This document shows positions 1 to 43,654 of a stretch of DNA of 43,654 nucleotides, piece after piece (within the stretch, counting starts at the first letter, position 1; each line of letters starts with the position of its first letter). The notes below the pieces were generated by a model that searched no databases, was not told the DNA's origin, and was given only the letters and a program-made list of their open reading frames with translations. The stretch is taken from positions 1-43,654 of the forward strand of contig JAKUUI010000013.1 of assembly GCA_022448485.1 (NCBI GenBank), given 5' to 3'. The stretch comes from SAR324 cluster bacterium. GTDB taxonomy: Bacteria > SAR324 > NAC60-12. The translations under genes and the position numbers were made by a program.

Positions 1-1508
1 ATGAAATTTAACAGCATGTCAGAGCCTGAAGGAGCCTCTGACATTTCTGCTACTACCGTTTCATGTGGTATCTCAATCTCAGTGTTTTCAATTGAAGAAA
101 TCTCTTCATGTAAAACTTCGCCTGCCTTATGGATGATCTTGGATATGATGTTGGAAGAATCGGAAGAAGAACCAGTATCAGCATTCAACTGACTAGAAAT
201 GTCCGATGTTGTTTGTGCTCGTTCTTCATCACGTTCTAGTTCCAATACCTCATCAACCTTAGATGAAATTTGATCTAATTTTTCATCAAGAACTGCAAAT
301 TCTTCTTCTGTCGATTCAAGAGCATCCATTTTTTCGCCCATTTCCTTAAGCTCATTCATAGTATCTGCTTTTGTTTCAGCGTCAGCAAACCACTCTGTTG
401 CAGTTTCTTCATTAGAATCTTCTGTTTCAGGTTCTTCTGAATCAGCAAGTTCGATCTCATTGTCTTCTTGATCAAGGACAGTGAGCTCAGTTTCTTCCAC
501 GTCATCCAAAGCATCCATTCCAAGTTCCATTTCCTCTGTATCTTCTCCTTCACTCTCTTCAGTAATCTCAGGATCATGCAGCATCTCCATAACATCAGAC
601 GACTCCGAATTTTCTTCCACAGGGACAGAACTTTCATCTGCTTCTTCTGTAGATACAACCTCTTCTGCTGAATCAGGTTCTCCATCTTCAGGAGCAGATT
701 CTTCTACATTTTTACTTTCTACAGACTCTGCCTTATCTTTCGATGTGGATACGATCTCTTCTACTGAATCAGGTTCTCCATCTTCAGGAGCAGATTCTTC
801 TACCGTTTCATTTTCCACAGATTCTGCTTCATCCGACGATGTAGAAGCGACCTCTTCCGTTGAATCAGGTTCTCCATTTTCAGGAGTAGATTCTTCTACC
901 GTTTCATTTTCTACAGATTCTGCCCCATCTGACGATTCTGTCATTTCCTCCAAATCATCGGATAAATCCAAATCATCCGGCAATTCTAAGTCTTCTGTTT
1001 CAGTGCTTTCTCCAGAACTTTCTTCATCGTCAATTGACTCTGATTCATCTGATTCAGAAGCCACTTCTCCTTCTCCGGTAATTTCAACCTCAGACGAAGC
1101 ATCCGAACCAGTATCTTCTTTACTTTCGTCTCCACCCAGTTCATCAAGCAAGCTTTCTACTGAATCGTTGTTTTCATCTTCAGCTTCTTCCTCTTCAAAA
1201 ACCATATCTTCTTCTCCTTCTCCAGATGCAACAGTTTCATCGTCGTCATGAACATCTAATTTTAAGTCTTCAATAAGATTTCCAATCTCGTCCATGCCAA
1301 GATCTATTTCCTCGTCATCCGGACCACTATCAATTTCTTCGACATTCGGCAATGTATCAGCCAAATCTACATTAGCAAGTCCATCAGAAGAATCATCACC
1401 GCTTAGTTCATTATCAAACAGATCTGCGTCACCTGGTTCATTCAAAATATCATTCGGACTATCTTCGTCAGATAGTTCTATTTTATGTTCCCCAGGCTTT
1501 TCTGCCAT
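1..1508 (-). CDS. Very acidic, repeat-containing protein of unknown function (C-terminus cut by window edge)
   Basis: An uninterrupted reading frame runs leftward from an ATG at 1508 (MAEKPGEHKIELSDED) through the window edge, giving at least 502 codons without a stop. GAGGAG sits just before the ATG. The product is dominated by Glu, Asp and Ser, has no signal peptide or membrane segment, and resembles no family I know. A 32-residue unit (96 nt) is repeated about three times between 640 and 925, each copy built around GEPDSxEE and AESVE. Nearer the edge (about 230-390) a less acidic stretch with regular Leu/Met spacing looks like a coiled coil. The unit also occurs at the C-terminus of the divergent TPR gene. 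The Ser-rich frames on the opposite strand are shadows, because Glu/Asp codons read in reverse give Ser, Phe and Leu. Coding is well supported; function is unknown. Confidence 0.8.
   Translation of the reverse strand, partial: MAEKPGEHKIELSDEDSPNDILNEPGDADLFDNELSGDDSSDGLANVDLADTLPNVEEIDSGPDDEEIDLGMDEIGNLIEDLKLDVHDDDETVASGEGEEDMVFEEEEAEDENNDSVESLLDELGGDESKEDTGSDASSEVEITGEGEVASESDESESIDDEESSGESTETEDLELPDDLDLSDDLEEMTESSDGAESVENETVEESTPENGEPDSTEEVASTSSDEAESVENETVEESAPEDGEPDSVEEIVSTSKDKAESVESKNVEESAPEDGEPDSAEEVVSTEEADESSVPVEENSESSDVMEMLHDPEITEESEGEDTEEMELGMDALDDVEETELTVLDQEDNEIELADSEEPETEDSNEETATEWFADAETKADTMNELKEMGEKMDALESTEEEFAVLDEKLDQISSKVDEVLELERDEERAQTTSDISSQLNADTGSSSDSSNIISKIIHKAGEVLHEEISSIENTEIEIPHETVVAEMSEAPSGSDMLLNF
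641..925 (-). repeat. 96-nt tandem repeat, about three copies, inside the acidic gene
   Basis: On the + strand the core gaatcaggttctcca begins at 670, 766 and 862, an exact period of 96 nt. Each unit encodes 32 residues with GEPDS followed by EE, a Ser/Thr-rich stretch, AESVE and a VEES end. Copies differ at a few positions, mostly in the linker. A fourth, related copy lies outside this gene, in the opposite orientation, at 3684-3780. Confidence 0.85.
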
Positions 1509-1910
1509 TGCTCCTCAGCTTCGACGTTTCTCTTTACCAGAAACAGAATTACTTACTGAAACGGGATGTATACTTGAAATGAAAATCTTGCCAAATTTTA
1601 GTTTTATCATTTCCCGTAAATGCTCCGCTTAAAAATGCCATATCAGGCTTGGTTTTCGCAAGTCTTTTCTGAAAATTTTTGATTTTTTTTTAGTAATTTC
1701 CAGTTTAGAGTCAAAGGCATGAATTTCTTTTCAGAACTTCTTAATCTACTATTTTCTTCAAAATGATCAAATCATTGTTTAAAATGAGCATTTTCTGCAA
1801 ACTGGAATTTACAATCTCATCACCTTCGGTTATGATGATGCTTGAACGTGGCAGCAAAGGTTCAGGATGACTACGACAGCTAAATTGATTTCACAGATAT
1901 CATAACACAT
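1509..1910. other. Divergent intergenic region between the acidic and TPR genes
   Basis: This 402-bp, strongly AT-rich gap must hold the promoters for both divergent genes. I see no gene in it. It contains two short perfect palindromes, AATGAT-CAA-ATCATT at 1762-1776 and AAAATG-AG-CATTTT at 1781-1794, which could be operator half-sites. I could not identify a convincing -35/-10 pair. Confidence 0.4.
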
Positions 1911-3788
1911 ATGGAACTACTTAAAAAAATTTTTAGTTCTGCAGATTCAGACAAGGAGGTACAAGCCATTCTTGCCCATGCTGAAAGCCTACTGGAAAAA
2001 AACTTCTATGACTGGGCGGCAGTAGAATTTAACAAAGCACTGGAATTGAATCCCAAGTTTGCTTCAGAAACTGTTACCAGACTGTTCCAGGAAATGCAGG
2101 GTGGCGGGAATCCTGACGGGATGATAAGTTTAGGTGTAAATGTCCTGCAAATGGATCCAAAAAACGTAGAGCTGGCTAATATCCTAGGAAACACATATCG
2201 CAAGAAGCATGACTGGAAACAAGCAAAAAATATGTACCACTACTGCCTGAAGCATGATCCTGATTTTAAATATGCTTTTTATAATTTGGCTGCATCTGTA
2301 GCAAAACTCGAAGTCGCTGATGGCACGGCTGTCTCTGCCATTGATGAGTTTGAAAAAATGTCCGACTTTGTGCTGCCTGACATTAAAGAGGGACTAGATA
2401 AATTAATTGAGATGCAGCAGAATTTTGTGAATGACCCGGAAGAAGTTAGTGAGGATGGGGGTGCAGGGAAACAAGAAGATACAGGAGAAATACCTGTGGA
2501 CGGGAGCAAAGAGGACGATAAAACGGAAGTCAAAGCTGATGATGAGAAGGATGGAGACGAAAGTTCCGATGAAACAAACAAAATTAATCCTTCGCAAACT
2601 TTTAAATACATCGTTTCCAATCTTGAGGCTGAAAGCAAGGAAGAAAAGGAAGCCTGTTTCACTTTAGGTATTTATTGTTTGCAGCAAAGAATTGGCGACA
2701 TCGCTCAGCGTTTGTTTAAACGCCTGCTTATGCGTGAAAAAGGGAATGTCGATCTGCGTTGCTTCCTGGTGCTTGCAATTTCACTTGATGGTGATACCAA
2801 CAAAGCAATAAAAACTTTTCAGGGCATTCTAGGCAGCAATCCGAATCACCGCTACACTAATGTTAACATGGGGATCCTCCTCAAACGGAAAGGAATGATC
2901 CAGCAGTCACGCGTTTGCTTTTTCACAACCTTCAAGCTCCTTGAGAGGTCCAAAGGGAATTATGATATCAGTGCAATCTTGGAAAAAGCAGAAAAACTTT
3001 ATGAGGAAGGTCATGAGAAAAAAGCTATTGAAATTTATGAACCCCTTGTGCCAGAGATCACATCCGAAGAACTGCTGAACAAAATCGCCCAGTATAATGT
3101 AGAAAAAAAATTATGGGATAATGCATTTGAAATTTTTAGACGAATTTTACACATAAACCGTCAAAATAAAGAGGCCCGTGAAGGGATTAAATCAATTCAT
3201 GCTGCGTATTTGATGGTCTCAGGAAACTATCTTAAAAAAAAGGATCCTAAAAATGCATTACTGGCAATTGACAAAGCTCTAAACATTGCCGCTAGCAAAA
3301 ACCTGATTCAAAAAGCGATCAGCCTCAACCGGATACTGAAAAATGAAAATAGAACAATAGAACTGGAAAAGATGCTGGAAGCATTCAAGAAAAAAGAGAT
3401 TAAAGGTAAAGTTCAGGAGAAAATTAGTTTAGCGGAGGAGGCTGAAACAAAAGGAAATTTTAAAGAGGCCATTAGTTATTATGAACAGGCAATCAGGATC
3501 GAGCCGCAAAACAGCACGCTGAAAAAATTAGTTGACCTTTGCGTTCGTATCAAACGTCCGGATTTGGCAGAAAAAGTAACAAATTGGTTCAATAAATATC
3601 AGCACTCTATTGAAGAAAAAAAGAAGGTACAAGCTCGTGAGGCATTCAGGCAAAGTGAAAAAAATGAAGAAGAATTTCAGAAAGATGGAGAACCTGATTC
3701 AGCAGAAGAGGTCGCATCTACATCGTCAGATGAGGCAGAGTCTGTAGAAAGTGAAAATGAAGAAGAATCTCAGCAAGATGAGACTTAA
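1911..3788 (+). CDS. Cytoplasmic TPR-repeat protein with acidic linker and tail
   Basis: The 625-residue protein has no signal peptide. TPR-like helical pairs appear at about residues 15-130 (DWAAVEFNKALELNPK), 235-330 and 495-560 (GNFKEAISYYEQAIRIEPQN), so it is probably a protein-interaction scaffold. A very acidic, Gly/Ser-containing linker at about 175-230 separates the first two blocks, and the last 45 residues are again acidic. That tail contains DGEPDSAEEVASTSSDEAE, nearly identical to the repeat unit of the divergent acidic gene. The stop overlaps the next ATG by one base (TAATG at 3786-3790), which implies translational coupling to the membrane protein that follows. The specific role is unknown. 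Confidence 0.85.
   Translation: MELLKKIFSSADSDKEVQAILAHAESLLEKNFYDWAAVEFNKALELNPKFASETVTRLFQEMQGGGNPDGMISLGVNVLQMDPKNVELANILGNTYRKKHDWKQAKNMYHYCLKHDPDFKYAFYNLAASVAKLEVADGTAVSAIDEFEKMSDFVLPDIKEGLDKLIEMQQNFVNDPEEVSEDGGAGKQEDTGEIPVDGSKEDDKTEVKADDEKDGDESSDETNKINPSQTFKYIVSNLEAESKEEKEACFTLGIYCLQQRIGDIAQRLFKRLLMREKGNVDLRCFLVLAISLDGDTNKAIKTFQGILGSNPNHRYTNVNMGILLKRKGMIQQSRVCFFTTFKLLERSKGNYDISAILEKAEKLYEEGHEKKAIEIYEPLVPEITSEELLNKIAQYNVEKKLWDNAFEIFRRILHINRQNKEAREGIKSIHAAYLMVSGNYLKKKDPKNALLAIDKALNIAASKNLIQKAISLNRILKNENRTIELEKMLEAFKKKEIKGKVQEKISLAEEAETKGNFKEAISYYEQAIRIEPQNSTLKKLVDLCVRIKRPDLAEKVTNWFNKYQHSIEEKKKVQAREAFRQSEKNEEEFQKDGEPDSAEEVASTSSDEAESVESENEEESQQDET
3684..3780 (+). repeat. Copy of the 96-nt acidic repeat at the 3' end of the TPR gene
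   Basis: The DNA from gatggagaacctgattcagc onward matches, in inverted orientation, the repeat copies at about 641-925 in the divergent acidic gene. Both the protein (GEPDSxEEVASTSSDEAESVE) and the nucleotides are similar, so a recent copying or gene-conversion event is more likely than convergence on acidic composition. Confidence 0.75.
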
Positions 3789-4444
3789 TGCGTAATAAAC
3801 GAGGATATTTAGGTGACTTACAAGGTTTTATAAACTTGGATTCTTTGGTGGATATTGTTTCCAACAATGTAGGAATTCTTGTTATTCTAGCAGTGTTCAT
3901 GGCTATGTTTTCGTTATTAGAAAAAAGTGAACAAGTACCAACAACAGAACAATCCATAGAAAATATTGAAAAACTAAAAATTCCCTGGTCACATGTTTCA
4001 CAAAAAAACAATCTATTGCTTTTGTTGCGAAATGACCGTTTATTGTTCTTTGATCGTGCATTAGTTTATCAAAGGCTAAAAAAATATCTCTCTGGCAGTG
4101 ACCCTTTACCGACAAACATCAGCCTGGATCAATATTCCATTGAACTCACAGCCGGTGGTGGACATGCACACTGTCTGGAATTTTTCCCTTCACCTGGAGC
4201 AGGACAATGGTGGCATCAGGTTTCTCAGCACAATGGATTAATGCAAACTTTGATGAAAAAATATCCTACAGAGGAAAACTACTTTTTTTTCTGGGTTGAT
4301 CCGGACAGTTTTGACCTGTTCCGGGAAATAAGGAAATCTTTGTGGGAAAAGCGTTTTGAAGTAGGTTGGAAGCCGGTCAGAATTGAATCACCTTTGCGTT
4401 ACTGCAGTGGAGATGATCAAACAAGACGTTTTCAACCACAGTAA
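3788..4444 (+). CDS. Single-TM protein with a D-x-x-x-D-x4-N-x-V-G motif
   Basis: The 218-residue protein has a short basic N-terminus and then one membrane segment at about 19-43, which begins LDSLVDIVSNNVGILVILAV. The pattern resembles the N-terminal anchor of ExbD/TolR-like or MotB-like proteins and of many unnamed bacterial proteins with a D-x-x-x-D-x4-N-x-VG start. The remainder is predicted extracytoplasmic and is rich in Trp, Phe and His; I do not recognise it as a domain. The ATG overlaps the TPR gene stop by one base, so the two are translationally coupled and may act together at the inner membrane. Function is unknown. Confidence 0.75.
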   Translation: MRNKRGYLGDLQGFINLDSLVDIVSNNVGILVILAVFMAMFSLLEKSEQVPTTEQSIENIEKLKIPWSHVSQKNNLLLLLRNDRLLFFDRALVYQRLKKYLSGSDPLPTNISLDQYSIELTAGGGHAHCLEFFPSPGAGQWWHQVSQHNGLMQTLMKKYPTEENYFFFWVDPDSFDLFREIRKSLWEKRFEVGWKPVRIESPLRYCSGDDQTRRFQPQ

Positions 4445-4448
4445 TAGT

Positions 4449-6680
4449 ATGCTCCAAACAGTAAATATGCTCGGCACTAAAAAGATAGCTATTTCAGCAA
4501 GCGATAATACCTTGATTGCAAAGTTGGTTAAGCAAATTCGGAGCTACGTGCAGAAATATGGTACTGGCGAAGATTCTGAACTGCTTGAACAAGCAATTTT
4601 TGATCTCCGGAAACACCAAGAACATCATAGACGTAAATCAGGGCAGCCAGTCATTATACATCCACTTCGTGTGGCGAACTATATCTGTCGAGCAGGACTG
4701 GATGCTCCAACCGTTATTGCAGCACTTCTACATGATATTATTGAAGACACAAAGATTACCCACAAAGACATCCATAAGCGCTATGGGGCCTGGTATGCTG
4801 ATATTGTCAAGGGGTTAACTAAAATTAAAAATCCGGAAAGCTCAAAAAACCGGGCAAGGGATGATCTGGATGCAACATACCAGCGAATGCTGAAAACCAT
4901 GGCGCAGGATGTACGCGCATTGCTGATCAAGCTGTTTGACCGACTCGATAACATGAGAGACATGGAGGCCATGCCTCGTGATAAACAACGGCGAATCAGT
5001 CTTGAAACTTTAAATGTATACGTGCCATTAGCCGAACGTCTGGGATTGACCCAGATTTGTCAGGAACACACAGAACTTTGCTTCAAGCTACTATACCCCA
5101 AAAGATATCAGAGGACCTTGGCGGATATTGATGAATTAATAAAAGCCCGTATTTCAACGATTAATACAATGAAGTTTTCTTTGCTAAAAAACCTTGAAAA
5201 TCAAAATTTTGCATATCATAAAATTGAACCGCTTTTTGTTCATCCTGCTTCCAGAATTCAGGAAAGAGGCCCTGTAGATCATGTTTTGAAGGGATTCAGA
5301 ATTATTGTCGAAAACAGTTTGGCCTGTTTTCAAGCATTGGGAATACTGCATACCAGTTTTTTTGTTATTCCATTGAAAATCAGAGATTATATCAGCAACC
5401 CTCTCTGGAACGGTTATGAGGGAATACAGACCGAATTAATGATTGAGGGTGAGCAGACATGCATAGAGATTGTCTCTAAAGAAATGCTGAAAAATAATCA
5501 GTATGGGATCATGGCTCATTGGCAAGGAAGCCCAACCGAGATTGCTGACTATTACCGAATATACCTCAGTCAACTGGATCAGCTGGCAGGTGACAAAGAA
5601 GTTCGCATGCTCGAAGTAATGAGCTATGTGCAGTCTGACCAGGTTCAGGTCTATAGTCCAAAAGGAGACATGTTTGTTTTTCCAAAAGGTGCAACAGTGC
5701 TGGATTTTGCTTATGGAATTCACACAGATCTTGGCAGTCACTGCATTGGTGCTCTGGTGAACCCTTCTTCTGTTGGAACAACTAATAAAAGGGTCCCACG
5801 TGAGCGTCAGTTATTTGCAGGAGAAGCATTGCAGATTCTTACAGACCATGGAGTTCAGCCCAGGGAGGAATGGCTTGAACAAGTCAAAACTGCAAAGAGC
5901 CGGGCCCATATTAAACGCGCTCTTGAACAGCAAAAAGTAATTAGCGCTAGAAATTCAGGACGATCATTATTAGAGCGAAAGTTACGAGATAATGGTGAAG
6001 ATCAGAGTGCGGAAAAATGGATTAAATCCAAGGGTATGAAAGAGGCATTGCAGGCTGAAAAATTGTCAGCCAACAAATTTCTGCAGGAAATTGGATTACA
6101 AAAACGTCCATTACAAAAGTTTCTCAAAAAATATAAATTGCTTGAGTTTGAAAATACTGGTCGTTTAAAAGAGATGATAAGCTCAGAATTTTGGGAGAGC
6201 ATATTCGGCGGTGACAAAAACATTTTTTTGATCGAAGATGTCCAGAGCCCCTTAATTCGACTGGCAGGATGCTGTTTCCCAATTCCCGGAGACAAAATCA
6301 CAGGTTTTATCTACGAAGACAAGGAAATAGAGATTCACCTCGCAGACTGTCCCAAAATAATGCGTAAAAATAAACGGCCACCGTCAGATAAAATTCCTAT
6401 TGATGTCGCCTGGAAAATCTCTAAAAAGATAACACGTTCACACATTATTCATTTACAAGTCATTGATGGAACTGGAATTTTGTTTCAAATAACGAAAATA
6501 ATAAAAGACGCTGGTGTCGCAATAATCAATTCCGAAACATCTGCCAAAAAAAATAAAGAGGCAGATATCCGTATCAAACTTGAATCCGTCAGTTGGCCTG
6601 TTTTTCATAAAATAGTTGAAAAATTGAGGCCGCTAAAATTTGTAAAGAAAATTTGGGAGGAACCACCTCAGGGAGTTTAG
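4449..6680 (+). CDS. spoT: RelA/SpoT-family (p)ppGpp hydrolase with degenerate synthetase domain
   Basis: The order is HD hydrolase, synthetase-like region, TGS, conserved-cysteine domain, ACT. The HD site is intact: HPLRVA, LLHDIIEDT (about 4729-4752) and DRLDNMRD, which bind Mn and hydrolyse (p)ppGpp. The synthetase region aligns through GFRIIVEN and LGILHTSF, but the canonical GYQSLHT is GYEGIQT (5412-5432), the EVQIRT strand is IEIVSKEM, and the Asp five residues before the conserved Arg is Val. TGS is recognisable from VQVYSPKGDMFVFPKGATV, then CCFPIPGDKITGF, and a C-terminal ACT domain (IIHLQVIDGTGILFQI). I infer a hydrolase-only alarmone enzyme regulated through TGS/ACT. ATGs at 4413 and 4449 are both possible; 4449 lies just after the preceding stop. 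Confidence 0.9.
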   Translation: MLQTVNMLGTKKIAISASDNTLIAKLVKQIRSYVQKYGTGEDSELLEQAIFDLRKHQEHHRRKSGQPVIIHPLRVANYICRAGLDAPTVIAALLHDIIEDTKITHKDIHKRYGAWYADIVKGLTKIKNPESSKNRARDDLDATYQRMLKTMAQDVRALLIKLFDRLDNMRDMEAMPRDKQRRISLETLNVYVPLAERLGLTQICQEHTELCFKLLYPKRYQRTLADIDELIKARISTINTMKFSLLKNLENQNFAYHKIEPLFVHPASRIQERGPVDHVLKGFRIIVENSLACFQALGILHTSFFVIPLKIRDYISNPLWNGYEGIQTELMIEGEQTCIEIVSKEMLKNNQYGIMAHWQGSPTEIADYYRIYLSQLDQLAGDKEVRMLEVMSYVQSDQVQVYSPKGDMFVFPKGATVLDFAYGIHTDLGSHCIGALVNPSSVGTTNKRVPRERQLFAGEALQILTDHGVQPREEWLEQVKTAKSRAHIKRALEQQKVISARNSGRSLLERKLRDNGEDQSAEKWIKSKGMKEALQAEKLSANKFLQEIGLQKRPLQKFLKKYKLLEFENTGRLKEMISSEFWESIFGGDKNIFLIEDVQSPLIRLAGCCFPIPGDKITGFIYEDKEIEIHLADCPKIMRKNKRPPSDKIPIDVAWKISKKITRSHIIHLQVIDGTGILFQITKIIKDAGVAIINSETSAKKNKEADIRIKLESVSWPVFHKIVEKLRPLKFVKKIWEEPPQGV

Positions 6681-6743
6681 GTGTATTGAAATTTTGGATG
6701 TTGGCGTATAGAAAATTATAAAATCATAACTCTCTAATTTATT

Positions 6744-7583
6744 ATGGAACTTCCTTCCTGGCTGGAAATCCGCCTGATGCAGGTCTGTGACTTGATCTTT
6801 GCGCTAATACCACAGCAAGCCCCAACTGTAGAAAATTTGAGGAAATGTAAAATTATTTCTCACCGTGGACAGCATGACAACTTGAAAGTGTTTGAAAACA
6901 CTCTGACTGCGTTTGATCACGTGCTTGAAACAGATGGAATTTGGGGTGTTGAAATGGATTTTCGCTGGACAAAAGACTTGTATCCTGTCGTTTCTCATGA
7001 CCCGGATTTGCAGAGATTGTACGGTTCAAATATCCGGATTTCAGACACAACATTGGATGAACTAAAGCAACTTTGCCCCCAGATTCCAACATTGGAGGAG
7101 GTTCTTAAACGCTACGGCGGGAAGTTGCATTTGATGGTTGAGGCCAAAGAAGAGCATTATCCGAAACCGGAAGAGCAGAACAGGATACTGAAAGAACTGT
7201 TTGAAGCCTTTGAACCAAAGAAAGATTTCCATTTACTTTCCTTGGATCCAAATATGCTGGAAATGATTAAATTCGTCGATACTTCAGCAAAAATTCTGGT
7301 AGCAGAATTTAATAAAAAAACGTTAAGCAAAATCTCATTAACTAAAAAGTATGCTGGCCTAGGCGGACATTATCTGCTCCTTGATAAAAAACTGGTAGAG
7401 GAGCATTTAGCCTGTGGGCAAAAAATTGGAGTCGGCTATCCCAAGTCAAAAAATAATCTTTTTCGAGAAATTAACCGTGGGGTAGAATGGATTTTTTGCA
7501 ATGACGCTGTGGGATTGAGCAATATTCTACAAACTGAATTAAATAAGGCCCAATCACTCGTTGAGGCAGCAAATATTAAATGA
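6744..7583 (+). CDS. Glycerophosphodiester phosphodiesterase (GDPD family)
   Basis: The 279-residue protein hydrolyses glycerophosphodiesters to glycerol-3-phosphate and an alcohol. The GDPD TIM-barrel motifs are present: HRG at residues 40-42, EN at 51-52, ExD (EMD) at 70-72, SHD ending at 86, and a later metal-binding Glu in LMVEAKEE. These are the metal and general acid/base residues of UgpQ-like enzymes. The first 30 residues, before the barrel, are hydrophobic and amphipathic (WLEIRLMQVCDLIFALI), perhaps for membrane contact; no cleavable signal is clear. It lies 63 bp after spoT and reads in the same direction as the MurG-like gene. Confidence 0.88.
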   Translation: MELPSWLEIRLMQVCDLIFALIPQQAPTVENLRKCKIISHRGQHDNLKVFENTLTAFDHVLETDGIWGVEMDFRWTKDLYPVVSHDPDLQRLYGSNIRISDTTLDELKQLCPQIPTLEEVLKRYGGKLHLMVEAKEEHYPKPEEQNRILKELFEAFEPKKDFHLLSLDPNMLEMIKFVDTSAKILVAEFNKKTLSKISLTKKYAGLGGHYLLLDKKLVEEHLACGQKIGVGYPKSKNNLFREINRGVEWIFCNDAVGLSNILQTELNKAQSLVEAANIK

Positions 7584-7691
7584 CAGCAGGTGAGACTATG
7601 ACAAACAAAAAATTGCCAGTCAGGTCGCACTTTTCGAAAATAGTCATTCAATGTTGCTAAATCTATAAAAAAACCAAAAGAGTCTCTTGCT

Positions 7692-8789
7692 ATGAGTGAT
7701 AAACCCGTTCGAGTTTTATTTACTGGTGGAGGTTCTGGTGGACCAACCCTGCCGTTGCTCGCCCTGGCGCAGGAAGTCCTCAAACAAAAAAAAGAGGCAA
7801 AATTTCTTTTTTTGGGCAGCAAGAATGGGCCTGAACGAAAAATGGTGGAGCAGGCAAAGATTCCGTTTGCGGCAATTCCTTCCGGAAAACTCCGGCGTTA
7901 TTGGAGTTGGTTCAATTTTATCGATCCTTTGTTTATTCTTGGCGGTGGAATAGCCGGCTTAATGCACTTGCTTCATTTTCGCCCACATGTTGTTGTTTCT
8001 GCAGGAAGTTTTGTGAGTGTACCTGTAGCTTATGCAGCTTGGTTTTTAAGAATCCCACATATAATTTTGCAAATGGATTTGCGTCCCGGACTCGCTAACC
8101 GCTTGATGGCTCCAGTCAGCAATGCCCTTGTTTTTTATTTTGAAAGTACTGCGAATCAGTTTCCCACTATTTCTAAGAAACGCAAAATCGGTCCAGTTGT
8201 ACGTCAGGAAATATACTCTGCCAAAGCAGAGCGTGCAAATGAGCGTTTTGGTTTACATCCGGAGCGTCCGCTCATCCTTATCACAGGCGGAGGTCAGGGG
8301 GCACTTGGTTTGAACAAGGCCGTTTTTCCGTTGCTAAAACATTTGCTTATTGATTTTCAAGTGGTACATCTCACTGGTACAGGAGGGGAAAATTATTTGA
8401 AACCAGAATCTTCCTGTTTTTCTCATCAGGATTACCATCCGATAGAAACTGTCCAGCAAGGCATGGGGGATTTACTTGCAAAAAGTGACATAGTGCTGAC
8501 GCGCGCAGGAATGGGCATTCTTGGTGAACTTGCTATTATGCAAAAAGATACTATCCTCATTCCACTTCCGGGAACGCATCAGGAAGATAATGCTCGGTTT
8601 ATCCAGGAAAACAATGCCGCAGAATTTGTTTCCCAGGATGTTTTAGCGGAACAGGGCTTGGAGTGGTGGAAGAAATATTGGAAACTGCGTGTTCCAGGAA
8701 AAATGGGAAAAAGGCTCCATGAAATTCTACAGGACGGAGGAACAAATGATTTTGCTAAGTTGCTTTTCGAGATAACTGATAATAGGTAA
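7692..8789 (+). CDS. MurG-like glycosyltransferase (GT28 family) lacking the usual G-loop histidine
   Basis: The 365-residue protein has the two Rossmann domains of GT-B enzymes. The N-terminal glycine loop is TGGGSGGPTLPLLA (residues 11-24); MurG has GGTGGHxxPA, so the normally invariant His is Pro here. The region equivalent to MurG's Q-x-x-PG-x-x-N is LQMDLRPGLANR. The second nucleotide-binding half is clear: ITGGGQGALGLN, LTRAGMGILGELA, and a sugar-nucleotide site PLPGTHQEDNA. MurG adds GlcNAc to lipid I on the inner face of the membrane. No mur cluster surrounds this copy, so it may be a paralogue acting on another lipid-linked or glycerophosphate acceptor. The family is confident; the substrate is not. 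Confidence 0.75.
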   Translation: MSDKPVRVLFTGGGSGGPTLPLLALAQEVLKQKKEAKFLFLGSKNGPERKMVEQAKIPFAAIPSGKLRRYWSWFNFIDPLFILGGGIAGLMHLLHFRPHVVVSAGSFVSVPVAYAAWFLRIPHIILQMDLRPGLANRLMAPVSNALVFYFESTANQFPTISKKRKIGPVVRQEIYSAKAERANERFGLHPERPLILITGGGQGALGLNKAVFPLLKHLLIDFQVVHLTGTGGENYLKPESSCFSHQDYHPIETVQQGMGDLLAKSDIVLTRAGMGILGELAIMQKDTILIPLPGTHQEDNARFIQENNAAEFVSQDVLAEQGLEWWKKYWKLRVPGKMGKRLHEILQDGGTNDFAKLLFEITDNR

Positions 8790-8792
8790 TAA

Positions 8793-8981
8793 ATGGAACC
8801 AAAAATAAAGTTCTGCAAAATTTTGATAACACGAACTTTGCCATTTCGGAACTGTTGGGAATTATGTCCCGTAATCCTTTTACTATTCTTCATCTCCGCG
8901 TCCTGTACACCACCAAGTGGGAAGTTATACGAGTGGTGTGAAAAACGGGAATTCCCTGCCGTTTGTAAAAAGTTATTTTAA
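8793..8981 (+). CDS. Small possible lipoprotein, 62 aa
   Basis: The ATG lies 3 nt after the MurG-like stop codon. The product has a basic N-terminus, a hydrophobic run VILLLFFISAS and then a cysteine, so it could be a lipoprotein with a short tail (CTPPSGKLYEWCEKREF). The lipobox is weak: Ser rather than Leu occupies position -3. I recognise no family, and the gene may be a small unannotated cell-envelope peptide. Position and signal-like hydrophobicity are the only support. Confidence 0.4.
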   Translation: MEPKIKFCKILITRTLPFRNCWELCPVILLLFFISASCTPPSGKLYEWCEKREFPAVCKKLF

Positions 8982-9007
8982 TTCAATTTTTTGTTCTGGA
9001 GTTTTCA

Positions 9008-9703
9008 ATGCGAATTGGAATTCTTTGCGCCATTCCTAAAGAAATACATTTTTTTGATTTGCTTCCAGATTCAGCTCAACTGGTAGGAGGCAGAACTTTT
9101 TTCAAGAGCAAACACTCTTCCCATGACCTGGTTGTAGTCGAATGTGGTATAGGCAAAGTCAATGCAGCAATGGTTTCCACGCTCCTGGTTAAAGTATTTG
9201 ACTGCGAAATGCTTATTTTCTCCGGTGTCGCGGGAGGAATTGATCCGGAAATGGAAATCGGAGAGGTTATTGTCGGCAAGTCGTTGATTCAATACGATTA
9301 TGGTGCTCTAAACGACGGCAAACTCCAAGTTTTCCGGGCAGGTAACATCCCGATGGGGCAACAGAAAAATGAATTAGAATTTGTAATTGATCCGAAAATA
9401 AAGAAAAAAATAAATGCAGTGCTTCCTGATGTCAAGATGGGTACAATACTGACCGGAGATGTTTTTCTTCAGTGTGGTGAAACTCGAAAAGCGTTGTTTG
9501 AAAGATTTGGAGCGCAGGCCATTGAAATGGAAGGAGGAGCGGTTGCTCAGGTTGCAGAGCAATTTGAAATTCCAGCGCTCGTGGTACGTTGCCTCAGTGA
9601 TTTGGCAGGAGCAAACGGCCAGAAACTTCACTCAGCTTTTTTGAAAAAAGCTGCAGAATCCTCATTTCAAATTGTACAGACGATTTTGAAAGTCTTGTTT
9701 TAA
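9008..9703 (+). CDS. mtnN: 5'-methylthioadenosine / S-adenosylhomocysteine nucleosidase
   Basis: The 231-residue enzyme of the PNP/UDP phosphorylase family hydrolyses MTA and SAH to adenine plus the sugar thiol, recycling the by-products of SAM-dependent reactions. The start GILCAIPKE has Glu12 in the same place as the E. coli catalytic residue. VECGIGKVNAA and FSGVAGGID form the phosphorylase-like core. IEMEGGAVAQVA is the purine/ribose loop, and RCLSDLAG carries the catalytic Asp. A TCTGGAG Shine-Dalgarno lies about 6 nt before the ATG. It ends the rightward run; the following gene is convergent, with stops 10 bp apart. Confidence 0.92.
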   Translation: MRIGILCAIPKEIHFFDLLPDSAQLVGGRTFFKSKHSSHDLVVVECGIGKVNAAMVSTLLVKVFDCEMLIFSGVAGGIDPEMEIGEVIVGKSLIQYDYGALNDGKLQVFRAGNIPMGQQKNELEFVIDPKIKKKINAVLPDVKMGTILTGDVFLQCGETRKALFERFGAQAIEMEGGAVAQVAEQFEIPALVVRCLSDLAGANGQKLHSAFLKKAAESSFQIVQTILKVLF

Positions 9704-9713
9704 CTGCAATTTT

Positions 9714-10121
9714 TCAAAAATAACAGCGCAACTCCAAGTACGGAGAATCCGCCCCCATTTTTGGATTAAGTCTGAATCCATTTTTTGCAATTGGATAAAG
9801 CTCTTTGAGCATATTATATTTGCGGTTACGATGATTGTCTCTGCACACCACACTTACAACGCGTTTTTCGTCACCGTTAACGCACACTAAAGTTTTTCCT
9901 TCCAACAGCAAATCTGCTTCAATACGCATCCAGAAACTCTCCATCCTACACTCGTTTTTTTTATCAGCAAATTTTATTTTTCGCATAGAAGTAACTGGAA
10001 CGGTGAGTGTCTCAGTGCCATAGCCTTTATCAGCATACAAAATCTCCCATTTAAAATAATCTGCAAATGATTCGGTGGCCACACCATAAAAAAGCATCAA
10101 TAATAACGACCATTTAGACAT
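9714..10121 (-). CDS. Secreted hypothetical protein, 135 aa
   Basis: The protein begins MSKWSLLLMLFYGVATESFA, a plausible signal peptide with an A-x-A-like site (ESFA|DYF). The mature part is about 115 residues, with conserved-looking Cys residues in NECRME, LVCVNGD, VVCRDN and the C-terminal LRCYF, so one or two disulfides are possible. I do not recognise a family. It is on the same strand as argS, whose stop lies about 90 bp upstream. Confidence 0.7.
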   Translation of the reverse strand: MSKWSLLLMLFYGVATESFADYFKWEILYADKGYGTETLTVPVTSMRKIKFADKKNECRMESFWMRIEADLLLEGKTLVCVNGDEKRVVSVVCRDNHRNRKYNMLKELYPIAKNGFRLNPKMGADSPYLELRCYF

Positions 10122-10211
10122 AAATGATATTTTCGTAAAAGATTAGCCGCAAAAGAAGCGCAAATGTTGTATTTGTTGATAAGTTAAAGCAAAAGTCTAA
10201 AATCTCATTGT

Positions 10212-11966
10212 TCACATCCGCTCTGGTGGTGTTATTCCAAGGAGCTGAAGACCATGCAGAAGAGTTTCTGCAACACAGTGGAATAATAGCATCCTGGCAG
10301 CTTGCAGCATTTCAGTTTCAGCATGCTTTACCGAACATGTGTTATAGGCACGACTGAAATCTTTGGAAAACTCATAAAGCATCCGAGCAAGTAAAGACGG
10401 ACGGTATTGCTCTCCGGAGTTATATACGGTGCGATTGAAATCCAGCATCTGTCGCAAAAGTTTTTTTTCGTTGGGGTGTACCAGTAGTGAAAAGTCTACT
10501 TCAGCGCTTACTTCCCGCGGAACTTGCCGACCTATACTCCGAATGCGTACATAAGCATAAATCATATAGGTACCAGTATCTCCCTCAGAAACTAGCCAGT
10601 CGTCCATAGAAAACACAATCTGTTTGTTCGAGTCCTGATTGAGCATTCCGTATTTGATGGCAGCCACCGCAATTTTTTGGGCCGTTTCGTCCAGTTCTTT
10701 CCTACTCCAATCTTGACGGTGTTCACTCAAATGGGCAGTTTGGATACTCTCAATGATTTCTTTTCGGAGCTGCGAAAACAAAATCACATTACCTGCACGA
10801 GAACTCATTTTTCCCTGTGGAAGCATGACCAATGCGTATGACAAATGAAAACACTGTCTGACTTGCTCGTAGCCCATTCGTTTTAGTGTTGCAAAAACTT
10901 GTTTAAAATGCAGCGTCTGCTCAACACCAACCACATAAATAGAGCGCTTTACTCCGAACTGGTCAAATTTTTGTTGTGCAAGTGCAAGGTCTTTTGTGGA
11001 ATAAAGTGTGTTTCCATCTGATTTCAGAAGCAAAAAAAAACCAAGATCTTCCTCCTCAAGATCAACTCCGATTGCACCTTCCGATCGCTCAAATGTACCG
11101 TCTTTTTCTCCTTCAATTACAATTTGTTTGCCTTTTTCATCAACCTCAGATTCAAAAAAAATGTGATCAAAACTTACATCAAGCCACTCATATATTTCCC
11201 GAAAATCCTCCACTGACCACTCACGGGTCATTTCCCATTCTCTCGTGAGTTCCTCGTCTTTTGCTTCCAGTTTTTGCTGTATTCGACTAACTTCCTCCTG
11301 AAAATTGATTTTCTTTTGGCCTTTGGCTTCATCTAGTTTTTTTACTGCTTGGGTATAAAGTTCACCCAACCATTCTCCACGATAGTGCTCCGGAGGCGTT
11401 TCTGTATTGTAATTTCGGTAAAACCACAAACATTTTGCGATGTGCGCTCCAACATCACCAATGTAGTTTGCTCCAACTACATCGTAACCATTATAACGAA
11501 AAATGCGACAAAGACTGTCTCCAAGCGCTACATTACGCATATGTCCGACGTGAAAACCTTTGTGAGTATTAGGCTGAGAATATTCGATCATCACTCGTTC
11601 ACGAGCATTTTTGGAGGATTCCTTGAAATAAGTTCCACGAAAAACATCTGGCAGCACTACTTCTGCCATTGCTGCAGCTGAAACAGTGAAATTTAGATAT
11701 GAGCCTTCAGCTTGAATTGCAGTTATAGGGGTTTCTTGAGAGATGAACTTTTGTAACTGCTCTGCCAGTTCCGCAGCAATTTGGACGGGTGAGCGCTGCA
11801 AGTTTTTGGCAAAGCTAAAGCATGGGATTGCATAATCACCCATCTCAGAATTGGGTGGCTGCTCAACTAAGCGGTTGAGCTCTGATGGCTCCCAGGTTCT
11901 CGACTCATCAACAGAGTTTAGTACCTTCGTTGTCCAATCATAGATCGTTTGTATAAATATATTCAT
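10212..11966 (-). CDS. argS: Arginyl-tRNA synthetase
   Basis: The 584-residue class I synthetase charges tRNA-Arg. The N-terminal tRNA D-loop recognition domain ends near residue 110. The HIGH motif appears as HVGHMRN after SQPNTHKGF, and KMSKS as GKMSSRAGN. The C-terminal DALR anticodon-binding domain carries AAIKYGMLNQD and ends RMLLFHCVAETLLHGLQLLG. The length matches the bacterial family. infA lies about 100 bp upstream in the same direction, so the two may be co-transcribed. Confidence 0.95.
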   Translation of the reverse strand: MNIFIQTIYDWTTKVLNSVDESRTWEPSELNRLVEQPPNSEMGDYAIPCFSFAKNLQRSPVQIAAELAEQLQKFISQETPITAIQAEGSYLNFTVSAAAMAEVVLPDVFRGTYFKESSKNARERVMIEYSQPNTHKGFHVGHMRNVALGDSLCRIFRYNGYDVVGANYIGDVGAHIAKCLWFYRNYNTETPPEHYRGEWLGELYTQAVKKLDEAKGQKKINFQEEVSRIQQKLEAKDEELTREWEMTREWSVEDFREIYEWLDVSFDHIFFESEVDEKGKQIVIEGEKDGTFERSEGAIGVDLEEEDLGFFLLLKSDGNTLYSTKDLALAQQKFDQFGVKRSIYVVGVEQTLHFKQVFATLKRMGYEQVRQCFHLSYALVMLPQGKMSSRAGNVILFSQLRKEIIESIQTAHLSEHRQDWSRKELDETAQKIAVAAIKYGMLNQDSNKQIVFSMDDWLVSEGDTGTYMIYAYVRIRSIGRQVPREVSAEVDFSLLVHPNEKKLLRQMLDFNRTVYNSGEQYRPSLLARMLYEFSKDFSRAYNTCSVKHAETEMLQAARMLLFHCVAETLLHGLQLLGITPPERM

Positions 11967-12066
11967 CCAGGATCAATCGCTAAATCTAGGCGGAATCAAT
12001 TGTTCACAGGACGCAACAAACCAACTTTTCATCATTTTAAATGAATCTATAAGGTCAAGACTATTT

Positions 12067-12288
12067 TCAACCTTCAACTTTTTCCCGCCGCACGATTCTT
12101 CCGCGTTTTAGATCATAGGGAGAAAGTTCAATTGTGACTGTATCTCCGGGAAGTACACGAATCTTATACATTTTCATTTTTCCCGACAAATGGCCAATAA
12201 CGACATGATCATTTTCCAGCTTTACCCGAAAAATGCCTTTGGAGGACTCAAGAACAGTCCCCTCAACTTCTAGTTTGTCTTCGCTCAA
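12067..12288 (-). CDS. infA: Translation initiation factor IF-1
   Basis: The 73-residue OB-fold protein ([19 protein letters not shown] ... GRIVRREK) occupies the ribosomal A site during initiation. The start codon is TTG: the codon before SEDK reads TTG, with AAAGGAG about 8 nt upstream, and no in-frame ATG is better placed. A non-ATG start is notable for an initiation factor, whose own level could be autoregulated through it. A good -10 sits 57-62 bp upstream at 12345-12350. Confidence 0.95.
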
Positions 12289-12344
12289 ACGGTGGTCTCC
12301 TTTGCTAATAAATTTATTTCAGTTCTTCTTTGATTCATTCAAAG

Positions 12345-12350
12345 ATTATA
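12345..12350 (-). promoter_or_regulatory. Candidate -10 element (TATAAT) for infA
   Basis: On the minus strand the sequence reads AGTAGTATAATC, a perfect TATAAT. No clear -35 lies at 17 bp, where the sequence is AT-rich. The predicted start is about 50 nt before the infA Shine-Dalgarno region. The -10 match is strong but the promoter call is an inference. Confidence 0.4.
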
Positions 12351-12565
12351 CTACTCGATTCTAATTCAAAATAATGAAATTTCAAGTGATTTGAGGAATT
12401 TAGACTTATTTATCTTTTGAAAATAATTTGGATTACAATATCACCTGTTTTGATATCCTATTTTTTATCCGTGTAAATCTCTTTGAAATACGTTACAATT
12501 CACATTTATTAAGATGAATATGTTTCATTATATATCTCAACTCACATTCGTGATGACACGTTAAA

Positions 12566-13885
12566 ATGAGCACATGGAAAGTGCGTCGCGCTCCTGCCGG
12601 AGTGCAGCGACAAGACGACCAGCGCGAAGAATATGAACGCGACCGAGCGCGTGTAATTCATTCTTCAGCCTTCAGAAGATTACAGGCAAAAACACAAATT
12701 CTTGGTGTTCTGGAAGGAGATTTTCATCGGACACGTTTAACACATTCGATGGAAGTGGCACAGATTGGACGTGGCCTGGTTCTGAGTTTACTAAGGCGAT
12801 ATCCGGAACTTACAGACCTTCTTCCACGACTGGAACAAATAGAAACAACCGGATTGGCCCATGATTTGGGGCATCCACCATTTGGGCACGGCGGTGAAAC
12901 TGCACTTAATTATGCAATGTCCAAATATGGAGGATTCGAAGGAAATGCCCAGACATTACGAATTCTTACCAAGCTGGAATCACACACACCGGAGCATGGG
13001 CTGGATTTAACGCGACGCGCACTACTAGGGATTCTAAAATATCCGGCTCCGTATTCCAAACTTCAACGAACACAGCTTCCTGAATTACCTGTAGCGTCAG
13101 TGCAATCAGATGTTCAACAGGCCTGGCAGCCTCCAAAATGTTATCTTGATACAGAGCAGGAGGCGCTTAACTGGATCTTAGATCCACTTTCAGAGTCAGA
13201 CCAAAATAATTTTTGCAAACAAACTCTGCCAACTCAAAAAAACCATGGTTACCCGCTGCACAAAGCTCTGGACACCTCACTTATGAATTTGGCGGATGAC
13301 ATTGCATATGGGGTTCATGATTTTGAGGATGGAATTGTTTTACGATTGTTGACCCTTGAACTCTGGCAGGAGGTCGCGCAACATTTGGATCCAAAATGGG
13401 CAGAGGATAATGATCTTCTGCAAATTGAAAAAAAACTTTTCAAACGTGGCGAAAACTCCGGACATCACCGCAAACAAGCTGTTGGATCACTGGTTCATGC
13501 ACTGATTTCTTCTGTAGAACTGAAACATAATGAGCTATTTGAAGAACCTCTTCTGGGATGGAATGCAGTTCTTCCTGAAGAACCACAGCATTTCCTCAAG
13601 TCTCTGAAAGAAACAGTTTCTCGCCATGTCATCCAGCTCAATACCGTTCAAGCAGCAACATTCCGGGGACGTAAAATTGTTATGTCCCTTTTTGAAGCAC
13701 TCTCATCTGAACCTGAAATGCTGTTACCTTCCTCTTTTCAGATTTTATGGAAAAAGGCAAAAAGTGAACAAGATCAAAATAGAATCGTTTGTGATTACAT
13801 AGCAGGCATGACAGATCAGTACGCAAACCGCTTTTACGAAAGACTGTTTCTCCCAGGACACGGCTCCGTATTCGATAGACTTTGA
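12566..13885 (+). CDS. dgt: Deoxyguanosinetriphosphate triphosphohydrolase-like HD protein
   Basis: The 439-residue protein matches dGTPase-family HD hydrolases, which cut dNTPs to nucleoside plus triphosphate. Recognisable pieces are FRRLQAKTQILG, the HRTRLTHSMEVAQIGR His pair, HDLGHPPFGHGGE (HD and the flanking His/Asp) and a downstream DIAYGVHDFEDG. The N-terminal basic stretch (ERDRARVIHSSAFRRL) is typical. It starts with ATG after a 277-bp divergent gap from infA. ispG follows in the same direction. Confidence 0.9.
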   Translation: MSTWKVRRAPAGVQRQDDQREEYERDRARVIHSSAFRRLQAKTQILGVLEGDFHRTRLTHSMEVAQIGRGLVLSLLRRYPELTDLLPRLEQIETTGLAHDLGHPPFGHGGETALNYAMSKYGGFEGNAQTLRILTKLESHTPEHGLDLTRRALLGILKYPAPYSKLQRTQLPELPVASVQSDVQQAWQPPKCYLDTEQEALNWILDPLSESDQNNFCKQTLPTQKNHGYPLHKALDTSLMNLADDIAYGVHDFEDGIVLRLLTLELWQEVAQHLDPKWAEDNDLLQIEKKLFKRGENSGHHRKQAVGSLVHALISSVELKHNELFEEPLLGWNAVLPEEPQHFLKSLKETVSRHVIQLNTVQAATFRGRKIVMSLFEALSSEPEMLLPSSFQILWKKAKSEQDQNRIVCDYIAGMTDQYANRFYERLFLPGHGSVFDRL

Positions 13886-13911
13886 AAAAGCACTGAGTGT
13901 TGAGTGTTTTT
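13885..13911 (+). terminator. Weak hairpin with T-run after dgt
   Basis: AAAAAGCACT and AGTGTTTTT form a stem with one bulged G around a short loop, and the 3' arm ends in five T residues. It lies immediately after the dgt stop and 45 bp before ispG. It could be a weak or partial terminator, or an attenuator in the dgt-ispG interval. The GC content is low, so the call is tentative. Confidence 0.3.
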
Positions 13912-13955
13912 ATCCTCGCTCAGTAGAACCTGAAACAAAAACACAAAAACCAAAA

Positions 13956-15122
13956 TTGCTCCCCATTAGACGTCAAACAAACACAGTTTCAATCGGTTCC
14001 ATAAAGATAGGAGGATCTGAACCAATCCGGATTCAGTCGATGCTGACTTCAGACTCAACCAATGTTGATGCATGTATTGAAGAAATCGCTCGATTAGATG
14101 CAGTGGATTGTGAGATCATTCGCTTGACAGTTCCTAATCAAAAATCTGTTGACAGCCTGCCTGCAATCCGTGCGGAAATGCTGAAGCGCGGAATTGAACG
14201 ACCTCTGGTTGCAGACGTTCATTTCAATCCGCAATTGGCAGTCAACGTTTGTGAGTTTGTTGAGAAAGTCCGCATTAACCCAGGAAATTATGCTGACCGG
14301 AAAAAATTTGAAGTACGTGAATACACTGATGCACAGTATCAGGAAGAGTTACAACGTGTTGAGGAAAAATTGCTTCCGCTAGTTGAAAACTTGAAAAAGT
14401 ATAGCTGTGCTTTACGGATTGGGACCAACCATGGTTCACTCTCAGACCGTGTAATGAACCGCTTTGGCGACACACCGGAAGGAATGGTTGAATCTGCTCT
14501 TGAATTTTTGCGTATTCTCCGGAGACATGATTTTGAGGAAACTATACTCTCCATGAAATCCTCAAATCCTCTGGTGATGATTAAAGCATATCGGCTGCTT
14601 GTGCGCGAGATGGATGCTGAAAACATGCATTATCCATTGCATTTGGGAGTCACCGAAGCAGGCAATGAACTCGATGGGCGAATAAAAAGTGCAGTGGGAA
14701 TCGGCACCTTGCTTTGTGACGGCCTAGGGGACACAATCAGAGTTTCACTGACAGAGCCTGCTGAAAATGAAATTCCCGTAGCCCGATCTATTTTACAGTC
14801 CACCCGTTCCAGGATTTACAATGCAGATTTTATTTCTTGCCCTTCATGTGGACGCACATTTTTTGACCTAGAAAGTACCACCGAACAAATAAAAGCGTGC
14901 ACCTCACATCTCAAAGGAGTCAAAATTGCAGTCATGGGTTGCGTAGTCAATGGTCCTGGTGAAATGGCAGATGCTGACTTTGGCTACGTTGGTGCAGGTC
15001 CGGACAAAATCAATCTCTACCACGGTCAATCATGCGTGGAGCACAACATTCCTGCTGAACATGCTGTGCAACGTTTAATCTGCCTCATCAAGGAGCATGG
15101 GAAATGGGTTGACCCTGCTTAA
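13956..15122 (+). CDS. ispG: (E)-4-hydroxy-3-methylbut-2-enyl-diphosphate synthase (IspG/GcpE)
   Basis: The enzyme reduces MEcPP to HMBPP in the MEP isoprenoid pathway with a [4Fe-4S] cluster. The N-terminus (RRQTNTVSIGSIKIGGSEPI) and TIM-barrel motifs (VADVHFNPQLA, RINPGNYAD, LRIGTNHGSL, LHLGVTEAG, GDTIRVSL) are all present. The cluster cysteines are in FISCPSCGRTFFD and MGCVVNGPGE. The apparent start is TTG at 13956; no ATG or GTG lies in frame between the dgt stop and this point. Length is 388 residues, normal for the single-domain form. Confidence 0.94.
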   Translation: MLPIRRQTNTVSIGSIKIGGSEPIRIQSMLTSDSTNVDACIEEIARLDAVDCEIIRLTVPNQKSVDSLPAIRAEMLKRGIERPLVADVHFNPQLAVNVCEFVEKVRINPGNYADRKKFEVREYTDAQYQEELQRVEEKLLPLVENLKKYSCALRIGTNHGSLSDRVMNRFGDTPEGMVESALEFLRILRRHDFEETILSMKSSNPLVMIKAYRLLVREMDAENMHYPLHLGVTEAGNELDGRIKSAVGIGTLLCDGLGDTIRVSLTEPAENEIPVARSILQSTRSRIYNADFISCPSCGRTFFDLESTTEQIKACTSHLKGVKIAVMGCVVNGPGEMADADFGYVGAGPDKINLYHGQSCVEHNIPAEHAVQRLICLIKEHGKWVDPA

Positions 15123-15157
15123 AACAATAATGTTCTATCAAGAAACCATACTTCTCC

Positions 15158-15346
15158 ATGGCTTTTCAAATAAACGAAATTATCAATTTTTTGATATATT
15201 ATCAATTTATTGTAATTCCTGTCCTTGGTGGATTTACAGCATTTATAGTAATACTCACATGGTACCAAGTAAGACAGGGCTGGCGTTTTTATTTCAGCAA
15301 ACGCAGACTAATTAAGCAATTGCAGGGAAAATACTTTGAACTTTAA
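15158..15346 (+). CDS. Small single-TM protein, 62 aa
   Basis: The frame encodes an amphipathic start (NEIINFLIYYQ), one membrane segment FIVIPVLGGFTAFIVILTWY and a basic C-terminal tail (WRFYFSKRRLIKQLQGK), a positive-inside pattern for a small inner-membrane protein. It begins 36 bp after ispG and ends 3 bp from the convergent YggS stop. No family is recognised. The overlapping frame beginning at 15097 is less protein-like. Confidence 0.5.
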   Translation: MAFQINEIINFLIYYQFIVIPVLGGFTAFIVILTWYQVRQGWRFYFSKRRLIKQLQGKYFEL

Positions 15347-15348
15347 AA

Positions 15349-16041
15349 TTATTTCCTGGAACCAAAAATAGCTGTCCCCACGCGAATCATGGTTGCACCT
15401 TCCTGAATAGCCCAATGATAATCAGAAGTCATCCCCATTGAAAGCTCTGTGATTTCAGCTGAACCAAGTTCTTGGCGAAGTTGATCCCGCCATCCACGGA
15501 TTTTTTCATAAATTTTACGAGTTGAAATTTCCCCGAGATTTGGGGCAGGAATAATCATCAATCCTCTGAATTTTAGCCAATGTCCTGCATTTAAAGTCTC
15601 CGCAACCTGCAAAATATCTCCCCATTCTTGGAGACCGGATTTGCTGCTTTCATGGGAAAGATTAACTTGTATCAACACGTTGATTTTTTTTTGGGCAAAA
15701 GCACAACGGGCTTCTAATTTTTCTGCCAATTCGATAGAATCAACTGAGTGAATCCATTTGAAATTTCCGGGACAGAACTTAACTTTGTTTTTTTGCAAAT
15801 GACCAATCAAATGCCATTCTAGCTCAGGATTATCAGTTAGTGCCTCAATTTTTTCTAGTGCTTCCTGAACGCGATTTTCACCAAATGCTGTTTGCTTGGC
15901 TGACAATGCATCTCGAATCATATCAACAGGTTTCGTTTTGCTAACTGCAATCAGCCGGATGTCTTCCGGAGTTCGTCCGGACTGGATTGCGGCTTGTTTT
16001 AGTTGTTGCCGAACGATAGCTAAATTTTCTTTGATTGACAC
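15349..16041 (-). CDS. yggS: PLP homeostasis protein, YggS/PROSC family
   Basis: The 230-residue protein binds PLP without known catalysis and buffers the free PLP/PNP pool. The binding Lys is in AVSKTKPV near residue 35; further motifs are FGENRVQEAL, WHLIGHLQKNKVK, and the phosphate-binding end RGLMIIPAP with SMGMTSDYHWAI and GTAIFGSRK. The start codon is GTG (16039-16041). It is transcribed divergently from the selenoprotein gene, with about 25 bp between starts, so the promoters overlap. Confidence 0.93.
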   Translation of the reverse strand: MSIKENLAIVRQQLKQAAIQSGRTPEDIRLIAVSKTKPVDMIRDALSAKQTAFGENRVQEALEKIEALTDNPELEWHLIGHLQKNKVKFCPGNFKWIHSVDSIELAEKLEARCAFAQKKINVLIQVNLSHESSKSGLQEWGDILQVAETLNAGHWLKFRGLMIIPAPNLGEISTRKIYEKIRGWRDQLRQELGSAEITELSMGMTSDYHWAIQEGATMIRVGTAIFGSRK

Positions 16042-16066
16042 TACACTTGCTCTCTAGTAATTATTG

Positions 16067-16858
16067 ATGTTAAAAGAATCTTTAATTGACAAACTTTGGG
16101 TTGCGCTTTTTCGTATTCCTCTAGTGAAAAATTTTTGGGCACGCAGTTATGAAGCAGTGCTCTTTGATCGCGTGCCTTGGACAAAGCTTAACAAACCGCT
16201 TCCAGAATGCAAAATAGCATTATTCACAACTGGTGGTATTCATTTGAAATCCGACGAAGCCTTTGATCTGGATGATCCACACGGAGACAGTTCATTTCGC
16301 CGAATTCCTCATGACGTTTCTCCGGAAGATTTAATAATAAAACATAAATATTATGATCACCGTGACGCAGACCGTGATCCAAATTTGATACTGCCTTTTG
16401 GGGTCTTACGTCAACTGCAAGCTGAAGGCAGAGTTGGTCGCTCCAACAAATATCATTACAGCTTCATGGGGCACATCGAAGAGCCACATCTAACGACTTT
16501 AATCCAAAAAAGTGCAGTTGATGCAGCAAAAGAAATTAAGCAGCAGAAAGTTGATATAGCCCTTTTGGTACCAGCCTGAGGTCTCTGCAACCAGACGGTC
16601 GGTCTGGTTCAACGTGAAGTAGAACGACAGGGCATTTCGACTGTAGGCATATCTATTGTCCGAAAGGTGACTGAGTCGGTCAAACCGCCACGTACCTACC
16701 ACTTGAAATACCCTTTCGGTCATGCCATGGGCGAAGCGTTCAATCTGCCTCAGCAAAAACAGATTTTTCGTGACTGCTTGGAAATACTGGAAACAGCAAC
16801 TGAGCCTGGAATAATCGTCGACAGCCCCTATCGCTGGAGAGGGCATCAGTTTGAATAA
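16067..16858 (+). CDS. Selenocysteine-containing GrdB/PrdB-family protein (in-frame UGA)
   Basis: An ordinary reading breaks this gene at TGA 16577-16579, but the frame continues without another stop to TAA at 16856-16858. Read through, it gives about 263 residues with LLVPA-U-GLCNQTVGLVQRE at Sec 171, the U-x-x-C site of the glycine/betaine/sarcosine/D-proline reductase selenoprotein B family. A hairpin with a GGUC loop lies 17 nt after the UGA. The N-terminal half has LFTTGGIHLK and an EDLIIKHKYYDHRDADRD segment typical of these proteins; the C-terminal half keeps YPFGHAMGEAFN and PYRWRG. No grdA, grdE or other reductase subunits adjoin, so a free-standing redox role is more likely than the full reductase complex. 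The start may be TTG 16064 or ATG 16067. Confidence 0.88.
16580..16609 (+). promoter_or_regulatory. Bacterial SECIS element of the GrdB/PrdB-like gene
   Basis: Within the coding mRNA, AACCAGAC (16589-16596) and GTCTGGTT (16602-16609) pair perfectly over 8 bp around the five-base loop GGTCG. The GG of the loop starts 18 nt after the UGA (17 nt between). A GGU(C) apical loop at that spacing is what SelB recognises in E. coli fdhF/fdnG SECIS elements. It explains why the UGA is decoded rather than read as stop. Confidence 0.85.
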
Positions 16859-16903
16859 TCTCTCTTGACTGTCAGCTACACAAGAAGTCCATAGCCTGAA
16901 AAC

Positions 16904-17545
16904 CTACTGCAACTCTGCTTTCCAGAGCCCTACTTGAAGTTGTTTAGCTTCATTTTCTGCAGCCAACAATTCTTCATGCTCTGGGGGTGGTTCGTTTTCC
17001 AGGAGATAAAATGACCAACCATTCCGGATTAACCATACATTTATGTTTGTATCACCAGTCCAGACCATGCCATCCAGCCGGAATAATTTTTCAGAGAAAT
17101 CATAATTGATTCTCACCTGCCTGTTGTAAAATATCTTCTGCATCTCAAAAGCTGCTTTTTTACGGAACCACTCGTTGTATTCCTTGCCGTGACTGATGGA
17201 AAGCTTTGGTGAAACATATTTTAACCAAACACGCACTTCCTGACGTGACAAATTCAGATTTTTCTTGGATAGTTTGAAGGTCCATTTACGATATTCTGAC
17301 CGGTTTTCAATACGAATCCACACGCTTTCAGAGTCAGTAACTCTACTAATAACTCCAATTAAAATATTTTCGCTGACAGTACGGAGAGGCTTTAACTTTT
17401 TCCTGTCATCCATCCGTCCGAAAAGTTTCTGACGAATCGTTTCGGTTTTAAAAAAACCTTCTTCCGCTCGGACTTCCAGGATCTGGCCACCCAAACTTCC
17501 AAATAAAAAGAAGATTGCCATCAACAATATTCTATAAAAACTCAT
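16904..17545 (-). CDS. Secreted staphylococcal-nuclease-like (SNase fold) protein, probably catalytically degenerate
   Basis: The 213-residue protein starts with a signal peptide (ILLMAIFFLFGSLGGQILEVRA). The rest follows the SNase pattern: GVISRVTDSESVWI for the strand that normally carries DGDT, a vRL-like strand EVRVWLKYVSPKL, the later Arg in KLFRLDG, and the C-terminal NINVWLIRNGWSFYLL and LLAAENEAKQLQVGLW. The two Arg residues are kept, but the Asp/Glu of D-x-P-E that bind Ca are replaced (SPK), so nuclease activity is doubtful. It may be an extracytoplasmic binding protein. Converges on the selenoprotein gene. Confidence 0.7.
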   Translation of the reverse strand: MSFYRILLMAIFFLFGSLGGQILEVRAEEGFFKTETIRQKLFGRMDDRKKLKPLRTVSENILIGVISRVTDSESVWIRIENRSEYRKWTFKLSKKNLNLSRQEVRVWLKYVSPKLSISHGKEYNEWFRKKAAFEMQKIFYNRQVRINYDFSEKLFRLDGMVWTGDTNINVWLIRNGWSFYLLENEPPPEHEELLAAENEAKQLQVGLWKAELQ

Positions 17546-17814
17546 TATTTTTTATAATTGCTCTTTGTTTTGAAATAGATCTGTCAAGTATCATGCCCAG
17601 AATACCATGATAATACCGCAAAATCTACCTGATTCGATCAAGATTGCAGTATAGATTTTTTTGAAGAATGAAAGACATGGTACTGGAGATGCAATAAGTT
17701 TGCATGTGTCACCACATTTCAGATAAAGTACACTAAATTCTTCGTTATTCTTAAGATCGGGACTGTGCTCTTTTCGCCCTCAAGGAGTGACGTAAAAGTG
17801 CACTTGCCGGTTTT

Positions 17815-20448
17815 ATGCTTTGTTTTTTCCCGCCAACCATGAGTCCTTTGCCTTCATCCACATTTTTCTCATCAATACACCAGCAATCAGTCTCTAGACC
17901 TAACTTAAACAGACTGTTTTTCTGTCTAATCAGGCATGGCATCTGTCTTACACTCTGGTTAATAGTATTTCTTATTTGCATACCTGTTCAAGGATTTTCG
18001 CAAAATGACCTGGATATTCCTCAACTTTCTATTCAGACACAATCCTACTTCCACAATCCTGAGACTGGAACGTACCTTTATCGCAATGCAAAAGTTGAGT
18101 GGGAGGGAATTATAGTTGAAAGCACAGAAATCAATTACCATCCGGAATCACATAAATTGACTGCAAGTGGATATGTCAGAGTAACAGAAGGAGAAATAGT
18201 TGCGGTGATGGATGAGTTGGAGATTAACGTCAAAGACGGCACAGGAATTTTCAGGGATACTATTGTTTATGATGCCTCAAACAAAGCGTATATGACTGCA
18301 AAAGAAGTGCGGAGATTGGGAGAAAACCACTATGTGGCAGAAATTTGCACATTCACGACTTGTAATCCCAAATCTCCGGCTTGGCAAATAACAGGTGGCA
18401 AAGTAAATTATTATACACAAAATTTCTCATCGTCCCATGCCACGACTTTAAGAATTGGCGGTGTTACAGCATTTTATTTTCCATTCATCTCCTGGCCGAC
18501 AGTGAAACGACGTCAATCCGGATTTCTTCCTCCAGAATATCTCATAGTCCGGAGTAGTGTCCGAAAATGGGACTTGGGCTACCGCTTCGGAATTCCATAC
18601 TTTTGGGCAATTGATCCGGAACAGGATTTGACACTGACTTATGACTGGGTGGAGAGACGAGGAACAGGATTGCGCATGGATTACCAATATGCATTGACCG
18701 AAGGAATGAGGGGTGGAATCAAATATCAGCAATTTTTTGAGCGTGATCCACGCGATCCAGAAAATGAATCTGGAAGTTTGAGTGCGGACGAGATAGAGTC
18801 AACAGACTTGCGTCCGAAACGCTTCAAGTTTGAATTTAACCACAACTTGCAGTTAGATGACCAGAGCCGCCTAATTTTTTCAGCCTTGGCTTACAGTGAC
18901 AGCCAGTTTCAAAAGGAATACGAACTGGTTGAAAACCCTAGTCTCACTGCTCAAAATCTTTCGGCAAGCATCAACCGGCAGTTTTCAAAAGGAAGTGTCA
19001 CACTTTCTGCGACTCAAATTCGCAAATTCGGTGAATTAGCTTTGCTGAACCGGAGAATTGCCTCACAAACACAAAACTCCCCTGTATTTACATTTCAATT
19101 TAGCGACATATTTTGGCGTTCTGGTGAAACGACATTGTCTCGTGGTATAAGTGGATCTATCGTTCGCTGGTATGAATTTCAAGGATCGAATGGAGAGGAA
19201 GTTTCTGTCACTCCGGAACTGAGTTTAGTTTTTCCGGTCTTTCGACATTTCGATGCCAGCCTTGGCATCAACGAAAGATATTCTCGCAGCAGATCTCGTG
19301 ATCCTAATGTCCCAGGAAGTGAAAAAGAAGTTGAATACCAAATTATGCATGGGAATGCACAAATAGGGACAACCCTGTCCCGGATTTTTTCGAGGGAATC
19401 CGGATTTTACAGCCGTCTCAAGCATTTGATCGGTACTACTCTGAAATACGATTACATTGAGGATGTTGAAGGATCGGGTGAAGCAACACGGAGGTTGACC
19501 ACATTACGATTGAATAACACGTTGCTTGCCAAACGGCGTTACTTTGAGAGAAGCGTAAAATTAACATCCCTCTCATTGGACAGAATGCGGCGAAATCATG
19601 TGGATGCCGTAATAATTCGTAAATTAGAACTAATTCAAGGTCAGGAATTTGGCTCAGAAAAATTATTTATGGAGCAGTTGGATAAGCTGTTTGGCGAAAC
19701 ATTCAGTGCTCAACAAAAAGACAGCATTCTGACTTATACTGAAAAAGGCGTGGCCCCGCTATTGAGCAGTCAAGCCCGCGGCCAAACTCGTGAAGGAAAA
19801 ACCTGGACTCTGGCAAGTTTGAACTTTGTTCAGCATTACGATTTCCTAAAAAAAGATCCGTACTTTCGACCAATAGGTGAGGCAATTAAAGGCAATGAGA
19901 CCGAGTCAGGCCAACCATCTTGCAGTCGGACAGGATGTCCACTGTTACCTCTTCGGACTTCATTGACATTCAACCCAGGACCGGGTTTTTCTATAAGTTA
20001 TTTCAATCGGTATCACCATCAAATACGCCAAGTAGTGGAATATTCTGCAGGCATGAGTTTCAACGCGAGCGCGCACAACAAAGCATCGGTGAATTTCAGG
20101 AAAAACGAGTTTGCCTACCAAACTCCATATGGGAATGATGTTGCGGCAGCAAACACGTTTGGCTTCGGCAATAGCTTTGAAGCAAGTGATGAACTGGCTT
20201 TTGGATTTTCCGGAAATGTCAATTTAGATGCTGACAGCACCGCCTTTCGACGTCGCCTGACTTCAACCGTTTTCACTTTGGATTACCGTCCAGACTGCTG
20301 GAACATTCGGCTTGCCCTGACAGAAAATGTTGGCAAAACAACAACCAGCAGCGGACGAGAAAAAGAATACATTGACCGGACTCTTTATGCCTACATTAAC
20401 TTGGGCGGAGTTAGGATTAAGGAGCAGGCTTATACGTACTTGGAATAG
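17815..20448 (+). CDS. lptD: LPS-assembly protein LptD (OstA)
   Basis: The 877-residue outer-membrane protein inserts LPS into the outer leaflet together with LptE. A hydrophobic signal segment LTLWLIVFLICIPVQGFS lies about 45-62 residues in; the start at 17815 is the first ATG after an in-frame TGA, and a later ATG at 17839 is possible. The periplasmic OstA beta-jellyroll follows (LYRNAKVEWEGIIVESTEI). The barrel start is clear (FYFPFISWPTVKRRQSGFLPPEY). Paired Cys residues occur in CTFTTCNP and near the end (PSCSRTGCPL, RPDCWNIRLAL), matching the disulfide pattern of LptD. A barrel protein gene follows 5 bp later. Confidence 0.9.
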   Translation: MLCFFPPTMSPLPSSTFFSSIHQQSVSRPNLNRLFFCLIRHGICLTLWLIVFLICIPVQGFSQNDLDIPQLSIQTQSYFHNPETGTYLYRNAKVEWEGIIVESTEINYHPESHKLTASGYVRVTEGEIVAVMDELEINVKDGTGIFRDTIVYDASNKAYMTAKEVRRLGENHYVAEICTFTTCNPKSPAWQITGGKVNYYTQNFSSSHATTLRIGGVTAFYFPFISWPTVKRRQSGFLPPEYLIVRSSVRKWDLGYRFGIPYFWAIDPEQDLTLTYDWVERRGTGLRMDYQYALTEGMRGGIKYQQFFERDPRDPENESGSLSADEIESTDLRPKRFKFEFNHNLQLDDQSRLIFSALAYSDSQFQKEYELVENPSLTAQNLSASINRQFSKGSVTLSATQIRKFGELALLNRRIASQTQNSPVFTFQFSDIFWRSGETTLSRGISGSIVRWYEFQGSNGEEVSVTPELSLVFPVFRHFDASLGINERYSRSRSRDPNVPGSEKEVEYQIMHGNAQIGTTLSRIFSRESGFYSRLKHLIGTTLKYDYIEDVEGSGEATRRLTTLRLNNTLLAKRRYFERSVKLTSLSLDRMRRNHVDAVIIRKLELIQGQEFGSEKLFMEQLDKLFGETFSAQQKDSILTYTEKGVAPLLSSQARGQTREGKTWTLASLNFVQHYDFLKKDPYFRPIGEAIKGNETESGQPSCSRTGCPLLPLRTSLTFNPGPGFSISYFNRYHHQIRQVVEYSAGMSFNASAHNKASVNFRKNEFAYQTPYGNDVAAANTFGFGNSFEASDELAFGFSGNVNLDADSTAFRRRLTSTVFTLDYRPDCWNIRLALTENVGKTTTSSGREKEYIDRTLYAYINLGGVRIKEQAYTYLE

Positions 20449-20452
20449 TGAA

Positions 20453-21202
20453 ATGAAAAATTACGATTACACAGTAAATTTAAGAAAAGAAATTTTTAAG
20501 TATCTCTTCAAGACCATTTGGTTTTTATTGGTACTACTCTATTTTATTGTTTTTGTAGGTGAAAGCTACGGACAAGAAGCTGTTTCTTCTGAATTCAGTG
20601 AAATGAATGAACACGGTCTTGAATCACGGACAGCAACACGGGAACCTGATTTTTTTGTTTCCGGAACTCCTTTTCAATGGACAGGATTCTATTTTGGTGT
20701 TGGGTTCCGCAAAGTCGGGCTAAAAGTTGCAAACGATGTGATCATTTCTGATTCGGATAGCGAGGCTAACGGAATAGGCGTTAACTTGGGATATTTTTGG
20801 GAGGAACAGGTTGTAGAATTTGAAAGACAAAACTCGATAATTGAGCATACCAATTCTTTAAATTATGAAGGTAAATCCGGACAAAGATTGGAAGTAATTC
20901 AGAACAATTTCTGGTATTCTCAGTATCCAAAAATCAGTCGTAACTTTTATTTACACTATGGCATTGGAGTGCAATTTACCAAAACGCGCTTTGCAGCCAC
21001 AGGGAGTGACGAGTCTTATGTAAATGAAATTGCACTAGGAGTTGAAACTGGCGCCTCTTATTTTGTCAGCTCTAATTTATTATTATATTATCGATTTTCG
21101 CTTGGTCAACATGTTCCCTTTCTCACCACCTCAGGTTCCAGTCCTTTTTTGAAACAGAGTCAACTTCACACAATTTACCTGAATTCCTACTTCCCTCTTT
21201 GA
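20453..21202 (+). CDS. Predicted outer-membrane beta-barrel protein, ~249 aa
   Basis: The ATG is 5 nt after the lptD stop, so the pair is probably co-transcribed. A signal segment (TIWFLLVLLYFIVFVGESYG) precedes an acidic linker and then alternating strands rich in aromatic residues: QWTGFYFGVGFRKVGL, IGVNLGYFWEEQVVEFE, RNFYLHYGIGVQF, LLLYYRFSLGQH, ending LHTIYLNSYFPL with a terminal aromatic-hydrophobic residue. The pattern suggests a small eight-strand-like barrel such as an OmpA/OmpW-type or lipid A-modifying protein. No specific family is assigned. Its stop is 8 bp from the convergent regulator's stop. Confidence 0.65.
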   Translation: MKNYDYTVNLRKEIFKYLFKTIWFLLVLLYFIVFVGESYGQEAVSSEFSEMNEHGLESRTATREPDFFVSGTPFQWTGFYFGVGFRKVGLKVANDVIISDSDSEANGIGVNLGYFWEEQVVEFERQNSIIEHTNSLNYEGKSGQRLEVIQNNFWYSQYPKISRNFYLHYGIGVQFTKTRFAATGSDESYVNEIALGVETGASYFVSSNLLLYYRFSLGQHVPFLTTSGSSPFLKQSQLHTIYLNSYFPL

Positions 21203-21210
21203 CTTGTTTT

Positions 21211-22761
21211 TCAAATTTTCAGATTTTTCCCACGATAATCTGTGACCAGTTGTTTAAGTCTTTTATTCAGAAGCTCTTCCTGCTCTTCCCTTATATAAAC
21301 ACTGGGCGGTACAGTTCGTTCCGAACATTGACTATTTTCCAGTGGGCAACGTTCACATGTTTGGTTAACTTCGATGACTGGAATTTGAGGATCGTTTAAG
21401 AATTTAACTTTTCTTTTTAAAGCATTATCCACCCTCAATCCGAGTGAAACGCAGCGGTTCATTTTCGTGCGCAAACGTAAAGAATGTGCAATGGAAATAA
21501 ATAGAACCTCGTCTCCACTTTCCATAAACTTAGCCCTCTGTGCACGAATAAGTATTTTTTTGAAATCACCGTTTTGCCGTTTTCCTTCTAAAACTTGAAG
21601 TAACGACACCGGTAGCCAACGGCGGCAATAATGCTCTTTCAAACGTACACCGCTGGGCACCAAAGTTCTAGGCATGTTCAGTTCCTTGGTCAGTTGGATT
21701 TCATTTCTTCCGACCAAATGTTCAAAACGCAAATAATGCAACTCTGTGATTTTGAAAATTCCCGGAAGAATCTGACTTAGACGGTGCAAAAACGTTTCTG
21801 GAGTTACTGCGTGGCGATTCAGCAACTCAAGAATTGAGTCTCCATTCCAAGTTTCTGATTGAAATAATTCTTGAACTTCTTCCTTTGCCTGGAAACGGTT
21901 GATCATCAAAGCTCCGGCAAAATAAGAGGCTCTAAAATTGTCCATTACCTGATCAAAGGAATCAAAATTTTTTCGGGGAGAAGTCCTGAGACGCTCGCGG
22001 ATTTTTAATTCGGAATATCCAATTTGTAAAGCCATTGAGTAGACGTGCTGGGATGGAGCAAGCTGATCATTTAATAATAATTGTGAGGGCTTGCCCGGTA
22101 AAAAAATAAATCTCTGCCCTGTCAATTCCGGATATTCCGAAAAATCGGCAACTCTTGCCTCTACTGAGTGAAGTTGATGGAGCGTTTCTATCAATTCTTC
22201 AGGTGTCGGTGGAGGAAAGCGGATCCACTTCTGCTCACGTGCAAACTGCTCAGCCAACTCTTCAACATCCTCAAAATAATTGTTGTGCATTTCTTGATAG
22301 GCACGCAAAGATGCCAAAAAGAATTGCTCAACATTCATGTCATACGCCCTTGAAATTTCCATTAACGTGGTGATAAGTGCAGCCGCTTTCTTGGGTGATG
22401 CTGTGAAAAGTTCCATCACATTTTCGAATGTGATCCCAAAAAGCTGAAAAGGAAACGAACCAAGAACTGACGAAGAAAAAAACAGTTCCGACATTTGACC
22501 TAGCCGGCCAGTCATGCTGATGGAAACTAAATCATCATAATTAACACCCAATCCTTCAGCCAGCAGCATTATTTTTTCAGCTTTTGGATATTTTTTCCCC
22601 TTTTCTATTTCATTAATATAAGATGCAGATAACCCGGTGAGTGAGGAGAGTTGCTTCAATCCAAGACCTTTTTCTTGCCTAAAATTGCGGAGTTTCATCC
22701 CAATAATATACTGCAAATTCAGCTTTCCTGCGGCAGAAGTCTGCTCTTTTTTATTCAGCAT
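21211..22761 (-). CDS. XRE-family regulator, ScfR/RamB-like, with C-terminal cysteine cluster
   Basis: The 516-residue protein has an N-terminal HTH (MKLRNFRQEKGLGLKQLSSL, ASYINEIEKGKKYPKAEKI) and a long helical ligand domain. The middle matches the short-chain acyl-CoA-responsive regulator group, whose peptidase-M78-like region here is ARVADFSEYPELTGQRF and LRTSPRKNFDSFDQVMDNFR. The C-terminus has CERCPLENSQCSER, a cluster that could bind metal or a Fe-S centre. These regulators commonly sit beside acyl-CoA genes, which fits its neighbours: a CoA-transferase and MaoC gene read in the same direction. It is the last gene of that leftward run. The ligand is an inference. Confidence 0.7.
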   Translation of the reverse strand: MLNKKEQTSAAGKLNLQYIIGMKLRNFRQEKGLGLKQLSSLTGLSASYINEIEKGKKYPKAEKIMLLAEGLGVNYDDLVSISMTGRLGQMSELFFSSSVLGSFPFQLFGITFENVMELFTASPKKAAALITTLMEISRAYDMNVEQFFLASLRAYQEMHNNYFEDVEELAEQFAREQKWIRFPPPTPEELIETLHQLHSVEARVADFSEYPELTGQRFIFLPGKPSQLLLNDQLAPSQHVYSMALQIGYSELKIRERLRTSPRKNFDSFDQVMDNFRASYFAGALMINRFQAKEEVQELFQSETWNGDSILELLNRHAVTPETFLHRLSQILPGIFKITELHYLRFEHLVGRNEIQLTKELNMPRTLVPSGVRLKEHYCRRWLPVSLLQVLEGKRQNGDFKKILIRAQRAKFMESGDEVLFISIAHSLRLRTKMNRCVSLGLRVDNALKRKVKFLNDPQIPVIEVNQTCERCPLENSQCSERTVPPSVYIREEQEELLNKRLKQLVTDYRGKNLKI

Positions 22762-22772
22762 TTCTTCACCAA

Positions 22773-23969
22773 CTATTTAGTTTTATTGTCTGCACAAACT
22801 CCGGCATTTTTTAGTTTTTTAATTTGTTCCAAAGTATATCCGAGTTCTTTCAAGACAATATCCGTTTGCTTGCCAAGCTCTACTCCAACGTGCCGATATT
22901 CTGGTTTGCATGCAGAAAACTTGAACGGTGATGCAATTTGTTTTCGAGACGAACCATCCTGAACCGGAACATCCTTAATCATTTCTCTGTCTTTAAACTG
23001 CTGGTGTTCCATTGCTTCCGGAAATTCCAAAACCAGTTCAACGCACGCATCACAATAGGCAAAAGCAGATTCCCATTCAGACCAGGTACGTTCCAAAAAG
23101 CGTTTCCGAAGAATTCCCTTTAGCATCTTTTGTGCTTCCAGATCAGTCAATGATGTTTGAAGCAAAGTTTCCGGCAGTTCCATCGCATGAATCAATGCAG
23201 CAAAAAATTGCGTTTCCAAACTACTTACAGAAACCCAGCGTCCATCTTGCGTCTGATAATAATCGTAAAACGTTCCACCATTGAGCCATGTCGATTCCGG
23301 TTCTGCTCCCGGACCTCCGGCCAACCAATTTGCACCCTCAAAAACATTCATGCTGAACATTGCATCTGCCATGCTGATATCTATGGACTGGCCTTCTCCT
23401 GTCTGTTGACGGTGAACTACGGCTGCCAAAATTCCCATAACAACATGATACGAACCTCCTGCAATATCCGCAACCTGTATACCTAATGGCACAGGTGATT
23501 CATTTTTTCGACGACTGTAATTACTGACTCCGGAAAGGGCAAGATAATTGAGGTCATGTCCGGCACGGTTCCGGTAAACTCCTGTTTGTCCGTATCCGGT
23601 GAGAGAACAAAATATAAGTGCAGGGTTGTGTCTGCGGAGTTCCTCATAATCCAACCCGAGTCGCTTCATCACCCCAGGCCGGAATTGTTCCAAAACTATA
23701 TCATATTTATTGACCAGTTGTTGGACTATTTTAACAGCATCAGGATGTTTCAGGTTTAAACCAATCGAGAGTTTGGAGCGATTGAGTGTCTCATGAGTTC
23801 CTGATCCACCTTTAATTTGTGTCGGTAGCATTCTTACTAAATCCGGGCGTGTGGGAGATTCCACCCGTAAAACTACTGCCCCTAAATCAGCCAACATCAT
23901 TGAAGCGAATGGCCCCGGCAACAACGTGGAAAAATCAAGAATTTTCAATGAGGAAAGGGGAGCTGGCAT
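22773..23969 (-). CDS. CaiB/BaiF-superfamily protein, AMACR-like (alpha-methylacyl-CoA racemase)
   Basis: The 398-residue protein is a class III CoA-transferase fold (LKILDFSTLLPGPFASMMLADLGAVV, YDIVLEQFRPGVMKRLGLDY, LIFCSLTGYGQTG). The segment RAGHDLNYLALSG is the racemase signature with catalytic His, and VADIAGGSYHVVMG carries the Asp. These favour a 2-methylacyl-CoA racemase over a CoA transferase, as used in branched-chain and sterol side-chain oxidation. The start is one base from the stop of maoC upstream, so the two are one transcription unit. Substrate is an inference. Confidence 0.82.
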   Translation of the reverse strand: MPAPLSSLKILDFSTLLPGPFASMMLADLGAVVLRVESPTRPDLVRMLPTQIKGGSGTHETLNRSKLSIGLNLKHPDAVKIVQQLVNKYDIVLEQFRPGVMKRLGLDYEELRRHNPALIFCSLTGYGQTGVYRNRAGHDLNYLALSGVSNYSRRKNESPVPLGIQVADIAGGSYHVVMGILAAVVHRQQTGEGQSIDISMADAMFSMNVFEGANWLAGGPGAEPESTWLNGGTFYDYYQTQDGRWVSVSSLETQFFAALIHAMELPETLLQTSLTDLEAQKMLKGILRKRFLERTWSEWESAFAYCDACVELVLEFPEAMEHQQFKDREMIKDVPVQDGSSRKQIASPFKFSACKPEYRHVGVELGKQTDIVLKELGYTLEQIKKLKNAGVCADNKTK

Positions 23970-23970
23970 A

Positions 23971-24387
23971 TTAATCCAAAGCTACCACAGCTTCAGCAAC
24001 AATGGTCTGTGCCTGTGGGGTGTCCGTCTGCAGTTCAAGGCGCACAAGTTTTTCTCTGTCTACTACAAATATTTCAATAAATTTTCCAGTACTGGTCACA
24101 CTTTCGTCAATATGATTCGTTGCTGCGAAACGATTTTTCCTGCTTCTGAGAGCAGGCTGCGGTACCCAGTTGGTGAGCAACCTGACAAGAAATCCTGTCG
24201 AAAACATCCCCTGTACAATCACTTCATCCAGTCCGGATAATTTTGCAAAATCAATATCCACATGAATAGGATTATGGCCTCCAGAAGCTCCAAAATAGAG
24301 TGCCAGAGTATACCTGGTTAGAGGTGGTATGGTCAGTGCGGGAATTTCATCTCCTACTTTCAGAGAATCAAGTGTCAAAAGTCGCAT
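23971..24387 (-). CDS. MaoC-domain (R-hydratase-like) protein with altered active site
   Basis: The 138-residue hotdog protein is a MaoC-type hydratase half (LKVGDEIPALTIPPLTRYT, FAKLSGLDEVIVQGMFSTGF, LRSRKNRFAATNHI, AEAVVALD). The expected catalytic signature SGDxNPxH reads SGGHNPIH, so the catalytic Asp is Gly, although the His is kept. The following AHGM-like turn is VQGM. These changes suggest a weak or inactive enzyme. The start at MRLLTLDS (ATG 24385-24387) is preferred over the longer frame, which merely runs through the decayed upstream gene. It ends one base before the racemase-like gene. Confidence 0.8.
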   Translation of the reverse strand: MRLLTLDSLKVGDEIPALTIPPLTRYTLALYFGASGGHNPIHVDIDFAKLSGLDEVIVQGMFSTGFLVRLLTNWVPQPALRSRKNRFAATNHIDESVTSTGKFIEIFVVDREKLVRLELQTDTPQAQTIVAEAVVALD

Positions 24388-24397
24388 GTTTTTTTCA

Positions 24398-24829
24398 TTA
24401 ATGACGAAATATATAATTGGTGCGGGTTTTGGCGATAGTTTCTTCATTCTGATTAGTGACAGTGTTATCAGAAATCACGAACCACAAGGCTCCTTCTTTT
24501 TTATCTATGATATCAGTAATTTTTTGTAGACAGTAATTTTATCACCAGCATAAATAGGCGCGTAGTATGTGAAATTTTCTTCTCCGTCCAGAAATTTTTC
24601 GAGTGTCTCGCCTAAAAAAGTCATAAATTCCTCCAAATCAAATGCGTCTATTTCCAGCATAAAAGTAAAAGTTGGATTGGCCAGCAACTCTGGAGGTTCA
24701 GCAGCTTTTGCAGCATCCGTAAATGTATATATACATATGTTCCCGAAGAGCTTTTGCTATAATTTAAGCGGTCCCTCCTCAACAGTCATCTTTTACGGGA
24801 AGAAATTCATGGCCAATATGTTTTTGTCA
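24398..24829 (-). pseudogene. Decayed MaoC N-terminal-like (FAS1-type dehydratase) gene
   Basis: Fragments of one protein lie in order but in different frames. HIGHEFLPVK (24791-24820) is followed after a one-base shift by MTVEEGPLKL, then a TAG at 24757-24759, then TFTDAAKAAEPPELLANPTF and the run to TVYKKL ending in a second stop at 24505-24507. A further shift continues as DKKEGALWFVI and TVTNQNEETIAKTR to TAA at 24398-24400. Pieces such as LANPTF and APIYAGDKI are typical of the partner half of two-protein MaoC hydratases. At least three lesions make a functional product unlikely. Its decay leaves the intact but altered partner next door without a mate. Confidence 0.8.
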
Positions 24830-24975
24830 ATTATGTTTTTTACTGATCACTTTGTGATGCAATTACATATGAATGAATTTTTTTATCATGCTGCAGTTAG
24901 TTTTTTCTATAAGGATGAAAAAAAATTTTAACCTTGCCTTGTTTTACTGTCAACGACAAACGTTTTTTGAATCTA

Positions 24976-25857
24976 TCATAAACGTTTGCAGGACGAAGAT
25001 AAGTGCGGAAGACCCTGTAGACAGAGAGTACTGGCACAATCTTCAATTTGGTTGAGATTCGGTCGAGAAGCAGACGGCATGTTTTTGGTACGGCTCCGGA
25101 CTGCTAACAAACACTGAAGCAATCGCTGTTCTTGCTGATCGACATCCATCCTTCCTCCAATACACTGAACACGAGCCTCTTTAAAGTTTGACCATGCAGG
25201 AAGACGATTCAGCTCCGCAACCAACGATTTTCTAATGTCTCGTAATTGTTCTGAATATGCTGATGCCTGTCTGTTTGTACTGCAGGTTGAGACTGATCTT
25301 TTGGTGCTTGTAAATGAATTTGATGACAGCTGACTTATAATCAGGAGCATCAATGCCATTCCCAACAACACTCCCACAGTAATTAGTAGCCACTTCAACC
25401 AACGTTTCCAATTTTTTGATGAAATATTTTCGGTTTTTCCGTCTTGAAAACTAACCTGAAAAAACTGTACTCTTCCATCTGATGATTCCTGGTTCAAGAT
25501 AGGTGTTTGCTCATGACCGAGAACAGCTCCAACCAGTTTGACTTCTGCAATTTCTGGAGAAGCCATATCATCAGTCAGCTTTGAAAGTTCAGCCACATCA
25601 CGTGCGTAACGGTGAATCAGTTGCATAACTTCTGGATGTTGGGGCCAGTTTTCGCGATTTACCTCCGGATTTGTCACAGTTGCAAGATCGACCCTTGAAA
25701 ACATCTTGGCCTTGCGCTCTTTTCCAGCACCGGTGTCACAGACCCCGATCGGGCGCCATTGAACATATTTAAGTCGAGAAATTTCAGTCATATTTCGGGA
25801 AATGGATATTCCCAACACAGGGAGGACTGAAGAGGAAAATATAGATCTGCTTAGCAT
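24976..25857 (-). CDS. Hypothetical protein with one central membrane segment
   Basis: The 293-residue frame has a cytoplasmic first half, a membrane segment WLKWLLITVGVLLGMALMLL at about residues 155-175, and a Cys-rich periplasmic C-terminal half (VSTCSTNRQ, ARVQCIGGRMD, LLQCLLAV, EDCASTLCLQG). Two to three disulfides are plausible. No family is recognised. The first ATG is only 8 nt from the tRNA-Gln CCA end, so an ATG at 25789-25791 is a strong alternative start, which would remove 22 residues. Confidence 0.6.
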   Translation of the reverse strand: MLSRSIFSSSVLPVLGISISRNMTEISRLKYVQWRPIGVCDTGAGKERKAKMFSRVDLATVTNPEVNRENWPQHPEVMQLIHRYARDVAELSKLTDDMASPEIAEVKLVGAVLGHEQTPILNQESSDGRVQFFQVSFQDGKTENISSKNWKRWLKWLLITVGVLLGMALMLLIISQLSSNSFTSTKRSVSTCSTNRQASAYSEQLRDIRKSLVAELNRLPAWSNFKEARVQCIGGRMDVDQQEQRLLQCLLAVRSRTKNMPSASRPNLNQIEDCASTLCLQGLPHLSSSCKRL

Positions 25858-25864
25858 GAATTAA

Positions 25865-25939
25865 TGGCTGGGGCGGCAGGGATCGAACCTGCGAATCACG
25901 GGATCAAAACCCGATGCCTTACCACTTGGCTACGCCCCA
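25865..25939 (-). tRNA. tRNA-Gln (UUG)
   Basis: The minus strand folds into a cloverleaf: acceptor TGGGGCG/CGCCCCA, D arm with AGCCAAGTGGTAAGGC, anticodon loop TTTTGAT with anticodon UUG between CGGG and CCCG, and T arm GCAGGTTCGATCCCTGC. The discriminator base is G, and CCA is encoded at 25865-25867. The acceptor pairs U1-A72 as in bacterial tRNA-Gln. Confidence 0.95.
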
Positions 25940-25985
25940 AACAACCAGTAATTAAATATTTTCATTCTATCTTGGCAACGAAAAA

Positions 25986-26060
25986 TTACAAGAGATTTTC
26001 TGAGTAAAAATTGTTCATGACTCTCTTGTAAAAGTTGTTACTCTCGCGAAAGTGATAACC
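25986..26060. repeat. Two adjacent inverted repeats upstream of tRNA-Gln
   Basis: TTACAAGAGA (25986-25995) and TCTCTTGTAA (26022-26031) are a perfect 10-bp inverted repeat with a 26-nt loop. Directly beside it, 26035-26060 forms a second, imperfect hairpin around TCGCGA. On the minus strand part of this second region reads TAGTTTAGTGGTTATCAC, similar to a tRNA D arm, but no acceptor or T arm is found, so it is not called a tRNA. Confidence 0.35.
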
Positions 26061-26144
26061 ACTAAACTAGCAAATATTTGTAATAATAGGATTTATTACC
26101 TCAGGGATAATAGACTAGTCTGGTATTTTTATTTAATAATGCCG

Positions 26145-26822
26145 TCATTCTTCAACTATGAACTCAAATCCCAGCAAAGAAAGTGTGAAGAGAACAACGT
26201 CAAAACCCAGAAGCAATTTCCACCATGACCAGACTTCTTCAGAGTGAGCTCCGAAAAAAAGAAAATCTGTAAGACGAACAACACACAACAGACTCGGTAC
26301 CATCAGCGGAAATATCAGTATTGGCAAAAGCATTTCTTTACCACGTAAAGTTGATGTCATTGCAGTAAGCAAAGTTCCTAATGAACTGAATCCCACTGTC
26401 CCAAAAAACAAAACCATGAGCAACTCTAACCAGTTTCTCACCTCAATTTCAAAAAAAAACAAACATAAAGGGATAAACAAAAGCTGCGTGAACAAAAGAA
26501 ACAAGGTATTGGCCAGCATCTTACCTAAAAACAAAACACTGCGATCCACTGGTGCTAATAACAAACCTCCCATGCAGCCAGTTTCCATTTCCTGCACAAA
26601 AGACTTACCCAATCCTAGGACACCACTCATCAGGAAAACAATCCAGATAACTCCCGGAAGTGCAATTTGAAACATTTCGGGCTCCTCTCCCATCGCAAAT
26701 TGAAAGACCAGCAAGGTCAGAATTGCAAATAAGATCATTGAGAGCAAGTTGTCCTTACGCTTCAAATCAATCAGCACATCTTTCCAAACTAAAATTAAAG
26801 TTTGCCGGAAAAACAATTGCAT
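26145..26822 (-). CDS. ccmB: Heme exporter membrane protein CcmB
   Basis: The 225-residue protein has the six-membrane-segment plan of CcmB, the permease of the CcmAB(C) complex for cytochrome c maturation. The start FRQTLILVWKDVLIDLKRKD and the cytoplasmic loop FVQEMETGCMGGLLLAPVDR are family hallmarks, and the TM region FFGTVGFSSLGTLLTAM fits. The other ccm genes are not beside it, so they must lie elsewhere or this is a lone permease. The FmdB-type gene follows upstream in the same direction. Confidence 0.88.
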   Translation of the reverse strand: MQLFFRQTLILVWKDVLIDLKRKDNLLSMILFAILTLLVFQFAMGEEPEMFQIALPGVIWIVFLMSGVLGLGKSFVQEMETGCMGGLLLAPVDRSVLFLGKMLANTLFLLFTQLLFIPLCLFFFEIEVRNWLELLMVLFFGTVGFSSLGTLLTAMTSTLRGKEMLLPILIFPLMVPSLLCVVRLTDFLFFGAHSEEVWSWWKLLLGFDVVLFTLSLLGFEFIVEE

Positions 26823-26859
26823 GAGCAGGATTCGACTTTAAGGAAACAGCAGAGAAAAA

Positions 26860-27216
26860 TCAGGCGGCTCTTTCTTTGCTCAAAGTTTTGGCGGTTTTAG
26901 TTGAAGTTGATTCCTTCTTTTCTGATGTAGTCGACTTTTCAGAACCAGGAGGCTTATCTTTAGTGGAATTTTCCTTAGCTGTTGAGGAACTCTTTTCTTT
27001 TAAAGATTTTTCTGTTTTTTCGGTTTCAATACCGTTGCTGGAATATCCATCTTTGTACCATCCACCTCCTTTAAGATGGAATGAGCTCACCGAAACTTGA
27101 CGCTCAGCGCTGTTTTTCCCACAATCAGGACATTCTTCCAGCGATGGATCACTGAATTTTTGTACTTCTTCAAACTCGTATCCACAACTTGTGCAGAGGT
27201 ATTCATAGATTGGCAT
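26860..27216 (-). CDS. FmdB-family zinc-ribbon protein with charged tail
   Basis: The 118-residue protein starts MPIYEYLCTSCGYEFEEVQ and has a second knuckle in CPDCGKNSAERQ, a C-x2-C/C-x2-C zinc ribbon of the FmdB family, often linked to regulatory or RNA/nucleotide roles. The last 60 residues are a Lys/Glu/Ser/Thr-rich low-complexity tail (EKTEKSLKEKSSS). The function of the family is poorly defined. It is divergent from lptB, 99 bp away. Confidence 0.82.
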   Translation of the reverse strand: MPIYEYLCTSCGYEFEEVQKFSDPSLEECPDCGKNSAERQVSVSSFHLKGGGWYKDGYSSNGIETEKTEKSLKEKSSSTAKENSTKDKPPGSEKSTTSEKKESTSTKTAKTLSKERAA

Positions 27217-27315
27217 ATAATTCTCTTTCTGCTAAAATCAAATTACATTAAAACCAGATAGAACTATACAAAAAAAAATTATTATTGTCAATTCAGAGTT
27301 ACTTGGAGGATTGGT

Positions 27316-28044
27316 TTGAGCACAAGAAAATTAGAAGCCACTAACCTGAAAAAATCATACCAGGGTAGATATGCGGTCAGGGGCATCTCGCTTGAGGTCA
27401 CTCAAGGTCAGGTTGTTGGCCTGCTCGGCCCTAATGGTGCAGGAAAAACGACAGCATTTTACATGATAGCCGGTGTCCAACGTCCGGAAGAAGGTACCGT
27501 CCTTTTGGACGGGCAGAACATCACCAGCTACCCCATGCACAAGCGAGCAAAAGCCGGTCTCGGATATCTTTCTCAGGAACGTTCAATTTTTCGGAAACTT
27601 ACAGTTGAAGAAAACTTGAATGCAGTGTTGGAAATGCTTCCGCTGAGTCGTTCTGAAAAACGAAAACGTCTTGAATCACTGCTGAATGAACTTAGAATAC
27701 AGCATGTCAGGAAAATAAAAGGATACGCCCTTTCCGGCGGAGAAAGCCGGCGAGCAGAAATAGCTCGTGCTTTGGTACTTGAACCAACTATCATGTTACT
27801 GGATGAACCATTTGCTGGTGTGGACCCTATTGCAGTTACAGATATTCAAACGATAATCCGACAACTAGCCCAACGTAACATCGGGGTCTTAATAACAGAC
27901 CATAATGTCCGAGAGACATTTGGGATTATCGATTACGGCTATATCATGAACGAAGGAGAGTTGTTGATTGACGGCACGCCTGATGAACTGGTCGAAAATG
28001 ATCAGGCCCGAAAAGTTTATCTCGGCAAGTCTTTCTCGATGTAG
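27316..28044 (+). CDS. lptB: LPS export ABC transporter ATPase LptB
   Basis: The 242-residue ATPase powers LPS extraction by LptFGC. Walker A is GLLGPNGAGKTT, the signature is YALSGGESRRAEIAR, and Walker B is MLLDEPFAGVDP; ITDHNVRETFGI is the H-loop. LptB-specific GYLSQERSIFRKLTVEENL is present. The start is TTG at 27316 with GGAGG 6 nt upstream. It heads the lptB-rpoN-pspA-rpsU run, a common order in Gram-negative bacteria for the first two. Confidence 0.93.
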   Translation: MSTRKLEATNLKKSYQGRYAVRGISLEVTQGQVVGLLGPNGAGKTTAFYMIAGVQRPEEGTVLLDGQNITSYPMHKRAKAGLGYLSQERSIFRKLTVEENLNAVLEMLPLSRSEKRKRLESLLNELRIQHVRKIKGYALSGGESRRAEIARALVLEPTIMLLDEPFAGVDPIAVTDIQTIIRQLAQRNIGVLITDHNVRETFGIIDYGYIMNEGELLIDGTPDELVENDQARKVYLGKSFSM

Positions 28045-28163
28045 GTTTGACTTTTATGCCAACTTAGAGCGAAACTAATAGCTAGCAAATTAAGATCATA
28101 TCTTGATCGGTATCTTGTGAAAATAATTGTCTTAACTGTAATAAAGCAGGATAGAGAGGATTC

Positions 28164-29858
28164 ATGGCAATGCAGATGAAAATGCAGATGAAGATGAGCC
28201 AGCAGCTCATCATGACCCCACAGCTGCAACAAGCCATCAAACTCCTGCAATTGTCACGTGCTGAACTGGAAGAGTTAATCGAACAAACTTTAATAGAAAA
28301 TCCTGTCCTTGAGGAAGGCATAGATATGGATACCTTCCCTAACAAAACAGAAGATTCACAAGAGACAACAGAGACTGCAGAAAGCCCAGAAGTTGTTGCT
28401 GATACAGACGATTTTGAAACCGCTCGAGAAAACGAACCGGAAAAAAAAGATCAGGACGAAATCGACTGGCAGCAGTATATTGAACAAGTTGAGCAGTTTG
28501 GCGGATACCAGGAACGTCGGTATAATGTTGCTTCAGAAGACGAAGAAGGACCTTCCATCGAGGCCACTGCTGCGCAAACTGAATCTTTAGCGGATCATTT
28601 GGTATGGCAATTAGACATGCTCGATCTCTCTAAGCTGGAATACCTTGCAGGCGCACACTTGATCGGCAATATTGATGATGATGGTTTCCTGGTAACCAGT
28701 ATCCGTGAACTGCTGGAATCTCAGCGGGATTTGTACGATCAGATCGTTGCAAAACATAAAAGTGGTGACCTCCCCGACCTGCCTGAAATTGATCCAGACA
28801 TGTTAGACCTGAAATTTCAGTCAGGCAAACCAACTCAGAAGAAAAAAAATAAAAAAGAAGAGCCATCCGACTTTGTTGAAGAAGTGAATGTCCTAGAAGA
28901 AGAGCCTAAAAAAACTGAACTTCTATCTGCGGCATGTTCCTTCGTAGAAAATGTTTTGGTTAAAATACAGCAATTCAATCCCAATGGAGTTGGTGCAAGA
29001 AGTTTACAGGAGTGTCTCTTAATTCAGTTGGACATTTTGGGTGAGAGTGGCAACTTGTGTTCCCGCATTGTCAAAAATGACATGCCGCTGCTGGAGTCAA
29101 AGGATCTAAAAAAAATTGCCCGCAGACAAAAGCAGGATATTGAACAAGTGATTGAAGCTTATCGTCTGATCATGTCACTTGAGCCAAAACCTGGCAGAGA
29201 GTTTATTGCCAATCCTTCGCATCACTACATAATTCCTGATGTATATATCTATCAAAAGGACCACGAATACAAAGTTGCACTCAACTCTGCAGGTATGCCA
29301 CGTCTCCGTATCAGTAATTATTATAAAGATTTGAGCAACACTCTTGAAGATGACGGAAGTCTCACAAAAGATTATATATTAGAAAAAGTCAAAGCAGGTC
29401 AATGGCTGCTAAAAAGTATAGAGCAGAGGCAAAAAACTATTTACCGCGTGACAAAAAGCATTCTCCGCTTTCAAAAAGAGTTCTTTGAAAAGGGTATCCA
29501 TTATTTGCGCCCTCTTGTGCTCAAGGATGTTGCAGAAGATATTGACGTGCATGAGTCGACCGTCAGCAGGATCACCACCAACAAATATGTTCACACGCCG
29601 CAAGGAATTTTTGAATTAAAATATTTCTTTACCAGTGGCATTGATCAAGGAAGAGGAGAGGCTGTTTCTTCAAAACGAATAAAAGATATGATTATGCAAA
29701 TGGTACAAAAAGAAAATTTAAAGTCACCTTATACAGATTTGCAGATAGCAGATGTTCTTGAGCGGAAAAGTGGAATAAAAGTAGCTCGCAGAACTGTCGC
29801 CAAATATCGGGAGGCACTCAACATCCTCCCTTCAAACAAACGCAAACAACTCTTCTAG
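28164..29858 (+). CDS. rpoN: RNA polymerase sigma-54 factor
   Basis: The 564-residue protein begins with region I (QQLIMTPQLQQAIKLLQLSR ... LIEQTLIENPVLEE), which contacts bacterial enhancer-binding ATPases. Region III has the core-binding and DNA-binding parts, including VAEDIDVHESTVSRITTNKY and the RpoN box ARRTVAKYRE. At 564 residues it is longer than the usual about 480, with a strongly acidic insertion at about residues 50-130 and a Lys/Glu stretch near 225-255. AGAGAGG lies 5 nt before the ATG. pspA follows after 22 bp. Confidence 0.95.
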   Translation: MAMQMKMQMKMSQQLIMTPQLQQAIKLLQLSRAELEELIEQTLIENPVLEEGIDMDTFPNKTEDSQETTETAESPEVVADTDDFETARENEPEKKDQDEIDWQQYIEQVEQFGGYQERRYNVASEDEEGPSIEATAAQTESLADHLVWQLDMLDLSKLEYLAGAHLIGNIDDDGFLVTSIRELLESQRDLYDQIVAKHKSGDLPDLPEIDPDMLDLKFQSGKPTQKKKNKKEEPSDFVEEVNVLEEEPKKTELLSAACSFVENVLVKIQQFNPNGVGARSLQECLLIQLDILGESGNLCSRIVKNDMPLLESKDLKKIARRQKQDIEQVIEAYRLIMSLEPKPGREFIANPSHHYIIPDVYIYQKDHEYKVALNSAGMPRLRISNYYKDLSNTLEDDGSLTKDYILEKVKAGQWLLKSIEQRQKTIYRVTKSILRFQKEFFEKGIHYLRPLVLKDVAEDIDVHESTVSRITTNKYVHTPQGIFELKYFFTSGIDQGRGEAVSSKRIKDMIMQMVQKENLKSPYTDLQIADVLERKSGIKVARRTVAKYREALNILPSNKRKQLF

Positions 29859-29880
29859 AAACCTTCATTCAAAAAATAAT

Positions 29881-30591
29881 ATGGGAATTCTCTTGCGCCT
29901 GTTTAATCTATTTCGGGCAAACGCCAATGATATGCTTGATAAAGCAGAAGATCCAGAAAAAATGCTTCAGCAAACGCTCTCTGATTTTGAAGTTCAAAAA
30001 CGGAAAGCCAAACAGCAAATGACAGAGGCTTTAGCCTTACAGAAACGCTTTGAACGCGACACAGAAAAAGAATATAAAGAGGCAGAAAAATGGGAGCAAA
30101 AGGCAATCCTTGCTGTTCAAAATGAAAAAGATCATTTAGCTAAGGAAGCACTGACCCGGAAAAAAGAACATACTTTCCGTGCTGCAGATTTTGAAAAACA
30201 GCTTGAGATGCATCGGAGCAATGCAGAAGCACTCCGAAGCAGCTACCAGACTATGGAAGACAAAATCGATGAAATCAAACGCAAAAAAGGACTCTTGTCT
30301 GTAAAACAAAAACAGGCAGAAGCTCAGGAACAGATTTTTCTAACTATGGAAGGCCTCGGAGACACTTCCGGTGCCATGGAAACAATAGCACGTGTTGAAG
30401 AAAAGGTGGAAAACATGCAGGCAAGAGCTGAGGCCTACCAGGAAATCGGCATGGAATCTGACAAAGGTAGTTTAGAAAACAAATTTGAGGAGTTGGAACA
30501 CGATTCTTCAGATATGGAATTAGAATTGCTTGAATTGAAAAAACGGGCAGCTCTTCCTGCTCCCGATGAAGAAACTGATAAAAAGCAATAA
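29881..30591 (+). CDS. pspA: PspA/IM30-family membrane-stress protein
   Basis: The 236-residue, almost entirely helical protein starts with MGILLRLFNLFRANANDMLDK, the amphipathic helix that binds the inner membrane, and continues as a long coiled coil (LQKRFERDTEKEYKEAEKWE). PspA forms ESCRT-III-like polymers that protect a leaky inner membrane. It follows rpoN by 22 bp. PspA genes are classically sigma-54 dependent, so co-location with rpoN is suggestive, but no pspF or sigma-54 promoter is visible in the gap. Confidence 0.85.
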   Translation: MGILLRLFNLFRANANDMLDKAEDPEKMLQQTLSDFEVQKRKAKQQMTEALALQKRFERDTEKEYKEAEKWEQKAILAVQNEKDHLAKEALTRKKEHTFRAADFEKQLEMHRSNAEALRSSYQTMEDKIDEIKRKKGLLSVKQKQAEAQEQIFLTMEGLGDTSGAMETIARVEEKVENMQARAEAYQEIGMESDKGSLENKFEELEHDSSDMELELLELKKRAALPAPDEETDKKQ

Positions 30592-30677
30592 AAATGTTGT
30601 ATTTATTAGGTTTGTGCATCATACTGAGCAGTTGTGAAAAGAATAACTTATATTGTAAATGCATAAACAGGTAATTC

Positions 30678-30896
30678 ATGCCAATCAAAGTTGAAGTCCG
30701 CGATGGTAACGTCGGCAGATCAATGATGCAACTTAAGCGTACCTTGATCAGAGAGGGTCTTTTTAAAGAAATCAAGAAACGAAAATTTCACTGCAAGCCG
30801 TCTTTGGCAAAACGTCTCAAGCGTGAGGCCGCGGCAAAACAGCGCAACAAGGACCTTAAACGCGAAATCCGTGCGGCACTAAAAGCCGATTTCTAA
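30678..30896 (+). CDS. rpsU: 30S ribosomal protein S21
   Basis: The 72-residue basic protein (PIKVEVRDGNVGRSMMQLKR, followed by RKFHCKPSLAKRLKREAAAK) matches S21. It helps position mRNA near the anti-Shine-Dalgarno. It ends the rightward run. Confidence 0.95.
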   Translation: MPIKVEVRDGNVGRSMMQLKRTLIREGLFKEIKKRKFHCKPSLAKRLKREAAAKQRNKDLKREIRAALKADF

Positions 30897-30911
30897 GATT
30901 ATTCCTGTATT

Positions 30912-30958
30912 AGTAAAGAGGGGCCATTTTTCAGGTGTATCATTCCAGCCTTTTTACT
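30912..30958. other. Inverted repeat between rpsU and the selenoprotein W-like gene
   Basis: AGTAAAGAGG (30912-30921) pairs with CCTTTTTACT (30949-30958) with one G-U, around a 27-nt loop. It lies 16 bp after the rpsU stop between convergent genes, and the right arm contains five T. It may terminate transcription, but the long loop and absence of a T-run after the stem make this uncertain. Confidence 0.3.
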
Positions 30959-31090
30959 GCCTGTTTACACCCAATATCGACAAATTATGTCTGACAGATT
31001 AGCTCGGACAAGCTTCTTGATTTTATAATAATATCTGATATTTTGCAGTTCTCTAAACTTCTATTGTCAGAACTGTAATTTACGAGATAT

Positions 31091-31309
31091 TCATTTCCGG
31101 ATTATCTTTGTTACTTCTCCAGGCTCCGGAAACCTCGCAAGTTTTTTCTTGGAAAAAACAATTTTTCCATCCACAACCACTTCAAAATCTCCACGTTCTC
31201 CTGAAAGAAGTTCAGAATCCACTGCAAAGGATTCTTTTAATTCCGTAGCCAAACTGACCGCGCTGGGCTCGTAGTTTCAGACCACGCAGTAATATATTTT
31301 GACGTTCAT
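31091..31309 (-). CDS. SelW-like (Rdx family) selenoprotein, 72 aa with in-frame UGA
   Basis: On the minus strand ATG at 31307-31309 opens a 72-codon frame interrupted by a TGA at 31277-31279 and stopped at 31091-31093. Read with Sec at codon 11 it begins MNVKIYYCVVUNYEPSA, which gives the SelW-family CxxU redox motif (C-V-V-U) after a beta strand. The rest fits the small thioredoxin-like Rdx fold, ending GDFEVVVDGKIVFSKKKLA and GEVTKIIRK; SelW proteins share the VDGxxxFSK segment. A GGUC-loop hairpin begins 17 nt after the UGA. It is the last gene of a long leftward run from trpB. The length is normal for SelW. SelW proteins are thought to be glutathione-dependent redox proteins. Confidence 0.85.
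31247..31276 (-). promoter_or_regulatory. Bacterial SECIS element of the SelW-like gene
   Basis: Downstream of the UGA, AGCC-C-AGC pairs with GTT-T-GGCT (7 bp with a central mismatch and a G-U) and leaves the loop GCGGTCA. The GG of the loop is 17 nt from the UGA, the same spacing and the same GGUC as in the GrdB/PrdB-like gene, consistent with one SelB reading both. Confidence 0.75.
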
Positions 31310-31492
31310 TTTTTTTCTACTATTCAAAAGATTTAAACATCTGACTGCACCAAGAACTTTGACAGAATCAGAGCTATGACTAAATGGTGACCGTATTCTA
31401 GTGAAAAATCAAGATCTGGACGTACAAAAAGAAATGTGGGAACAGGTTATTGCCCTTCCGCACCAAGACAGGTTATGAAGAAGCGTTTTCAT

Positions 31493-32128
31493 TTAAACGT
31501 GACTGTTCCCTTGAAGTTTGGCAATTGTGTCGTTGGATAATATCTCTGCAGGTGGAGGTGGGTTTATTTTGCTGGCCAGCAGTGAAAGCAGTTTTTGTCC
31601 TACTTTAAATACACCATAAATAAAAGGCAGGGGTGAAAGTACCTGAATCATTCGGACTATGGAAAAAATTAACATGACTGCCAAAGCAGATAAACCCAAG
31701 GTGAGATCGATTGAATGCTCCAACCAATTTACTGCTAACCTGCCGGCATATCCGTTCTGCCAGAAAAACTCCAATTCAACTGTTTTTATATTGCCGGATA
31801 GTAGGACAACTTCATGGATAATCGAAAGTAAAAAAACAAGAACAAACGCATAATAGGTTCCTGCTAATCCGGAAACCTGGCGAGGTTGGTGCAAAGCTGT
31901 CCTGACAAAAAGCCATGGAAGAAGCAAAGCCGATGGACCAAAAATTTCCAGTAAAGAACCGCCGATTAATGCTCCGACCAACCCCGTCCAGTTCCGAATT
32001 CCTTCTGAAGGATACAACTGATTAAAAACAGTCGGATCCAAAAAATCTGCAGTCAGCATTGACAATAACAGGACTAAACCTATTCCTCCAAAAAACAGAT
32101 AGTCGATGCGTAGCTTGATTGCACTCAT
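31493..32128 (-). CDS. FtsK 4TM-like membrane domain without motor
   Basis: The 211-residue protein has four membrane segments (IGLVLLLSMLTADFL, LVGALIGGSLLEIFG with LLLPWLFV, YYAFVLVFLLSIIHEVVLL, LTLGLSALAVMLIFSIV) in the layout of the FtsK/SpoIIIE N-terminal domain. The NWTGLVGALIGGSLLEIFGPS stretch is close to the FtsK pattern N-x-x-G-x-x-GA-x-x-A-x-x-L-x-x-x-FG. The ATPase and gamma domains are absent: a stop follows INPPPPAEILSNDTIAKLQ. A split FtsK with a separate motor, a decayed remnant or a stand-alone membrane protein are all possible. coaD lies 21 bp upstream. Confidence 0.7.
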   Translation of the reverse strand: MSAIKLRIDYLFFGGIGLVLLLSMLTADFLDPTVFNQLYPSEGIRNWTGLVGALIGGSLLEIFGPSALLLPWLFVRTALHQPRQVSGLAGTYYAFVLVFLLSIIHEVVLLSGNIKTVELEFFWQNGYAGRLAVNWLEHSIDLTLGLSALAVMLIFSIVRMIQVLSPLPFIYGVFKVGQKLLSLLASKINPPPPAEILSNDTIAKLQGNSHV

Positions 32129-32149
32129 AGTTTTTGACTTACTAAGGTT

Positions 32150-32647
32150 TTACAAATCAGGATCTTTTTGGATTGCATCATCCACAATTTTTGCCACAGA
32201 TGGCAAAACATAGTCTTCAATTGACTCTCCCAGAAATGCTAATTCACGAACAAGAGTCGAGTTGATGGCAAAAAGGTCCGGTTTTCCAAATAAGCAAAAG
32301 GTTTCAATTTCAGGATCAATACCTTTGTTTCCAACAGCTTGCTGAAATTCCCCCTGAAAATCGTCCAAACTCCTTAATCCTTTCACAATTACCTGCGCTT
32401 TACGTTCTTGCACGTAACGAATAGTTGAGCCTGAGAAGGCTTCAACTGTGACGTTTTTTAGATCGTAATGCTGCACATATTCATTCATCATGCACAAACG
32501 TACTTCTTCAGTAAACATATAGTGCTTTTCCGTATTCATTGCAGCCGACCAAAAAACATGTTCAAACTGCTTCGCAGTTCTCACCAAAATATCAGCATGA
32601 CCATAAGTTGGAGGGTTTGCACTCGTTGGGTAAACAGCAATTCGCAT
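32150..32647 (-). CDS. coaD: Phosphopantetheine adenylyltransferase
   Basis: The 165-residue nucleotidyltransferase transfers AMP from ATP to 4'-phosphopantetheine in CoA synthesis. The motifs are the T/H-x-GH equivalent RIAVYPTSANPPTYGHADIL and, further on, KGLRSLDDFQGEFQQA and SSLV-like NSTLVRELAF. Position R in RGLR is Lys here. Minor departures from the classic GxFDPxTxGH are visible (PTSANPPT), but the fold and length fit. It lies 53 bp after mutS. Confidence 0.88.
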   Translation of the reverse strand: MRIAVYPTSANPPTYGHADILVRTAKQFEHVFWSAAMNTEKHYMFTEEVRLCMMNEYVQHYDLKNVTVEAFSGSTIRYVQERKAQVIVKGLRSLDDFQGEFQQAVGNKGIDPEIETFCLFGKPDLFAINSTLVRELAFLGESIEDYVLPSVAKIVDDAIQKDPDL

Positions 32648-32699
32648 TTTTTTGATTCCAGATTCAGGGTTCAGGTTTCAATCTTCCGGCCTCTATTCT

Positions 32700-35480
32700 C
32701 TAGTGCCGTAGTCTGTCCGTTAATTCATGAAGATAATTCAGAGCCTGCAATGGTGTCATGTCATTCAAATTCAGTTTGCGCAACTCATCAAGGTAGAGAG
32801 ATTCCTCAGGAAACAGTGACAACTGAGGACCAACATTTCCGGAATCATTCCACGTAATGCCCGATTTCTCACTAACTTCTGCAAATATTTCTTGTTTTTC
32901 CTTAACCTCATCTATCTGTACAGGCAAATGGCGGACCATTGACGTCTCTTCCAATTGTTCCATCACTTCAAGAGCACGTTTGACCACACTTCTTGGCAGT
33001 CCAGCCAGTCTTGCTACTTGTACTCCATAACTTTTGTCGGCTTCTCCTGAGACGATTTTGCGCAAAAAAACAATTTTTTCGCCCTCCTCTTCAACACGTA
33101 CGCTGAAATTTTCAACGGAATCCAGTTCTTGAGCAAGGGCTGTCAATTCATGATAATGAGTGGCACAAAGTGTCAGAGCACCCAATTTTTGCAGATTTTC
33201 TACTATAGCCCAAGCAATACTGATACCGTCGAAGGTACTTGTTCCACGCCCAATTTCATCCAGTATGATCAGACTTTTCTCAGTCGCATTGTTCAGAATT
33301 GCAGCTGCTTCGTTCATTTCCAACATAAAAGTGCTTTGTCCAAGTGTGAGATTGTCTGATGCACCCACTCGGGTATAAATACGATCAACCACTGACAATT
33401 CAGAACTTGATGCCGGCACAAAACTCCCACATTGTGCCATCAAAACATTTAGCGCAACTTGACGCATGTATGTTGATTTTCCAGCCATGTTTGGACCTGT
33501 TATCAACATAATCCGACAGTTTGTTTCTGCCATATCTAAATCATTCGGAACAAAGACTTCGCCCAGGTCAATTTGTTCAATCACTGGATGACGACTGTCT
33601 TTCAAGAACAATTTTCTTGGAGCTTCCAGTGGATGCAAGCTGGGACGTACGTAGTGATTGTGTTCTGCAGCAAAAGCCAGTCCTGCCAGTGCATCTGCAA
33701 CTGCAATGTCCAGTGCAGACAGTTGAACACGTCTTGTATGTGAGCTAATTTCAGATCTTAGCTGCTGAAACAGTTCATACTCCAATTCACCAATTTTCTC
33801 TTCTGCAATGAGTATTTTTTCCTCAAATTCTTTGAGATCAGCAGTAATGTAACGCTCAGCATTGACTAATGTCTGTTTGCGAATGTAATGCTCAGGAACA
33901 GAGGATTTGTGAACATTGCTGACTTCAAGGTAGTAGCCAAAGACTTTATTGAAATTTATTTTCAAAGAGCTAATGCCTGTTCTCTCCCGTTCACGCAGCA
34001 GCATTTCATTAAGAAATTGTTTAGAATTTCTGGAAATTTCACGCAACTCATCCAATTCTTCGGAAACTCCTGCGGCCATAAAACCGCCTTCCCGTAGTCT
34101 AATTGAAGGTACCTCCTGTAGACGTTGATGCAATAGATCTAATAAATCGTCAAGTGGATCAAAATTTTCGGCAATTTTTTTTAGCAATGGAGACTGTAAC
34201 TCTGCCAAATAATCGGGAAGTTTCTGCACTGGTTCCAGCGATTCACGTAGAGCTACAAGATCGTTGACACCGGCCACCGGAAAAGTAATGCGTCCTATTA
34301 TTCGCGGCAAATCCTGGATGCCGCTCAGACTTGCGCGAAATTCCTCACAGAGCATAAAATTGCTCCGAAACTCTTCAATGCATTCAAATCGTTCATTAAT
34401 TTCCTCAACATCAAGCAGAGGCTGGCGAAGCCACTGTCTGAAAAGTCGTGCACCCATTGCAGTCTGAGTGTGATTAAGAATATGAAAAAGAGTATGTTTT
34501 CTTACACCGGACTGGCTCTCAAACAATTCAAGATTGGCCACTGTTGCCTCATCAAGAAGCATGGTTTTTTCAAAGGCATGCCGCTTCAAGGCAGTCAAAT
34601 GGCTCAAATCACATTTTTGAGTTTCCTCCAGATAACGCAACAACGCGCCTGCCGCTGAAATTCCATGCTGTAAGTCATCAACCCCAAATCCGGAAAGATT
34701 CAGTGTTTCAAAATGTTTTTTCAAATTCCGCTGTGTCGCCTCCGGATCAAAGTGATATGGATCAATAAAATTAAAACGTCCTGCTGATGGGAAAACCTGT
34801 CCACTCGGAAGCCCTGCTTCCAGTTGAGAAGAGGCTGCAGAATCCACTTCGACAGTATTTTCTTTCTCGAGTAATTGAGTCATCCGCTGCACCAGTTCTT
34901 CTAGAAACCTGGATTCTGCCTCAGAACGGCTTTGCGTCAGCAGAATTTCTTGCGGTGTCAATTGTGCGAGAAAATCGTAGAACCGGTGACTTTCATTTAA
35001 GTGAAATTCTGCCACCTCAAACTCACCTGTAGAAAGATCAGCAAAGGCAATTCCTAAACACTGAGCACTCAAAACAACATTGATTGCCAGCAAATAGTGG
35101 TTGCGGTCAGGATCAATCAGTTGCGGTGAAACTGTAGTTCCGGGAGTGACCACTCTCACAACATCCCGTGCAACCAGCCCCTCCGCTTTTGCAGGATCTT
35201 CCATTTGCTCGCAAATGGCCACTTTGTAACCTGCCGCAGTCAGTTTATTTAAATATTGTTCATAAGCCTTATATGGCACGCCGCACATCGGCACAGATTT
35301 ATTCTTTTTTTTGTCCCGCGAAGTCAGGGCAATCTGCAAAACTTTTGCGCCTACAATTGCATCGTCTCCAAACATTTCATAAAAATCTCCCATCCGATAA
35401 AACAAAAGCTTATCCGGATGTTCCCGTTTGATTGCGTTAAACTGGCGCATCATCGGAGTTTCTACTTGAGGAACTGACAT
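32700..35480 (-). CDS. mutS: DNA mismatch repair protein MutS
   Basis: The 926-residue protein recognises mismatches and small loops. The N-terminal mismatch-recognition domain has DKLLFYRMGDFYEMF with the Phe-x-Glu motif. The ATPase has Walker A GPNMAGKSTYMRQ, LDEIGRGTSTFDG and the dimer His in TLCATHYHELT. The connector, lever and clamp domains lie between. It sits in a leftward run with trpB, trpA, a dioxygenase-like gene, coaD and the FtsK-like gene. The length is at the upper end of normal. The gene starts 32 bp after the upstream dioxygenase-like stop. Confidence 0.95.
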   Translation of the reverse strand: MSVPQVETPMMRQFNAIKREHPDKLLFYRMGDFYEMFGDDAIVGAKVLQIALTSRDKKKNKSVPMCGVPYKAYEQYLNKLTAAGYKVAICEQMEDPAKAEGLVARDVVRVVTPGTTVSPQLIDPDRNHYLLAINVVLSAQCLGIAFADLSTGEFEVAEFHLNESHRFYDFLAQLTPQEILLTQSRSEAESRFLEELVQRMTQLLEKENTVEVDSAASSQLEAGLPSGQVFPSAGRFNFIDPYHFDPEATQRNLKKHFETLNLSGFGVDDLQHGISAAGALLRYLEETQKCDLSHLTALKRHAFEKTMLLDEATVANLELFESQSGVRKHTLFHILNHTQTAMGARLFRQWLRQPLLDVEEINERFECIEEFRSNFMLCEEFRASLSGIQDLPRIIGRITFPVAGVNDLVALRESLEPVQKLPDYLAELQSPLLKKIAENFDPLDDLLDLLHQRLQEVPSIRLREGGFMAAGVSEELDELREISRNSKQFLNEMLLRERERTGISSLKINFNKVFGYYLEVSNVHKSSVPEHYIRKQTLVNAERYITADLKEFEEKILIAEEKIGELEYELFQQLRSEISSHTRRVQLSALDIAVADALAGLAFAAEHNHYVRPSLHPLEAPRKLFLKDSRHPVIEQIDLGEVFVPNDLDMAETNCRIMLITGPNMAGKSTYMRQVALNVLMAQCGSFVPASSSELSVVDRIYTRVGASDNLTLGQSTFMLEMNEAAAILNNATEKSLIILDEIGRGTSTFDGISIAWAIVENLQKLGALTLCATHYHELTALAQELDSVENFSVRVEEEGEKIVFLRKIVSGEADKSYGVQVARLAGLPRSVVKRALEVMEQLEETSMVRHLPVQIDEVKEKQEIFAEVSEKSGITWNDSGNVGPQLSLFPEESLYLDELRKLNLNDMTPLQALNYLHELTDRLRH

Positions 35481-35512
35481 TGATTTGAATGTCTGAAGTG
35501 TAAAAGTATGAA

Positions 35513-36322
35513 TTAAGCTCGACTTGCCGGCCAGATTAGCGGAAAGAACTCATGATTCATTGGTGCTCCGGCAGGCAATTGATCTGAAAGTCCCGGAAAC
35601 TCCGGAGAAGTTTTCCAAGAGCGAGGGGCATGTCGAATGTCATCGCCAATCAAACGAAGCGAAAAAACACGGCGAAGTGCGCCAGCTCCTGCTCCCGCAT
35701 GTAATGTAAGCATGTGAAAGACCACAGCGTCTCCCGGTTCCAGCGCCCAGCTAAGAACTCGATATTTATCCGGATTTGCTTCGACATCAGGAAGCTCTTT
35801 GAGCTCACCCTCTTGAAACCACTTTGCCTGTTTTTTGAGGAAAGTTCGCGGCATATACCAAGGATCTTGGTGAGAACCTGCGACAAACTCAAGTGTCCAT
35901 TCAAGCGGTACGGGATCAACCGGAATCCAAAAACTGATATTTTGCATTCCTTCAATGTTATAGTACGGTTGGTCCTGGTGCCATGGCGTTCTTTGAAGTG
36001 TTCCCTTTTTTTTCACCAGCATATGATCGTGGAACAAACGAACCTCTTTAGAGCACATAAGTTTTGCTGCAACCTCTGAAATATCACTCTCGAAAATTAC
36101 CCTTTGGTAAGCTGGGTTTTCCTGCCAGGTGCAAAAATCCTCAAGGAACCATCCGGGATCATTTTCATCACTGGCAACCTGTGCACGTGAACTGGGATTT
36201 GAGATGTTTACGTCGATTCCTTCCCGTAAATCTGAGACCTCGTTTCGAGTAAGCAGGCTTTTTATCAGCAACACTCCATCGTTCGCGTAGGCTTCAACAT
36301 CGGTTTGACTGATGACAGACAT
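35513..36322 (-). CDS. Phytanoyl-CoA dioxygenase (PhyH)-family protein
   Basis: From the ATG at 36320-36322 the protein has about 269 residues. It has the Fe(II)/2-oxoglutarate dioxygenase core: WHQDQPYYNIEGMQNISFWI provides the HxD, and GDAVVFHMLTLHAG provides the distal His, with RVFSLRLIGDD as the 2OG Arg region. The family oxidises fatty acyl or other substrates; the true substrate is not evident. A longer frame to 36457 overlaps trpA, so the internal ATG 11 bp after the trpA stop is preferred. It sits inside a trpB-trpA-mutS run and has no obvious link to tryptophan synthesis. Confidence 0.82.
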   Translation of the reverse strand: MSVISQTDVEAYANDGVLLIKSLLTRNEVSDLREGIDVNISNPSSRAQVASDENDPGWFLEDFCTWQENPAYQRVIFESDISEVAAKLMCSKEVRLFHDHMLVKKKGTLQRTPWHQDQPYYNIEGMQNISFWIPVDPVPLEWTLEFVAGSHQDPWYMPRTFLKKQAKWFQEGELKELPDVEANPDKYRVLSWALEPGDAVVFHMLTLHAGAGAGALRRVFSLRLIGDDIRHAPRSWKTSPEFPGLSDQLPAGAPMNHEFFPLIWPASRA

Positions 36323-36333
36323 AGTTTTTCCAA

Positions 36334-37110
36334 TCATTCTCTGGCAGCAGCAAGAGATATCAAGTGCTTGCGGTAACCAGACTCGCCCTCTGCTTCCCAG
36401 GTTTTCAGCAAGGCAGAACCGACGATGGCAATTCCCGCCTTTCCATGCAGCTGGCATAAATCTTCGCGCTGTGACAAGCCAAAGCCCAGAGCCAGCGGTA
36501 AATCAGTGTATTGCCGACACTGACGCAAAAAATTCTCTACAGCCAGATCCAGCTGAGTATTTTGTCCAGTCACTCCTTTGCGTGCAACACAGTAAATAAA
36601 TCCGCTGCCGTGCGAACAGATTTTCTGCAGGCGCTCCTCAGAGTTAGTTGGAGTACAGAGCATGATTGGATCAAGATCCTGGTCACGGCTGAGTTTAAAC
36701 AGTTCTCCAAATTCTTCTAAAGGTAAATCAGGAATAATGAAACCTTCTCCACAGTGCCTGCGAATATTGGCACAAAAAGCTTCAAATCCCATACTGAAAG
36801 CAGTATTGCAATAGCCCATCATCAAAACTGGGAAATCAAATTGCTCGCTTGCGCGCTTCATCAAGTCAAAATAATCCTGCCAGCGAATGCCCTTACGAAG
36901 CGCTTCCTGATTTGCTTTGACAAAAAGTGGACCATCCGCACTTGGCTCACTGAACGGCATTTGCAGTTCCACTAAATCCACATCCGCACCGCCCATCGCT
37001 TCCAGCATTTTCCAATTTGCCTCCAGCGAAGGATAGCCCACCACGACATGGGTCATCAACAGGATTTTACGTTTTTTTAGTCGTTTTGTTAAATATTCAG
37101 TTAGATTCAT
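36334..37110 (-). CDS. trpA: Tryptophan synthase alpha subunit
   Basis: The 258-residue TIM-barrel enzyme cleaves indole-3-glycerol phosphate to indole and G3P. The catalytic Glu is in DLVELQMPFSEPSADGP and the Asp in the same segment (SADGP). The phosphate-binding loops are seen in ALGFGLSQRE and AIVGSAL. It follows trpB by 23 bp and forms the TrpA2B2 complex with it. No trpC, trpE or trpD adjoins. Confidence 0.92.
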   Translation of the reverse strand: MNLTEYLTKRLKKRKILLMTHVVVGYPSLEANWKMLEAMGGADVDLVELQMPFSEPSADGPLFVKANQEALRKGIRWQDYFDLMKRASEQFDFPVLMMGYCNTAFSMGFEAFCANIRRHCGEGFIIPDLPLEEFGELFKLSRDQDLDPIMLCTPTNSEERLQKICSHGSGFIYCVARKGVTGQNTQLDLAVENFLRQCRQYTDLPLALGFGLSQREDLCQLHGKAGIAIVGSALLKTWEAEGESGYRKHLISLAAARE

Positions 37111-37133
37111 GAAAATTACGAATTACGACAACT

Positions 37134-38375
37134 TCAGTGCTTCAGAGCCCTTGTTTGCAAAAACTCCTGCCATTTTTCGTCACCGATAGCTTCAGCAATA
37201 TTAAAAATATCTTTGTCGCCGCGACCAGAAAGGTTGATTAGCACTTGGGTTCCATCAGGAATGTCCGGGGCTTCCTCAACCACCGAGGCGAAAGCGTGAC
37301 TACTCTCCAAAGCGGGAATGATGCCTTCTGTGCGAATGAGAAGTTTTGTGGCAGAAATAACAGCTTCATCTGTGGCAGCAGTAAAGCGAATGCGTTTTTG
37401 ATCATGGAGATGACTCAGAATCGGGCTGACTCCTATGTAGTCCAGCCCGGCCGCAATTGAGTGTGTATGCAGCATTTGACCTTCATCGTCCTGAAAGAAA
37501 TACGTTTTGTAGCCTTGCGCAATTCCCACCGAACCTCCAGAAAAGCGGGCAGCATGTGCTCCTGTATCGAGCCCATGACCTCCGGCTTCTACACCGACCA
37601 ATTCCACAGATTCGTCTTCGAGAAACGGAAGGAAAATACCGCTCGCATTGGAACCTCCTCCGACACAGGCATAAATTCTGTCTGGTAGTTTGTCGGAAAG
37701 TTTTAGCATCTGCTCACGAGATTCCTGACCAATAATTGACTGAAACCAAGCCACCATTTCCGGAAACGGATGAGGCCCGCAGGTTGTTCCCAAAACATAA
37801 TGCGTGGTTTCCAAACTTTCCGCCCAGTCACGCATGGCGGCATTGATCGCGTCTTTCAGGGTGGCAGTACCTTCAGTCACGGGAATCACTTTTGCTCCGA
37901 GCTGCTCCATCCAAAAAACATTCGGTCGCTGACGTTCCACATCGACTGAACCCATGTAAACCGTACATTCCAGTCCCATTTTTGCCGCCATGGTGGCAGT
38001 TGCAACGCCGTGCTGTCCGGCTCCTGTTTCTGCGATGATCCGTTTTTTGCCCATACGCTTAACGAGCAAACCCTGTCCCATCACATTATTCGCTTTATGC
38101 GCACCAGTGTGGTTCAAGTCTTCACGTTTGCAAAAAATCTGAAATTTTCCGCCTAATGAATTTGCAAAATTTTCCAGTAGCGTTACTGGAGTTGGACGAC
38201 AAGAATAACTTTGCATAACATCCACGTAACTTTGCCAAAACTCCGGGTCAGCCTTTGCTTCAGTAAAAACCGCAACAAGTTCATCAAAAGTGGTTCGCAA
38301 AATTTCAGGAATGAACATGCCACCATATTCACCGTAATATCCAGAAACGTCGGGAGTAATGGTTTGTGTTGACAT
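37134..38375 (-). CDS. trpB: Tryptophan synthase beta subunit
   Basis: The PLP enzyme condenses indole and serine to tryptophan. The Lys lies in KREDLNHTGAHKANNVM. The Gly-rich phosphate loop is CVGGGSNASGI, and ETGAGQHGVATATMAAK is the typical active-site neighbourhood. Start at ATG 38373-38375 (STQTITPDVSGYYGEYGG) gives 413 residues; the longer frame to 38477 lacks family similarity. It heads the leftward run. Confidence 0.94.
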   Translation of the reverse strand: MSTQTITPDVSGYYGEYGGMFIPEILRTTFDELVAVFTEAKADPEFWQSYVDVMQSYSCRPTPVTLLENFANSLGGKFQIFCKREDLNHTGAHKANNVMGQGLLVKRMGKKRIIAETGAGQHGVATATMAAKMGLECTVYMGSVDVERQRPNVFWMEQLGAKVIPVTEGTATLKDAINAAMRDWAESLETTHYVLGTTCGPHPFPEMVAWFQSIIGQESREQMLKLSDKLPDRIYACVGGGSNASGIFLPFLEDESVELVGVEAGGHGLDTGAHAARFSGGSVGIAQGYKTYFFQDDEGQMLHTHSIAAGLDYIGVSPILSHLHDQKRIRFTAATDEAVISATKLLIRTEGIIPALESSHAFASVVEEAPDIPDGTQVLINLSGRGDKDIFNIAEAIGDEKWQEFLQTRALKH

Positions 38376-38463
38376 AGAGTTGAAATTGTATCTTTCAATT
38401 TTCTGTTTTATGATCTGAAGGTAAATTCTACGGACATTTTCTTGACTTGTCAATTGACCTTTC

Positions 38464-38712
38464 ATGAGTAAAAACAACTTATTTCCAGAGATGGAGAAAT
38501 CACTTTATCGATTGTTCATGATTTTGCCTGAAGAAACCTCAAACAGCAAAATACGTTTCATGGAAAAACGTTTATGGTTTCCAGAATTGCCAAAATTACA
38601 TAAACTAAAACTGAACACTTTTGGAAACCGGCAAGGCTTGATCCAGATTCAACATGATTATTGCCGCAACTTCCATCAGGGTTGCGTACGTTGCGAACTG
38701 CCCAAACTTTAA
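38464..38712 (+). pseudogene. Possible C-terminal remnant of a DUF2851-like protein
   Basis: The 82-residue frame ends with LIQIQHDYCRNFHQGCVRCE, which resembles the Cys-rich C-terminus of DUF2851-type proteins (GlxQI-x3-YC-x5-C-x2-C). The usual proteins are several hundred residues, and the region upstream is occupied by trpB on the other strand, so only a C-terminal stub would be left. The ATG has no clear Shine-Dalgarno, and the family call is from memory of a pattern only. Confidence 0.3.
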
Positions 38713-38729
38713 GAAGACTAAAAGCAAAT

Positions 38730-40025
38730 ATGAAAAATTCTGCTGTAATGCGCCTGAAACACTTTGCACCTTTGTGCTTTTGTGCCTTAGTTCTCGTCTC
38801 AGCCTGTGCTGAACCGATACTTTCTAAATTCGAGGTTCAACGGCCTTCCAGAATCACTGTGCCACGTAAGGTAAAAAAAGTATTTATCCGCTCAGATTTG
38901 GTGGCTGATACAAACGATCTGCTTGGAATTAAATCTCAAGTATTGCAGCAACTGGCCGCGGAACTCAATCGTTTGGGGCGCTTCAAAGTCAGTGTGGTAG
39001 ACACTTTTAACGAAAGCCAAATTGATTCGGAAAAGGATACTGTTGCCATTGTTCAAGGGGAAGTAACCAGCGGAGGTGAAGTGGATCGAGGACAATTCAC
39101 TGACCTCGCCACCTGCACAGGCGGAATTGGAGGAAGACTTTCTTCTGCAGGTGCAGCAGCAATTTCTGATGAAGCCATTACTTTGGATAATTGGAGAGGT
39201 TATGTTTGCCGGAGAGGTGCTTTTGCCAGTGATGTGACTGAACTGGCACTTTCTTCGGCATTTGCAATAGCAGGTTTGAGCGAAGTTGTTCCGCCAAAAA
39301 ACCAGGTCGTCCGGATTTATAATTACAAAAACCTTTCTCTTTTCGCGCAGGCAAATTTTAGTTTTACTACGATCGGCCTTTCAAGGGAAACATTAGCAAT
39401 TCGTGCAGATTCTGCCAGCTTTGGACGCAGCATTACTGAAAAGGATTCCTATCGCAATATCAAAGAAAGCCACCTGATCTCCCTGACTTTGGGGAGCCTG
39501 ATCAGCATCACCAGAATACCTATTTTCCCTATTCCGATTCGTGAAGTTGCCTTAGCCGGACGCAGCAATCCAAAACAGACCTACTATGGCCAGAAGAGCC
39601 TGCCAGTGCCTGGAATAAACGACTTGCCGGCTAAAGAAAAACGGCGGGTAATTGAGCAGTTGGTGAACCAAACACTGATGTCATTTATCCGCACAATATC
39701 TCCTTACAAGGTTTTGGTTGGAGCAGAGACCGCTTCAGGTGGTAAAGCTGGTGCAGGAAATTTACTTAATGCGGGAAAAGTAAAAAAAGCCCGGTTAATA
39801 ATTGAAGCAATTCCTGAAGGTGAGCGTGATCCGGAAGACTGGTATAATTTGGGTTTGGCATATGAAGCCAGCGCTGTTAGTCGGGAAGATTACGAAGATG
39901 CACGAAGGTTTTATATTACGGCCCTTGAAAAAAGTCCAGGAATCAAACTTTACGCTCAGGGTGTTGGACGCACACGTCGTTATCTTGCTGAAACAAGAAC
40001 ATTGGCCAAGCAAACTCAAGAATAA
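38730..40025 (+). CDS. Lipoprotein 1 of a three-gene paralogous set, TPR-like C-terminus
   Basis: From ATG 38730 the product is about 431 residues. The signal ends LVLVSAC (lipid Cys at about residue 26), so it is an outer- or inner-membrane lipoprotein. After the Cys comes FEVQRPSRITVPRKVKKVFI, an N-terminal motif also seen, in varied form, in the next two genes. The middle is a mixed alpha/beta region. The end has DWYNLGLAYEASA and ALEKSPGIKLYAQG, a TPR-like pair. A longer start at 38661 is rejected because it would precede the signal peptide. The function is unknown; DUF6340-type proteins have a somewhat similar start. Confidence 0.75.
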   Translation: MKNSAVMRLKHFAPLCFCALVLVSACAEPILSKFEVQRPSRITVPRKVKKVFIRSDLVADTNDLLGIKSQVLQQLAAELNRLGRFKVSVVDTFNESQIDSEKDTVAIVQGEVTSGGEVDRGQFTDLATCTGGIGGRLSSAGAAAISDEAITLDNWRGYVCRRGAFASDVTELALSSAFAIAGLSEVVPPKNQVVRIYNYKNLSLFAQANFSFTTIGLSRETLAIRADSASFGRSITEKDSYRNIKESHLISLTLGSLISITRIPIFPIPIREVALAGRSNPKQTYYGQKSLPVPGINDLPAKEKRRVIEQLVNQTLMSFIRTISPYKVLVGAETASGGKAGAGNLLNAGKVKKARLIIEAIPEGERDPEDWYNLGLAYEASAVSREDYEDARRFYITALEKSPGIKLYAQGVGRTRRYLAETRTLAKQTQE

Positions 40026-40035
40026 AAAAACAAGA

Positions 40036-41196
40036 ATGACAATGAAATTTTTGAAAAACTATATCTTTAATCAAATTTTGATAATTTTATCATTAGGTGC
40101 TTTCTTGTTGACAAGCTGCGCAACTGCCACACTTACTGTGCGAATCCCTGCAGAAATCAATACAAGGGGAATCAGGAATGTAGCAATAGGCGGGTTCGAG
40201 ATTGGTCAAATTTCACTGAAATATAAAACTGAGCGAAACGGTGTCTGGAAAATTCACCCAGTTTCATTAACTGAGCCCCAGGAGAAATCAATCAGCCGTT
40301 CTGTACGGGCACGGGTAATTAATCTGTTAACAGCCACTCCGTTCTTCAAAGTGGTTTTTACTGATGAATTTGAAAAGCTGAGAAACGATGCCGCTCTACA
40401 ACAGTTAGTGTCAGTACGCGGCTACAAAACTCGAGATGTTGATGCAGTTATCAACGGAAAGCTCTGGCTTGAAATCGAACGTACAGATGGAGTTGATTTG
40501 AGTAAAGAAAGTCTGGAATATTTCCGACCTCCTCGTTCCAGGCGAGATCTCGGTTTAAACTTAACAGTCGATCAGGTAGTTTGGTGGCCCTACAAATCAA
40601 CTCGCGGCACATTGGGACTTGAAATAAAAATGACTCGTTTAGCACCTACAGAAGTTGTGGCGACTACTTTTGAGACCAGAACTTATGCCAAGCGGATAGG
40701 CGGAAAAAATGAAGAAAGTTTTCAGCAAATTGCTCAGGGTTTAACATCTGCTATTACACCTTCAAAAACAACCGAGCCTGATTCCATAGAAACATCTTCA
40801 GAAGTTCTTCCTTCATTTGAGCAAATAATTGCGGATTTAGCACTTTCCATTGCCAGCGAATTTGTACAAAGGGTTGCAGTCACAGACAAAACTGTCAGTT
40901 ATCCCATTGCAAATGGAGAATTTCCAAATTCGATAATTTTGATTGAAGCCGGTGCTTACGATTTAGCAATTGAGCAGTTACAACAAGCCACTGCAGAGAA
41001 TCCAGATCCAAGTGATCTTTATAACTTGGGGCTCTGTTTTGAAGCAGTTGGAGATTATGGACTCGCTCACACAACTTACAGAGAGGCCTGGCAGGCTGAT
41101 CCGGAAAACCTTATTTTTGCTCAGGGACTGGGACGAATAGAAAGGCTTCAACGTGAACACCCGCAAGTACAGAGGCAGCTTGAATCGCACCAGTAA
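40036..41196 (+). CDS. Lipoprotein 2 of the paralogous set
   Basis: The 386-residue product starts at ATG 40036, 10 nt after the preceding stop; the longer upstream frame overlaps lipoprotein 1 and is discarded. The signal ends LGAFLLTSC, with the lipid Cys at residue 28. LTVRIPAEINTRGIRNVAIG is the N-terminal motif shared with the neighbours. The C-terminus has LYNLGLCFEAVGDYGLAHTT and an EAWQADPENLIFAQGLGRIE, clearly parallel to lipoprotein 1. Likely co-transcribed with both neighbours. Confidence 0.78.
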   Translation: MTMKFLKNYIFNQILIILSLGAFLLTSCATATLTVRIPAEINTRGIRNVAIGGFEIGQISLKYKTERNGVWKIHPVSLTEPQEKSISRSVRARVINLLTATPFFKVVFTDEFEKLRNDAALQQLVSVRGYKTRDVDAVINGKLWLEIERTDGVDLSKESLEYFRPPRSRRDLGLNLTVDQVVWWPYKSTRGTLGLEIKMTRLAPTEVVATTFETRTYAKRIGGKNEESFQQIAQGLTSAITPSKTTEPDSIETSSEVLPSFEQIIADLALSIASEFVQRVAVTDKTVSYPIANGEFPNSIILIEAGAYDLAIEQLQQATAENPDPSDLYNLGLCFEAVGDYGLAHTTYREAWQADPENLIFAQGLGRIERLQREHPQVQRQLESHQ

Positions 41197-41235
41197 GGTT
41201 ACAGAACATTATTCAACTGCTCAAGAAATTTCTTT

Positions 41236-42495
41236 ATGAAACGTATTCTCTTTCAAATTTTGAGCTTCTTTAATTCTGCAAAGAGGAAAGCTGTTCCTGT
41301 TACACGCTTCAGGACCTTTATGCATTTATGCATTTTTGCAACTTTGCTTACGGCTTGTGCACCTAAAATCAGCTTCCAAGTCGAGCGCCCTCCAATTCAA
41401 AGAGTAGAGAAAATTAAGTACATTGCAGTTGGTAAATTTCAAATTATTCCCAGACAAATCAAGTTACCAAAAGCAGCTGAATCTGGATCTTCCGGAATTT
41501 TTCAATGGGCTGATAAACAGTTAGAACCAACGATCTCCGGGTTCACTTCAAATAAAGAACAAGCATCTCAAATTGCCGACCTAGTGAGGGCCGCTCTGGT
41601 ACACGAGCTTTCTCTTCACTCTCCATATCAACTGATCAACACTACAGGGGAGAAAACCGGTTATAGCGGTGCACTTCCGGATGCTGCAGAAGTTGCAGTT
41701 CTGCAAGGAAAAGTAAAATATTCTCAGGTCTTAATTGAGTCGCAGGAGGCCCTTTCTTATTTCACAAATATAAAAAACAAAGGTGCCACCCTTGAACAAT
41801 CTTTGCTGGCAAGTGCCGTTTCAATGGGAGCTGAGTCTTCCGGAGCCGGATTTGATGTTCCGACTCCTTATGTGGAACAATTAGCTGCGATTGAAGTTGA
41901 ATTTGCTCTGCTTCGAAAAAGTGATGGACGTGATGTTGTTCCACCGCAAACCTTTCGCACTTTCTATGCCCGCAAATGGGGAGGTGCTCCCGAAACTTCT
42001 CATTTGCCGCGGAATATTAAGACAGCCATCGTTAAAGGCTACCAGCAGGATGAGGATTTGTCAGAATCTTTTCTCTCGAGAATTGACAGGGCGGGTTTGT
42101 CATTTACAAGCCCCACTGAATATTTTGCAAGAGGATTCAACCTTGAACAGAATATTCAGGTCCCACAAACTGCTTTGGATTTGAAAATCAGACTTGGGAG
42201 ACAGGTGGCGCGTAAATATGTTGAACAAATCAGCCCTTATCATGAAACAGCAGATTTATTGGTTCAAGATGGGGATTCGGTTGCAGCGACACTGATCCGT
42301 GGAAATGCCTACCAGGAGGCAATTACCTATCTTCAAGGATTGGATGGACGTGCAGCAGAAGATGAGTACAACTTAGGTTTAGCATTTGAAGCCAGTGGAG
42401 AGATATACCAGGCAGGAAAACATTACGAACTTGCGTTGCAACAAGAAACAAGTAATCAAATATTTAGAGATGCCGTCAAACGGACTCGAAACTAA
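41236..42495 (+). CDS. Lipoprotein 3 of the paralogous set
   Basis: The 419-residue product has a long N-terminal region before the lipobox LLTAC (Cys at residue 41), so an internal ATG at 41320 may be the true start. FQVERPPIQRVEKIKYIAVG matches the N-terminal motif, and EYNLGLAFEASGEIYQAG with HYELALQQETSNQ matches the C-terminal TPR-like part. It starts 39 bp after lipoprotein 2. The three share order, signal and both end motifs, so they arose by duplication and could form a hetero-oligomer. Function unknown. Confidence 0.78.
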   Translation: MKRILFQILSFFNSAKRKAVPVTRFRTFMHLCIFATLLTACAPKISFQVERPPIQRVEKIKYIAVGKFQIIPRQIKLPKAAESGSSGIFQWADKQLEPTISGFTSNKEQASQIADLVRAALVHELSLHSPYQLINTTGEKTGYSGALPDAAEVAVLQGKVKYSQVLIESQEALSYFTNIKNKGATLEQSLLASAVSMGAESSGAGFDVPTPYVEQLAAIEVEFALLRKSDGRDVVPPQTFRTFYARKWGGAPETSHLPRNIKTAIVKGYQQDEDLSESFLSRIDRAGLSFTSPTEYFARGFNLEQNIQVPQTALDLKIRLGRQVARKYVEQISPYHETADLLVQDGDSVAATLIRGNAYQEAITYLQGLDGRAAEDEYNLGLAFEASGEIYQAGKHYELALQQETSNQIFRDAVKRTRN

Positions 42496-42533
42496 ATCGT
42501 GGAGCGCAAAAAATAATTAGGAACCCCCGTTGA

Positions 42534-42968
42534 TTATTTGAGTTCGGCTAGTTCTTGATGGGGATCTTTCTTCATATCAAAGAATGGGTAGGGAATTTTT
42601 AAAGCACGTGAAATACGCTCCAAGGAGGCTTCTGTCACCTCAGATGCATGCGACTCCCAGCTCTTTACAGTTTGAATTGCAAAACCGTGCTCATAGGCGA
42701 ACGCCTCAATCGACATTCCACGCAGCAAACGGGCATATTTGATACGGTCACCTATCCGGTCAAGATCAAGATCATTATCCAACCCCATCTCTCGCACGTC
42801 AATAGCTAATACTTTGGCAATTTCACTGTATTTTGTCAGTTTTGGTGTGGAGTGTCCAGTTTCCCAATTTTTTACAGCAGTCAGTGAAACGCTGAGTTTT
42901 CGGGCAAACTCCTTTCGAGTCAACCCAGACGCCTCCCGCCACTGAATCATTTGTTCACCAAATTCCAT
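42534..42968 (-). CDS. Double-HTH (XRE-type) DNA-binding protein, 144 aa
   Basis: Two XRE helix-turn-helix modules follow each other: residues about 5-60 (REASGLTRKEFARKLSVSLT, VKNWETGHSTPKL) and 70-125 (RLLRGMSIEAFAYEHGFAI, VKSWESH). This looks like an internal duplication in a small transcription factor; a partner toxin or enzyme is not seen beside it. The target is unknown. It converges on lipoprotein 3, with stops about 38 bp apart. Confidence 0.75.
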   Translation of the reverse strand: MEFGEQMIQWREASGLTRKEFARKLSVSLTAVKNWETGHSTPKLTKYSEIAKVLAIDVREMGLDNDLDLDRIGDRIKYARLLRGMSIEAFAYEHGFAIQTVKSWESHASEVTEASLERISRALKIPYPFFDMKKDPHQELAELK

Positions 42969-43368
42969 TTCACTCTCTTTTTTGTTTATCCTTTATTTTC
43001 TGCACAAGAATGTTGTTTGCCTTCCCATGCTGATGATTTTGATTTTTCAATATGTTAGGCAGAATTTTTGTACACTCAAAGTGCCCGCCTTTTCCTTTGA
43101 ACTCTGGGAATTATCAAACATTTTTTCAAGAATGTCAACCATTTTGTGGAAATGTTATGTGTCAGTCTATCAGTGAAAAGTTAATTGTATGTAATTTTTT
43201 GGCTTTTTCTGTCTGTCATTTATAGTTAGTTTACCAAATCACGAAAAACGAAATGACAAAACTCTGAGTCATTCCCGCACCAATGCACCACTAAAGGATA
43301 TCGAGGTTAGATAATCAAGAATTTACTTTACCATTTTCACCACCTCCAAATTGACTGGCCAGTTTAGC
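42969..43368. other. AT-rich region with no gene recognised
   Basis: This stretch follows the double-HTH start. No reading frame in it resembles a protein on either strand, and no RNA gene was recognised. It presumably contains the promoter of the leftward HTH gene. Short palindromes may exist but none is convincing. Confidence 0.4.
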
Positions 43369-43572
43369 TCAACGAAGTAGTCGCATGAAGTAATGGCGTT
43401 CAGGACGTCCTATTCCGCCATAATTTACATCAACATCCAAGATAATTTGGTGAACTAAAAATTTAAGATAACGCCTGAATGTAGTGCGGCTTGCTCCAAT
43501 TTGTGAGGCTACTTCTTCAGAAGTTAATCTTGAATCTTGATCAGAACTAAAAACATGTTGCACCTTTTCTAA
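43369..43572 (-). pseudogene. Truncated CitB/DcuR-type response-regulator HTH remnant
   Basis: The frame contains LTSEEVASQIGASRTTFRRY and NYGGIGRPERHY, the winged-HTH core and the YGxxGRP end of CitB/DctR-type two-component regulators. The receiver domain that should precede it is missing: a TAA sits immediately upstream of LEKVQHVF and the flanking DNA toward the right edge is not coding. It is likely a fragment. A GTG at 43561-43563 would allow a 64-residue protein. Confidence 0.6.
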
Positions 43573-43654
43573 TTAGCGAATGCACTCGTGAATAAAATGA
43601 ACAAAATGATTAAAACAATCTTAACTTTTTTTAATTGATTAATTATTGACAAGA

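Follow-up and report, generated by a model that had tools for sequence, protein, structure and literature searches.

A gene on the forward strand of a SAR324 contig (positions 16067–16858) very probably encodes one whole protein of 263 residues whose internal stop codon is read as selenocysteine (Sec). We consider it highly likely that the product is a single-chain selenoprotein of the PrdB/GrdB superfamily, with Sec171 inserted by means of a SECIS hairpin, that it acts in redox chemistry without a pyruvoyl subunit, and that it is not D-proline reductase. At the level of sequence, the comparisons establish the position of the UGA, a predicted SECIS hairpin with covariation, and purifying selection before and after the codon. 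The window, by which we mean the whole stretch of 43,654 nucleotides that was analysed, is contig 35 of a 2.7 Mb MAG comprising 246 contigs and 87% complete.

An in-frame UGA in a PrdB-like gene

From the ATG at 16067 (an alternative TTG start lies at 16064), the 263-codon frame is interrupted only once, by a TGA at 16577–16579 in the motif PA-U-GLCNQTVGL, with 170 codons before it and 92 after it, and ends at the TAA at 16856–16858. Searched separately against TIGR04483, the PrdB equivalog model, the pre-TGA piece matches positions 19–144 (E 5.8e-27) and the post-TGA piece positions 149–235 (E 3.3e-10). The two halves match adjoining stretches of the model and are therefore consecutive parts of one protein, and the tail alone bears out the expectation that family sequence continues for 92 codons past the TGA. 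The program-made list of open reading frames (ORFs) has no entry for the tail; gene calling would therefore probably yield a single truncated ORF of 171 codons, without the tail, rather than the two broken ORFs that had been anticipated.

A homologue of the gene is present in 45 of 58 relatives. The SAR324 orthologues (42–88% identity) are collinear across the TGA, which occupies exactly the same codon in all 29 that are complete. On the species' own branch, we counted 22 synonymous and 2 nonsynonymous changes in the codons after the TGA, and 30 and 5, respectively, in those before it. Pairwise dN after the TGA among the 29 complete orthologues is 0.04–0.10, with dS mostly above 1. Both the own-branch counts and the low dN past the TGA therefore place the tail under strong protein-level selection. 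Together with the hairpin covariation described below, the invariant TGA and the selection on both of its sides uphold the original prediction of a hidden selenoprotein read through its UGA. At one locus (L039), the antisense frame is open as well.

A SECIS hairpin downstream of the UGA

At 16589–16609 on the forward strand, the sequence AACCAGAC-GGTCG-GTCTGGTT can fold into a bacterial SECIS (bSECIS) hairpin with a stem of 8 bp (16589–16596 pairing with 16602–16609), of which the seven inner pairs form the conserved part, and a GGUCG loop of 5 nt (16597–16601). The hairpin begins 9 nt and its loop 17 nt past the UGA, and its folding energy is -13.1 kcal/mol, which is not significantly different from that of shuffled sequences (z -1.1 to -1.7). 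The published bSECIS model allows a loop of 3–9 nt, a stem of 4–16 bp, a G in the first two loop positions, a spacing of 16–37 nt and an energy of at most -7.5 kcal/mol (PMC13188914), and the hairpin lies within every one of these limits. The proposed bSECIS, with its GGUC loop 17 nt from the UGA, has thus withstood both this comparison and the analysis of covariation.

Across the 29 orthologues, the four lowest third-position entropies among the gene's 57 fourfold-degenerate columns fall in codons +6 to +9, which correspond to the hairpin loop and the flanking stem. Six fourfold columns within 12 codons have a mean entropy of 0.69 bits, compared with 1.62 elsewhere, and synonymous sites are most constrained at the hairpin. 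Covariation was assessed in 33 Sec homologues, including those from other phyla and paralogues. Pairing is retained in 97.4% of cells at the hairpin, as opposed to 12–46% when the hairpin is slid, and the compensatory pairs (C-G/U-A, G-C/A-U and A-U/U-A) include 36 cells in which both sides have changed. The covariation score of 0.424 exceeds those of all slid versions and is reached by none of 500 shuffles, which take no account of how the sequences are related. In the Cys homologues of Roseomonas and Haematobacter, the corresponding codon is TGC and no such hairpin is present.

Selenocysteine machinery in this genome and its sisters

The Sec machinery expected by the original prediction was recovered in part. 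This genome contains an intact selB (C2:26351–28237, 378.7 bits) and a selD of full model length with one in-frame TGA (C166:240–1163, 350.3 bits); selA was not found in the 87%-complete MAG, and selC is represented by a 5' remnant. A tRNA-Sec probe from a sister genome gave one match in this genome, covering 38 nt of the 5' half (C201:12305–12342). The syntenic selC locus (C201:12300–12487; loci L176, 1300–1488, and L177) consists of a degenerate 5' tRNA part of 38–43 nt, altered in the acceptor stem and the anticodon, followed by unrelated sequence up to the contig end; contig C201 is collinear with the sister locus as far as the remnant and divergent for its last 145 bases. We rejected the remnant as a tRNA-Sec with a UUA anticodon, as it has no 3' half, a damaged acceptor stem and no ARAGORN or Rfam match. 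Within the genus, a tRNA-Sec scores above the cut-off in 8 of 17 genomes and selA is common, and the sister genomes contain selA, selB and selC, with selA and selC intact.

A break of this kind at the selC locus could reflect an integration hot spot, a rearrangement or decay. Decay would fit the alternative that the Sec system is being lost in this species, with selC decayed, selA gone and the gene a recent relic that is functional in sister species, and both the degenerate, truncated selC locus and the missing selA point in that direction. However, the codons past the TGA have been held to 22 synonymous against 2 nonsynonymous changes on this very branch, selB is intact, and selD still spans its whole model with the in-frame TGA in place. 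The MAG is also incomplete, several selA-bearing sister MAGs likewise have no called selC, and this last observation, together with the contig end 145 bases past the remnant, suggests a hot spot at which assemblies break. We therefore regard ongoing loss as improbable. Because selection acts on the tail and on selD, we presume that functional copies of selC and selA lie in unassembled sequence.

More broadly, the occurrence of selA, selB, selC and genes with an in-frame TGA in SAR324 argues that the phylum uses selenocysteine. The same findings suggest that two SAR324 single-cell genomes listed as 'orphan SelD' in Table 1 of an earlier study (PMC5029168) are just incomplete. That study was the one paper in the full-text search to cover both SAR324 and selenoproteins; selenium goes unmentioned in a paper devoted to the SAR324 phylum.

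Family membership and missing reductase partners

The read-through protein scores above the cut-offs of PF07355 (45.9 bits, cut-off 22) and TIGR01918 (66.3, cut-off 65.45), and its best NCBIfam match is TIGR04483 (E 1.1e-44), for which its score of 152.7 is below the cut-off of 300, while PrdB of Peptoclostridium acidaminophilum reaches 310.2. For glycine reductase GrdB (TIGR01917), the corresponding values are 66.3 against 602.2 in score and 263 against about 431 amino acids in length, and PF09338 is absent. The description 'GrdB/PrdB-like' accordingly holds for the superfamily (PF07355, TIGR01918) but does not extend to the PrdB equivalog, and no PrdA/GrdE-type subunit accompanies the protein in SAR324. 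In our tree, in which several forks are weakly supported, the SAR324 orthologues group with Sec proteins of other phyla, with PrdB and GrdF more distant.

Given these matches, the gene could be taken for the PrdB subunit of D-proline reductase, or GrdB of glycine reductase, serving amino-acid fermentation. Apart from TIGR04483 being the best match, this reading has in its favour the UGxC motif common to true PrdB and the practice of the marine surveys, which in their treatment of the family name such proteins proline reductase PrdB (PMC1088965, PMC2398784). It is contradicted by the score less than that of the equivalog cut-off and of genuine PrdB, and by the partners: profile searches found no PrdA, the pyruvoyl subunit, in 58 genomes and no PF09338, the family of PrdA, GrdE and GrdG, in 20 SAR324 genomes, with the control plasmids and records positive in these searches. 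The neighbours are housekeeping genes. Within the genus, the gene is flanked by a divergent YggS-like gene (15349–16041) and a nuclease-like gene (16904–17545), with ispG, an HD hydrolase gene and argS also close by, consistent with the earlier suggestion of a free-standing gene with no reductase subunits nearby. Fermentation also sits poorly with the ecology of marine SAR324, which is common in oxygenated water too (PMC9031357). A protein that would act without a pyruvoyl (PrdA-type) subunit is therefore not D-proline reductase; the gene product is neither that enzyme nor glycine reductase, and a reading as either, which we consider very improbable, is largely refuted.

Outside the genus, no conserved gene partner recurs in other families, and the neighbours change. 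A functional partner deduced from gene order was rejected, as the order is kept only inside the genus and at three near loci, and there the neighbourhood as a whole is conserved. Among the comparison loci, prdB with a TGA at the Sec codon is located on large plasmids of Ligilactobacillus salivarius (L098) and Enterococcus raffinosus (L095). For the P. acidaminophilum plasmid (L094), the annotation table has no gene just upstream of prdB, and a PrdA-like frame upstream of it (W03:258978–260267) scores 556 bits with the PrdA model, below the cut-off.

Residue 171 and the proposed function

Residue 171 falls in the same alignment column as the TGA of the PrdB genes of P. acidaminophilum, E. raffinosus, L. 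salivarius and A. noterae and as a Cys of the alphaproteobacterial homologues (Roseomonas, Haematobacter); for GrdF, the correspondence to its TGA is by motif. The TGA at 16577 is hence located, as proposed, at the Cys/Sec position of the family, with Sec in clostridial and lactobacillal PrdB and Cys in Alphaproteobacteria. As scored, the column contains 59 U and 8 C in 71 rows, and four firmicute PrdB rows scored as C have TGA in the DNA. That the gene is a pseudogene, or its TGA a misread TGC or TGT, leaving a Cys enzyme or a dead protein, might be argued from these Cys homologues and from a MAG without intact selA and selC. Against it stand the TGA shared by 29 of 29 separately assembled orthologues, the SECIS covariation, and a frame kept under strong purifying selection past the TGA, own branch included. 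The protein-level selection on the tail excludes this reading for practical purposes, and we assign it almost no weight.

The family varies at and around this position. Some remote homologues from other phyla (L151, L153, L154, L156) have Gly or Ser in place of Sec and are probably non-redox members, so the wider family may include proteins without the redox residue. SAR324 genomes also contain further PrdB-like Sec paralogues (L157, L158, L159, L160, L161, L163–L168) with the motifs UPVC, UQVC and UPNC, and paralogues in two genomes (G050, G047) have UPLD, that is, Sec without a resolving Cys, which suggests that some members can do without the UxxC pair.

An AlphaFold model built with 13 sequences (pLDDT 88.4, pTM 0.88) places residue 171 between a strand (164–168) and a helix (172–187). 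Reactive thiols and selenols are often found at the junction of a strand and a helix. A search of solved structures gave no fold matches within E 0.001 and no sequence relative (the best match is alanine racemase, E 0.58), so structural comparison offers no pointer to the substrate.

As a plausible mechanism for the selenoprotein, SelB carrying Sec-tRNA would bind the hairpin, 9 nt downstream of the UGA, and the ribosome would put in Sec171 rather than stopping. Sec171 and Cys174 (UxxC), at the start of the helix following the beta strand, could then form a selenol/thiol redox pair; such a UxxC pair has already been noted for the Sec PrdB family in the corresponding part of the Sargasso Sea study (PMC1088965). 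By analogy, this pair may reduce or reductively cleave a small substrate and may be recycled by cellular thiols, all without a pyruvoyl subunit. We infer a small reductase of the selenol/thiol type whose substrate is soluble.

Comparison with known systems

PrdB of D-proline reductase (P. acidaminophilum, E. raffinosus, L. salivarius; TIGR04483) shares 31–35% identity with the SAR324 protein over about 84% of the length and has its TGA at the same aligned position. The two differ in motif (AGUGTCHR in PrdB, PAUGLCNQTVGL in SAR324), and D-proline reductase PrdB shows no cleanly folding hairpin like that of the SAR324 clade at the corresponding position. In E. raffinosus and L. salivarius, PrdA and PrdD adjoin PrdB, whereas the SAR324 gene stands alone. 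In this last respect, it resembles the alphaproteobacterial genes (Roseomonas, Haematobacter) annotated as 'glycine/sarcosine/betaine reductase selenoprotein B family protein', which likewise have no adjoining Prd or Grd genes. However, these proteins have Cys rather than Sec at the aligned position (NCPVC, NCPIC), are 26–29% identical to the SAR324 protein, extend further at the C-terminus, and fall in the tree with a different SAR324 Sec paralogue clade (UPVC).

The closest parallel is the Sec 'PrdB' of marine metagenomes, known since 2005, with 42 sequences in the Sargasso Sea data, where it is among the commonest selenoproteins (PMC1088965), and 235 in the GOS survey, where it is the seventh largest selenoprotein family (PMC2398784). 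As characterised in the relevant parts of these surveys, it has in common with the SAR324 gene PF07355, UxxC with Sec and the marine habitat, and the two most likely represent the same family. Sec PrdB of marine bacteria is thus already known, and the SAR324 gene belongs to that kind. The parts of the surveys that treat this family (PMC1088965, PMC2398784) name no host and describe no genome context, whereas the present gene comes from SAR324, in which PrdA was sought and not found. What is new is this host, the missing proline reductase partner and the evidence for selenocysteine use in SAR324. As the catalytic partner of D-proline reductase is missing there, filing this abundant marine selenoenzyme under D-proline reductase is misleading. 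We lean towards the view that the marine 'PrdB' selenoproteins, at least those of SAR324, form a separate and widespread selenoenzyme family without a pyruvoyl subunit and with a substrate other than D-proline. If so, these genes offer no basis for inferring proline reduction in the surface ocean.

Follow-up and report, generated by a model that had tools for sequence, protein, structure and literature searches.

On the minus strand of the window, by which we mean the whole stretch of 43,654 nt analysed here, the locus 31309..31091 almost certainly codes for a SelW-like selenoprotein of the Rdx family, 72 residues long, in which a hairpin is predicted to direct the insertion of selenocysteine (Sec) at an in-frame UGA. 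The source genome is a SAR324-cluster MAG, 86.9% complete.

The SelW-like gene and its conservation in SAR324

Re-translation of the minus strand with TGA read as U gave a protein that starts at the ATG at 31309 (MNVK), carries the in-frame UGA (31279-31277) as selenocysteine residue 11 in a C-V-V-U motif at residues 8-11, ends in KIIRK, and is followed by a TGA terminator at 31093-31091. The complete translation is MNVKIYYCVVUNYEPSAVSLATELKESFAVDSELLSGERGDFEVVVDGKIVFSKKKLARFPEPGEVTKIIRK. The start, motif, UGA position, and length of 72 residues given by the original prediction were all exact. The frame was also predicted to have escaped ORF calling, and we found that none of the window's ORFs of 80 aa or more covers it. 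The gene was overlooked by ordinary gene finding because the Sec codon resembles a stop.

The protein matched the Pfam family Rdx (PF10262) over the complete profile (1-74 of 74; E 7.3e-19, 68.2 bits compared to a cut-off of 22.6), and scored 95.6 bits with NCBIfam NF041051 (SelT/SelW/SelH), above the curated cut-off of 88, so that the SelW/Rdx identity first proposed for it holds. Its nearest sequence relatives with solved structures are Rdx proteins and include human C17orf37/MIEN1 (2LJK), an Agrobacterium protein (2FA8), and mouse SelW (2NPB). Among 19 aligned sequences, Cys8 and residue 11 were invariant.

The relatives of the source genome belong to the SAR324 cluster / Lambdaproteobacteria. 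A SelW match was detected in 41 of 52 genomes of this phylum, and an in-frame TGA was present in all 43 matches. We read through 33 full-length copies from distinct records, three of which carry the names of other groups in their titles, and found TGA at the CxxU position in every one of them; none had Cys there, although the query of the phylum search carried Cys at this position. Downstream of the UGA, same-genus orthologs had a mean pS of 0.51 and a mean pN of 0.11, variable columns numbered 28/17/48 at codon positions 1/2/3, and pairwise dN/dS was about 0.07-0.22 for the pairs with unsaturated dS. Constraint was observed on both sides of the in-frame UGA. The original prediction had staked itself on a frame conserved in relatives and on purifying selection after the UGA, and both were found.

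The gene order mutS-coaD-ftsK4TM-selW, convergent with rpsU-pspA-rpoN, is conserved within the genus and extends to a second genus of the same family. The conserved neighbours in the window are the gene of an FtsK_4TM-type membrane protein upstream of selW (31493..32128, minus strand) and a cytidylyltransferase-like gene of the CoaD type (32150..32647, minus strand).

The SECIS hairpin

A bacterial SECIS is described as a hairpin immediately downstream of the UGA, with G in the first two loop positions and 16-37 nt from the UGA (PMC13188914). The conservation of structure among relatives argues that the SECIS at 31262-31244 (minus strand), with an 8-bp stem and a GUU loop at 31254-31252, is real. 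In an alignment of 30 distinct homologous sequences, the stem (columns 18-25 with 29-36) was paired in 92.5% of cells compared to 79.6% after shuffling, with 29 two-sided changes, and its covariation score was 0.442, far higher than after shuffling, with at most 0.155 for slid versions of the stem. Because the hairpin region is coding, we used synonymous-codon recoding of every sequence as the null. Pairing averaged 65% in the 2000 recoded replicates and stayed below the observed 92.7% in every one of them. Synonymous divergence among same-genus copies was minimal over the hairpin (permutation p about 0.03). RNAalifold gave the region a weak consensus energy, yet all six predicted pairs lay within the conserved stem. 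The loop triplets were GUU (14), GUC (10), GUG (3), GGU (3), and GGG (1), the first base always being G.

The window hairpin fits the consensus of the same review (PMC13188914) in its stem of 8 pairs (model 4-16), its loop of 3 nt (model 3-9), the G at the start of the loop with U next in most copies, and the UGA-to-loop spacing of 22 nt (model 16-37). The predicted stem energy of the window copy is weaker than the model cut-off of -7.5, whereas the typical form of the relatives reaches -9.5 kcal/mol. The GCG codon (Ala) of the relatives is ACG (Thr) in the window copy, which places A opposite C in the conserved stem, and the resulting C.A mismatch (31260/31246), at a pair kept by 27 of the 30 aligned sequences, cuts the predicted stem energy to -3.5 kcal/mol. 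The hairpin zone of the window copy folds no better than its synonymous recodings. An Rfam scan of the window returned tRNA-Gln only.

A SECIS had been expected within 31247-31276, in the form of a GGUC-loop hairpin. The expectation of a SECIS was right, and the conserved element is a different hairpin, the one at 31262-31244. The hairpin originally drawn (31247..31269, minus strand; loop GCGGUCA) partly overlaps it and is indeed the minimum-free-energy fold of the single window copy, but the relatives do not conserve it: we rejected it as the SECIS since 65.2% of its cells were paired, equal to shuffles, with no covariation. According to the predicted energies, this alternative hairpin (-6.5) may compete with the weakened conserved stem in the window copy.

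Selenocysteine machinery and alternative readings

The genome itself has an intact selB (378.7 bits) and a selD (350.3 bits) that carries a UGA in its CGU motif. We did not find selA in this 86.9% complete MAG, and the DNA of a relative's selA locus had no match in the genome. Of the 30 other relatives among the 31 genomes searched, 25 have a selA above the cut-off. Intact tRNA-Sec was not detected in the MAG either, and the RF01852 matches of the genome were rejected as candidates, ARAGORN typing them as tRNA-Ser, Leu, Tyr, and others. The same program identified tRNA-SeC(UCA) in six genomes of the genus. At the orthologous place, our genome holds a degenerate tRNA-Sec 5' half (G000:C201:12305-12342; L083:1559-1596) that adjoins the gene flanking tRNA-Sec in relatives, with the anticodon TTA instead of TCA and an unrecognisable 3' half. 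The contig ends 145 nt past this remnant, so an intact copy may sit in an assembly gap.

In the same-genus genome G011, an intact tRNA-Sec and a comparable decayed 5' half lie 1.1 kb apart (L090:181-279 and L090:1373-1409), with a 320-aa lipoprotein-like frame between them. In another genome, G024 (L091), 24 nt of the tRNA 3' end recur about 1.4 kb from the intact tRNA-Sec. The tRNA-Sec gene may be a hotspot of integration or duplication in SAR324.

The simplest reading of the missing selA and tRNA-Sec is an assembly gap, and loss of the trait is the minority reading. According to the latter, the selW-like gene worked until recently, Sec decoding is disappearing from this lineage or already gone, and the window copy is now dying, which would agree with the absence of selA and of an intact tRNA-Sec from the MAG, with a tRNA-Sec locus reduced to a half bearing the wrong anticodon, and with the mismatch in the SECIS stem. 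We regard this as quite unlikely, since selB is intact and selD retains its UGA, the constraint on selW compared to relatives is normal, and the tRNA evidence may have other explanations: G011 pairs a similar degenerate half with an intact gene, our contig breaks off just after the remnant, and tRNA-Sec likewise went undetected in the MAGs of several selA-bearing relatives. That the lineage is caught in the middle of the loss, with selA gone, tRNA-Sec a decaying half, and the SECIS weakened while selB, selD, and the UGA-containing genes remain, we hold to be very unlikely.

Cys-type Rdx proteins occur in other bacteria, and the UGA could be a true stop followed by the remains of a CxxC Rdx gene, whether a pseudogene or a sequencing error; conservation already refutes this scarcely credible reading, for 33 copies taken from separate records carry the UGA at the same codon, selection is purifying before and after it, the hairpin is conserved, and no Cys ortholog was seen in the phylum despite the Cys in the query. 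Genome-wide reassignment of UGA to another residue (code 4 or 25 type) would also let one in-frame UGA be read through, and is refuted with equal force, since TGA ends 11 of the 31 large ORFs of the window, 9 of the 13 selW copies of the genus also terminate in it, and the inner UGA has a specific hairpin downstream.

For the selenoprotein that we favour, translation would begin at the AUG at 31309, SelB with Sec-tRNA(Sec) would bind the hairpin 31262-31244, 22 nt downstream of the UGA, and selenocysteine would be inserted, whereas the second UGA, without such a hairpin, would terminate the protein. The sequences show the family membership, the UGA kept in relatives, purifying selection downstream of it, a conserved hairpin, and selB and selD in the genome; that the ribosome in the SAR324 organism does insert Sec here is what we infer. 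What is known of the family and of related proteins suggests that the product is a small thioredoxin-fold thiol/selenol oxidoreductase. Its Cys8 and Sec11 would form a Se-S bond, to be recycled by glutathione or thioredoxin. A redox potential of -225 mV is reported for MIEN1 (PMC3527542), and the function of the SelW-like protein has been described as unclear (PMC1088965).

Known SelW-like proteins and the Sec trait of SAR324

The window gene shares with prokaryotic SelW-like selenoproteins (PF10262 Rdx; NF041051 SelTWH, TIGR02174) its length, the N-terminal CxxU, the whole-length profile match, and a bacterial SECIS right after the UGA. Nothing essential differs, apart from a SAR324 branch that is all-Sec among the members read and a weakened SECIS stem in the window copy. 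Human MIEN1/C17orf37 (2LJK) and Cys-type Rdx proteins such as Atu0228 (2FA8) belong to the same family and have solved thioredoxin-like folds (PMC3527542), but have Cys where the window protein has Sec. In the selenoproteomes of the Sargasso Sea and of GOS, SelW-like ranked first among the families in abundance (PMC1088965, PMC2398784), and Sec-containing SelW genes of epsilonproteobacteria, a different phylum, were completely missed by genome annotation (PMC4607533), the same miss as in the window. The prediction of the gene is thus correct, yet of a well-known kind: it is real but ordinary, a member of the commonest and most widespread marine selenoprotein family, and not surprising.

Another UGA-containing gene was noticed in the window at 16064-16846 (plus strand), of the PrdB/GrdB type, with the UGA at about 16577-16579 in a U-G-L-C motif. 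Its protein matched Pfam GRDB (E 5.9e-12); the best NCBIfam model was TIGR04483 PrdB, under the equivalog cut-off, and TIGR01918 was just over its cut-off. By these matches it is probably a PrdB-like selenoprotein, which is another common marine family.

Two SAR324 single-cell genomes have been listed as having an orphan selD without the Sec trait (PMC5029168, Table 1). With selA widespread and tRNA-Sec present in SAR324 genomes, this status may reflect incomplete genomes. The selA, selB, selD, and tRNA-Sec genes, together with SECIS-bearing genes, indicate from genome sequence that the SAR324 cluster does decode Sec. Our results supply a covarying alignment of a compact SECIS whose loop has three bases, as a reference for checking hairpins predicted from single sequences, and extend Sec-containing SelW by a branch that spans the SAR324 phylum.
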